A stretch of 64,000 bases of DNA from Phytoseiulus persimilis (lineage: Eukaryota; Arthropoda; Arachnida; Mesostigmata; Phytoseiidae), in contig CM075104.1 in the NCBI GenBank assembly GCA_037576195.1, positions 26,366,211-26,430,210 on the forward strand. Reading direction: 5' to 3'. Below, one piece after another: positions 1-64,000 of this stretch. Position numbers and translations under genes: made by a program. How positions within the stretch are numbered: the stretch's first letter is position 1; the number at the start of each line of letters is the position of its first letter. The notes below the pieces were generated by a model that was given only the letters and a program-made list of their open reading frames with translations, was not told where the DNA came from and ran no database searches.

Positions 1-3000
1 GACGGCTCGTTGCCGCCCGGTAACAGCAACAGGACCGCCTTCAAAAATGATCGATGCTGCGACCCCGGGAGTGAACGTCTAATTGTTTGTGCTTCGCTGT
101 GCTCGGCACACCGACGCACGTTCATCCCGTCGTCATCGGCGACGATTTCTTTTGGAATGCCGCCATCGGGGAAACATCTGCGTAAGCCCCGATTTGCTCC
201 GAGCGAGCATGACAGAGTGCTCCGGAGCGCCGCCTCTGTTAACAACGTGAGTTTTGGATGTTGCACGGACCCCGAGTGGCCGCATCCAACCTCCGGAGAC
301 CCGGTCTGGATTCGGGGTTTTATTGGTCCTCACGGCCTGAGGATCCGGGGAACCTTGTACGGTCTCCTGCAGGCTCCGAGTTTCGCCGGAAACGACCGAC
401 TGCCGCCACGATGGATAGAGAGCCTCCGTTTCAAACACGGCTCTGGAAATCCTCCGGGGACGGTGTAACAAGAGGCTGCAAAGCGCAGAGAAGAATGCAA
501 CAGATCCTGTGACCTTCCAACGACAAGAAAAATAACTCTTCCGTGCGAAGGGACAGAAAACCATCAATTGTCTAATGAGTACATCTATCCTCTGACCTGA
601 TTCATTCGACAGGGCCTGACCTGCGATTGATTGGCCATATATGATTCTTGTCCGTGATGAATAATAGATTAATGTATGCTAATCAGTTCGCTGCTCCTGC
701 CACCGGAATCGCTTCCGTGGGTGCGAGCGACGTGATTCAACGGAGTGAAAGCGAGCACGCAACTCCGATCGAGGCTAACGGTTTTGTGTTCTGGAATCGC
801 CGTCGACTGACCGCTGTTGCTCGTTATGCTTCTTCCAGTATCATTGCCGTCAGTTGCTCTACTCGTGCCCTCCAGGAACGATTTCCAGCGATGCTCTCCT
901 CCAAGACCCTCGACGGACTGGAGCCCAATCTGGGCGCAGCAGCGAGCACAGGCTGCTCCAAATCCCTGCAGCGTGTATAATGTATAACGTATCGGTTCCC
1001 CTGCTCGTCTGCCTCTGGTTTCCTGTCAGGTTCAGTCGGGTTTCCCCACTTAATCCCATTTCTCGCCCGCCGTTCTTCTGCCGGTAGCGATCGCCGGAGC
1101 GGGCACCGTCGCCGCTACACACACTGTTTCCTCGTAGAGCAGTCCAGGAGGCTGTTTCTCACGATTGACCAACACTCCAGGCCGCAGACGTTTCCCTGTA
1201 CCCGAATAGCCGGGCGATTGGGCGAGAGCGAGTCGATGATCTCAATCGCTTGGGGCTCGACGTCGGCTGAAGGATTCACCGATGGGAACCGCCTCGGAGT
1301 CAGTCTTCGAGTCCGCGGCCCCCAGCCAACGAGCAGACCCATATTCGATATTCCCACTTTTCTTCGTTCGAATCTTTCTTTCTAGGTTCGAGCAGGTTGT
1401 AATCAGTGCGAGCTTTGTTACTGCTTCTCCCCAAAATAGGCTCCACATGTTCGATGACCCCTTCGAGCAACGTGTCCACTGGAGCGTCTACCGAGAGCGG
1501 TTTCATTCATTCATTCGTCCGTTCGGGTTCTTTTCAAATCTAATGATATTGGCCCTCGCACGGAAACGCGTACATCCAATACAGAGGAATGGAAGTAGAG
1601 ACCGCCCTCACTCGACAGACTGAGACGGTGATGCAATCACCTCAAGGGCTCCCAAACGAATCTAACCCGATCTCTCTGACAGGAGCGAAGGGACCGTCAT
1701 TGGGATCAGTTCTAATATCTCCGAAACCGCTCCAGTGGACGTCTGGGGAATAACGTTCTGTGTTGAAAGCGGACCAGAGGCAGTGGCCAAGGTCGAATCG
1801 ACCAGGCGACGAGAGTTTTCCCCACCCTCCCACGCTCGACGACGACCCGCGGCGAAACCTGATCGGACCTCCGTATTCGTTGTCGAAATCCGTCGATGCC
1901 GAATCCCGTCCGCATCGGTCGAGTTCAATGAGGTCGATGCGAGCACCGGTCTCTCATGGCTCTGCTCACCTGTTGTGATCTCTCACCTGTTCACCGAGGC
2001 CAAAAACTGCAGAAACCCCTGCGGATCCGTGTTTCGATTTCTCAAGAGCCTCCACGCGCCGAATCTTGCAGGCAAAAAATGACTGCCTCCGGCGGCGAAG
2101 TCATTCGCGTGTCGTTGTGAACGACCCGGAGTTTTTTCTGCAGAATCTATTTGTATATGCGAGGCTCCGGGAAGGTCCCTTGGAGGGAGATTCCATTCTT
2201 CGGGTCGACCAATATCGAACCCAGGCTCCGATTTCCCTCGCTGGCTAAGACAGTGTTTCTTCGGGAAAGACGCTCAGATCGAGGAATTTTTCCCCATCCC
2301 AGCTGGAAGATCGGCTCTATATGTTCTAACCGAATTCGATAGAGACTCCGCGCTGTTTTAGTCCGTTTTTCAACGGGAGCAATTGAAGGATGGGCGAACA
2401 ACCTTCTCAACAAGAGTTACTATCATGCGTCATGGCGACGTTCCAAAGCCGTACGGTTCTGAAAGATGGATGATGCGAAACGTTCTGTTTGACGGGAGCG
2501 GTCGAATGCGCCACTCGACCTCGGGGGAAATGTTAACCTTTATTGACTCGGACACATGGTACTCCCTTCAGCGAACCGGAAGGATCCTTCGCTATTCGAG
2601 TAGGTCGAGAAGGGCGCGTAGAACGCGCTTCACGTGGAGGCTCGCCGATGCGTTCTCTTGATCCATCATCCGCATCATCCTTTGCCCTATGTCGAGATTA
2701 CGACTCCCACTCAGCGCGATGACGCGATGTCAGCCAAACTGGGACTCTACGAAATTTATCCATCATCGCAGATGACGATAAGCTCCGCGACGATTCATAT
2801 TGGAGAGAGCCATTCGCGCCAAGTCTCTCAAAGCTGTATCAGATTCTTTTTTATGCGACGATCACATGCGATGCTTCCCGAACCCCGATGGGAACTCGGT
2901 TTCTCCTCTGCGCTAGCTGTGGTTCCGTTTTTGCATGACCTCAGGATGGCCACACACTCCGGAGCATGAATCTCTTTCGGGTCATGATCGAAAAATTGAA

Positions 3001-4251
3001 ATGGATATCAACCAAAAAACAGGCTTTGGAACCATCGTCGCAGGGACGGAACTCATCAAGTGAGCGCTTCGAGCCCCTGCAAGAAATCTGCCAGCTTTTG
3101 TCGTCTGGAAGGAATTTCTGCTCGGAAAATCATTTAGCTTGCCTAATGTTTGTTTCTCGCCGCAGAGTGTATCATTCGGCGTTTCGTTCCCACAGTCTCG
3201 CAACTTCCTGGGAACATGAAACAGACACAACTTCTTCACTGAGGAAACAAACGAGGTCTTCGATGGAGCTAGCCGCCGCGGGAGCCCTGACGGCTCCGAG
3301 TTCCAGCTCGAGCCGGATCGCAACGTTTCCAGAGGGCTTCGCGGTCCGTTTCTCCGGATAGAGCACACCGAGCGTCGGAGGAATCTAATCAATATAGGCC
3401 TCATAGCCAGGAAGGGGTCGCCGGGAACGACCCCCTCTCCGGGACCAAACTGACGTCTCTGCATTTAGCTGAATGTAGGAAAGTCATGCCAGGGATCCAT
3501 GTTCCCGGCTTGTTCGATTGCTGCTCTTGCCACGTATAATAGATTCGCTGGCAAGAACGGTTCCTGGAGCTCAATATGAAAGTTGAAGAGTTCGAGTAAA
3601 TACTATATCAGGAACAGGAAAGTCCTCCTCCTCCCTCAGCGGGTTCTTCCCAACGGGCGGCTAGATGGTTGAGCTTCGCCGCACAAACACCAAAGTTGAG
3701 CGGTACCAATATCGGCTACAGGGCGAGGCTTCGGTAGGTCGGTCAACCGAGCAAACTTCCAATTTTTGACATTTTCCTCCGTCCCACGTCGGACTCCGCG
3801 TTTCGTCGAGCACGATAATTGATTTCTTGTACGCCCTGTGTGGGAATAGGCTCGCAGCGGAGGATAGTCAGCTGAGCTGCGGTTCCCTTCGGGTCGCGAC
3901 CGGAAACGGATGTTCGACCGGAGGCTGCTCTGAGGTACATCGGCAGTTTTTGAAGCTCTCTTCGAGGCTACCCTCAGCGGAGTCGTAGCTCTTGGCCGGG
4001 TCGCAAGCATCTGTCAACTGGGACAACGGTGTCACGTTCTAGTGTACCGCTCTAGGCTAGCTCTCAACACGCCTGTGTCCCAGCTCAGAAGCAACACCGA
4101 TAACTGCTGTGACAAATTTTCCGAATCGAGTAGTTCCGGATAGTCTCGTGGCCGCATGAGACGCCCCACAGGAAGGTTGAAGTCGACAATTTTCAACTAT
4201 CGGAGATCAATCGCGAGAGAGCGGTGCCGTTGACGGCTGCCCCAACACCTG
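1..4251. other. Unique non-coding or unresolved sequence
   Basis: No protein family, RNA gene or repeat family was recognised here. The longest open frames are about 160 codons on the minus strand (3464-2982) and 110-152 codons elsewhere. None carries a motif I know, and each is overlapped by frames of similar length on the other strand, as expected by chance at this base composition. Spliced exons shorter than about 60 codons could be present and would not be seen by eye. The only clear simple sequence is a short TTCA/TTCG tract near 1.5 kb, listed separately. Confidence 0.6.
1502..1526. repeat. Short drifting TTCA/TTCG tetranucleotide tract
   Basis: Three TTCA units are followed by TTCG, TCCG and TTCG, so the 4-nt period is kept while the unit changes by single bases. 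It is the first of many tracts of this kind in the window. Confidence 0.6.
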
Positions 4252-4280
4252 CGGGTGCAGCTGCGAGCGAGCTGCACCCG
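4252..4280. other. Perfect 11-bp GC-rich hairpin with 7-nt loop
   Basis: The arm at 4252-4262 is the exact reverse complement of the arm at 4270-4280, with a 7-nt loop (GCGAGCG) between them. Eight of the 11 pairs are G-C. A G-T pair could extend the base of the stem by one. No T-run follows, so it is not a bacterial-type terminator. As RNA it would fold stably from either strand, but I see no sign of which strand, if any, is transcribed. Its role is unknown. Confidence 0.7.
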
Positions 4281-7200
4281 TGAACGAGACGATGAGCGCG
4301 CGCGCAACCGATCTCGACGGCTCGAGAGAGAGAGCATCCGCTTGTTTCGCGATAGAGCCGACCGTTCGTCAACGGCAGTCCAGCGAGGTCCAGGAAATTC
4401 CATTTGACACTGCGATACCGACCAACGGCATAACAAGCTGATAGAATCGATGATCATGAAAGCGGGCCGAGAACGGAAATTTCGATCCTGTCCGACGAGT
4501 GGACTCGCACGCCTGGGAGATCGACATCGTGTTCATTAAGCTCTAATTTGTGTTCCGCCCCATGTTGAACAACATCGAAGCTCGGTTGAGTCTTTCGCGC
4601 GTTATCTCTATCAGCGAGCGCCCGATGAAGCCGCCGACGAGGCACATGATGAATTCGAGTCTGACAGAGGTATCCGAAGCCTGGGGCCTGCGCCACAGAG
4701 GTCAACAGGCCTCGGAGCGTGCCCGCGTTGATTCATGGTGGAACTCCTCGAATCGAATTCGGTCATGTATCGAGCTGACGATGATGAAATGGGAAGGCTC
4801 CGCCGGGTCGAGAATTCCCGTCAGAGAGAGGTTTCGACGGCAGTGGTTGGCGCCAGCGAAAACGCCGCAGGCCCCCAAGCCTGTCGAAGCGCTTTCATTC
4901 CTTCACCTAATCCATGGCTGTATAATTTCTCCGGGGTGTTGATAGATTCATGTTAATAACTTGGCTCCCTGCCCGCCCACAGAATATTCCCAAATGGAGG
5001 GTGACACGTCGAACCCAATGCTCATACCTGGAATGAGCCAATTAGCTTAACCTTATCACTCTCTACATATGGAGATGGAATAGCTGGCTGATGAGGAGCA
5101 GCGGCTCTAAGGTTCGCGATCGGTTCGCAACACCTGATATCATCTGACTTCGTGGAGCTGAGGTCACGTCCACTAACTAGCTGGCCGCTTCTTCAGCTGT
5201 CGAGAGTGAACGACCGATAGAGTTAGCGTTCGTTTCACCTTCGAAGGAGGGCATCCTGCGCTCGATCAGCCCCAGATGAAAGAGCTTTCGTGCATCCATG
5301 CTTGTTTTCGACCTATCGCCGATGGACGGCGGCCTCTCGTTACAGCTCGTGATTTGTTCGGCGGGCGGTGATCGCAAGACGATGCGACGTCGAGGCTCAC
5401 CGAAATCACCCACGGACGCTTCTGTGAGCAGGGAACCCTTTCCTCCATGCTTCCTGATGCTGGAGTAAAGGGTATGATGAACTCTTGAGGAGACCCGGAA
5501 GGGGCGAATCTCGAGAAAGCGTGATGTGAAGGTAACACGGCCAACGTGGAAGGAGGAACCTGGAAGGACGGAGGGGATGACACGCGCGGTCAACGCGCGG
5601 GAAGGGCGCCGTCCATCCGAAAAAGTTCACGAACAGGACCGGGCAGGAAGGTTACACGCCATTGTCGGAGGTCCTGGACACGCACGGGTGGCCACCGTGA
5701 TTGCGCCCCCAAAATACGTCCGGTGTCAAGATTGAAATCCCGATTGTCCGCCGAGCTCGATGACTTAACCGCTCTTCGTGGCTCCGTTGAGTTCTCGGTT
5801 GCGGCCGCAGAACCCTTCCCGGAATCGTACCAAATCGCTCTCGGCCGTTTTCCTACCGCATCGGTCGACGGACGGAACTCACCAGCCATCGGACTCGCAT
5901 CGAGTCCAGGTAGTGGCGACGACAGTGGAAAGCAGATATGTATCAGCAGATTATCCCAAACTCAAGATGGCGAACGGAGTACTCCGAAGAGGTATCGTTG
6001 TGAGCCGCAGCCTTCGTCGATCGCTGGAGACCGAAGTGCATCTCGAGCTGCTCTGGCAAGTGCGCGTTTCCGCTCTGGCGGAACAGTCACGTTTCGAGTG
6101 ACGAGAATCGCGAGCGAGCAGAGGCTCCTACAATGAGACGACAACGTCGACACTCCACTGCCGATCGGAAGTGAAGACCAGCCCGGAGCCTTTTCGGGAT
6201 ACCTGAATGGCTGGCTGCGTGCACGCCTGCCTCATCAGCGACCGAGCCGGCTGCGTTCCTGATTCTCTAAACTTGGAATATCGCCGCGGACGTACTCACC
6301 GCTGTCACGACCGCCGGCGTATAGAATAGAAGACTTCGGGAGGCAGACAAATCATCGTTCCTTACGCGTCGTTCCCTCCGAGAGCCCAGTTAAGGGCTCT
6401 CTTTTCATCCAGCCTCGAGGCATACAAGGTTCCGCGTCGCCCGGCTCTGCCGCGGCCAGCGATAATTTCCATGATAGCTTTCGAGGTCGATGCTCACAAG
6501 GATCCGGTGGTTAGTTCCAGACTGGGGAGCAATGAGAACAGGAGACTGACTTTTTGGCTGACGGGCACGTTATTCGATGACCTTCTCGGTCGGTGGAGCG
6601 ACTCCGGCCGGCCAGATGCGGATACCGAATTTCCCTCTCCAGTCCTCTGCTCCGCTGTGCCACGGCTGGATTGCGGAGCCCACGCAAACGGTTTTGAATT
6701 CACGTCTCAAATCGCAAAGAACAATACCGCACTCCGGAAAGGAAAAATCGGCACGGCTTCTCGTATTTCAAGGTTCGTGCCGCCGGCCCTCCTTGGCGTT
6801 CGATTGGCCGTTGGTCAATCGTATTGGAAAGCGCGTTTCTCCTCTTGTTCCGCAACTCCCGTGGCCATGCTCTCGGTCCGTTGCCCGGCCCCGAGCAACG
6901 TGACACGAATATCCGACCAGCGGAGCGAACTTGCTTTTGGAGCGCATTAACTAAATTTACCAACGGAATCGAGCGAAGCACTTCAGACCGACGGGCCTTC
7001 GATTCTTCCTATTTTTCGCTTCTGGATTTCTACCGAGTAACAGCCTCTGGGTAGTGGGGTTCGCGCACGGAGGTCAGCTCGGGCCCCTGAGGCCAACGAA
7101 AAACTTGTACTGCCCTGGCATGTAAATCCTCCCCGCTGTCCAGGCACCGAGGGCGCATGGGCGTGCAATTCTAGATCGAGCTTATCTCTTCAGCGATTCG

Positions 7201-7602
7201 CCCCTGGCCAAGAGTTATACTTTTGTTCACATATTCGTCGCAACGGCTCCGTGCGGAACTTCCGACCCTTCCGCCGATGTTCGAATCCTGACGCGGTAGC
7301 CCGAAGACTCGCCGTTCGCCGCGGCTCCACGATGCCGATTCACGCACGACCCGCAATGTAGTGTCAAGGCACGAAGCGCCCGTAGAGCACGACGAGCGGG
7401 ACTTCCCCAACTCGCCGTGAAACTTTATTTTCAAGAACGGGTAATGAACTGTGAACGGCTCGTTGAGATGACTCCGTCTGGTCGGCTTCGTTCGACGTTC
7501 TCGTCATCAGGCGTGAACTTTATCAGCAGCATCCATAAATCTGCATGCCCGCTCTCCACGCGGCGGGTCGGGTGTGCCTGGGTTACAGCCAGCCCGCGAT
7601 CA
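4281..7602. other. Unique sequence with unassigned open frames
   Basis: The largest open frames are 196 codons on the plus strand (5546-6136), 159 codons on the plus strand (6471-6950) and 138 codons on the minus strand (5593-5177). The 196-codon frame is overlapped by a second plus-strand frame at 5778-6101. I see no domain motif, signal peptide or cysteine pattern that would favour one frame over another. A short direct repeat of ACGCGCGG with small spacing occurs near 5.58 kb. Otherwise nothing recognisable is present. Confidence 0.55.
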
Positions 7603-7656
7603 AACCGACCGACCAGCCTCCGAGCCGGTTAGTCAGTCAAGCAGCGAGTGAGGCGG
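7603..7656. repeat. Drifting tetranucleotide tract (CCGA, CAGC, AGTC, AGCG)
   Basis: CCGA units pass into CAGC-like, then AGTC and AGCG units without loss of the 4-nt period. A weaker continuation with CCGA and AACC units lies at about 7783-7820. This looks like slippage-born DNA that has accumulated substitutions. Confidence 0.6.
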
Positions 7657-7820
7657 CATCTAATGAATTGGCGTCTCGTCTCCGAAAAGCTCCAAGTAAC
7701 TCAGCCGCTGAGAAGATTCGATGTGGCGTTGCGGCCGCTGCTCCGGAGAACGCTGGAGTGGGAATATCTCCTCTGCTCTAGCAGCTACGATCAACCGACT
7801 GAATTAACCAACCGACCCCG

Positions 7821-8348
7821 AGCGGCCGCCTGGTTTAGCAGCTGAGGCTGCTTCGCCAGCTAATTGTTCGCGTCCCGCACACTCTCATCGTTCGCCGGAG
7901 TGACGCAATCGCTTATCGGATCGATCGCCCTTCCGAAAACGTCGATTGCGCATACACGTTCGCATATGTACGTATCGAAGGTCGTTGACACTCCTCGAGG
8001 CGAATCATTCTTTTAACTTCACGCTCCACTTGGATCCATGACGGACGACGGCGATCTCAAATTGTTCGACTCGATTTACAGCAACGAAGAGGGTGATGAA
8101 TGGAATCGATACCCGGGGGTTCGAGATCTCAGCGGCGGGCCGACGTGATCACGAAACCGTTCGCGCATGTCTGCAGGTGCCGCTGTAGGAGCTCCAAAAC
8201 ATTTCGGAGGATGAACATGGATGTTGTCCGCTCGACGGAAAACCCGTCGGCCGGAGGTGCGCGACGAAGTCTATTTACAGCGCTGGATTTCATTCAGTTT
8301 TGTTTGCTGAAGCCTGCAGTTTAGATAGAGGCCGAAGGATGCAAGCGC
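7821..8348. other. Unique sequence, nothing recognised
   Basis: Apart from the tail of the preceding tetranucleotide-like sequence (GCTGAGGCTGCTTCGCCAGC at its start), this stretch shows no open frame above about 75 codons and no structured repeat. Confidence 0.55.
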
Positions 8349-8401
8349 GCTCGCCCGCCCGCCCGCCTGCCAGCTACTCATCCATCCACACAGCAGCCGC
8401 C
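8349..8401. repeat. GCTC/GCCC/CATC drifting tetranucleotide tract
   Basis: Units change from GCTC to GCCC (four near-perfect copies of CCCG), then CTGC, then ATCC and finally CAGC over about 50 bases. The 4-nt spacing is kept throughout. Confidence 0.6.
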
Positions 8402-9510
8402 GAGGCAGCCGAACGGGTCCAACAGACAGTGGTGGATGGTAACATCGGTAAATAGTGTGCTAAACATGAGAGCATCCTCTATGGGCCCAGGCGGCTGGAC
8501 ATTCCGATAATCAATACTCTCCCATGGGGGACTTCGTCCGTCAGTGGGTTCTCCTCCCCATGGTCGTACAGAGGTGATAACAAGCCTAATCTTGGACGTG
8601 ATGCTTAGGTCGTGCCACGTTTGTATGGCGCTGGAGAAAAGATTGATTTCCTTTGTCCACTCACGGAAATATAGGACTGTTCGCAACAGCGATGCCTTCC
8701 GAAACTTGATTGATAATTAACATCGATCGATTAACGTCGAACAGCCGGACCCGCAGGCGCTAACCCCGGCGGTTGTTGAGTCGTCCATCTGCGCATTATT
8801 TCCGGCGCGTTCCGCTCCGACGCGGTTTCGCGATATTCGTCGTCTCGATCGCCACCGACCGCAGTCGAACGAATCTCGCTGTGCTGTTGCAACGAGAATA
8901 AGGGCTCCACGGAATTCCATTGCTCGTCTCGGCGTGCCCACCTCCCGGACGGACGGCGTTTGCGAAGCGTCTGTGTGAGTATCAATTCGAGTTCACGAAG
9001 AAACAACAACTCAGACAAACGAGGAGAGAGTCAACAAGGACACGCACGCACGAGCAGACGCTATGAAAATTTCTCGCACAGCTGACTGATCGCTGCCTAA
9101 TCGGCACACAGCCATACGTGCGCAGAATACTTTCTTCAACGATACAGCACAGGAGAACGAGCTCAGAGCAAAACGCTCCAACCGAGACGCTTCTGGTCGT
9201 CGGAGGAACGTCGGGAACCTGCGCGTGTCCTGTGCTCACGAACCACAGCACAACGGACCGACTCGGCCAGAACACCCAGAACTAGTGAGGTCCTTAACAA
9301 ACAATTTCACCGATCTCGTTCGAAGTAAAGACGGAGCTCAGAGGTTGGAGGCTCCGACGAACCGGGGCTCAGAGCAATTTCACGCTTCACGACCTTTATT
9401 GGGCGCCGGCACAATGGAGGATGGAGCGCGGCGATGGACCAACACGCCCTGTTATCGTTTAACTGTTTGGCCCACATTATTCTTCCCCTTCGCTCGCCCG
9501 TTCCTTACCG
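8402..9510. other. Unique sequence with an unassigned 102-codon minus-strand frame
   Basis: The minus-strand frame 8686-8378 reads as an ordinary-looking mixed peptide with no low-complexity bias, but no family is recognised and no start context or splice pattern supports it. Minus-strand frames of 95-97 codons lie at 9018-8731 and 9275-8982. None of these is called a gene. Confidence 0.5.
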
Positions 9511-9521
9511 CCCCCCCCCCC
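9511..9521 (+). repeat. C11 homopolymer
   Basis: Eleven consecutive C on the plus strand, 111 bases before the run of 28 G at 9633. The two runs are complementary and could pair in a single-stranded or transcribed form. Confidence 0.85.
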
Positions 9522-9632
9522 TTGTTCCGCCGTGAAATGCCTAACTTCTCCTTTGAGATAACTATCGCGATACGCGGTGGACATTGATTCTCCACGACGA
9601 GCGCACCGGCCCAGTCGGCTTGAGCACCCTAT

Positions 9633-9660
9633 GGGGGGGGGGGGGGGGGGGGGGGGGGGG
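9633..9660 (+). repeat. G28 homopolymer
   Basis: Twenty-eight consecutive G, the longest mononucleotide run in the window. Runs like this form G-quadruplexes and are poorly sequenced, so the stated length may be an assembly estimate. It is flanked by ordinary unique sequence. Confidence 0.85.
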
Positions 9661-9856
9661 TGATCCGCAGCGAGCCGGGCGCTGAACGAAGAGTCACCCG
9701 GGAACGGTCGACTCGATTAGGAAGCGGCACCGCGCCGTCAGAGATTCGCCTCGTGAGGGACGGAGTCGGGTGAAAGTTGGAAGCCGCACGAAGGCTCACC
9801 TGGAACCGGTTGCTTAATGTCCTCTGAAATATTGCTCGGCTCGCACGTCCCAGATT

Positions 9857-9890
9857 GACGACGGACGGACGGGTGAGCGAGCGGGCGGCA
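9857..9890. repeat. GGAC to GAGC to GGCG drifting tetranucleotide tract
   Basis: Three GGAC units are followed by GAGC-type and GGGC-type units. It is of the same kind as the tracts at 8.35, 11.6 and 19.7 kb. Confidence 0.55.
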
Positions 9891-11405
9891 GCTCGGATAC
9901 GGTCTTTGTTAAACCTGACAAAACGGTACATTCATCTTTTCTCTTAAGAGAACGAAACGGGAGGCAGAGCCTCCAATCCTTCCAATCTGTCTCCAGCCGC
10001 GTTCGCCGTCTGGATTTGCTAAAGTTCCTCGCACGGCTCTTCTTCTGTCTGCTTCCTCTTCATCTTGTGCCTCCGTCCCAGAGCACAAGCAGAGTGTAAT
10101 TGAATCGAGACTCCAATGCTTCCCACTCGGTCTTTTTGAGAGGACCCTCCCCGAAACGGCGCATGATCATGGGCCGAACGAACTGTGTTCTCAACGAGAC
10201 TGGCGTTTCCGTCTTAGGGGAGACAACCAGGGTATTCCTTCGGATACGTACTGATCATCACCTCACGTTCCGCACGCGGTTCTCCCTCGCCTGTGTCTAT
10301 TATTAGTATTCTGGTCGGATAATCCTCCTCTCGGCGTTCGCTGAACGAAATCAAGTGGGCCGGGATCGCATCGTCGGTCGAAACTCTTTGTACGGAGGCG
10401 AAAAACACCCGTCACCCATGCAGAGCTTGCTCCCGAACCGCCGAGGGAGTATGGGCAGATCAACACGCGCGAGGACGAGGCTTTCCAGCATGAGTGACGA
10501 GATCAATACCTATCGTTGTGTACAGATCTGTCGTATCGAGTATCGTTCGCAAGCGCCGCCGCTTCCACGATGTGTTTGCAAACTGGAGCCCTCGAGAAGA
10601 GGAAACAGGCATAATGAATGGACAACGACGGAAGCGGACATCGAGTCTTGATCTTTGTGTACCACTCGACGGTTCATGGGGAATCCATCGGTCTGGCGAG
10701 CTACATACTTCGCGGGATTCCTTCCACGAACGCAATGCGACGAACTTGCGACGAACTTGCGCCGAGCTCGGGGAATTCCAGAAAGTTCGTCTCTCCCTCT
10801 CCGACCAAATCGTAGATGTTCGCCTAAGACCCAACGGACTCGCTCAAAGCCGTGCGGAGGCGATCGGGCCTGAGCAGGAAGTTATTATTCAGTCGCAATC
10901 GACCCCGCTGCCTGCGTAGGGTGACCTGTTGAGTACCGAAAGCCTCCCTCACATTCCTCCAGTATCTTGAGGTACGCTACACTATTTGACAGCTCGAACC
11001 ACAGGAATTCCCAGCCCGGACCTCTATTAGCGGGTCTAGCGAGCCATGGGTCCAACATGCTATCGACGCGACTGGATTTCGCACAGCCTCCGGAATCGGC
11101 ATCCAGATCTCGGTCAAGTACGAAGTCTGGGGTTCGGGCGGAGAGCGAACCCGTCCAGAGCGAATCGCCACGCGGCCGAGATTTTGAGAGTCGGCCGCGG
11201 GAGGCGAATTCGTCAGTGGAAATCTTCTCGAGACGGAAGTCTCGGTGGACAATGGGGAGCTTCGTCTGACTACATTTGTGATCGTCAGCTGCGAGGGGAC
11301 GGATCTCTGAAATTCCTGTGTTGAAGAGCAACTCGACCCACCCGTGGAGTAGGTCTCGGCGGCGGAAGAATGGATCCTTGGCGTGCCGGAGGGTGGTGGC
11401 TCGGA
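9891..11405. other. Unique sequence containing most of a 310-codon minus-strand open frame
   Basis: The longest stop-free stretch in the window runs on the minus strand from 11817 to 10885. It opens with GTG rather than ATG, and the only ATG I find inside it is close to its 3' end, so it cannot be a single-exon gene starting at its beginning. Its peptide is rich in Ser, Arg, Leu and Pro, as random G+C-rich frames are. One stretch resembles the catalytic-loop start of protein kinases (HRDF), but lacks the expected Lys and Asn and no DFG follows. I do not call it coding. Confidence 0.5.
10737..10760. repeat. 12-nt unit in two tandem copies
   Basis: The unit GCGACGAACTTG is present twice in exact tandem and begins a third time (GC). 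The unit length is a multiple of three. It is too short to say more than local slippage. Confidence 0.7.
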
Positions 11406-11427
11406 GGGGAAAGGGCGGGGGGTGGGG
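11406..11427 (+). other. G-quadruplex-forming sequence
   Basis: Four G runs of 4, 3, 6 and 4, separated by loops of AAA, C and T, satisfy the usual G3+ N1-7 quadruplex pattern. It lies on the plus strand and overlaps the 310-codon minus-strand frame, where it is read as a proline-rich stretch. Confidence 0.6.
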
Positions 11428-11608
11428 AGGAGGAGAACAATAGTTTCCCTCAGCAATAATAAGAACAATCCAGGAATCCGAACCGTCCGGCGGGCTTTCT
11501 TCTGCGAGACGCAACAGGAAAGAGAATCTACAAAAGAAGGTTTCGCGGTGTCTGAAAACATCCGAGCGGCTCACCCGACAAACCCAACAACCCAGGGTGA
11601 GGGCGGAG

Positions 11609-11648
11609 AGGCAGACAGGCGGGCGGGCGAGCAGGCGACCGACCGACT
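11609..11648. repeat. GGCA/GGCG/CGAC drifting tetranucleotide tract
   Basis: AGGC, GGGC, GAGC and GACC units follow one another in 4-nt register. A second short group of CCGA units lies about 50 bases further on, at 11698-11712. Confidence 0.55.
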
Positions 11649-11873
11649 TATAATCGTGAGACAGCCATAAAAGCAGAACAAATTTTGGACCTCGCCGACC
11701 GACCGAGTCGGCCACCGGGCTGGTGGTCAGTGCCGGGTAGAGGGCGAGGGTCTGCGGGAACGCGGGTGTTTGTTGTATCAAACGAAGTAGATTTTGTGGG
11801 TTCCGCTGGCACAGCACGGGATTGCCCGTGGGAGCTTCGGAGCGGCCCCGGTTCCCCTATCACGGTCAACATT

Positions 11874-11930
11874 GTCGTCGCCATCGTCATTGCCGCTGTT
11901 GTCGTCGCTGCTGCTGATGCGACGGCTGCT
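11874..11930. repeat. Imperfect trinucleotide tract (GTC, GCC, GCT)
   Basis: A 3-nt periodic stretch built from GTC, ATC, GCC, GCT and GAT units. In one frame it reads as an Ala/Val/Ile-only peptide, which makes the 150-codon plus-strand frame around it (11685-12137) look longer than it would otherwise be. Confidence 0.5.
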
Positions 11931-13369
11931 AACAAACTCCCTCCCGCTTGCCTCAGGGGCTCCTCTCTCTTAAAGCAGGCCGACGAGCGCGGCAACTGGT
12001 CGAAGATCTCTTCCTGTCGCTGTCTGACCACCACGCATCGGTCGGTAAGGCGACTGCACGGTCCGCGCGTCCGTCCGACGGGGCTCGCTCGTCTGTTCAC
12101 TCACTGGACAGCAGACCAACCAAGTGGAAGCGTTTAGCGAGCCGTAAAATCAGCTGTAAACTGGCTGAGGTGGCAGACTGGTCGAGCAGGGCTCACCCCC
12201 CGCTCGCTAAAGCAAAGTCGGTAACAACTCCGATGACCACTCTATTTGGCTGGCTGAGCGAGCGATGGACCTGAGCAGCACAAGAAAGGAAATTCAATTG
12301 TTCAAGATACGGACTAACTTTGTTTACAGTCAACAAGCCTTATCTGCCTCCGAGCAAAAAGAACACTGTCCACGCAATAACAACGACAACGTGTTCACCT
12401 GCGGAATCGTTGAGAGAAGAAATGGCGGTCTGCGGCGATAGCGCCCGGCGATTCTTCGTCGAAACTTCGTGCCGACAGAACGCTCCCTCGTGAGGTCGGT
12501 CGTTGCTGATCTGCCCCCTCCTGTTGAGGACTCTTGACGCCGACGCAGAGATGAAACGATGCTCCTCCGCGCGCTCGAGGTCTGCGGGAAACCTCCGAGC
12601 GGCACTTAACGAGTTTTATTCAATATAACGGAGCATACGGAGTTTGTTGCGTGTGCGGGCGTCCAGTCGCACGGGCGACGTGGATCCTCTGCAGCTGCCA
12701 CCACCACCACCGCTCCTTTGGCTTTGACCGAATCAGCCGTTCTCTTTTGTTTTTTGTCCATAGTCCTTTGCTTCCTGTGATAGACGTTGTAATCGTCTTT
12801 TTGCTAATTGGCTGGTTATCATGTGACGCTTCTTCCGCCGCCTGTCGCTTCGCGAGCCGGACGCAGCTGGCGACTTGAAAGCGGCCAGGTAGAGAAGTGT
12901 ATGTAGCTGGATGTCGTGTCTCTCCTCGAGCAGAATCGACAGCAACTAACCATGACGGCGCGCCGGGCAACGAACTCTCTCCCGCAGGTTCTGCCGGTCG
13001 CTCGCGTGGTGACTCATACGCCGCGCCGTTAGATGAAGGACCGGCCCCGCCGGTCTCCTGTTCCATTCTACTCGTTCTTCCGTCGCTTCCGTCCTCCCTT
13101 TATCTGTCCCTGCAGATGTTGTTCTCTCTTCTGCTGCCCTGTTGACTGGTTGGAACGGAGAGTGTGCGCGTTTTTGTCTCTGCTTCTTCTGCCCCCATGC
13201 ATCGGATTCGGCCACTTTTTGTGGGAAGCATGCGCCTGATCCAGACACGAGCTACACCGGCTGCAGGAGATGGAGGAGCACGCTCCGGCGAGGAGGATCG
13301 TCGACGGAGACACAAACGTGTGCAGAAAGTTCGCCGTACAAGCTAATTCAATCGCTGTCCTGAGGAATC
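11931..13369. other. Unique sequence, nothing assigned
   Basis: The open frames include 148 codons on the minus strand (13066-12620), which contains a run of Trp codons read from a CCA repeat near 12.7 kb, and 108 codons on the plus strand (11948-12274). Short tetranucleotide-like stretches occur at 12.05-12.26 kb. No protein family or RNA gene is recognised. Confidence 0.5.
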
Positions 13370-13387
13370 CTCTCTCTCTCTCTCTCT
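13370..13387. repeat. (CT)9 microsatellite
   Basis: A perfect CT dinucleotide tract of nine units. Confidence 0.85.
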
Positions 13388-16279
13388 GAATCAAGACCTG
13401 ACGATTCCTGAGAGCAGCATTCTCGGAACGCTCCTTCCGCGCAGCCGAGAACTCGGCTCTCGCTCGGTCCCAGCTCAGTTCTGCTCTCTGAAACGGAACT
13501 TCCGGTTGATGGAGCTCCCTCAGCTTCGGACCCGGGTCGGCCGGGACGAAACGGGAGCTCAATGCCCTTAAAGCAGCGTCAGCTGTTAATTCCCTCCTCC
13601 GGTCTGGTTTGCGCGCCCAGCGATTCTCGACTCAACATCAAGAAACGCTTAAAGTCAGCGAAAAAAGCGGTGACCATATTTCCAGCGACTGAATCAAACT
13701 AGAGCTCGAGCTCGGTGTTTGCAGAGATCTCCACGAGGCGGCCTCGGCATTTCGCGACAGACGTGAAAAGCTCCAGGCCGAGTTCTCGGAACCACGCGCT
13801 CCAAAATTCGATTTCTTTTCCCATCTCTCGATCCGTATCCCAATATGTCTGTTCCCGATACGTCTCAGCCGCCTGTGTTGGTGTCACCGACGCGGCGTTC
13901 ATTATATCGCCCAGAGCGCGGCTCGCGCGTCAGGTTGAGGAGAAACTTCCCCTCTGCGCAGGGAAAGCTCTCAGGTAAGCGTTGTTGCGAGCACTAATCG
14001 CCATCATGAAGGGTTTTCGAGGTTGTGCAACGTGTCTCGTCCACCACAGCCCGCGACGGGACGGTCGACTTTTTGCGAACACATTGTAGTTCTGGCCTCC
14101 GTGAGAAGGGAGGGAACGGGCTGGAGGAGAGCTGGGTCGCTGGTGGTTGTGTTATGAATAATGATTAGTTTTCCTCAGTCAGCGACATGCCTTGCAGCCA
14201 AGCGGAAAGAAAGTCTCGTGTTCCTTGCGCAGCCTCCCATCCATCGATTCCTCGGAGCTCGGCTCCGTGATCCTCCCGCGGGCGTAATCTGCGTTCAGTG
14301 ATTCAGGAACGGCCGACGATGATTGAAGGAAGTTTAGCCGAAAATCTCGGTCCGTACCCACCCCGGGAACAGATTTCTCAGAATGGTTCGAGGGGTTCGC
14401 CCCATTCCCGGATGCCGGAATGCTGAGACGCTCCCGTCGGACCTACGAACGGGAAGACCGTGTGACACGGGCGTTTTCCTTTCGGAGACATCTCTTACCA
14501 CCAGTGTCTCTCCAAGCAGATCTGTCGTCTTCATATCAGGCATCTCCTCGCTCCACAAGTATCCATCGGTGGCAAGTCTCGATCGACGGATCTGGGCTCG
14601 GTTGGCAGTATTCCGGAATCCCCGTCCGGCGTGATGATGACAATAGTAGGGATCAGAACGAGAGCCGCGCGCTCGAGATTCTCCGCGGGAGGATTATCCC
14701 CCATATTCGTTTGAAAATCCGGTTAGAACGGCTGAGCTACGGGCGGTCGCACCGGAATCATTGGAAAAAGTGAATAAACCGTTTCACCGAGTTGGGATCT
14801 CCGATTAGACGTCCGACGCCCGCAGTCCCGAGTTTTCTAATCGATAATCTGATTCTCTCGACACAGTAAATTAACTCAAGAAGAAAACGGGGGAGCGCCA
14901 TCCGATCCTGGCGTGGGCCATTCCGTGATCTCTGTTTTAATTCGCCGATTTCCTCTATCGGAATTCCCTGCGCCGCGCCGTTCCATACGTCTACATAAAT
15001 AATATATGCACGCGGTGATCCGTTCGGAGCGATGTCACCACCATTCGGGATAAAATTCAAAGCGTTGTTGAGCTAGTTGCGCATATCAATAAACTCGAGT
15101 GGGTGTGTAATCGCGTCGACGGAAACTCGGTTTTCCCAACGCGAGCTCGCGATGAAAAGACGTTGCACTCGAGGCACTTGGCTCCAGAGAGTCAGGTGTC
15201 GACCCGCCCGCGAGCAAAAAGTAAACAAAGTTCGGAGAGAGGCTTTTTGAATCTCACGTGATATCCAACGGTTCACCACCGGGTGGGGCGTGGGATTCAG
15301 GCGGTTGAAACGGCGCCACGGTATTTGTATCGGATGCGTATTCAGCCGTGAGTTATGGTCGCTACGTGACTTCGCCTATTTGGCTCAGATCCCTCGGCAC
15401 CCTCCGACCCCTTTCTTCGCTCGCCCGTCCGGCCTTGCGTGATGATACGTCAAGCTTTCCCTACGATTCGTCGCGAGCGAGTGTTGTCCTACGCTTTGGG
15501 GCCCAGACCGGACAGCCCCTTCGGGTTTTTCACTTGCTCGTCCGCCCATCGAATCTCCTCGGGATTCACGAACCGATTGCGACCGCTCAGATCAACCGAG
15601 ACTTTGAGTCAGGAGGCTGATCACGTGACGGAACCAGTGACCGGGCGTAAGGAACGACTGCGAACAGCAAAGCTCGCTCTGCTCGCCGAATATCGGTGTG
15701 GTCACCTGAAGATGGATGGTGCACACATATCTTCCAGCGATGGGAATCGTTGCGCCCGTGCTGGTGAATGAAAATGGCTGTTCCCAACTTCGGCTGTTCA
15801 TAATTCACCGGGTTCCTTGATCAGGAGTCCTGTTTGCTCGGAGAGTTTGGAGTCGCGTTGGGAGAACTCATTGTTTACCTGGAAATAGACCGCGCCACGT
15901 TAGAGATCCGATTCATGTGTCGATCTGAGACTCTCGGGGCTTAGGACAACGATCATTCATTAGAAGCCTTAATGTCCACAAGCGTCGAGTATTGGTTCAG
16001 CAAACTTTTTCGGCGCAGCGGGAAACTACCTTCCAGCGTGAACTAGTTCAGAACGATGTGAGCTCGCGCCCCGCGGCGGTCGACTCGTCTCTGCTCTGTG
16101 TCAGATCACTGAAGGTAAGCGAACCCTTGAGCGAGACGTGATTTCCTGACGGAGCTCCGAGATGGATCTTTTCCAGAGCTGTGCTGGCAAGCGATGAGTT
16201 GGAGGATTCCGAGCCTCCCCGCGGCTCGGGGAGCGAATCAACAAACCGAACTCCGAGACAGTCACTCCGCCGACCGACG
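13388..16279. other. Unique sequence rich in GAGCTC, no gene recognised
   Basis: Eight copies of the palindromic hexamer GAGCTC lie between 13.5 and 16.2 kb (at 13512, 13555, 13702, 13708, 14255, 15143, 16060 and 16152), against fewer than one expected. Open frames reach about 164 codons on the minus strand (13562-13068), with nothing recognisable in them. Confidence 0.5.
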
Positions 16280-16322
16280 GGCCCTGGGCCGGCCCGCTGC
16301 CAGGCCAGGCGGGCCGGGGGCC
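16280..16322. other. GC-rich hairpin with 9-bp perfect core
   Basis: The arm at 16289-16297 is the exact reverse complement of 16309-16317, with an 11-nt loop. Five further pairs can form between 16280-16284 and 16318-16322 if four bases bulge on the left side. The whole element is almost entirely G and C. Function is unknown. Confidence 0.55.
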
Positions 16323-18674
16323 TGCTGAGGCAGGAAATGCTCAATCGGAAAATCGACTTCTGACATCGTTGGTCCATGTCGCCCTGTCATGGAACTCGAA
16401 TGCGGGGTAGCTCGTTTTTCTGTCTCATCGGAAGGGGAACCGGGAAGGCGGTAACGAGGCGACAATGAACGACATCGAAGGTGTGTGGAGAGGGCTTCCC
16501 GCGAAGATATATTTTCAATCATGTTCTGCGGCTCCCCAATCCATCCGAGTGGGGAATTCTTCCTTCCCCGAAATAGGAACGCGCGCTTGTCCGGGAGAAT
16601 CCATGGAGCTGAAGGATCCAGAGAGCGAGCTTGGAATCGGACGTTCGATGTCCCCCGGTCTCCGGACTCAGACGTTCGCCGCCCTCTCTCTGTCAGCTTC
16701 CATCCTGTGCCGGTAATAGACGACTCACTCCATATCCGAAATAAGTTGACGCAGCGCGAAGCAGCTCAGCGCTGTTCTCGGTTCACACCCGGGGGCGAGG
16801 CCACTATCAAGTCCAAGGCCGTGTTGTCGAAGCGTCCATTCATTGTGTCCAGATCAAGCGGCGGGCCGGAGGCTCATATTCGGGACGCATGAAAGATAAT
16901 CGCGTGACAGCCGTCGTGCCGCTCTCGCCTTCTAGAACGGAAATTACCCGAACAAAAGCGGAAGCTTATTGCTCGTTGTCCTGTGGCATTCCTTGCCGCG
17001 ACGGGCGAATCGAGCCAGCCGACCAGTTCGCCAAATTACGCCGTGAACCAGTTGTAATGATACCGGATGCGTGAGATGAGATGATGTGTTTGTTGAGAAC
17101 TTTTGGGCACGCACCCTGTTGCTTGCTCCTTGGGCTGGATTCCCGTGCTTGTCACACAGCACCGCTGGGATAGAATCGGAGCTTCCCTTGTGGTCCAGCT
17201 CGGGCCCGCGCTGTCCCTCATCGAATCTCCCTGGTCATCGGCCCCACATCATCATAACTCTCTGTGTACTTATTGTTCAAGGATGAGGGACAGAACTCCG
17301 TTTATTTTTATTGGTTCAATGCTGAGCGATACAAAACGACGCTCGGTCGTGCAAGCGAGCGAATCGTTCCCGGCAGTTTACATTTCTCTTTCATCGGAAA
17401 GAAACTACGCGTCAAGTCTCGCATGTTTTCCTGCTAGGCCAACACAGAGCTGTCCCTGCTTGTGTCAAGCGAATTAACCTCGGTGTTGCCCGCTCCGCCG
17501 CGTTAGCGTTCGGATGGCGACTATTCCTCAAGAAAAAATGGTCCGCTCGTCATGGCCCGTTCTCGTCGTAACGCACCAGGAGAGTTCACGCTGCACGCAG
17601 ACGCCACGAAGCTGAAGGTGGTGTGCAAGTCGAATTGCGTCGTCCATTCATGCCGCAAAATTTGAGCCTGTTTCGCAACCACGCAGATCGATGAGGATCA
17701 ACTCTAACGGCACCGGGATACCTCAGGACAGCGGGTCGAGATGCGATTCGATCCACTGAGATCAGATGGAAGGCTGCTGCTGACCCTTGTGGCGAAACTC
17801 GAGCCCTTCGACCTCCGAGTTTGTATACGTAGCTTCGGTGGGCATGATTTTGCAAGAGAACTGACATCCCGAATCAGAGCATCTGACGAAAAGGCTCGAA
17901 GTTCAAAGCCGTCGTGACAGGGCACGCTAACGCGGCTTTGGCCGTCATCGCTTGTGACAGCCTGCCACGCGAACAGTTTCGATGAACTGGCACTTATTAA
18001 GCTGGAAGCGAAGGAAAGCTATCCTGATATTGGACGCCCTCCTCGGACCTGGCTCGTGTTCTTTGCCCTACACTCGCTCGCTTCTTCTCATATATTCATC
18101 TGAGCCTTAGGTCCCGTCATCCTGAGCGGGCCGAGCCAAGTTTCAACGCATTGTTTTCCGCAGGAGTCTCTGACTACGAAGATAGTTTCAAAAGGAGACC
18201 AGGACGACCTTCGATGGACCGCCGCTTACCGCCGCTCGAACAGAGCATTAGTCATCGCCCGTTTCCTGGGGCGAGCCATACGCAAGGCGTCCCGTTGATC
18301 CACACGAACCGTCCGAGCGGGCATGCTGCCTGCACGGAGTCACTCGTGCAATCCCGACGGTTCGGCGGAGCCCTCCCCGTTCGTGAGTCGCTGAGAATGG
18401 CGACATCGACAAGTCGTCGTCGTCCTGACCCTCGGAAGCGTTTGATTGAAGCGAGACGACCATGATTGGTTGAGTCACCGTTTCGCGTCGAATCTTCGGC
18501 CTTCGGTTGTCAACAGTCCTTCGCGCAGCTGACCCACCGCCGGCTAATCAATGCGCGGCCGAGAGCGAACGAGCGGGCGGTTGGAGCAGCCAAACGGGAA
18601 GCGTGAGAGAATAGCGTGCGACTGCCGGAGCTGCCGCTGTCTTTCATTGAAACCGTGGTCCCAAATATCAGAAA
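16323..18674. other. Unique sequence, nothing assigned
   Basis: The open frames include 135 codons (16485-16892) and 124 codons (17103-17477), both on the plus strand, without recognisable motifs. I see no repeat of note in this interval. Confidence 0.5.
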
Positions 18675-18707
18675 CTCAATCAATTAATTATCGGAGAATC
18701 AATTAGT
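18675..18707. promoter_or_regulatory. Cluster of homeodomain-type TAATTA/CAATTA cores
   Basis: Within 33 bases there are a CAATTAATTA block and a second CAATTA, in a local AT-rich island. TAATTA and CAATTA are typical core sites for homeodomain proteins. Such short words are also common by chance in AT-rich DNA, so a regulatory role is only a suggestion. Confidence 0.2.
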
Positions 18708-19718
18708 CTCCTACTAGCAGCAGCAGCCGCCGCTGCGGCAGCTACCGTAAAACTTTCCCAATAATCATATCCTTCCCGTCCGTCATTCACCTCCGCCATT
18801 CTTCGCTTGTTACCGATCGGACTGCATTCAAGGGTCATTCCCGCGGTCGGTCGAACTAGCTCTCTTCATTGGAGTATCTTCCACTCCGTCGTATCGTTCC
18901 ATGACTCCGTCGAGTCCTTGCTGTTCTCGAAGCCTCGGAACACCGCGGAACGGCTAGTTTCCAAGTTCCGACTCAACCGATGGAATCGCCGTGTTAAATC
19001 CAATAGATCAAACCTCAGTTCCCATGATCATAAACTCTGAGCTCGATGAGCGTTTGCTCTCCCGAAGGGTTCCCTATCCAGAGGAGTAGGGCTGTGCAAA
19101 TAATCGATGCCCATCCAGTGTTCCTCCTACTCCTCTGAGAATGTATTCCCCGTGAGCGAGCTCAGGGCCGCAGTGAGGATCGCGCGCATTTCCACCACAC
19201 GGAGCTAGCTTTCCTTCACTTGTTGCGGGAAGCCGTTTAATCCTGAAGACTGAATAACCGGTCATTAGGCTTCAGAAGTGCCACAGTGACAGAGAGTCGA
19301 GTTTTCGGAGATTAATACCTCCCTTGACACTCTGGCGAGCCAAGCTCCGTCGAGACCGGACGCAGGTGGAATGGAGCTCGCCGACTTCGTAAAGAACCCG
19401 ACGACAGTTGTAGCTGAAAGAGCATCAGCAGTCGCCGTCATCGCGGCTCCCTCCGACGCTGGTGCCACATCAGCTCTATTACGATAAGACATACTGCCAC
19501 AAGGCCCACAGTATCGTCGATCGACACGGGAGTGCCCGCCGCCGAAGGGGACGAAAAGGGGCAATGGGTTTTTTTTTTGGGTCGCCATCAGGTGGTACCA
19601 AAGAGATCGCACTTGCATCGCTCTCCTGGGACTTGACTATTCCAGAGCCCGGTAGTCCTCCTTCGATTTTTCCAATGGCAAATACCGTCTTGGGACCTTC
19701 TCGCTGCGAGCACTCCCG
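18708..19718. other. Unique sequence with a short CAG tract
   Basis: A short CAG/CCG tract (about 18715-18745) with self-complementary GCAGC and GCTGC words opens this stretch. A T10 run lies at 19569-19578. Open frames stay below 120 codons, and no gene is recognised. Confidence 0.5.
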
Positions 19719-19840
19719 AGCAAGCAAGCAAGCAACCAACCAGCGACCGAACCAGCCAGCCAGACAGCAAGTGAAGCAGCCAGTCAAGCTCTGCCCCTCG
19801 TCGCCCGACCGACCTGGCAAGCGAGCGAGCGAGCGACTCG
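19719..19840. repeat. Long drifting tetranucleotide tract
   Basis: The clearest example of its kind, about 120 bases long. AAGC units pass into AACC, then CAGC, ACAG, AGTC, CCGA and finally GAGC, always in 4-nt steps. The 154-codon plus-strand frame across it (19462-19926) and the 113-codon minus-strand frame are open largely because the repeat units contain no stop in any phase. Confidence 0.7.
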
Positions 19841-19979
19841 CCTACTGCCTGAAGAAGCAAGTGGGAAACGAGCAGGCCAGTCAGCAGAGCTTTTTGAATA
19901 GGTGCCAGTGGAAATCATTGAACTGAAGTTGAGTGCTTTTCTATTTGGTTCGTGCTCGATAGGAGACGAACTCCCCCAA

Positions 19980-20041
19980 TGACTGACTCAGTGGCTGACT
20001 GGCTGACGTAGTGACTCGCTTCGTCTGTCTGTCCGTCGTCG
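19980..20041. repeat. GACT/GGCT/GTCT drifting tetranucleotide tract
   Basis: GACT units change to GGCT and GACG, then to GTCT and GTCC, with 4-nt spacing nearly kept. It lies 140 bases from the previous tract and may be part of the same original array. Confidence 0.6.
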
Positions 20042-20791
20042 GAGGATCCGGCGCCACCTGAGAGAACGGTACGAGCAGCAACGAAACTCTGAGGGGATCC
20101 AGCCATCGTGCTCGATGGCCGATCTGGTTTTCGACAGGACACAGACCAGCTCGGCCCCACCTGCGCTTCTCCTGTTCCGGCTGAAAGCCCCGGAATGAAG
20201 ACTCCGTGCGAGTTTGGAGAGAACCGATATGCTCAGCCAGCCGCTGACAAAGCCTCGGCGATTCCGTTAACCCTCGTGTTTGTTTCCGTCGCTGCGTCCC
20301 TCACGACGAGTCGCCGAATTCGCGCGACAAGCACGCGGGCAGCCCCGCGCCAGCCGAGCAGCTCGAAAGGTTCGCGTGTCTCCAATGTGTGCCTCGAGGC
20401 TTAGCCGCGGCACGCCTTCGAGGTTCCCGTGCTCTCGCCCGGTAGGCGTCGTTCATTCATCGAAGGTTACGTCTCCCACCCTGCGTAAACGACTCCAGAA
20501 AACTACGCAAGCCTTTCGTCAAGACACCGCTCGCTCAGTTGTCCAATCGGATGCTTCGTAACAGCGCTGATTATTGGTGTCGCGTGAGTTGCGAATCGCG
20601 CCGAGTTCCTCGATCGAATGCTTTCAAGCGAACTCTTCCCGGGAGTCTCACTTTAGCCAAAGTATAACAGTAACTCGTTGATTATCAGTTTATTGCCGTT
20701 TTGAGTTTGGGCCAGACAGCAGCTCAGAACACGGGTCGCACTCACCAGCGACTCTATTCCGGCCCCCACGTGCTCACCGCGAGCCTTATGA
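20042..20791. other. Unique sequence, nothing recognised
   Basis: Open frames are below 100 codons. No structured repeat or RNA gene is visible. Confidence 0.5.
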
Positions 20792-20838
20792 CCCGCTCGC
20801 CCGCCGATCCATCTGCTCGCCCGTCCGCCCGCCCGCCT
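20792..20838. repeat. GCTC/CCGC drifting tetranucleotide tract
   Basis: CTCG, CCGC and GTCC units in 4-nt register, ending with a CGCT group. Confidence 0.5.
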
Positions 20839-20908
20839 TCCTGGATTCGCTCGCTGCTTCGCTCCGACGTCGAGTCATTAGGCAACCGTTTCTGAGGATT
20901 CATTGTGA

Positions 20909-20926
20909 CCCCCCCCCCCCCCCCCC
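20909..20926 (+). repeat. C18 homopolymer
   Basis: Eighteen consecutive C. Together with G28 at 9.63 kb, C11 at 9.51 kb and C14 at 37.78 kb it shows that long G/C mononucleotide runs recur in this genome. Confidence 0.85.
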
Positions 20927-21341
20927 TCCCACCGTCGCATCGCAGATGTGGCCGAAGGTGGCAACTTGTTCATGCAGAGAACCAATTCAATCGTCTGTGG
21001 CTCCGACCGAAGCTACAGAACAGAATCTGCAGCTGAGGAGCGGACGAAGCGGAATCTCCACGAGGCCTTATCGAACATAAACTATATCTGAGAACACAAC
21101 GCTGGACGGAGGACCAAGTTATGGGACTGTGGACTCGGTCAACACCGCTGAAACGCAGGTCTCCATGGTCGGCGCTTCTGGCCAAGCCTTGGCTGTCAAG
21201 CCGCAGAGGCCACGCGATCACCGTGAGCCACGACGACACTCAGCAACAACAACCATACCGACTACAAAGTATTCAGTGACAGGGGCTCGTACGTTTCTCA
21301 ATTCACGACGAGCGGTCGCATCACAAAGCAAGGAGATTAAC
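20927..21341. other. Unique sequence left of the duplicated block
   Basis: No gene is recognised. Its last bases directly abut the left end of the 5.9-kb copy and do not match the sequence found just before the second copy, which fixes the left boundary of the repeat at 21342. Confidence 0.6.
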
Positions 21342-21380
21342 TAATCTACGGCGGCGGAAAGATACCGCACGCGCGCGAAC

Positions 21381-21403
21381 GCACGCACGCACGCATGCAT
21401 GCC
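21381..21403. repeat. (ACGC)n to (ATGC) tetranucleotide tract, copy 1
   Basis: Perfect ACGC units that end as ATGC, so the unit drifts at its edge. The same tract is at 27282-27304 in copy 2. Similar short ACGC tracts occur at 37594 and 41489. Confidence 0.75.
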
Positions 21404-21590
21404 TGCGGACAGGGGTGAGAGATCTCTGAATAGATCCTCGTCGACCTTTCCCCGCTTCTGTTCTTTCTTGCTTCCACTCGCTTCTGGCCCCTCGGCCACC
21501 GACTCCTCTCGCCTTTTCTTTCAGAGATTCAGCCCGCTGGCCTGTCCGCCATGCACGCACCCAAGTCGGCAGACTCGCGGGCGAGCGGCA

Positions 21591-21607
21591 TTTTTTTTTT
21601 TTTTTTT
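21591..21607 (+). repeat. T17 homopolymer (T16 in copy 2)
   Basis: The run is one base longer than its counterpart at 27492-27507. It is one of only two differences seen between the copies, and of the type expected from sequencing error or allelic slippage. Confidence 0.85.
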
Positions 21608-21735
21608 CTAGCAGTGCTGTTTTGCTCTGTGAAAGCGAGCGGGCTTCGTCGTCCGAGTCCAAGCATGCAAGGGCCGACCTTGCTGCCTCCATGCTTCCTG
21701 GGCCGGCGTGTCAGCTTGGCACGCTGTAAGCCAAG

Positions 21736-21777
21736 CAGGCAGGCGGGCGGGCGGGCGGGCGGGCGTTCGGTCGGTCT
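21736..21777. repeat. AGGC to GGGC to GGTC tetranucleotide tract, copy 1
   Basis: Two AGGC-like units, five GGGC-like units, then GTTC and GGTC units in 4-nt register. It is identical in copy 2 at 27636-27677. Confidence 0.65.
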
Positions 21778-21810
21778 CTCAATCTTTCTCTCGCTTGCTG
21801 ACTCCATTGT

Positions 21811-24800
21811 GTGGAGCTGAGTCGAGCTCCGCTGGACCAGCCAACCGTTCGGCCAACGTTCAAGCAGTCAGCACTCGGCCGAAGAAAAAACACGAAGAAA
21901 GCTGAACGCGAGCGCGTTAGAGGTGCGGTTCAGACACTCTCCTCTGATTCTCTCTCCCCTGATGTAGACGCCCTGTTCCAAGTGTTGGAGTTTTTCTGCC
22001 GCTTTTGTCTCGAGTCGGCTGCCCCTCGACGTCGTCGTCCGCCCCCATTGCAGCCATGCTCCAACGCTACCAACAGCCGGCATCCTGTCAGTGCCGCGGA
22101 AGCTCGAGGGCAACCGGCGGAACGGCCTCGTCGTGTCTTATTCGAATCCCGCGAGGCTCTTCCTTCCTTTTTCCCCTTTTTTCTCGCCGCCGCCGCTCCG
22201 ACTTTTCGCTCGATCCTGCAGGAACCGCCGACAGCGAAGCTCGCGGGCGGACGCGCAGCTTTCTGGCGGATCGGCAACGGGATGTGTGGTACTGGGTAGT
22301 GTTCGTCGCTAGCTTCGCGCATCCTCGGAATACGCATGCTATGTATGAAGCAACTCCCCATGCCCCTGCTCCGCAGGTATTTCGCTGGAACTGCATCGAC
22401 GAGAGGAAGGCGCTGAGGGCCTTGACGAGCACGGAGGGAGAAGAGCAAATCTTCGCTCTCGTTATCCTTTCGATTTTCGCGCGATTTCATTTTGTGATAA
22501 AACAATATCGAGGCTGGCGTACTCACTAAGTTGTCAAACCACCAAGTTGTTACCGTGCCTCGCACTCTCACTGAGCCCGTGCGAGTACGGTTCTTGAATG
22601 GCCTGGAAACCTCTCAGGCCTACGAGAGCGGTTTCCTCCGCATGAGCTCTCTGACAGAGCCGCCGCGGAAAGGGTTCCTCTGTGCTCTCTGATTGGTCGC
22701 TGGTGCGAGCGATTTTAATTACAGTGCTTGTTGACACTCTTTCAGATAATAAGAAACACCCTCGAGCAGCTGTGTACACCCATGCTGTACCTGTTGCTAA
22801 CCTCACTTTCCGACCATTAGGCTCGCTATCCGCGCGTCTCAGCGTCTACGACGGCTTCCAAAGATTCAAGAGCCGTTCATCCATGGATATGTGGGATACG
22901 TGTCACCAATCCATGATTTCGATCTGATCTCGTCCCCAGCTTTCCCCCTGACTCCTCATGGGATTCAGCCGCTGACTCTCGTCGACTCCGGAATCGATGT
23001 CGGCATGAACCCGATACCGGCTGCCAGACAGGACTCAGCAGTTTAGCTCTCTTCATGAACAAACCGATCGACTAGGACTTCGGCCTGCCATTAGAGGTTA
23101 CACCAGACCAAGAAACACGAAATCGGGGGTGGATGCCGAATCGTTTCACAATATTTTTTTTCCTCAAGAAAGGCCTTGATTAGAGTCTTTGAGCTCGCCT
23201 CTAATTAGCCCGCTGGAAGAACTGGTTTTGGCTTCACGTCAAACATGACAGCGATGAGTATTGTCTTTGCGACCCCTACTGCAACAACAGATTGTTAGGC
23301 TTGTTTCCCTTTCTGCTTCCACCGGAGCTGCTTTGTTTCCTCATCATCTTACTCGGTCTGCAAACGCTCCCATCTCGGGAGGAACTCAAAGTACAGTGCG
23401 CTGAGTGGCGGGGGAGCGTACGAGCTGGCACACATATACAGGTTGGCAAAGAGACGAGGAGCAAGCAAACCTACAAGTTGACACCGGATGTGCTTCGGTG
23501 GTTTTGACTTCCGTTTCCTCCAGGCGCATTTCGCCGTTACAACCGACCAAGGCAGCAGCGATACAGCTAGCGGGCCAGGCAGTCAGGCAGGCAAACAATT
23601 CTTATTCACCTAGCGCTCGTTTGCGATCCTTCTCCGCGGACTCCGCGACCGCCGAAATTCTCAGAACGAACATTCCACGTCGTTCCTCCGACGAACGAGA
23701 GTAATCGACGAAGTGAAACCATCGAACTCCAGAACTCGCGCTCGATATGAACTCGTGGGGTTCTGAGATCTAGTCGAAGTTCCGGGTTACTCATTCAGAT
23801 TTAAGGAATAATTTGACCCGGGCGCTGGATTCCGTGGCTGGAGCTCTTTAACGAATTGCTGCTTTGTCAATTATGCAAACGAGTACACGCGATTTCCACG
23901 AGAAGGTTTGTTCGATTCCGGTAAGTTTTGCATTTTATTAGACCACGTGCGAGTGTTGAATTCTCTCGCCGTGCATTGGCAGCACAGTCGTCGAACAACT
24001 GTTGCGGATTCTGCCCATCAGGAACGGGAAAGCTCGCGCCGCTTTCTTTGTATCGCTCCCAGATCCTAATTGAAGTCGGTACCTGGACAAAGTGGAAGCC
24101 GTTTTTCGAGGGAGCGTAGCGGTAACAGGACGCGGAGTGGCGGTAGGATTTGCTCGATGTGGTACGAGAGCCGCAAGCGCCAATTCCGGCTGAGCTATTA
24201 TTCTTCCACGGATGGAAATCCAAGCCGAAAGTACCAGAGGTTTCCATGTACGAGTATGGAGTCGTGCAAACCATAGCCCGAAGAACTGTTATCGAAGAAA
24301 TTGGTGAGTTGGTACGAATTCGAGCCGAGATGATCTCCGCTTCGCGTTCTAGGCGGCCGAGCCGCGAACCAGTGTGGTCATTCCGACACTGGGAGCTCGT
24401 TGTTGAGAAATTATGATGTGAGTCCGAAAAAAATGATTTTGCGCCGCTCTCGGCACTCATGGCACGTGGTTGAACCACTTCTGTATGTTGTCGCAATTCG
24501 AGCGTTGTTGTTGGAAATGTAAGGACAGAACGTTCCCAGGAACCACCTTGTTCCGATGCGGGCTTCTCTGCTCGTTGTCCTGTGGGGTGCTCTGTCGATT
24601 GACCACTCCAGTGTCTCTCCTCATATGTGTGTGCAATATTCGTCATTGTAGCTCGAGTCTCCGCCTAGTGTAGAGCATATGGTCGCGCGACGGCTCGGAT
24701 ACGTGATTCCAAGAAGTGGACTCGGGACGTGTTTCAGAATATCTTCTTCCCTTCCGAGAAAGGGGCCACTGATGAGTGGACGAAATTCCAGCCAAAAGTT

Positions 24801-26261
24801 TCGCACAACTAGTCGCGCGATTGGACAGCCGCAGACCAACGCCGGAGCTCACTAACCAGAACTGGTGTGTGGCTCAAAGTACGTCAAATATAATCATAAT
24901 TCTGGGCTGCTGCTACTACTTCGGATGGTCATCACGGAGTAGGCGCGGAATGGACGAACTTGGACAGTGAATACTTCATCAGCTTGTCCCACGGCTTTTG
25001 TCGCGGAGCGAAATTCCTCGGAGCCGGCATCAAGCTATGCAACGAAAGCAGCAAAATATGCAGACAGAATGCTCGTCACAAGCTAAGCGAGCTCTAATTC
25101 CCACCGCTCCCGAGATGTTTCTCGAGGAGACACCGTTCCTCGTGCGGAGCCCACTGACGGCTGCTCGCGGATCCTCATGTGTGAGTTTGGTCTAGTTGCA
25201 GCTCTACGACCACTCCAAGCGCGGAGCTATCTGAAGACTGGCTCGTCACCCCCAAGTTCATCCTTGCCTCTGCTGTGGAGTGGTTGGCCCACATCAGGTC
25301 CGAGCGACGCCCTCCGTCGAATCACTCCATCCAAAGGCGCATGGCCACCACTGATGTTCGGCGATGATCGAAGCGATGAAAATGCCTTCATCATGGGACG
25401 AGCCCGAGAGAATCGAATAGCACCCAAATATCGTCGACCTCGCCGCCACCGTGGAGCAGTTGCCGATGCTAGAATGATCAACCGTGCAAACTTCGCAAAT
25501 TAATTACACCTCGAGGAATTCTTAGTTTGTACGTATATCGGAAGCTTCGTGGAGGGAACCGAACTGAACTCGCCAGCTGGGGCTACTACACACCAGCTGG
25601 TAATCTGAAGTCTATTAGGCAGCCCACTACGTATGGAACTTTCTAAAAAGGCTTGTGGTATCCAAGTCACGTATGCAGCTCCTATGCCTTCGATAAGAAC
25701 GCCGATTAAGGTGAGCAGCCGTCCGTCCACCCGTCCGGCTGCCAGCGAGCGGGCCAGCTTGCTCGGAGGAGAAGCGAACAACACTTGATGGAACTTTCCT
25801 CGTGTTCACACTCGACGTTTCGCCGGTCCCCCGTCCGCTGCCAACCGGCATTGCACCAGGAAACGCGTCTGCTCTCTGACGTCGACGTCGCCGATAAATC
25901 GCGTGAAGGTTCAGACGATGGATATCAATCGACGACGAGGAGCGATCCACCCACAAACTTACCCCTGAACGTATTTCGTTGACCTCGCCGGAAATATGGA
26001 AGGGACGACATCGACGGAGTCGCACCTGCGGAGGCTCGACGGCCCGCTCCGTTCGAATCGAGAATCAGGGTTTACGGGCGGCTCGGCTCCCAGACCCTAG
26101 CACGGTTTCAGTCATTTCCTCTTTGGCTCTTTGAGGAGAAAACTCCCAGTTTAGAGACGATGAGGTGAGTGATGTAGTAGCTTTGTCGACGTAAAATAGA
26201 TCTCGGCGAGGAATAACTCGGGGTCCACTCGGCTCGGATGGCGTCGAAATCCGGTTCAGAT
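21811..26261. other. Interior of copy 1, no gene recognised
   Basis: The longest open frame is 259 codons on the minus strand (24646-23867), with no family resemblance that I can see. Two frames of 213 (minus, 22571-21930) and 174 codons (plus, 22005-22529) overlap antiparallel to each other. The interval also has a T8 run at about 23.15 kb and a few drifting 4-nt stretches (23.56 and 25.73 kb). Splice-like GGTGAG words exist, but I could not assemble a convincing exon chain. All of this is repeated in copy 2. Confidence 0.5.
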
Positions 26262-26298
26262 AAAAGCGATCAGTGTGCCGAGAAATCCGATCGCTTTT
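26262..26298. other. 10-bp perfect hairpin with 17-nt loop, copy 1
   Basis: The arm at 26262-26271 (AAAAGCGATC) is the exact reverse complement of 26289-26298. The same element lies at 32162-32198 in copy 2. The right arm ends in TTTT followed by one more T, so on the plus strand it resembles a stem with a U-run, though in a eukaryote that need not mean termination. Confidence 0.6.
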
Positions 26299-27241
26299 TA
26301 GGGCACGGGGAGGGTTGCTCTGATTCCCGTCCCTGCGTTCGACGCGGTACGACCGAATCTTGCGATTCTCCGCAATGATTTCCCCTACTCCCGCTATTCC
26401 GCTGTGCATGCAAATGTGCAATCATCGTATCATCTCCGCTAGCGGCTTCTTCGCTGGCTAGCCCCGATAACACACACTCGCTCCGGCGCTCACTCAAACA
26501 CACACGCGAAGGCGCTCCAGACGACTCGAGTCAACGGTCGAAAACGTAGGGTAAGAGCAAGACGGAACGGAAAGATGAGGAAGAGAAAGCAATCTGGATA
26601 CGAGAGAGGGAGTGAACGAGAGAGAGATGAGAACGAACGAGGACTCTCTCGCATACAACCGACCCCGTTGGTCGACTGCTCTCGCTCTCCTTCGCCGGGT
26701 AAACTCGCTCAAAAATTTTCCCAACGAATCGTTCCTACCTTGAATGGCTCTTTATCTCGGGAGCGAGGGACGGAGTCGCTGTCGCTCGACTAATTCTCTC
26801 CGGAATATTTCTGTTCCGATCTGGAGCGCAATTTCGGTCGACGACAAATGGCTCTGCGACGCCTAGTTGAGGACACTCGCGATCTCTGTTTGCCGTCCGG
26901 GATGTCTTTCGCGGAGGCTTAAAAACGGCAACCTCGATGATTGCGTATGGAGGGAAGGAGCGTTTTCGGAAATCGGGGCTTCGGTTCCGGAGAATGGCGA
27001 TTTCTCCCGGCCGAGGAAGTGTGATGCTCTGGATTCATAATCTTCTTTGGCCATCGCTATCCTTATCGCAGAGAAGAAGTTCCAGGCGGACAGCATCGAC
27101 AACGCACCGCAATCAGGTGTTGTGGAAGAGGATGCACAGTTTTTTCAGCGGCCGAACCGCCCAAATCAGCTCGCAAGGAAAGCGAAGACGACTTTTTGTG
27201 GGCGTCGAGCCAGGATAGGAACGAGATTTGGAGCGGGTGAG
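26299..27241. other. Right end of copy 1
   Basis: Contains a purine-rich stretch with GAGA repeats at about 26.57-26.63 kb, where the copies differ by one GA unit. No gene is recognised. The matching part of copy 2 is 32199-33139. Confidence 0.55.
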
Positions 27242-27242
27242 N
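27242..27242. other. Single N at the junction of the two copies
   Basis: The only ambiguous base in the window. It sits exactly between the end of copy 1 and the start of copy 2, which is where an assembler or scaffolder would place a minimal gap between two contigs. Confidence 0.98.
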
Positions 27243-30200
27243 TAATCTACGGCGGCGGAAAGATACCGCACGCGCGCGAACGCACGCACGCACGCATGCA
27301 TGCCTGCGGACAGGGGTGAGAGATCTCTGAATAGATCCTCGTCGACCTTTCCCCGCTTCTGTTCTTTCTTGCTTCCACTCGCTTCTGGCCCCTCGGCCAC
27401 CGACTCCTCTCGCCTTTTCTTTCAGAGATTCAGCCCGCTGGCCTGTCCGCCATGCACGCACCCAAGTCGGCAGACTCGCGGGCGAGCGGCATTTTTTTTT
27501 TTTTTTTCTAGCAGTGCTGTTTTGCTCTGTGAAAGCGAGCGGGCTTCGTCGTCCGAGTCCAAGCATGCAAGGGCCGACCTTGCTGCCTCCATGCTTCCTG
27601 GGCCGGCGTGTCAGCTTGGCACGCTGTAAGCCAAGCAGGCAGGCGGGCGGGCGGGCGGGCGGGCGTTCGGTCGGTCTCTCAATCTTTCTCTCGCTTGCTG
27701 ACTCCATTGTGTGGAGCTGAGTCGAGCTCCGCTGGACCAGCCAACCGTTCGGCCAACGTTCAAGCAGTCAGCACTCGGCCGAAGAAAAAACACGAAGAAA
27801 GCTGAACGCGAGCGCGTTAGAGGTGCGGTTCAGACACTCTCCTCTGATTCTCTCTCCCCTGATGTAGACGCCCTGTTCCAAGTGTTGGAGTTTTTCTGCC
27901 GCTTTTGTCTCGAGTCGGCTGCCCCTCGACGTCGTCGTCCGCCCCCATTGCAGCCATGCTCCAACGCTACCAACAGCCGGCATCCTGTCAGTGCCGCGGA
28001 AGCTCGAGGGCAACCGGCGGAACGGCCTCGTCGTGTCTTATTCGAATCCCGCGAGGCTCTTCCTTCCTTTTTCCCCTTTTTTCTCGCCGCCGCCGCTCCG
28101 ACTTTTCGCTCGATCCTGCAGGAACCGCCGACAGCGAAGCTCGCGGGCGGACGCGCAGCTTTCTGGCGGATCGGCAACGGGATGTGTGGTACTGGGTAGT
28201 GTTCGTCGCTAGCTTCGCGCATCCTCGGAATACGCATGCTATGTATGAAGCAACTCCCCATGCCCCTGCTCCGCAGGTATTTCGCTGGAACTGCATCGAC
28301 GAGAGGAAGGCGCTGAGGGCCTTGACGAGCACGGAGGGAGAAGAGCAAATCTTCGCTCTCGTTATCCTTTCGATTTTCGCGCGATTTCATTTTGTGATAA
28401 AACAATATCGAGGCTGGCGTACTCACTAAGTTGTCAAACCACCAAGTTGTTACCGTGCCTCGCACTCTCACTGAGCCCGTGCGAGTACGGTTCTTGAATG
28501 GCCTGGAAACCTCTCAGGCCTACGAGAGCGGTTTCCTCCGCATGAGCTCTCTGACAGAGCCGCCGCGGAAAGGGTTCCTCTGTGCTCTCTGATTGGTCGC
28601 TGGTGCGAGCGATTTTAATTACAGTGCTTGTTGACACTCTTTCAGATAATAAGAAACACCCTCGAGCAGCTGTGTACACCCATGCTGTACCTGTTGCTAA
28701 CCTCACTTTCCGACCATTAGGCTCGCTATCCGCGCGTCTCAGCGTCTACGACGGCTTCCAAAGATTCAAGAGCCGTTCATCCATGGATATGTGGGATACG
28801 TGTCACCAATCCATGATTTCGATCTGATCTCGTCCCCAGCTTTCCCCCTGACTCCTCATGGGATTCAGCCGCTGACTCTCGTCGACTCCGGAATCGATGT
28901 CGGCATGAACCCGATACCGGCTGCCAGACAGGACTCAGCAGTTTAGCTCTCTTCATGAACAAACCGATCGACTAGGACTTCGGCCTGCCATTAGAGGTTA
29001 CACCAGACCAAGAAACACGAAATCGGGGGTGGATGCCGAATCGTTTCACAATATTTTTTTTCCTCAAGAAAGGCCTTGATTAGAGTCTTTGAGCTCGCCT
29101 CTAATTAGCCCGCTGGAAGAACTGGTTTTGGCTTCACGTCAAACATGACAGCGATGAGTATTGTCTTTGCGACCCCTACTGCAACAACAGATTGTTAGGC
29201 TTGTTTCCCTTTCTGCTTCCACCGGAGCTGCTTTGTTTCCTCATCATCTTACTCGGTCTGCAAACGCTCCCATCTCGGGAGGAACTCAAAGTACAGTGCG
29301 CTGAGTGGCGGGGGAGCGTACGAGCTGGCACACATATACAGGTTGGCAAAGAGACGAGGAGCAAGCAAACCTACAAGTTGACACCGGATGTGCTTCGGTG
29401 GTTTTGACTTCCGTTTCCTCCAGGCGCATTTCGCCGTTACAACCGACCAAGGCAGCAGCGATACAGCTAGCGGGCCAGGCAGTCAGGCAGGCAAACAATT
29501 CTTATTCACCTAGCGCTCGTTTGCGATCCTTCTCCGCGGACTCCGCGACCGCCGAAATTCTCAGAACGAACATTCCACGTCGTTCCTCCGACGAACGAGA
29601 GTAATCGACGAAGTGAAACCATCGAACTCCAGAACTCGCGCTCGATATGAACTCGTGGGGTTCTGAGATCTAGTCGAAGTTCCGGGTTACTCATTCAGAT
29701 TTAAGGAATAATTTGACCCGGGCGCTGGATTCCGTGGCTGGAGCTCTTTAACGAATTGCTGCTTTGTCAATTATGCAAACGAGTACACGCGATTTCCACG
29801 AGAAGGTTTGTTCGATTCCGGTAAGTTTTGCATTTTATTAGACCACGTGCGAGTGTTGAATTCTCTCGCCGTGCATTGGCAGCACAGTCGTCGAACAACT
29901 GTTGCGGATTCTGCCCATCAGGAACGGGAAAGCTCGCGCCGCTTTCTTTGTATCGCTCCCAGATCCTAATTGAAGTCGGTACCTGGACAAAGTGGAAGCC
30001 GTTTTTCGAGGGAGCGTAGCGGTAACAGGACGCGGAGTGGCGGTAGGATTTGCTCGATGTGGTACGAGAGCCGCAAGCGCCAATTCCGGCTGAGCTATTA
30101 TTCTTCCACGGATGGAAATCCAAGCCGAAAGTACCAGAGGTTTCCATGTACGAGTATGGAGTCGTGCAAACCATAGCCCGAAGAACTGTTATCGAAGAAA

Positions 30201-33139
30201 TTGGTGAGTTGGTACGAATTCGAGCCGAGATGATCTCCGCTTCGCGTTCTAGGCGGCCGAGCCGCGAACCAGTGTGGTCATTCCGACACTGGGAGCTCGT
30301 TGTTGAGAAATTATGATGTGAGTCCGAAAAAAATGATTTTGCGCCGCTCTCGGCACTCATGGCACGTGGTTGAACCACTTCTGTATGTTGTCGCAATTCG
30401 AGCGTTGTTGTTGGAAATGTAAGGACAGAACGTTCCCAGGAACCACCTTGTTCCGATGCGGGCTTCTCTGCTCGTTGTCCTGTGGGGTGCTCTGTCGATT
30501 GACCACTCCAGTGTCTCTCCTCATATGTGTGTGCAATATTCGTCATTGTAGCTCGAGTCTCCGCCTAGTGTAGAGCATATGGTCGCGCGACGGCTCGGAT
30601 ACGTGATTCCAAGAAGTGGACTCGGGACGTGTTTCAGAATATCTTCTTCCCTTCCGAGAAAGGGGCCACTGATGAGTGGACGAAATTCCAGCCAAAAGTT
30701 TCGCACAACTAGTCGCGCGATTGGACAGCCGCAGACCAACGCCGGAGCTCACTAACCAGAACTGGTGTGTGGCTCAAAGTACGTCAAATATAATCATAAT
30801 TCTGGGCTGCTGCTACTACTTCGGATGGTCATCACGGAGTAGGCGCGGAATGGACGAACTTGGACAGTGAATACTTCATCAGCTTGTCCCACGGCTTTTG
30901 TCGCGGAGCGAAATTCCTCGGAGCCGGCATCAAGCTATGCAACGAAAGCAGCAAAATATGCAGACAGAATGCTCGTCACAAGCTAAGCGAGCTCTAATTC
31001 CCACCGCTCCCGAGATGTTTCTCGAGGAGACACCGTTCCTCGTGCGGAGCCCACTGACGGCTGCTCGCGGATCCTCATGTGTGAGTTTGGTCTAGTTGCA
31101 GCTCTACGACCACTCCAAGCGCGGAGCTATCTGAAGACTGGCTCGTCACCCCCAAGTTCATCCTTGCCTCTGCTGTGGAGTGGTTGGCCCACATCAGGTC
31201 CGAGCGACGCCCTCCGTCGAATCACTCCATCCAAAGGCGCATGGCCACCACTGATGTTCGGCGATGATCGAAGCGATGAAAATGCCTTCATCATGGGACG
31301 AGCCCGAGAGAATCGAATAGCACCCAAATATCGTCGACCTCGCCGCCACCGTGGAGCAGTTGCCGATGCTAGAATGATCAACCGTGCAAACTTCGCAAAT
31401 TAATTACACCTCGAGGAATTCTTAGTTTGTACGTATATCGGAAGCTTCGTGGAGGGAACCGAACTGAACTCGCCAGCTGGGGCTACTACACACCAGCTGG
31501 TAATCTGAAGTCTATTAGGCAGCCCACTACGTATGGAACTTTCTAAAAAGGCTTGTGGTATCCAAGTCACGTATGCAGCTCCTATGCCTTCGATAAGAAC
31601 GCCGATTAAGGTGAGCAGCCGTCCGTCCACCCGTCCGGCTGCCAGCGAGCGGGCCAGCTTGCTCGGAGGAGAAGCGAACAACACTTGATGGAACTTTCCT
31701 CGTGTTCACACTCGACGTTTCGCCGGTCCCCCGTCCGCTGCCAACCGGCATTGCACCAGGAAACGCGTCTGCTCTCTGACGTCGACGTCGCCGATAAATC
31801 GCGTGAAGGTTCAGACGATGGATATCAATCGACGACGAGGAGCGATCCACCCACAAACTTACCCCTGAACGTATTTCGTTGACCTCGCCGGAAATATGGA
31901 AGGGACGACATCGACGGAGTCGCACCTGCGGAGGCTCGACGGCCCGCTCCGTTCGAATCGAGAATCAGGGTTTACGGGCGGCTCGGCTCCCAGACCCTAG
32001 CACGGTTTCAGTCATTTCCTCTTTGGCTCTTTGAGGAGAAAACTCCCAGTTTAGAGACGATGAGGTGAGTGATGTAGTAGCTTTGTCGACGTAAAATAGA
32101 TCTCGGCGAGGAATAACTCGGGGTCCACTCGGCTCGGATGGCGTCGAAATCCGGTTCAGATAAAAGCGATCAGTGTGCCGAGAAATCCGATCGCTTTTTA
32201 GGGCACGGGGAGGGTTGCTCTGATTCCCGTCCCTGCGTTCGACGCGGTACGACCGAATCTTGCGATTCTCCGCAATGATTTCCCCTACTCCCGCTATTCC
32301 GCTGTGCATGCAAATGTGCAATCATCGTATCATCTCCGCTAGCGGCTTCTTCGCTGGCTAGCCCCGATAACACACACTCGCTCCGGCGCTCACTCAAACA
32401 CACACGCGAAGGCGCTCCAGACGACTCGAGTCAACGGTCGAAAACGTAGGGTAAGAGCAAGACGGAACGGAAAGATGAGGAAGAGAAAGCAATCTGGATA
32501 CGAGAGAGGGAGTGAACGAGAGAGATGAGAACGAACGAGGACTCTCTCGCATACAACCGACCCCGTTGGTCGACTGCTCTCGCTCTCCTTCGCCGGGTAA
32601 ACTCGCTCAAAAATTTTCCCAACGAATCGTTCCTACCTTGAATGGCTCTTTATCTCGGGAGCGAGGGACGGAGTCGCTGTCGCTCGACTAATTCTCTCCG
32701 GAATATTTCTGTTCCGATCTGGAGCGCAATTTCGGTCGACGACAAATGGCTCTGCGACGCCTAGTTGAGGACACTCGCGATCTCTGTTTGCCGTCCGGGA
32801 TGTCTTTCGCGGAGGCTTAAAAACGGCAACCTCGATGATTGCGTATGGAGGGAAGGAGCGTTTTCGGAAATCGGGGCTTCGGTTCCGGAGAATGGCGATT
32901 TCTCCCGGCCGAGGAAGTGTGATGCTCTGGATTCATAATCTTCTTTGGCCATCGCTATCCTTATCGCAGAGAAGAAGTTCCAGGCGGACAGCATCGACAA
33001 CGCACCGCAATCAGGTGTTGTGGAAGAGGATGCACAGTTTTTTCAGCGGCCGAACCGCCCAAATCAGCTCGCAAGGAAAGCGAAGACGACTTTTTGTGGG
33101 CGTCGAGCCAGGATAGGAACGAGATTTGGAGCGGGTGAG
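27243..33139 (+). repeat. 5.9-kb duplicated block, copy 2
   Basis: The same sequence and content as copy 1: offset 5901 up to the poly-T run, 5900 from there to the GA repeat, and 5898 after it. It includes the counterpart of the 259-codon minus-strand frame (30546-29767), the ACGC tract (27282-27304), T16 (27492-27507), the GGGC tract (27636-27677) and the hairpin (32162-32198). The sequence continues past 33139 without a break into unique DNA. Confidence 0.95.
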
Positions 33140-34223
33140 CTCGCCTGGCCAGCTGAGGCTTGGTCGTGGTGGAGGGTGGCCGACAAGCCAGCGGGCTGAG
33201 AAACGAGGAGCGGAGGTACAAATGGCAGAGGACACCCCTTCTCTGCCTACTCCTTTATCTTTCAACGACCGCAGACACCGTCGTCCCTCAACCCCTCGAC
33301 TCGGGGCTCGGCTCCAGTCGAAGCCGACTGCGGTCGGTACTTTGTCGAGCGACCCACCGAGAAACGAAAATTGTTTGACAGTGCTCTTTCATCAGATCTC
33401 TTTCTGTGTGTCCCTTTTCCTAGAAGCGCGAACCGTGAGCTTCTCGACGTTTGCGCGAATTCATTATTCACAAACAAGAACGGAGTAGGCTGAAACTCGC
33501 AGTTTCTCCCGGCATCTGAAAACACGACCCAAGATTTAAACAACTCCACTGCTCAGAGGCGAGCAACTCCCACCTCTTTTCGCTAGGGATAACTTGCTCG
33601 AGCGAGCGTCTGAGAGCGTCTTCTTCAATTTCTGATTCCCCCATCCTCTTTTAATTCACCTTGTTGTCCCTTTCTCACAAGTGGATTCTCTCTTTTCCCC
33701 AGGAAAAGAAAATCGTAAGACAGAACTCGAGTCTGCAGATTTCTCTATCGCGAAGAAGGGGCATTTGTTATACATTTAAGATCTACCCGGGGACTGATGG
33801 CCTACTCGCCCACTGTTCTTGCAAGCGTTGGGAAATACCCGACTCCTTTCCAGAGTCCAAGAGCTCCGAGAGAACATTAATGCCACGACTCGGGAGACCC
33901 CGGCAGCGTGCTCTCGGTGACAAGTACTTTGAGCAGAAGGCGCACGTCGTCTGTGCCGGATTCATTCGGTTGGGGTGCAGTTGATTAACAAACCGCGCTC
34001 ATAACTCTTGCGTGCTCAAGGTGGGGCTCCACGGGAATTCTGACGCTACTGAGACGCCCAGAGTCTCGTCGATAAATTTCTCGAGAATCGCACGAGCAAG
34101 GGCTTGCAGAGAACGCTGAAGAAGCCCGTCAGCGCCATAAGTGTCCGATTCGATGTATTAGTCGGGGATGATGACATTAACTCGCGAAATCCTTTCAAGG
34201 CTATTCTTCGTTCGGATTCCCTC
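33140..34223. other. Unique sequence right of the duplicated block
   Basis: Open frames reach 120 codons on the plus strand (33126-33488, partly in copy 2). No gene is recognised. A plus-strand frame near 33.75 kb carries the word GICYTF, which recalls DEG/ENaC channels, but no flanking support exists, so it is not called. Confidence 0.5.
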
Positions 34224-34242
34224 CATCATCATCATCATCATC
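34224..34242. repeat. (CAT)6 microsatellite
   Basis: A perfect CAT trinucleotide tract of six units. Confidence 0.85.
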
Positions 34243-37200
34243 CTGATCAAGGTTTGGCAAGGAGCTCCATTACGCTGACAGGTTTTAGCCCGAGGAGTCG
34301 TTCAAAGATCGGGCCGCCGTGAGCAGCGTCAAATAGACGCAGCTCTTTCTGAAGGGCTCGTTTTGCGAAAGGTTGTCGTCCTTTTCAAAAAGCTGCCGCG
34401 CTCTCCTTTTTTCTCGTGCCAAAGCTATTCAGAATGTGAAAGCTCGGCCCCGTGTGCCCACAGTAGGTCTCACGTTGTTTCACTCGACACAAGACGGTGC
34501 CTGCGGTGTGATCGGCCAGTATAGGGGGAAATGTGATAGGTTCCCCCTCGGGAGGCAACGAGACGTCGTTGTTCGGAGGTAATATTGATATTCCGGAGTC
34601 TGTCTCGAGTCCATCATGACGGGGGTTCGAGGACTGGAGCTCGCTCGGGAGTTCAGTGTGCGTCATATTGCCGAGGAGTCCGAAGTTCCTCACTGGTCCT
34701 CCAATGGTTCAGGTGAGTGTCGACGTCCTCGGAAACCCAATTCAACGACGAATCGCCATAGTTCTCCTCCCCCGGGATCGCACTGCTTCCTTGGTTTAGG
34801 AAGAAGATTTACCTTCGTATTCCCCAGCATCGAAGGTGGACTTTCTCCACCACCATTCCCAGAATATGGAGAGGGCACAGGGCGAGTTCGGCGCTGGGAA
34901 AATATAAACATATGTCCGTTCTTTGAGGCTCGAGGCTTCACTGCGAAATCCGAGTAGAGGCGTTTCCGACGCAACTTTTTCAGCCTTTCGCCGATCGGAA
35001 TCCAAGAACACGGCATTCCATTCATGATTCTATAGAAGTTCTCAGTCATTCCGGGAGCCGAAGAAGTTTTCAGAACATGTCGTCCAACCTCTTTGTTTTT
35101 TTCTCCGCTCCGGACGCGAGGAGGCAGCGATCGCACAGAACTGTGAGAGCCTCGTCACTCACAAAGAGTCTGGAGAACGTGAACGAGTGGGAATTGATAT
35201 TCCGGAGCACGGAACCATCGGGACCAACACCACCTTCGAACAACGCCTGAGACACGTTAAGCCGTCCTGGATTGAGAACAGGGCTCGATTCGTAGTCGGC
35301 GGAAGACGAATCTCGAAAACTTTTCCTCCAACGAGTTCCCAGGAACGAAGATTGACGTCGCTTCCCATACGTTGGTGACTTACTGCTTGTGCCTGGTTTG
35401 CGCAGCAACGTGCAATCAGCATGCAAATTGCTGCAAACTATGTCCACAAAGTTGTATTGGCTCGTGGCCGACCGAGTGAACGATGCGGACTGTCTGACCT
35501 TTTGCTCGTCCGCCTGCCAGCGTTCGTTCGTTTCCTCCATGACCGTGATTGTAAACCCCTTAGCTCGGGCACGCGGTCTGCCCGCCGCGCTCCCCTGAGA
35601 TCTGATATCGGAATTAGTTCTCTCTGCGCCACCGAGCCATCACCTGCCGGCCAGCACCGAACTTCCGTTGCCACAATGAGTCCTCCGCATATTTCAATTC
35701 CGTCCCAGTTAGCCGAACAAATGCACTGATAATGCGACGAGGGAACAACATCCCGTGTTCGGCTGATTCATTGGCCAGCTGATGGAGGATCAGATTGTTA
35801 CACAGGCCGACGGTTTGGCCCAAAAAAAAAATCACAGGCGCTTCGGGGGATACCGACGCAGGTGGTGACTTGGTTTTTCCCGAATCGTTGTAGTCAACGA
35901 GTCCCGTGGAGCGTTAGCAGCTCAAGCTCCCAGGCAAAATCATCCTGAAAGCGCTCGTCGATCTGGAATTTCCGGAGCGACAGGTCCGCGAAAACGGTAA
36001 ATCACCAAGATGCTGGTCACACAAAGATCATTCAATAGTTCAGCTCCTGGCTCGGCGCAGTCGAGAAGTATTTGCAGGAAACATGGGACGTGGAGCGTAT
36101 GGTTTTCGAAAAGTCCTCCGATGGAGGACTGCAGGGTATCACGATCGGCATTTCGAATATCACTCCTGATGAGAACTCGCGCTGGTTCACGATAGAGTTG
36201 CTCCAGAAGTGGAAACCCCAACTTCTCGACTCCGTGAACAAGCCTCAAGCCCTTCGATGTCCACGGCAGAGGAACAATCCATTCCCAACATGGAGTAAGC
36301 GGTTGTAATCGCTTAGTAAGGGAGCTGTGCGCGGGCAAGATTCATCGTTTCCGCCTCACGGAATCAGGGAGGACTCATTCGCTCTATCTAAGAAGATTTC
36401 GGCTTTCTGATACCGCATTCATTTCATTGAGGTCCGCCTTCGGAACATTGCGGATAAACGACGTCACAATTCGAACCGATTGTCGGAAGCATGTATCGAT
36501 CACAGTGCTCGTGTTTCTTCTCGGATCACCCGCCGGGGCGTTGACCAGCGACGTCATATGGGTGTGGTGTTTAGACGTCACATCAGCAAAGGTACCGCCT
36601 TTGCCCAGTTCCAATTTCCCGCTTTCGAATTTGAATCCCCTGGTCCAAAGTGGGAGACGTCTCAACGAGTGTTTAGAGTGCGTTACTGGGTGTGCCTCGG
36701 ATTGTTCCCTCGAAGCTGATCGTGTTGGATGGCATTCTTTGTTCTCGCGTCCTCAGTTCACTGTTGGTAGCGCAGAATTTTTAGCAAGAGCACTCCTGGG
36801 TCGGGAGTTCAGAGGTGGTAAACATCAGTTAGTTCCATGACATAATTCATGAGTTCGCCTGTTTTGAGCCGGTCGGGTAAGACGCGCCCTCGCGGCCGAG
36901 AGCTGCTACAACTGGTCAGAGTGAGTCTCTAATCATGTTTTACTCGCCTCACCCACGACATACTGCTTCGGCAGGAAAAACGATTCAAACAAGTGAGGAG
37001 ACATTTTTCCGCAAAAACATCTTCAAGTAGGAAAGGCCAAGAACATCAACGAGCAGTCATTCAGAGCCGATGCAGAAACACACCGTCTGACGCGAGCGTG
37101 CTCGCTCCATGTACAGTTGGCTTCCTCACTCGCTTTCTCCCTAAGAGGACCAATACTTGAAGGACACAGAGACAGGGGACAAAAATCCTGTCGTTCAGCC

Positions 37201-37593
37201 GTGTCAATCAAACAGAGTTCCGTTGTATGAGCGAGAAGTTGTATCTGACGGCGGCACCATCCAATACAAGCTATTGCGTGGAGCGAGGATACTTCTCCTA
37301 ACCTGGGTTGACAGCACGGGGACGCGACTGAATAAAAACGAGGCTAAACGGGACCGAGGCCCTGCGGTCACACTCAAGGACGTCGTAGCGGGCCTCGTTC
37401 ACAGAGAGCTTCGCGCTGGAATGTTCGAATTTTGGCCATGAGAAGAAGACACAGCTGACTAAAGCGTTCATCGCACCAAGGCTGAGGCATGAACCATACA
37501 ATCCGGCTGGGGCGGAGGCATCCCCAATTTTCGGTCCAGACGCCGGAAATTGATTCCATAGAGCTCCATGTTGAGAGCAGCCAGCAGATAAAA
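34243..37593. other. Unique sequence with several mid-length open frames
   Basis: Minus-strand frames of 148 (35136-34690), 156 (35540-35070) and 132 codons (36338-35940), and a plus-strand frame of 137 codons (36427-36840), are present. The interval 36384-36840 is unusual in having three frames open across it on both strands, including a minus-strand frame of 93 codons with a natural-looking composition. An A10 run lies near 35.82 kb. No family is recognised, and coding status is unresolved. Confidence 0.5.
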
Positions 37594-37608
37594 CGCACGC
37601 ACGCACGC
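37594..37608. repeat. Short (ACGC) tract
   Basis: Between three and four ACGC units, of the same unit as in the duplicated block. Confidence 0.65.
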
Positions 37609-37779
37609 TTGTTCTCCCGCCTGAACCTCCGCAAAATGAGTGCGCTCCCATCCCATCACAGGATAATACGGCAGTTTCCCGCGAATCGCTCTAGCAGGAG
37701 AGCTGGCCAGAATTTTGAGAGAGTAACTCTTTCATAGAGTTGGGCACTTCAAGTTTTGACGCGGACTCGAGACCACCCT

Positions 37780-37793
37780 CCCCCCCCCCCCCC
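37780..37793 (+). repeat. C14 homopolymer
   Basis: Fourteen consecutive C, in ordinary unique sequence. Confidence 0.85.
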
Positions 37794-39356
37794 TCAGGCG
37801 GAGGCCGCCGCGCGCCGAGTTCGTTCTAGCCGACTCCGTTGCTTCTCAAGCTCGCGACTCCCTGCGTCACTTGTCGCTATTGCAAACTTCAACGCGCCCG
37901 ATCCGGCAACTTTTCCGGCAATCTGGCGAGAGTCAGTCGCCGTATGTCAATCTGGGCCGGCCATGCTCGAGCCAAGTGGTGTGTGGCCGGCGGACTGGCT
38001 CGTAATGCTGCGTCATAGTATGATTCAATTTTATTTCGCGACCGGGTCGACAGAAAACAATTGGACCAATAAAGGCTACAGCTGGGGGAGCAAATCAAAT
38101 AAGGTTCTCTGCTCAATTGGGTAGCGGAGTCTTTTCGGTCTCGTTTTTCTCCCGCTTTTTCCTGCAGGCGAAAACAAGAGAATCATAGACGGAGGAAACT
38201 CGCTCTGGAGACGGCGAACTTGCTCATAATCTTCTCTGAGCGCGAACGGACCGACGACTCGAACTCACAGCGCGGTTGGAAACTTGAAAACGAGGAAGCG
38301 GATCGCGGGTTTGTTTTCCTTCCAATAGGAACCGTTCGCCGCTGCTTGCTCGTCACAGTGGCTTCGGGCTGAGACCGACCTCTGGTGGTCTGGCATGTGT
38401 ACGATGTCAATATTCTGAAGTGATGTTGACGTTCGCGGTCTATCAACGGTTTTTCGCGAGTGAATTAATCTCGCAGACGGCCCCGAAACGAGTCGCGGCT
38501 GCAATTAGTCAAACTAGCGGCCGATGAGGATAAGAGATCGTGTATTTACTCGAACCGGTGGAAGCCTTCCGCTGTGCCCTACAAATCAACAGCCTACGGG
38601 CGACCTCCAGTAAGCTTGGGACAACGCCGTTCGATATGGTCCCATCCGCATTCCCTCCTAGCTATCCCCATTGGGAGCCAAAAAATTGAACTCGGACCTG
38701 GGGCCCTCAGGTCGCAACACCTGTAGCAGACGGATGACGACGACGACAAGTGCTCCGTCTTCGGTGTCATCCTTCGAGTGCTCGAGTGCGTCACTCACTC
38801 TGACGCTCGCTGCGTTAGACGCCCAATCGGAGTGGCGACGGGGGACATCGCCACGGTCGTTCCTCGTCAGAGCCGCTGTTGAGGCTTGCCGTGGAACACG
38901 CTCCGGAGTTGGGATTGCGGGGCTCGCTCGTATCCGTATCTAGCCGAACAATCATTGCGGATTCCGCGCTCGCAGCTGAGCTCGGATGTGTCGCAACGAG
39001 TTTTCATGGACCTCATTGAAGCTGAGAATAAACCTTTCAGACTACGTCCTCGTTCCCGCCCCCACCAGTTGCTGACTTTTAAGCCCCGCTAAGCCGGCGG
39101 GTGCCACTGGAAGCAACCCTCCGCCGCGTGAGAAGAAGCACACTGAGAGGAAAAACTGAAGAAGAGCCACGAAGGAAAAGCAGAGTGAGACAACGTAAGT
39201 CCATTAAGGCACCATTAACCTCTGGTTGGCCGGGGGTGGGCTGGAGGCTTGCTCGAGAACTGACTTGCTCGCCGCTCGCGCTCTTGGTCGATCCACCGTC
39301 GGAGTCTCTTGGCCGCCTTTCCGTCCGCTTACTCGCCCTCGAGCCCACCAGCCAGA
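37794..39356. other. Unique sequence, nothing recognised
   Basis: Open frames are 122 codons or less. A short interrupted palindrome (GACCTG with CAGGTC, 7-nt spacer) lies near 38.70 kb. No gene is assigned. Confidence 0.5.
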
Positions 39357-39430
39357 TGGTCGGCCGGACGGACGGACGGCTTGATCGACGGAGGAATAGC
39401 GTCTCGGTCACCGCTGCCGCCGCCGCCGCC
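39357..39430. repeat. GGAC tetranucleotide tract followed by a CCG tract
   Basis: GGCC and GGAC units in 4-nt register lie at 39357-39395. A (CCG)5-like trinucleotide tract follows at 39411-39430. The 153-codon minus-strand frame 39540-39079 crosses both. Confidence 0.6.
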
Positions 39431-41152
39431 ACTTGATTTAGATAAGCAGCTGCGGGTCGAAGAAGCTCCTTTAACACTACTTCCAGCTCGATGAGAAAGA
39501 GCTGCACGTAGGAAACCCCGGAAGGATTTGTCGCCGGCAAATAGCCCCAACGAGCATTTGGGAGACTTCGAGGAACCGCAGCCCCGCATCTGAACCGTTT
39601 ATCAAGATTTGAGCCGACTGCAAGCTCCGAGCCGCAGGCTGGGAAACCACGAGGGATGGTGTCCCCCGAAGACGTCCTCCTCGCAACTCGGATCTAATGA
39701 AAGCCGCGACGTTCGTGGTGAAAACAAAAGAGGTCGCAGTCGTTCAGCGATCTCGGCCTGATGGATGACTAACCGGAAAACCCACACGAAACTTCTCTCA
39801 GCCGTTGGTCCGATACCGAGCCAGAGCTCGATCTTCGGGCGATCGGCTAAACATTCGAAGAACTTCCATGAGGATCCGGAAGAATCCAAACTGATACTAC
39901 TCCCGAGAAATAAATTGAGAGCTCCAGCTCTCGATTCCGAAGGAACGCGAGATATTCTACGAGACGATCCCCGAGCATAACCCATGTGTGTCATACCCTA
40001 GGCGGCTGGTCGCGACGAAACCGAGTCCCCGATGTCGTTTCAGGAGAAGCGGCGGGGAACGCGGCGTTCCGATGAAGAAATTACTTCAATCCGATCGAGG
40101 AAGAATTTCCCGTTCCGCATCGGAATCGAAGAAATCTCATGGAGTACGTCGGAGATGGATCCGACTTGAGCCCGAGCGTGGGAAGGAATGCGAGGTGTAA
40201 GCCGGCTTCAAACTAACTCCTCACTCGCTCGACTGACTGGTACGATCCCAGGAGCCGCCACGAGTTTGAAAGTCACTAATCAGCTGAGCGAGTGATATCC
40301 GAGTATTCCACAGTCGCCCCAAAGCCATGAAACACCACGTCTGTGGCAGTGGGAAGAAACCTCGAGCGTCGCGCTCGATCGGCGTCCGCTTACGCAAATG
40401 CAGCCAGGATCGTCCCGGCTCCTCTGTCCTCGAAATCGCTAGCTATTCCCCTGGCAAGGTCGGTCCTGTTCCGATGTCATAAGCTCTGCGCTCGCTCGAG
40501 CCATTCTCCGTTCTTCGGAACGAAGCTCAAACTTTATGAACCACAAAACAAAATGCTCGGAGCCCGAAGCGGAGTCCCATCCCGTATCTCGCGGGCTCGT
40601 TCGGTGCGGCCGGAAGAGTGCCCAGGAGTGGGCAGCACTGTTGGAATTTCCCGAGAGAAAATCCATGCCGACTTATCCGAAACCCATCAAATTGGAAGAT
40701 ACAATTTTGACTCGAGGAAGTGTATGATGCCATTAGACACATCGTCCGACCACCTCACGACGGAAGGGTGGAGGACAGGACAAGACTGATGGAAATAACG
40801 TACAAAAATAGGGCTGCCAACCATCATCGCCGTCGTTTCCATCTATATCGCTGACAGCCTGGGGACCCTCAGCACAGCTTTTAGTCAGTTTGCGGGACTT
40901 GCGACACTTACACCTTGAACCCTCGAGAGGAACTTCGCTCTGTGAGATCGTCCGCGGCGGAAGGAGCTTCTTCGGACAGCGTCAACCTGTGCAGGGAGTC
41001 AGGAAGGGGTCTTGCTGAAGACCTTTCGAAGTGATTGCTCTCAGGGCAAGTGTTCGTCTCTGCGAAGCGTCCGAGGCGCCGTCACGCGGGGGACGCCGGC
41101 CGTGCTGGTTTGGTCGAACTTCCCCACTAGGTTCGGCGGGTGCTCCTGGACT
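39431..41152. other. Unique sequence, nothing recognised
   Basis: The open frames include 148 codons on the plus strand (40343-40789) and 130 codons on the minus strand (39994-39602), without recognisable motifs. Confidence 0.5.
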
Positions 41153-41174
41153 GCAGCAGCAGCAGCAGCAGCAG
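41153..41174. repeat. (GCA)7 microsatellite
   Basis: A perfect GCA/CAG trinucleotide tract of seven units. Confidence 0.85.
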
Positions 41175-43796
41175 AGAGACCGTTAGCGTCGTCCTTGGGA
41201 ACGCCGTTATTCTAGTTTGGAATATAATTCATATTCAAATGTTCTCGGCCTCGCCCTCTTCGCTCCTCCATCGTCGTGCTCATTGTTGTGTGTGCACGCG
41301 AAGCCGGTGGCTGAGGACGCCCAAAAGGGCCGAGAGACTGGAGGACGAGGTTCAAGACGGCTGCCACTGACGGTGCCCATCCTACAGCTCGCGGAACCGT
41401 TCCGCTGCTTACGCTATTGGGAGCCAATGGAGGCCCCATCGCGAACGCGGTCGCGCAAAGATCGTTCCCAACAGTCCGAGCGCCCCGTGCACGCACGCAC
41501 GCTTCTCCGCATGCTCGCAACCGCACCTCCGCAGTCATATTGAACTCGCTCTCGCATGAAAGGCCGCTCGAAGCAGGGGACGGAAACGAAGGAAAGAGCA
41601 AGCTGATCGAGAAGCGATCGAACAATTCGTGGATGACGTTTGTGAGACCGAACAAGAACCGGGCTACAGCCAATGAGGCAGACCAGGGGAAGGCTAATTC
41701 GATTTACTTGCGAAAGGAACAGCGCCGCGTGAACGAAGACATGAGAGGGGAGCGCTTTACGCCACCCCTGACGTTTTACCTGCCGATCCAGCTAGCGGCT
41801 GGCTGTAAGATCTCCGCTCGGGGCAAGCAAGCAAATGGCCAGGTGGAGAAACAGTCGGTCGGGTTGTCGGCTACTTAACCGTGCAGAGTACACTCCGATG
41901 AAACATTCAGCAGGGCGATTCGCGAATCACGAGACACGCCATTCACAGGAGCATTCACATTAGCATCACGTCCGGCCTCTTGTTCACCACTCCGTGTATG
42001 TACATCAGGCTCCCGACGAACTGATAGAAGTTCTGTGCGGTTTCATACAACGGGGATTCTCGAACTCGGAACTCGAGCTGGAATGCCGAACTCAGGGGCT
42101 CGCCGCACGCGATTCGTTCTGGCGAAAATGGAGCTCCCGTCGGACAACGCAAGGAATCTACGACACGCTCGTCGGATGGAGAGCACCCGGGCCGACCGCT
42201 AGGACGAGTCGCCCTGGGTCCGGTAATGGGGATATCGATCGTACTAATACATATATCGAGGGAAAATTGGGCTCGCTCAATCAGGGCACTCATTCTCGGC
42301 GAACAAATGTAGGCTCCATTGCTGGTGTCTCAGCCCGTCTCGCCGCACTCGATAGATCCCGCCCAGTTTCCGAGCGGTGAGGAGCTGCGGAGAGAAAGCA
42401 TATTTCTCAACCCGCCCTGCGAGGAATGAACGACAAGGCGGAAAAAAGAGGAGTGAACGGGGGAGAACTACAGGTTGTAGGCAGCACGCTCGTTGCACCC
42501 GTTAAATTGTGAGACGCCTCGTCATTCGGCCGAGCTGAGGCTCTGCCTGTTCGAAACTCCTTTCGACTGAATCGTGAGGAGAACTACTCCGGGAGAACGC
42601 CGTCGGCGTTGCATTCAGCGTTCGGCACAACACGTCGACAGCGCTTGACAGACTCGACGACCAGATCAGAGCCAGAGGGGAGGAGTCGACGACGACGACA
42701 AGCTGACGTCAAACCCAGTGAGTTTCAGACGTTTCGAGATTGAAAAGCACAAATGTGCCAACTAAACATTCGAATCAACCATTTTGAGCTCTTGCCAGGT
42801 CTGAACGAAGTGAGGCGAGCCGCCGCAGGGCCACCGAGCAGCCGACCGGAAAGAAAAAATATGTGACAACCTTATGCTAAACTTCATCCATCACGGCTCG
42901 CTCGCGAACGCTTCGTGCCGTCGTCTTGGACCCGCTCGGTCCGCTGTCCCCGCCTCTTGTGGTGGCCTCCGTCATGTGAGATTACAACGACCGATGCCAA
43001 CCAACTACAACAACAATAACGCCGAGAAGTCAACAGCAACAGCCAGGTATAACGGACGATACGATTCCGTTGGCTCAGTCCCTTTCTCGCTCCCCGCCGC
43101 AGACCCGCTGGGAGCAGCGTGTGTTCCTTTGAGCGCGGAACAGCTCCGAGAAAACACGCCGTCAAATCCCGCAGCGGATCCGTTCGTTTGTCCGAAACGC
43201 TGGCCATCACCAGCTCCAGTCTGTCAGCCATTGAGCCGGCGGACCCGGATCGAACGAACTCAATCGCAGCGGAGACTGGAACAAGGAGGTGGGAGAGCTG
43301 GATTTCGAGCAACTGATTCGCTGTGTCGCGGTGTTGTCAAGCTGCCACTTCGTCGTTGGCGACGCGACGGTGGCGGTTCTGGCCGCCGCTGTTTCTCGGT
43401 GCTCGCTGAGTCGACGAATTCCGCGGCGGTTCGATGACGACGATCGAAACGTTCGTCGTCAATGCATGCGTCGCTTTGTTCCGGAGCAAACACGAACGCT
43501 CCACGAAACTTCTGTTCCCGCGTGGGCTGGTTCGGCCCAGCCATCCACCGCGGCGCACCTCGCCACAATCCGTTCGGAGTGAGGAAACCAGAGGTGCCGG
43601 ATTGCGAACATACCTCTTTGACTATTCGCATCCGCGATCCACAACGCCTTCAATGACGCGTCGATGAATGAGTGAAAACCGTTGTCGACGATTGAGCAAC
43701 TGAGTGAGTCCAACTTGAGGGATATTGCCTCCGGCATCTCGAGTCGCGAGGCTAAATCCCTCTCCAGTCATAATGATTCGAATGGCTGGCAAATCA
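41175..43796. other. Unique sequence with overlapping antisense open frames
   Basis: Plus- and minus-strand frames of 153 codons each (41417-41878 and 41673-41212) overlap, as do a 187-codon plus-strand frame (42874-43437) and a 142-codon minus-strand frame (43312-42884). A short ACGC tract is at 41489-41502, a small AT hairpin at about 41.22-41.24 kb, and a GAC tract near 42.69 kb. Nothing is identifiable as a gene. Confidence 0.5.
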
Positions 43797-43845
43797 GCTA
43801 GTTAGCTCACCAGCTAGTTGCTTGGATGATTGCTCGGTCGACACG
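43797..43845. repeat. Direct repeats of AGCTAGTT within a 4-nt periodic stretch
   Basis: AGCTAGTT occurs twice, 16 bases apart, followed by GGAT, GATT and GCTC-like words. It looks like a decayed tetranucleotide array. Confidence 0.4.
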
Positions 43846-46800
43846 AAGACGCGAGAGCTGAATTTGAGCCGGGACAATGGTTCACCGCATGGTCTTTTCT
43901 CGTGCAGCTCGACGACTCGAAACAGTGGTGCGCATCGACAAACAGCCGTTTAATCAAGACACGGTCGATCGGGACTCGCGTGCCGACGTTCTTCTTCACG
44001 CTCGTCCGCTAACATGATTATTTTGCCTCGGCTTCGGGGCAACATCTGTGTTGGAGGCGGTTGCGGCAGCGGGCGGAGGAGCACATGACGACAACTCGTC
44101 TGAAATTGAATCTCCCCGAAACAGGGCGTCGACGCGCTGGCGGGCAACTGAGCCCGTGCCACGCTGCCGGTCCTGCCGGCTGGCCTACGAGGCAGCGAGC
44201 AATGCGGGAAACGCAGCAGCTTCGTGTCCGTCAGTGTGTCTGCCTAATCGGTGGCGCTTGAAAAGCTTTTAATGCTGATGATGTCGGTAGTGGTCGAACG
44301 GGGCGCTCACTCATGCGCCCCCCGAATCGTCGCCGAGTTCTCCACTGAGGCATTTCTCGAATTCCTAACTCTCGACCTGCAACAGCGAGAACAGGCCTTC
44401 AACCCTCACCGAGATTCGTTCTTCGGAAGCCTTGTGGCTGCATATGCTCCACTATTGGGCTGGTCGTGACTGCGGGATTTCGGGTCGCCGGCCAAAGGAA
44501 GTCAGGCATCCTTCGATGGCGGTCAGGAGAATCGTTGGCCGAGGAGTACTCCAACGGTCACGGGAGTACGAAACAGGGAAAGGACTGGGAGCGAGTTCGT
44601 TCCGCGATGGCTTTTGCTCGGCTCATCTCTTGGTTTCCGAAGGCGATTATTGATCTCGGAAACGAAGTGAGCGCCCAACTAATGAGGGAGCCCTCGACTC
44701 GTGAGCCGGGAGTGAATCCATAAAAATCGCCGAGTCCCAAATCCATTTTCGATATGCAAAGCGAAACGCGACACAGAAGAACATTTGAGACGGAAAATGA
44801 TTTGGAATGCGTCGGTGCTCTGTTCAAGTTTTTTGCACGAATTGAACCTCATAATCAACTTCACTAAAGAACTTGATGACCCGTATAACTCGTATCCCTC
44901 TCTATTCTCGGTCGATGTTTGAGTTGGTTGACCGTTCTCCGAAAGCCACTCTTCAGCTATAACTCCCCAAGTTCCTGCATTGTTGGTAATGGGTCGCGGA
45001 GGAAGTTCTCGATGGTAACGTTCGCATGCAGGATCGAGGCGAACCTTGTCAAACTTCAGTGAACTTTAGAACAGGGAGCGTGCTGAATCCGAACGTGGAA
45101 CAAGATGGAAAACTGTCTATGCGTTCCTCTCCTCTCAAAACACGCAACGATCCCCGCGTTTCTGGACCCCTTGAAAATTCAACAGTTAGGGAAAGTTCAA
45201 CACCGTCTCCCCATCGGATGCGGTGAATTTTCGTCTTCAGGATGGAGGCGTCTTCTGTGCGAACGAATCCTACGCGATGGGGAAGGACGACAAAGAGAGA
45301 AGAAAAAAACCGTTAATCCACGGCTCGAAGTATTCCCTGCAAAACCGTGCTCAAAAGCTTCCGTTCCCTTCGTGCTCTCCCTCTTCATACCATCGAGTTG
45401 GGCTCGGTTCGCTCTGGAAAATCTCCGCGCGCGTCTCGTCCCCAAAACCACTAATATCGACCCCGGCAGAATCTGAAGATGAATCCAACTGAATGCAGGA
45501 AATCATTCCGACCGTTAGAGAGACGCACCCGAGTCCTGATTCCGCCGGAGGCGAAGTCCTCGAGCCTTTCGTCAATATTTTGAGAATTTTTTTCGTTCTC
45601 AGCCTCGATGTAGCGCTCCACGCGCTCACGAGGAATAGTGTAACGGTGGATTCATGAGGGAACGGGGCTTTGGAACGGAGCTGGCGCCGACCCGAGCACC
45701 CGGCAGGCCAAGTGAGAATCTGTTCCAGAGCGCCGCTTGGGCTTAGGTTCTTCTGCTCGCTGAAGCCTTGCCGCCGCTCACAGATTAAGGACTGTTCGGT
45801 GCGTCGTTGCGCCACACGTATACAGGATCATTGCCCTTTCCGCGCACCGAGTCGGCGTTGCAGGTTGCTAATCTCCAGAAAAATGCGGCTAATGGGAGCT
45901 GATATCTGAGCAATAACAAAGGCGGTTAGTATCCCCTCGTTAGGGATTTTCCGATGTTCGCCGTCGGTGGAATGCTGACTCCCAACGACGATCCCTCCGT
46001 TCGGAGATGATGTCTCCATATCGGGATGGAACAGCGTCCGGGGAGGGGCGCGGCGATTCCGGCATTTTTTCCCCGCGACTCCTGAGTCCGACCGAGCCTG
46101 CTGAGGGAGGACTCGTTTCTGTGAGCAAGGTAATCGTGAATGTCACGCGGACGTCGGTGTTTGCTCCGAAAGTCGACAGACCACGCCCAGATACACAGGC
46201 TTTCTCCATTGATGTTGCGGAAATTCTTTGACTCCCGGCCTCCACTACCGGTCGTTGCTCTCATCCTCCAGAAAAACAACATTTAGGCGCATAGCCAATG
46301 TCCGCCTGTGTATGATGCATCACCTGGAGAGCCGCGTCCGTTCCTTCCTCACCCTGTCGACTCCGGCTGGGGCGGCGGGCCTTGCAGTTCCGTCTGGACA
46401 CAATCTCAACGACGACATCGGGGCGGAAGGCGACGTGGATGACAACGCTAGGAGAGAGTTGGCTCTATTTCAACCCACCTGAAAGCAAGAGTGTTTGCAT
46501 TTAAACCGAGAAGACGAGGGAAGGGAAAGAGGGATCATTGTCAACCACTCCTCGCGTGATCCAACTGCATCCAATCTTTTGGCAATCTCTTGACAGTCTC
46601 TTTCTCGAATATACTCTCCATTTCCTAGAAGAGCATCATCATCATCGCCGCCACTCGATCAAGAATCGGGTGAGCGACTTATTAGCTCAGCGATGTTTGA
46701 ACCCTGCTCGCTCCCCGCGCTGAGCCTTCACATAATGAGTTGGTCAAGAACGCAATCTTGCATGAAGAGTTCGAGTCTGAGCGGGAGGGCGACTCCGAGT

Positions 46801-47420
46801 AGCGAGGCCAGATACACCGAGTCGCGCACTCTTCCACCTAGACTGCCAGAGGTCTCGGTTCGAGCTCGAACGATGCCCGCCATACAATCAGATGTTGTCG
46901 GAGTAGCTGGCGCTCGCCCAATCGCGAATGGCTGCATCAAATGAATGATCAGCACGAATGCAAATTCACGCGAGGGCTCGCGAGCCACGTAATAAGGCCG
47001 TGCAGCCGTTCGGAGGAATTCCGCATCATCATTCGCGCGTTGCAGACGGTGTCATCATCGTCATCAGCAGCCGCGGCGGCGTCAGAAGCAGCATTGCCGC
47101 TAAATCATCTGAAATAGAATTTTGAGCATTTCCGAAATGGCTGTGTTAAGCTCGGATCCTGTTTTTGGTTTCGTTTGGGTAATGGTCTGGAAAGCGGTCG
47201 ACGTCTTCTCCGTCACCCGCAGGCAGCTTTCTTTTCTCTCGTTGCCCGTTTCCGTCTTTTTCTCTCTTCTTTATCCGTCCCGACGACAAACTAGTGTAAC
47301 AGCAGAGATCGCCGTTGTGACTCGTGCAGCTGTATGAGGAATGATGATGTCATGCGACGGTGATCTTCGACGGCTACAACTGTTTAACTTGGCGGACGAG
47401 AGCCAGTCCGCCTCGCGAGG
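43846..47420. other. Unique sequence, nothing recognised
   Basis: The longest frames are 154 codons on the minus strand (45815-45351) and 123 codons on the plus strand (45105-45476). A short ATC tract is near 46.63 kb. Some imperfect trinucleotide sequence (ATC, GCC) occurs near 47.05 kb. No gene is assigned. Confidence 0.5.
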
Positions 47421-47454
47421 TCGCTCGCCCGCCCGCCCGCCCGCCCGTCCGTCT
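47421..47454. repeat. GCTC to CCCG to CCGT drifting tetranucleotide tract
   Basis: Four near-perfect CCCG units are flanked by CTCG on one side and TCCG on the other. Confidence 0.65.
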
Positions 47455-50400
47455 TCCCGTGCCTGCCCACTTCTCGTCCATTCCTTGGGCACGCGGATGA
47501 CAACAACGGCTCCACCGACGACGCTAGAAGCGGTTCAGCAGCTGTGGAAGACAGCAGACTTTCTTTTGCTGCTGCTCCTGTGGAAAACTCGCTCTCTCGA
47601 CCGATCTTCAGCCACAATACCGTGGATTGTCCGCGGTGACGCCGCGGCTGGGCACACGGCAGACAGACAGGACAAACAACTGATAAGGCTCGCGCTCAGG
47701 CGGCTTGGCCACACGACGGTATGCCTCCGATACGCCTCGTCAATGTCGACGACGACCTTGTTTCTGATTGAAAAAGATTCTTGCGGATGTAGTTGGATGA
47801 TTAACGAATCTGGCAACAGGAGTCGAGACCTATCCGAGCGTTGACATCGCCTCAGGACACCGAGGCTCCGTTTGCACTCTGTCCCGAGCGAACTATTTCA
47901 AACCATCATTTCCAGGATTGCACGTTGGATTATTATCATCCCGATTCCGCGGTGCGCTGATCCCTCTCCGGGAGGGAGCTCTCCGCGAGAGTTCCAAACA
48001 CCGATTTCTCCCTCGGCTGTGGCTCTGAGCCGATGAGGGCTCGGGAGAACTCGAGCTTTCGTACTCCCTGATCGAGTATATGTACGACTCCTTGAAGGAG
48101 AGAACGAATTTTGCCACGGGGAGAAGATACCCACCGGCCGAGGAATCTCTCGAATGGATCAATACAGCCATGACCGCTGAGAGGTTGTCCGCTTCCAAGT
48201 ATTCATGGTCACCATTCCCGAGTCGAAGAACTGTTCTGGAACACGTTTGCACCACCCCGTATTCATGTGTTCAGCAACTCCCGGGAGCTTCGTTTCTCAT
48301 TCGGTTTATGTTTGGTGAGGGAGAATTCGTCAGAATTTTATTGTCGAGATAACGTGCCGTGTCCCCGCTCCTCGAGACGATCGAGCTCCGTCTCGATTTC
48401 CGTTTTTTTGTCATCTCATTTGTGGAACGTGCGACGATCCTTGCCTCGTTCCGCGTCGTGGTCGCACCATTGAGATGATCGTCGGCGTTGCGCGTGATCC
48501 CCGAGGCAACGCATTCAGAGGATTCCGGAGTGAATCGGCACTTGTGGCTTTGCTCGCTGTCACAGATCGTGCTCAAAGATCGTGCTCGCAAATCGCGCAT
48601 CGCTGTCATGGCTGAAGGAGTCCTTTTAGGGTTCGTGCGAAGAATATCGCTCCGGAGCGAACGCGGTCGCATAGTTCCTCCCGAGTTGAATCGTGAGGAC
48701 TCGATTCTTGAACTTTCTCCCTCGATCGGCGCCTCGGAGCTGCTCTCATACCTCCCAGGGCGCCTCCGCCCGATGCTCCTGGAGTGATTCTGACGAAGTT
48801 CACTCTCACGACCGAGTAGCTCTCACGCGTTTCGCGGCCCTCTCAGATCCGTCCGTCAGATGTTTCAAAAGGAAAAATACGCTGGCTCGCATTTGTTACT
48901 GACTCACGGAAAGCCCACTCTTCCAGTCCAATATTTATCTCGGTTGCCGTCGGGTGCAACTGAGGGCGATCGTTCGTCCATCACATGAGGGTTGCCTGCC
49001 AGCAGGTTTCGGGGTTTTTGTTCCGCCCCGTAAAACTTTGAAGTCCGCGCTAGGAAGCGGTCGACTTCCTCTCCGTTCTTTTAGCGGCGGAAACAACGAC
49101 GAACGGTGCCAGCCTCGGGTGCGAGTGATCACAATAAGAGCAAGCATCCGTGGTATGGTGACAGTAGATGCCTTGTTAGCAAAGCAGTAGGAACGAAGTC
49201 CACCAAAAATGAACGTTCCTCCGCCTCCCATGTCGCTCAGGGCCCGAGGCGTTCTGAGGCACGTCTCGGCTACTAACAAGGAATCCCTCCGCTGGATCTG
49301 AGCGTCGCCGCCGCGAACGACGGCCAAACGTGCGCTGTGCGTAATGCGAAACCGAAGCAGTTTTAATGATCCCATTCAATGCATGGACATCTCGCGGGAA
49401 CGGTGTAGCAAGAAGCGATTTCGTGACGCACTCGATCGGTGGAAGGCTGAAGCCGTCCGTCAGGCCGCTCGCGAGGCAGTCCGTCAGGTTGGCGGCCGTT
49501 TCGCGAGAGATGCGTCTTGCTCGCGTGAGAAAGTGACAGGCTTAATCTTGGCCGTGAACATTTGCGAGCTCGCGCATCATTTTCGCTCTGGAACAGATGG
49601 GAGAGCGCATTTCATGACTCGTAGATGTCTTGAGAGAACGCTGTGGCCTCCCGCGTCCGGGCCCAATTCGCTTCGTCGACACTTCTTCGGTCCGAGTCAC
49701 TTTTTGTCCGAGTCGCATACCGAATGGAGCTCCGAAGTCTCCGGAGCGTGAGACAGACGAGTTTTGAGGAAGTATCCTTTCGCTCCTTCGCATCGCATCT
49801 TCCCCCTCGTCTCGACTCGAAGCGCGCACGCGAGAACTAACGCATGCACGCCGGCGTCGCTTATCTCCTGACCTCCTGATAACAAGTTTGCAGTGCGCGC
49901 CATTAAGTTGCTAAATAGCTTCCTTGCGAATAAGTTTCATCACACATGTGTCCTCGGGTAGAGGGTGGGGATCGTTCCCGCGAAGACTCGAATCTGGTTG
50001 CAGATGCTCTCTCAAACGTTCGGCCGACGCGAGCTTCGAGTCGAGGGCCGCAACCCACCGTGGGCACGCCCGTGAGCAACGGAAGCCCCCGAGAACGACA
50101 CGGAGCGCTGATCATGAATGCGTGACCGGAACGATGAGCCGTCTCGCTGGAGTTTACAGCGGACTGGACGCGTCCAGAAGTTCAGGCTCAGATGAAGTTC
50201 GTTCGGGTTCGACGATCCGGCGTCCTCGGAGCTTGTTTACTTGCGCGCCAGAGCTGCTAACAGTTCTCGGATGATTCACCGATTAGCAGGCGATACGGAA
50301 CGATAAACACGCGATTGAAGTATCTCCGGACAGCTCTGGGGCAAATCGTCCAACTACGGCTAGATGAGCTTTTCGCTTGCTCGGTCAGTTGAGCAAGCAG

Positions 50401-50650
50401 GCATAGGGACCCCGGACGACGATTGCTGGCGACTGGTCCGCGGAAGAAGAACGGACGGGCTTCGTATCGGAGACTAATGAAAGAACAAGTCAGGAGCAGG
50501 ACCATCAACATATTTGTGCCACATTACGAAATGTTGATGGAGCGAACGTAGGCGAAACAACGGCGCCCCATTCTGCTTTTTGCGGCTGAGCCGAGATGAT
50601 TGCGAGATCATTGACTCCTAGTCCGCGCCTTGCGTAATGTGGCGACGATG
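47455..50650. other. Unique sequence, nothing recognised
   Basis: The open frames include 167 codons on the plus strand (47341-47844, starting before this interval), 133 codons on the minus strand (48672-48271) and 135 codons on the plus strand (49344-49751). A decayed tetranucleotide stretch (GCCG, TCAG and GCGA words) lies at 49.44-49.50 kb. No family is recognised. Confidence 0.5.
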
Positions 50651-50663
50651 CTCTCTCTCTCTC
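50651..50663. repeat. Short (CT)n microsatellite
   Basis: About six CT units. Confidence 0.6.
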
Positions 50664-50913
50664 GACCCAACAACAGCAAGGTGAACAGCGGAGGCCATGC
50701 CGTCCCCGGATTCGCGAGTTCGGCGCGCGCTCAACTAGGATAACAAATGGTCTGAAGCTGTTCCACCGCGCGGGAGGGAGAGCGTCGCGAGGAGACAAGA
50801 ATCATTGGCCTCTGCGCTTCCCCGGATCAAGGATCAGCCCGATCGTGCAGAGGAACGACCGCTGTGCTCTCTATGAGCTCGGGCTGAGAACAGGAAGCGG
50901 TTCATTGTGAATA

Positions 50914-51621
50914 TTGCACGTTGTGTTTAGTGGTGTCGGAGGCAGCTTTCAACCACAGCTTCTGGTTGTGTTCTCGGGCCGGCGGGGAAGATCGTCGGTA
51001 AAAATCCAAGACCGCAAAGCAAACCCTCCTCCCCGCGAACACTCTCTCGCAGACGTACTCTCACGACAAAAGTCTGCCCGTCTGGCCTCGAGGGAGCCAG
51101 CCGGCGAGCTGGCTGTTGAGGCCGCATCGCCGAACACAAAAACTTTTGCCTGCGGCTGTTGGTGCGAGTGGAAAATAAATAATTTAATGAGGAAATCGGC
51201 CGAGAGAAGTTCGCGTGCCTCGCAACATTCGATTCCATCTATCCCAGCCATGAGCGGTTGCGTGGCCAGTGGCATGAGCCGTGTCCCAAGCCGCGAGGAA
51301 TTCCGCACGGGGCGGACTGATCTCGCCGCTGACGACGGAAAATCATCCGGGGCAACAGGTCTTCCTGGGCTTGAAACCTTCTTGGACCACTTGCGTTTCA
51401 ACCGAAACCTCCGCTCTGATACATGTACCCGCTCGAGTATCAGAGGCATTGTAGCCGGTAGACGGCCTTCGTGGCCGCAATGCCGTCGCTTCTCATCTTC
51501 CACCTTGACATTCTGCAGTTTTGATCGTTTTGGGATGAAATTGGCGGAGAGGTCGAGTGTCGGCCCTTGTCCAGGACTGACGACGATCAAGTATGGCAAC
51601 CCTACCCTGACGTTTCTCTGA
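50914..51621. other. Antiparallel pair of long open frames (235 and 216 codons)
   Basis: A 235-codon plus-strand frame and a 216-codon minus-strand frame (51599-50949) cover almost the same bases. Such pairs arise when both stops and their complements are avoided, which can reflect coding DNA with G/C third positions or simply local composition. Neither peptide shows a recognised domain. The plus frame has one Cys-Gly-Cys cluster and no transmembrane stretch. I do not call either a gene. Confidence 0.2.
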
Positions 51622-54600
51622 CAGGGAGGGAGCGGGGAGGGGGCTGTCCTCGTTCGGGAGATGCTTTCCGCGACATCACTCCACGATTCTCAACAATCGA
51701 GCGATGGCATCCCAGTCGGGGCCCTGAAGGGGTTGATCGATTGGTATCGAAACAACGAATCCGGTCACTGGATTCTCGAGCAATTAAAGAATGATTTCCT
51801 GCAAACAAAATGACGCTCATAGAGACTTTCGTCATCTGTGGAGTCTCAAGAGGATGCGGGAAACGCAATTTCAAACTTCGAGGCCACGCTGACAGATAGG
51901 CGAGCGGTTAGTACTTCGTTTGCCAGTTTGTGGGTCTGCGCCTCCGGCTGCCCGTCAACTCCCTCGCTTGCCGTGGGCCTTTTGGAGCCTCGGGAGACCT
52001 TTAACGACTTGCCAGTTGACTTTACAGGAACGGGCTTCTTCCAGAGCAAATACAACGCACCGAAAGCGTATACAAGCAGCAGACTACAAGCGAAGTTCTG
52101 ACTGTTTCTTACCCGCGTCGGTCGTTCGCCGTCGACGTTAGCACTGGTCCACTGCGTTTCGGATTCATTTATCTTTGCTTTTGAAACCCGTCTTTCCGTT
52201 GAAGGACAGCTCACCGCATAACGCAGCCGCCGCACAATGCCGCCGCACCAAGACTCGGCGGCCTTCGAGCCGGGACGGGCGGCAAAGAACTCCCTCGGCC
52301 GGCGGCTCCTCATGACGCTAGCGGACGCATCCCTTAATCTGGGGGAGGCTCTGTCATTAAAAAGCGTGACAGCACTGAAATCATTTGGAATCATGTTTTT
52401 ACACGAGTTCCAAACAAATGGTTCGCGTGCAAGATGAAAAGCTGCAGCGCGTGCATGGGTTCAGGCGCGAGCGGCTCTTCGAGTCACCGGTGCAGACCTC
52501 CAGAGCCAGGATACCAAACGAGACGAGATCGGAGGCGAGTAGTTCGGATGATTCCTACAACTTGGTGACTCAACGCTGGCTTTGGCTCCGAGAGCGTTTG
52601 TCGAGGAAGTGGAGACTTCATGACCTCCGTTAGTCGCTTCGAGGAACACGGATGAGTTATGACGCCACGTAGGTAGTTCGCACGCGCGCGATGATTGTTC
52701 GTGCGGGAACAGCAGCCCCCGAACATTCGTAACTGTGACCGTGCGGTGTTGCAGTATCTACATAAGGTTCATTATATCTCGGTGGCGCCACGCCCTTGCG
52801 CATTCTTGCTTTGCACGCGACGCCCCAATTCACGGATTGGATGGATGCTCAGCGTGCAGCCCTGGTGAGCCCGAGCTTTCCTCAGGAATCTCAGCAGCGT
52901 ACTCGTGATGCTCATTGTGCCCCCACCTCTCCACAATTTCTATGTGCATGTCTCTCTAGCCGGATCGCAGCCAATCCCTCTATCGCTCGGGAATCGTCCT
53001 TCTCATCACGTCCGTGCATACCCGATCGAATATACTTGAACGAAGGCTGTCGTCGGTGTCCGGCGGCACTTGAACAGACTCCGTCCCATCCCCTCGTGTG
53101 TGAGAGAGGAAAATAATTAAAGGACTCCGTGAGATAATTGTTCGTCCCTCCCACCCACAACGGTCATAGCTTTTCGGAAGATTCAACTGCCCTGAAACAT
53201 TCATTGGCGACAGGGTGTAATTATCTGAATGGTAAATGACCGTCGACCGAAATTTGCTCGCTGATTCGGACGGGGGGAGAAGCCGAGTTCTAGTATCAAC
53301 TGGTCATCGTTTTGCGGAACAACGGCGAACGACGACGGAAACACCAGCTCATCGAGCTCGATCGATTAAGGAAACCTTTCTGGCCGGAGTGTGGCACGAG
53401 GGACACAATCGTCGGTGCGGTCATCACAGGAACGAGAACTGGGTCAGGTGGAATCAACGATTTGCCAACAAGCCCTCACATCGGTGATAACAGAGGATTC
53501 CGCAGCTGCTCCGCAGTAAGTTTTTATCTCGGGAACTCGCCGGTCGACCTATTCAGGGCAGCGGCTTATTTTCCTCGGCGTGGAGTGCACCTGCTCAGAA
53601 AGTCCAAGACTCTTGAATTCCAAGCAGGATTCAGCTCGAGCGCAGCAGAATGGACAGGAAAAGTGAACTTCAATCCCGGAATCCCCGACGAAGCCAGCGC
53701 GGCCGCCGTTTCTGCTATTCCTCGTCTCCTTCACGAGCCCCACATGAACAAGCTAGTGCTGATAACGTGAGCATCCTCCTTTCTCATTGAATTCGAAGTC
53801 AATAACACCAAACAGTTGTGTCCCATTCAGATTTGGGGGAGAGAGAACGTCGCGTCTGAGGTTTGCTCATCGCTGGTCGGGGGGCTCGTCGGCGGGGATA
53901 AGGCCTGTCACGGAACCCGGGCTGAAGCTCATCTTTCCTGCGAGGGCTTGAAACGCCACTGCAAGACTGAACTGGACCGATCCGACGACGGTGTTCTCAT
54001 GGCCTCATGTCGCTCGGCCGGACGGCTGTAGATATCGGATGAAAGGGGACGCACTCAAGGACACACGGTTCATCTTCGCCTTCATGCATAATTCACTTCG
54101 TCGACTCCTCGACCGGAAGTTTCCCCAGACTCGACGATTCCCCGAGAAGTCGTGATGTGATCAGATTGAAAAACGCGCGGCGAGATGAAGTTTTCACGCT
54201 GGATCTGAGCTGTTGATTTTGAATCGTTCGAAATCGGTTCCTGTCGGAGCGGCGGCCAGGATCTCGGTGTGAGGCTGACGCCAATGTTCCGCTCCTTGCG
54301 GCTGGGGAGAGTGGTTCCGTCGATGGGATGCTGAGGCCGATGACGATGATGGAGGAAGCGGAAGTGAATGCCGAACCCTATCGAACTGTAACGGCGCCAC
54401 CGGTTGCGGCCATCAAGCAAAAGCAACGCTTCCAGCGATCGGATCACGGAACGAAACGCGACTGTTTGATCCTGTTCCGCAGAGAGGTTCAAACATCCCA
54501 CGATTTGCGAGCGAGCCGGGGGCAAACACGCGCGAGGAAGTGAGAAAGCCACCGAGCGAACTCCGAGGATAAAACGAGGGAATAAGTTACTGTTCCTCTG

Positions 54601-54894
54601 CCTTCGGGTACGGCGGCGTAGGCCGCTGCTGATAGTCGATCTCCACTCTTCACGGACCATTTGACAGAGCGTTGCGACAAAGTGGGAGCTCCACCACCAC
54701 CAGCGGCCGCCACGACGGTCGGAGAGCGATAGACATGATGGCGAGAGAGAAAGGAAGAACAAGCAAGCAAACGATAGAGAACAAAAAAGAGACTTTCGTC
54801 TCGAGCCCGGATTGGCGCGAAGATCCGCCGTCGTCGACGACGCCTTCTCTTCGTCGCTCCGGCGAGGCCGAAGAAAAACGGAGGAAACAGCGTC
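51622..54894. other. Unique sequence with unassigned open frames
   Basis: Minus-strand frames of 182 (52394-51846) and 278 codons (54918-54082) and a plus-strand frame of 152 codons (53312-53770) are present. The 278-codon frame includes low-complexity Val and Trp runs read from trinucleotide repeats, so its length is partly repeat-driven. A splice-donor-like GCAGTAAGT follows a candidate exon end near 53.52 kb, but no acceptor or partner exon is convincing. Confidence 0.5.
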
Positions 54895-54909
54895 GACGAC
54901 GACGACGAC
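54895..54909. repeat. (GAC)5 microsatellite
   Basis: Five perfect GAC units. The 278-codon minus-strand frame reads it as poly-Val. Confidence 0.8.
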
Positions 54910-55235
54910 AACGATCATCCTTCATCATTGTTTGTGGTCGCGCCATTCGCTGTCTGTCCATCTAGGGTTTTCGAAGATTCAAGAGCGCTCTTCATCTTCC
55001 CGTTCGGGGCTCAAGGGGGGGAGGAGGGACCACTGACTGTTTGCTTGTCTGCCTGTCCGCAGGCGGCCTGCTCGCTCTGCCGGCGTTCGATCGCTTTGTT
55101 TCCTTTCTTCTTCGCCGGTCGGATCGATTCTTTGTTGTTGGGTTTCAGTGTTCGTGGTCGAGGTCTCATTTGTCATTTGGCAAGCGTGATTCTCTGTTCT
55201 TCGTTCGCTTCCTCTCTGCCATTGAGACTATATCT
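54910..55235. other. Unique sequence, nothing recognised
   Basis: T- and C-rich on the plus strand, with scattered 4-nt words (GTCT, GCCT) at 55.04-55.07 kb. No gene is assigned. Confidence 0.5.
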
Positions 55236-55262
55236 CAGTCAGTCAGTCAGTCAGTCAGTCAG
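55236..55262. repeat. (CAGT)6-7 microsatellite
   Basis: One of the few tetranucleotide tracts here with nearly uniform units. It runs into AGGC and AAGC words at its right edge, like the drifting tracts. Confidence 0.8.
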
Positions 55263-56615
55263 GCAAGCAGAGTGGCTCAAAACAAAAACGAAAAGGAAAC
55301 ACATTGAGACGCCGTAGCTCTCTGGCTCAGTCGAAGGCGTTTCGTTCTCCCCGGCCGCCCTCGTTGCGAGTCCTCCGCCTCGTGTCGACGAGCTTGATTA
55401 TTGTCACCAAGACCGGGAGTTGGATTCCTGGGGGCGGTGCAGGACTGGCTCCGAAATACCCGTTTGGCCCCTCAGGCGATGTGCTGGCGCCCACCTTGAC
55501 GAAATGTTCGATAGCGCTCAGGATTCTTCAAAGAGAAAAAGAGGAGAAAGGTGACTCTCACCCTCGCAGATCTCGCTTGGCTCTTCAACGCGCGTCGCGT
55601 GCCGACTCGAGCAACAACGGTTGGAACGGAGAGAAGGGAGCGGGCGCTTCAAATAAGAAGTGTCAAACCGAACCACGAAACCAAAGGGATAGGGAAGCAG
55701 AATTTAATACTTTTTTCGGTAGAAAGGGCGAGTATTCGCCGAGGTTGGTCGATCGGCAAGTGGGTGGGTGGATGGGAGGGCGCGTCTGCACGCGTGTAAG
55801 CTTGGAAGAACAGAGACGAAGACGGAAAAGCGGAATAAACCACAAACCGCTACGCCGGCAGTGGAGCTCCCGTCACTGGCTTCCAGTTTGAATACTCCCC
55901 TAATAGAAGTGAGATTCGAAGACAGAAGATTTTTGCTCTCCAAGCATCTAAAACTGGGCGACCGCGCCGAGCGAAAATCGAAGCGTTTCGGTATATTGAA
56001 TGCATATTGACTCCTCGCTTCTCCCCCGCCCACGGACCCTCACGAGCTAGAAATGACGGGGTGCCGGCCAGCCCACCATACGGCGAGACAGTGAGCCCGG
56101 TCGATTCTTCGACGGCCGCGCATTGTCGCTTCCTTGAATCGCGATATTTTTTCGGAGGAGCGTACCGTTCGGCATCATGGGTGTCTTCGCTTAGAGGAGG
56201 ACGACCGGGAGGAAAAACTGGCTTCGGAGACTCTCCCTGATTTTTACGTCTGAGAAATCAACTCACGTCTGTGGGGCGCTCCTCGCGCGCGATAACGCCC
56301 CCGCCGAAAGATGGGTCTACAGGCCCAGCTTTCATTCCGACGAACCGTCAACGAGCGCCCGAACCAACGAGGAATGTGGAGCTTGGCGCACATTCTCAGA
56401 TGGAGCCAACCTGCTCCACATAGGAATAGAACGAGGACACCGCACAATGAAGGTTGGCGAGAAGAAGGAGAGAAACGGATGATTTTCTGTGTTGAACGTC
56501 TCCACCGCCGCCGCACACGATGAGACGTGTCCCACTCGGCGGAATATTCGCCGACTAGCAGTGCTCTGGGGGCGCAGGTACAACAGCTCGACGAAGACAC
56601 CTATTCCTACATATT
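55263..56615. other. Unique sequence, nothing recognised
   Basis: A 195-codon plus-strand frame (55304-55891) is the largest. It has mixed composition and no recognised motif. No repeat of note. Confidence 0.5.
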
Positions 56616-56699
56616 CATCCATCCACCTATTCAGGACTGAGAAAGACTCTTAAGTAGCGCCCTAATATAATCATCCATCCATTCGTCCATCCATCTCTC
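56616..56699. repeat. (ATCC) tetranucleotide tracts in two groups
   Basis: Groups at 56616-56631 and 56670-56699 with ATCC units interrupted by TTCG and ACCT. It may be one older array split by substitutions. Confidence 0.6.
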
Positions 56700-57644
56700 C
56701 CTTCTCACATTCACTCGCCGATGTGACAGCTACTCGAGATGAGTCACCTCATAAGGCTAACAGTTCCTTGTTGAGAAATCCTCCGCCGCTGTTTTTCCTC
56801 CCTCGACGCTCTGAACGACATCGCCACAAAAGCGGAACTGCTTCTCCGGCGCGCTGTCCACATTTCTCCCCTCCTGAGGCAGTCGGAAATTTATTTGGAT
56901 TCGTCATAAATGGTGGGGAGTTACGTGGTGAATTGGCTTTTAGGACTCAGGAGCCCGGAGCTCGGTCTTGGTTCACAGACCCCGAGTCTTTCAGCAGCTC
57001 GGAGGACGAGATCAACTCAGTCAACCGGCAGTGAAATCGACCGTGAGCTCTCTACGACTGCAGCTCAGCGCGTTTCCTGAAGAGCTCCGTCGCTGCCGTA
57101 ACCCCTCCGAACTCCGTGGGTGTCCCAGTGGCCCTATCACGATCGTGCCAAAAGCGGCAGCAGAAACCAAGAGATGCACTCGTCAAAAAGTTCCGTTCCT
57201 CTTCTCGGCCTTGATTCCGCGGGCTCAGGTCCGCGTTCTGCGCACGGAGCCTCTGCACTCGAGGAGGATCTCAAGTTCCCTGACAGAAGAGGTGTCGATT
57301 GCGACGCGGAGGATTCTCGGTCGGGATATTTTGAGGGAGTCGACTAAATTTGTTTTTGATACCCCCTCTCTCGAATGAGCTCTCCAGTGCGCTCACTCAA
57401 CGTGCGATGAGCACACTCCCCTTCTTCGGAATCGATTCACCATCTGTGTGCGCGTACGTGTCTGAATTTTCGTCGCATTAGAGGGTTCTCGATCGGCTTC
57501 CTCTCTTTTGATACTCGCCTTTTCGCTGTCCCATTGTGCCGTCGTATCATTCGAATCAGCGGCCATTACAGCGGGGACTCCGCTGAATTTGCAAATCTCC
57601 GACAAAAATTGAGTCTAAAGCGGCTCATTTCCATCCTCAGTCCC
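56700..57644. other. Unique sequence, nothing recognised
   Basis: Open frames are up to 136 codons on the plus strand (56968-57378). Several GAGCTC hexamers occur here. No gene is assigned. Confidence 0.5.
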
Positions 57645-57659
57645 GTCGTCGTCGTCGTT
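57645..57659. repeat. (GTC)5 microsatellite
   Basis: A near-perfect GTC trinucleotide tract, the complement of the GAC tract type at 54.9 kb. Confidence 0.75.
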
Positions 57660-58023
57660 ACCGCAGAGCGTTCGCGCAGAGAACTGCCGGGTTATGAATT
57701 CAAAAGCCTCTCAACGAGAATATTCGACTTGGGGTCATGTGACGACACGCGAACACATGGAGCTCCCGAATGTTTACTCCGAACAAACTGGAGTCGCGCT
57801 TGAAAGAACATCTCGCAGTTGAATCAGGAATTCCCGGCGTGTGCCGTTTCAGGGGGCGATCATCGGTCCGATGACGTTTGACGCTAAACGCTTGCAACTT
57901 TGTTCCGAGTCAACTCTGAACGCATCGGAATGAGCGTGGGAGCTCGGCGTCAACTCCTTCAGCCCGCCAGGAGTTATCCGAAACGTCAAAACTCACTGGC
58001 GGACAAAATGGGTCGGGGCGATG

Positions 58024-58075
58024 CAGGGATTCGAAACCATGACCTCTATTGGTTTCGCTCTCAGCCGAGCAGCAT
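58024..58075 (-). pseudogene. tRNA-like remnant (minus strand), truncated
   Basis: Read on the minus strand, a D-arm-like stem-loop (GCTC, GGCTGA, GAGC; 58070-58057) is followed by a short AT-containing stretch, then GAGGTCATGG and a B-box-like TTTCGAATCCC (to 58026). The order and wording are those of a tRNA 3' half and D arm. However, only about ten bases lie where a 17-base anticodon arm should be, and the T stem does not pair well. It cannot be a working tRNA. A decayed tRNA or the head of a tRNA-derived SINE would explain it, and so would chance. Confidence 0.22.
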
Positions 58076-59668
58076 GCTCCTCGGTTTGGAATTCGATTGG
58101 CGTGAGAGATATAAGAAGTATTGCGAGCAAGCCATTCGCGACACTTTGTTGTCTCTTGGAGCGTGCATGAATAGAATAAGTGGCAATTCAAGCGAACCCA
58201 TCTGGATCTCTCATGGCTGTCTGAAAGTGCCACAAGAACTCCACTCGAAGCGAAGGCTTCTCCTCCTGCCCAGTCTCTGCTCGTCGTTGTTGAACCGACA
58301 CCTGTTGAGATGTGCCGGGCGCGCAACCAGTACCAACACTGGAACAATGGACGTATCATCTGCGGCATCGTGGATTCTAGCACTCTGATTCTCCTGGCGC
58401 TCAATATCGGCACAGAGCATCGGAATCGTCTGGTCGACTCGGAACTGACTGCGCAAGGCAGGGAGTCCATCAAAGCTTCCTGACTCCAGCATCGATGAAT
58501 CGGTTTGAGTTATTGGCAGCTAGTGTCAGATCATTTCGATTTGTCAACTGAGCAGCCAGTTTTTCGGTTCCAGTCCTCAACCATTCAACGAAGTCTCTCT
58601 AGCTTTAGGAGCGCTTATTATGAATCCCCTTTTGGCTGCAGCAGCGTGCTGAATCTTCGTGATGGATGGCCTAGAAGAGGATTACGGAACCACAGGAGGT
58701 AGAACCCAGCGGAACGATTCCGCCAACGAGTCTTCCTCCTCTCCATAATTACTCATTAACTTGTTCATTGGAATGTGATTCCGCGTGATGAAACGTCGTG
58801 TGGGCGACGGGCTCGACGGAACCTCCTTCTGCGGCCCGTAGAGAGCGAAATGAGTTCACTGCTGATATTGAAGGAAAACATGTGTTCCGTGAACTCCGAA
58901 CACTCACAGAACTCATGTCGGACGAAGAGAAGTGCGGTCGCGTCGACGCGATGATTTTGAGGAAGTTTTCCGCGACTCCGAGCCGCAAATCAGGATGTCA
59001 CGCGAGCTGATTCCGACGCTCGATAGATGATTCCGGGGATCATCGGAATGTCGAAAAAAACTCTCGAACCGATTCTCAGACCACCTGCACCCCACATCCG
59101 CCGAAACTCTCGACTCCAAGATGTGAAACGCGGAGGCGAGGCACGCATCAAGGAGTAGCGCACAGTGTCCTATTGCAACGAATAAGGAGGCGAGGTGCTT
59201 GGCTTTCCGTGCGGCGACTCATAAGAACTTGGACGGCGTCATCGCTGTCGTTGGACACCCGATATAAGACTAGCTCTAGCAGGACGTGGCTGAATCTGCA
59301 GAAACCAGACTCCCTCCGAGCTGGTCCGTTCTCCCCACCGCCAGCAGCATGTTATTTCATGCCTGGGGCTTACAGGCATCGGCAAGCCACACAGGTAAGC
59401 TGGAACAGAGAACATCACCAAGGAAATCAGCCTCGGCTTTCTCGATGAGCGAACTGGCATCTCTGCGTCCTGTCGACGAAAGTGAACACGACACAGCTTT
59501 CAAAAAACCACCGGACTCCGCCAACATAGGCGTTCAACAGAGGAGGTGTTGCCACCGATCTATCAAGGATTCAGCTCACGCCGTGACGGGTGGTCACGAG
59601 TTTTCGCGTGACAAGCCGGTTCCTCATCCCATGATGCTGGCTCGCGGGAAAATATCCCAGAGCCGATA
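58076..59668. other. Unique sequence, nothing recognised
   Basis: The tail of a 162-codon plus-strand frame (57900-58388) and of a 187-codon minus-strand frame (58473-57910) overlap here. A 127-codon plus-strand frame is at 59286-59669. None is recognised. Confidence 0.5.
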
Positions 59669-60232
59669 GTGATGAGCTCAACAGTTGATAGCTGGCAAAC
59701 TCATTTAAAAAACAATCAACTCCCCTCTCTCGCGGCGCCAGGCCCGATCAAACTTAAAAAAGACCCCACGAAGAACTGGAATGATTATTGGGCCGCCGGC
59801 GGGCTGGCGGTCGGTCGGTCGTTTCAACTTGGCCTTATCGTGTCGCTGCCGGATGGTGGAACACTTCGTTGTCAGCTTCAACCATCTCACCGCAAAACTT
59901 GTGGATGGGATATTTGTATTCGGAACGCAGATTTCGTGGTTGCAGTGAGCGACTTCCTCGTGGAGTCGATGAATCGGGACATCAGACCGCGTTGCTTGGA
60001 AACTCGTCGCCGGCCACATGCTCCGGCACGTTCTGCTCGGCGAACGTTGAAGAAATGTCTCCTGAATACTAATTCCTCGGTGAAAGTGAATCACAGAATA
60101 CATACTTGCTCGGCGAACGCGTGCAACGTGATCAGGACAAAGAAGTTCTGCAATCTCTCGTCCCGCATTTGGAACTTTAGTTCCGGCCGCGGCGGGAAGA
60201 AAGTGTAAAAAACACATGAACGAAGCGGCCAA
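59669..60232. other. Antiparallel pair of open frames (179 and 175 codons)
   Basis: A plus-strand frame at 59669-60208 begins with two ATG codons and runs 179 codons. A minus-strand frame at 60232-59705 runs 175 codons. The plus-strand peptide has mixed, non-repetitive composition and a basic C-terminal half with five Cys. It has no recognised domain. Within it a GGTC tetranucleotide group (59793-59823) is read through. It is one of the better single-exon candidates in the window, but still unsupported. Confidence 0.2.
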
Positions 60233-61542
60233 AGTGGACTCATCGGACGCAGCGTATCGCCCCGCTCAGTTTATCTCTGCCTCACAGCTCTAGGTCAATC
60301 ATCTCGCTAACGAGTCTGGCGTGACCTGTGGTATGTGTTGGGGATCAAGGCGCGACCCGCGAGCGGAGCGCGCGATTCGCACGCGAGCCCCGTTCTCACG
60401 CGCTTCTCAGGTCCACTCAGCCGATGCCCTTAGGTCTCTCGGGTGGAGTCGCTAATGTTGCGGCAGCCACGGTGGCAGCAGCTCGTGATGTAATCTAGCT
60501 TGCTATTAGACCCGGATTTGGCATATTCGATGATCCCAACACGTTCCTTTCTTTTCTATCCCCGGGCCCGACCGCCCGCGGAAATGCTTGCGGAGAAACT
60601 TTCTTTCGAGAGGGCGCGGGAGAACAGTGCTTCACCCGGAGAACTCCGGGCCGATTCGAAAAAAAAATGCACTGGTACGGGAGCAGATCTCGCTCCACAC
60701 CCTGTCGGTGGGAAGTTCGCCGACCGCAGCCGAGCGGGGAGCACACCTCGAGGCCAGGGACTCAAACCAGGGCAGGGACTGGAAAATTCTTCGAAGAGTC
60801 GTTGAGGACGGAAGCATGCTCCCTAATTCCGAACATATTCTCTTAAAAGCAGTAAGCCCACGGGTGCAGGATAACCTTCGGCGAGGCTGCGCTCTGGCTC
60901 GAAACAAAGGAAAACCAGCAGCCGGGCGGGCAAGCGAACGCAACCCCTGTGGAAAGCAAGCGGAGAAACCGACTTCGAAGTAAACTTTCCAACCGAAACT
61001 TTCTCGGATTCAGCAGATGTTGTCGTCGACGACTGCGACTGTGTGTTCGCTCGTCATCCTTTCGTCGCCATCTCTGCTTCTGTTGTAGGTGACGTCGTAT
61101 TCTCTCGCCGCGCTCCTCTCGAACCAAAGAACCAGTGGCGACTGACCATTCAGTCACCTGACGGAAGGCGAGCTTTATTCGTCCTCTCCCGTTCGGGGCG
61201 CGCTGCTCCTCCCATTCGGTCGTTGACGCAAACGGTAGAATGAGGAGCATCGGAGAAAGGCAACACTCGTCTTGCACACATACATACAAACAATCTACCC
61301 CCCACTGGGACCTAGGTGAACTGAACGCTGGACGCGCGAACCAGTGTGCACACCGAGGAACGTACATACAGATTTCGGTCGGTCGGGTACGCTGCTCGGG
61401 AATGCGGCTACTGTAGTCGATCCTAGGCGGGGTTGGTCCTCTCGTTGGGGGGCGGGCTGTTTGCACGGCGGGAACAACACGCGCAACCGTTGCCCCGTAA
61501 CCGTTCAGGTCGTTTCCCAGTGTCGAGAGGTTGGGAGTGAAT
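60233..61542. other. Unique sequence, nothing recognised
   Basis: A 207-codon minus-strand frame (61466-60843) is the longest. It has no recognised motif and is overlapped by several plus-strand frames. An A9 run lies near 60.66 kb. Confidence 0.5.
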
Positions 61543-61590
61543 CAGCCGAGCGGGAGGTCGACGGGCGGGCGGGCAGGCGGGCGAGCACAG
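61543..61590. repeat. GAGC/GGGC/GGCA drifting tetranucleotide tract
   Basis: CGAG, CGGG and CAGG units in 4-nt register, of the same kind as at 21.74 kb. Confidence 0.55.
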
Positions 61591-62414
61591 GGGCATCGCG
61601 TCGTCCCAAGGGTCTGTCTTCCTTTCGTTGCTCTTCTTAGGATCGCTTCAGAGAAGAACATCCATCCGGTTAGAGCTTCCGGGTATTGAACATCGATAGT
61701 TCGAAGATCCCGGTGCTGGCAGTGGCACCGCTGCCCGGGAGCCAGCTCCGTTGATACCGTCATCCGTCTTAACTGGCTTAGTCGCTTGGAATGGTCGAGC
61801 TTGCTCACTCGTCTGCTCGAAAGGGCCCTCCCGCCAGCCGAGATGAGCTGCGGGTGGGGAGCGAACCCCGTCTCGGTTCATCTTAATTTGGCTCAAAGTC
61901 AGCCTTCCCGATTTCGGACGCAGATTCCCCGCAGTTTGCACGAGTAGTGCCCAAGTGTATTTGATCCGCCGCGTCCAGTTTTTGCAGAAGCATCGGCGCC
62001 GGCGAAGATCGACAATCAATCATTTAAAAGTTTCCCAATTGTTTCCTCTTTGAGCCGACCGTTTCACTCACTCCCGGAGCTTCGCTTTCTCAGGTGAGGG
62101 ACGATATTCGTCATCGTGGGTATTTGTCTTTTCATCCGCCCACGATGTGATGTTTCAGCTTCTCGAGATACTCACTCAAGGAAGTAGTTCAAGAATTCGA
62201 TTCATTCAAGCTCTCGACACAGATGAACGGAGGTTGGCTGACCCCGGTCCCGGCGCAACGGGGGTCTCACTTCCCGAGTGGGTGATTAGAGATCATTTTG
62301 TCCGAGCGGCTAGTTGAGCCCGGTGACTGCCGATCCTTGTTTATCGAATACTGATCAGAGCGAGCATCAAAATAACGATAATCCAAACGGACGAGAGGTC
62401 GCGGAATTAAATCA
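61591..62414. other. Unique sequence, becoming AT-rich to the right
   Basis: Open frames are at most 123 codons (minus strand, 62019-61648). From about 62.34 kb the sequence turns AT-rich and leads into two palindromes. No gene is assigned. Confidence 0.5.
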
Positions 62415-62430
62415 TACGATAATTATCGTA
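62415..62430. other. Perfect 16-bp palindrome
   Basis: TACGATAATTATCGTA reads the same on both strands, with no spacer. It lies three bases from a second, longer palindrome, in a local AT-rich island. Confidence 0.9.
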
Positions 62431-62432
62431 GC

Positions 62433-62468
62433 CGACTAACTCGTGAATTATAATTTACGAGTTAGTCG
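62433..62468. other. 36-bp palindrome with one mismatched pair
   Basis: Twelve bases at 62433-62444 (CGACTAACTCGT) are exactly complementary to 62457-62468. The inner bases AATTA and TAATT also pair, so only the G/T pair at 62445 and 62456 is mismatched. The element is a nearly spacer-less inverted repeat, able to form a cruciform in DNA or a hairpin in RNA. It may be a homodimer protein-binding site or a small remnant of a hairpin-type element. The sequence does not decide. Confidence 0.9.
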
Positions 62469-64000
62469 TCTTCTAGGCCTTGTCAGGGCATTCGACTAGG
62501 ACTACACGACAGACTTGCGATCCGTTCAGCGACACGAAATGTGCCCAATAAGCATCCCCCGAGACCGACTTAGACCTGGTTCCGTTATGCAGGAAATCGC
62601 TGTCAGATTCGATAACGTGAGACGACGGGGAATCGAGAAGCGAAGAATTATCTGTGAATTTAAAACGATTCACTCTCTGAAACGCAAGAGAACATATGTG
62701 TTTATGTAAGATCGGTTTGAATCAAATCCGACCCGGACACGCAACCTGAAACACCCCGCTGAAAAGCAGAGCGTGAACGGACGAGCCAAAATCTTGAGCT
62801 TTGTCAGAGAAAACGAAATTACGGCGAGCGGTAGCTCCGAGGAAAAAGCTTTCGGCGGCGCCAACAGGGTTTCTATCTGGTCGTGGTTGCTCTTCTCTCG
62901 TTGTTCCGCGTTCGCCGATATGGTACATATTGGTACCGAGGCCAGTTTTCTTCGCGGCGCATCTCCTCGGTGTCGTTTCCCGTTCTCCCTCGGTCGCTCT
63001 CCGACCCGGGTTGGTCTTTCCGTATCCCGTGAGCACCCGTCCCCGTACTCGAGGATCCCCGGGACGGAACCTCCTTCGTGTGGAAAAAGGTGGAATAGCG
63101 CAAGCAGAGTGTCACTCCCGAAGTCGTTGTCGAATCCGAAGATCAGGGCTACATCCCGTTCGTTTCCTCTTTTATTCATCATTGAATTCGCGATCCGATC
63201 CCTTCTGAGAACTGTGACGAGATGATTGAATTCTCCCAATCCTCTTACTGCAAAAGCTGAACGAGGCTGGTCTGATTTTGGGAAGCTCACGCGAGTGAGC
63301 TTGTTTGTGCCGTGGCTTCGGTCAGTCAGCCAAACGGGCAGCAGTCAGTCGGTTCCGCTTTTCGTGGAAACAAGTAAAGTCCATTACAACAGCACTTTAC
63401 CCATTAACCTCTGTACTGACCAATTTCAACTTGACGAAGAGCGACTGCTCCGCTCAGAAAAGCAACTATCCCACACGGCCGCTGTTGGAAAAATTTTCAG
63501 GCTGCTCAAGGCTCCTCATCAGAGGGAAGCACGTTCGATAATCCTCCGACACAAAGTGGAACGAGCTCCAAGCCCGGGGAAATGGGCCCGAAACGCCGTC
63601 AACAGGAGCCAGCGTAAAGACACACTAGGAAGCCAGCTGGTCATCCCAACCAGCCGGCCCCGAGGAGAGGAAAAAGGCCAACGAACCGGTTGGTTCGTTC
63701 GGATAGCCTCATTCAACAGGAGATTGGTAACTATTACCCACCTGCTCTGGCCGAGGCTCGCCGGAGGAAAGATCTCCAGTAGATTCGGTTTCTGCCTGGT
63801 CAGCGAGATGTCAACCTTTCGCTGTTGGGCCTCAGAATCTCTCCCTAAATCTCTTCAGACTCCTCGCTCTTTTTCTCGTTGCTCGCAGACAGGGTTTTTG
63901 CTTTTGTTGACTCTTCCATTCCAGGAGGTCGTGGCGGTCGCTGTCGACGCGGGATCGCACGCCTGGTTGTTGCTGGTTTTTGCGGCTACAATCGCATCGC
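62469..64000. other. Unique sequence, right end of window
   Basis: A 206-codon minus-strand frame (63290-62670) overlaps plus-strand frames of 150 and 135 codons. None shows a recognised domain. A decayed AGTC tetranucleotide stretch is at 63318-63355, and small hairpins (GCTGGT with ACCAGC; CGAACC with GGTTCG) lie at 63.64 and 63.68 kb. A pyrimidine-rich stretch near 63.87 kb could precede a splice acceptor (CTCGCAG, TTCCAG), but no exon is recognised after it before the window ends. Confidence 0.45.

Follow-up and report, generated by a model that had tools for sequence, protein, structure and literature searches.

The window analysed here is the whole 64,000-nt stretch G000:C4:26366211-26430210, taken from a eukaryotic assembly that totals 181 Mb in 127 contigs. 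Of this, 173.7 Mb is contained in four large pieces (54.7, 52.0, 38.9 and 28.1 Mb), and the GC content of the window is 54.7%. The window contains a doubled stretch with the following features.

21342-27241, forward strand: copy A, 5900 bases that close the left contig and match copy B over their full length
21591-21607, forward strand: homopolymer of T, T17 here and T16 in copy B; the next longest homopolymer in the copy measures 8 bases
26618-26627, forward strand: GA repeat, (GA)5 here and a unit shorter in copy B; no dinucleotide run in the copy is longer
27047-27319, forward strand: ORF crossing the N, from the ORF listing
27063-27707, reverse strand: ORF of 214 aa spanning the N, from the ORF listing, a product of the join alone
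27113-27400, reverse strand: ORF crossing the N, from the ORF listing
27242, no strand: one N, where the two contigs are joined; no other N occurs in the window or in the surrounding 264 kb
27243-33139, forward strand: copy B, 5897 bases that open the right contig and match copy A over their full length

BLASTN comparison of the two copies gives one single alignment over their full length (99.949% identity), with 5900 columns, no mismatches and three gap letters. Chance cannot account for so long and so close a match. Alignment and comparison of the edges reveal that the suffix of the left piece is the prefix of the right piece, the one ending and the other beginning exactly at an assembly gap within one scaffold, the single N. 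Leftward of 21342 and rightward of 33139 the repeat carries on for zero bases, and a megablast self-comparison of the window found no further repeat pairs at E 1e-5. The initial annotation, which had placed two copies of 5900 and 5897 bases head to tail around a single N and described both flanks as unique, was exact in its coordinates, lengths and order according to BLASTN; each flank is found once in the assembly, with no spill-over of the repeat past either end.

The three gap letters represent two events, one T (21607 versus 27508) and one GA unit (26626 versus 32526). A scan of all dinucleotide motifs identifies the GA run, at 10 bases, as the longest of the copy, the next ones being 8 bases. 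Slips in the T run and the GA run fit independent consensus calls made from one sequence.

Copy number was assessed with three whole-assembly queries (17342-23341, 23200-25400 and 31140-37140), which jointly span both flanks and the entire copy, position 31140 in copy B corresponding to 25240 in copy A. In a search of the 181-Mb assembly that passes over simple repeats and very common words, the copy was matched at two places only, both at this locus, and the flanks once. None of the three queries found an unplaced contig carrying another version of the copy. In 264 kb of C4 around the locus no other N is present, and thus no second single-N join was seen, a point against reading the locus as an unmerged overlap. 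Self-alignment of these 264 kb (matches >300 bases, at least 85% identity, E 1e-20, low-complexity filter on) reveals only one other duplication, a 45-bp satellite array starting about 73 kb past copy B.

The satellite array itself (G000:C4:26472659-26483180, about 42 kb downstream of the window end) comprises 232.8 copies over 10.5 kb with 93% matches. Diverged relatives, of 72-82% identity and on the opposite strand, lie at the very beginning of contig C1 (L033:1-131). The array on C4 may be subterminal or centromeric.

For gene content, 20 of the 70 longest stop-to-stop ORFs listed (at least 135 aa, with copies A and B listed apart) were scanned against Pfam, including all six distinct listed ORFs of this size that lie wholly within the copy. 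None of the 20, and so none of the six, scored over a curated cut-off. Two weak matches below the cut-off were recorded, FAM193_C in the copy (27702-28196, E 0.021, scoring 15 bits where the cut-off is 27) and DUF7883 elsewhere in the window (50952-51689, E 0.089). No Rfam family reaches its gathering score in the window, and ARAGORN, run with the bacterial code, predicted no tRNA there. The coding potential of the copy is thus judged from ORFs of at least 135 aa; shorter ORFs or spliced exons may still code. The three listed ORFs that run over the N are spurious, being made by the join.

From the sequence, the doubled 5.9 kb most probably represents two truly overlapping contigs of the same chromosome that were set end to end and left unmerged. 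Substitutions are absent over the 5.9 kb, and each indel falls in a simple repeat, one in the homopolymer and one in the dinucleotide run of greatest length in the copy. By a simple reckoning, an independent gap confined to the doubled stretch would land at the junction about once in 12,000, an argument that fails if a tandem duplication is real and its contigs were broken where the assembly graph branches. Two contigs overlapping by 5.9 kb would have been put side by side in a scaffold by a program that had their order, left the overlap unmerged and wrote one N as a placeholder. Certain programs insert a lone n or N where overlapping contigs meet. The different lengths of the T run and the GA run would then be separate consensus calls of one sequence, and the true locus would hold one copy and be about 5.9 kb shorter than displayed. 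We infer a single copy in the real genome and, as the cause, a scaffolder that does not merge overlaps.

Close to the start of the copy there is a CG/CACG-rich simple repeat (about 21368-21400), and a run of 18 C lies at 20909-20926, about 415 bases to the left of copy A. Such difficult sequence may explain why the right contig starts here.

An unlikely alternative is that the 5.9 kb were truly and very recently duplicated in tandem, which would leave the same traces: reads too short to cross the repeat would yield a left-unit contig and a unit-right contig, each terminating at a branch point of the graph and linked in the scaffold by one N. Such a duplication predicts the same geometry, with the break exactly at the unit ends, and the position of the N therefore does not decide by itself, since breakage at branch points gives the same picture. 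Young copies would likewise diverge first in simple repeats. On the other hand, the event must be recent enough to leave no substitution over 5.9 kb, and the assembler must have placed the unit in both contigs; assemblers more usually output a collapsed repeat unit once. The only copy-to-copy junction found in the assembly is the one broken by the N, which favours neither reading. No bases are shared at either breakpoint, which counts weakly against a duplication; homology or microhomology is frequent at the breakpoints of true tandem duplications but not obligatory. Comparison of 600 bases around each outer end gives no direct match and one 23-base inverted match. What would have to be supposed is an extremely young duplication of a segment in which no genes are recognised, one that the assembler failed to cross and that may still be polymorphic in the species, and this we consider improbable.

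It is very unlikely that the copies are the two haplotypes of a diploid, each at another contig end, that is, a heterotype false duplication. Differences in simple-repeat length are generally common between alleles, and the copy occurs at only two places in the assembly. In PMC9516828, false duplications of the heterotype (allelic) class are described as predominating in the three older assemblies, by an order of magnitude over the homotype class, with the hummingbird excepted. Against this, the absence of substitutions would require either very low local heterozygosity (a 95% upper bound of about 0.0005 per base by a simple reckoning) or a single haplotype, and one haplotype is favoured here because no substitution separates the copies. 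An allelic overlap is in any case a sub-case of the artefact and not other biology. An artefactual origin overall, whether same-haplotype or allelic, is highly probable. A dispersed repeat is ruled out as the origin of the copies by the two matched places in the assembly, and a satellite by TRF, which gives one small array in 15000-40000.

An uncollapsed overlap at this locus resembles the homotype (under-collapsed) false duplications in the consulted part of PMC9516828, which are near-identical neighbours separated by a gap within a scaffold, and whose copies are free of the substitutions that would mark two haplotypes. The reading adopted here thus belongs to the rarer class of that study. 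Homotype calls as described there also use read depth, k-mers and discordant pairs. Overlapping neighbour contigs that were scaffolded without a clean merge are similarly described in the excerpts consulted for LINKS, which gives negative gap estimates for overlapping contigs (PMC4524009), and for SOAPdenovo2, which inserted gaps within overlapping contigs (PMC5368935). The excerpt of PMC6733440 holds nothing bearing on single-N joins. No literature on this locus or assembly was recognised in a search that was not directed at a known species.

In all likelihood the feature is an artefact of assembly, of an ordinary and familiar type, with no biological novelty. The initial annotation had also read it as an unmerged overlap, and the dovetail anatomy, the lack of substitutions, the two slips and the failure to find a third place all support this as probable, not proven, because a recent tandem duplication broken at branch points leaves the same sequence. 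Its warning of an inflated gene count carries, as far as tested, little weight, since no protein or RNA family from Pfam or Rfam is recognised in the copy; the join does make spurious ORFs. The relevance of the locus is limited to users of this assembly and offers no biological insight. It is best taken as single-copy until reads show otherwise, and the ORFs over the N should be disregarded. Unique read mapping will fail across the doubled stretch of about 11.8 kb.

Some further observations concern the assembly as a whole. Five contig-end pieces were inspected. One of these, G000:C4:1-1500 (L029), is all N and represents a gap or a withheld stretch; no telomere-like array is present in the other four, and one piece, L031, contains 10 CCTAA words within a longer repeat. 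The phytoseiid Neoseiulus cucumeris is given 173 Mb and three chromosomes in males in the consulted part of PMC6902594. A family search for COX1 gave no match. Five full-length actin matches without internal stops are present, and four such matches lie within 8.5 kb at G000:C2:50767844-50776334, three of them sharing a strand and the fourth lying on the other.
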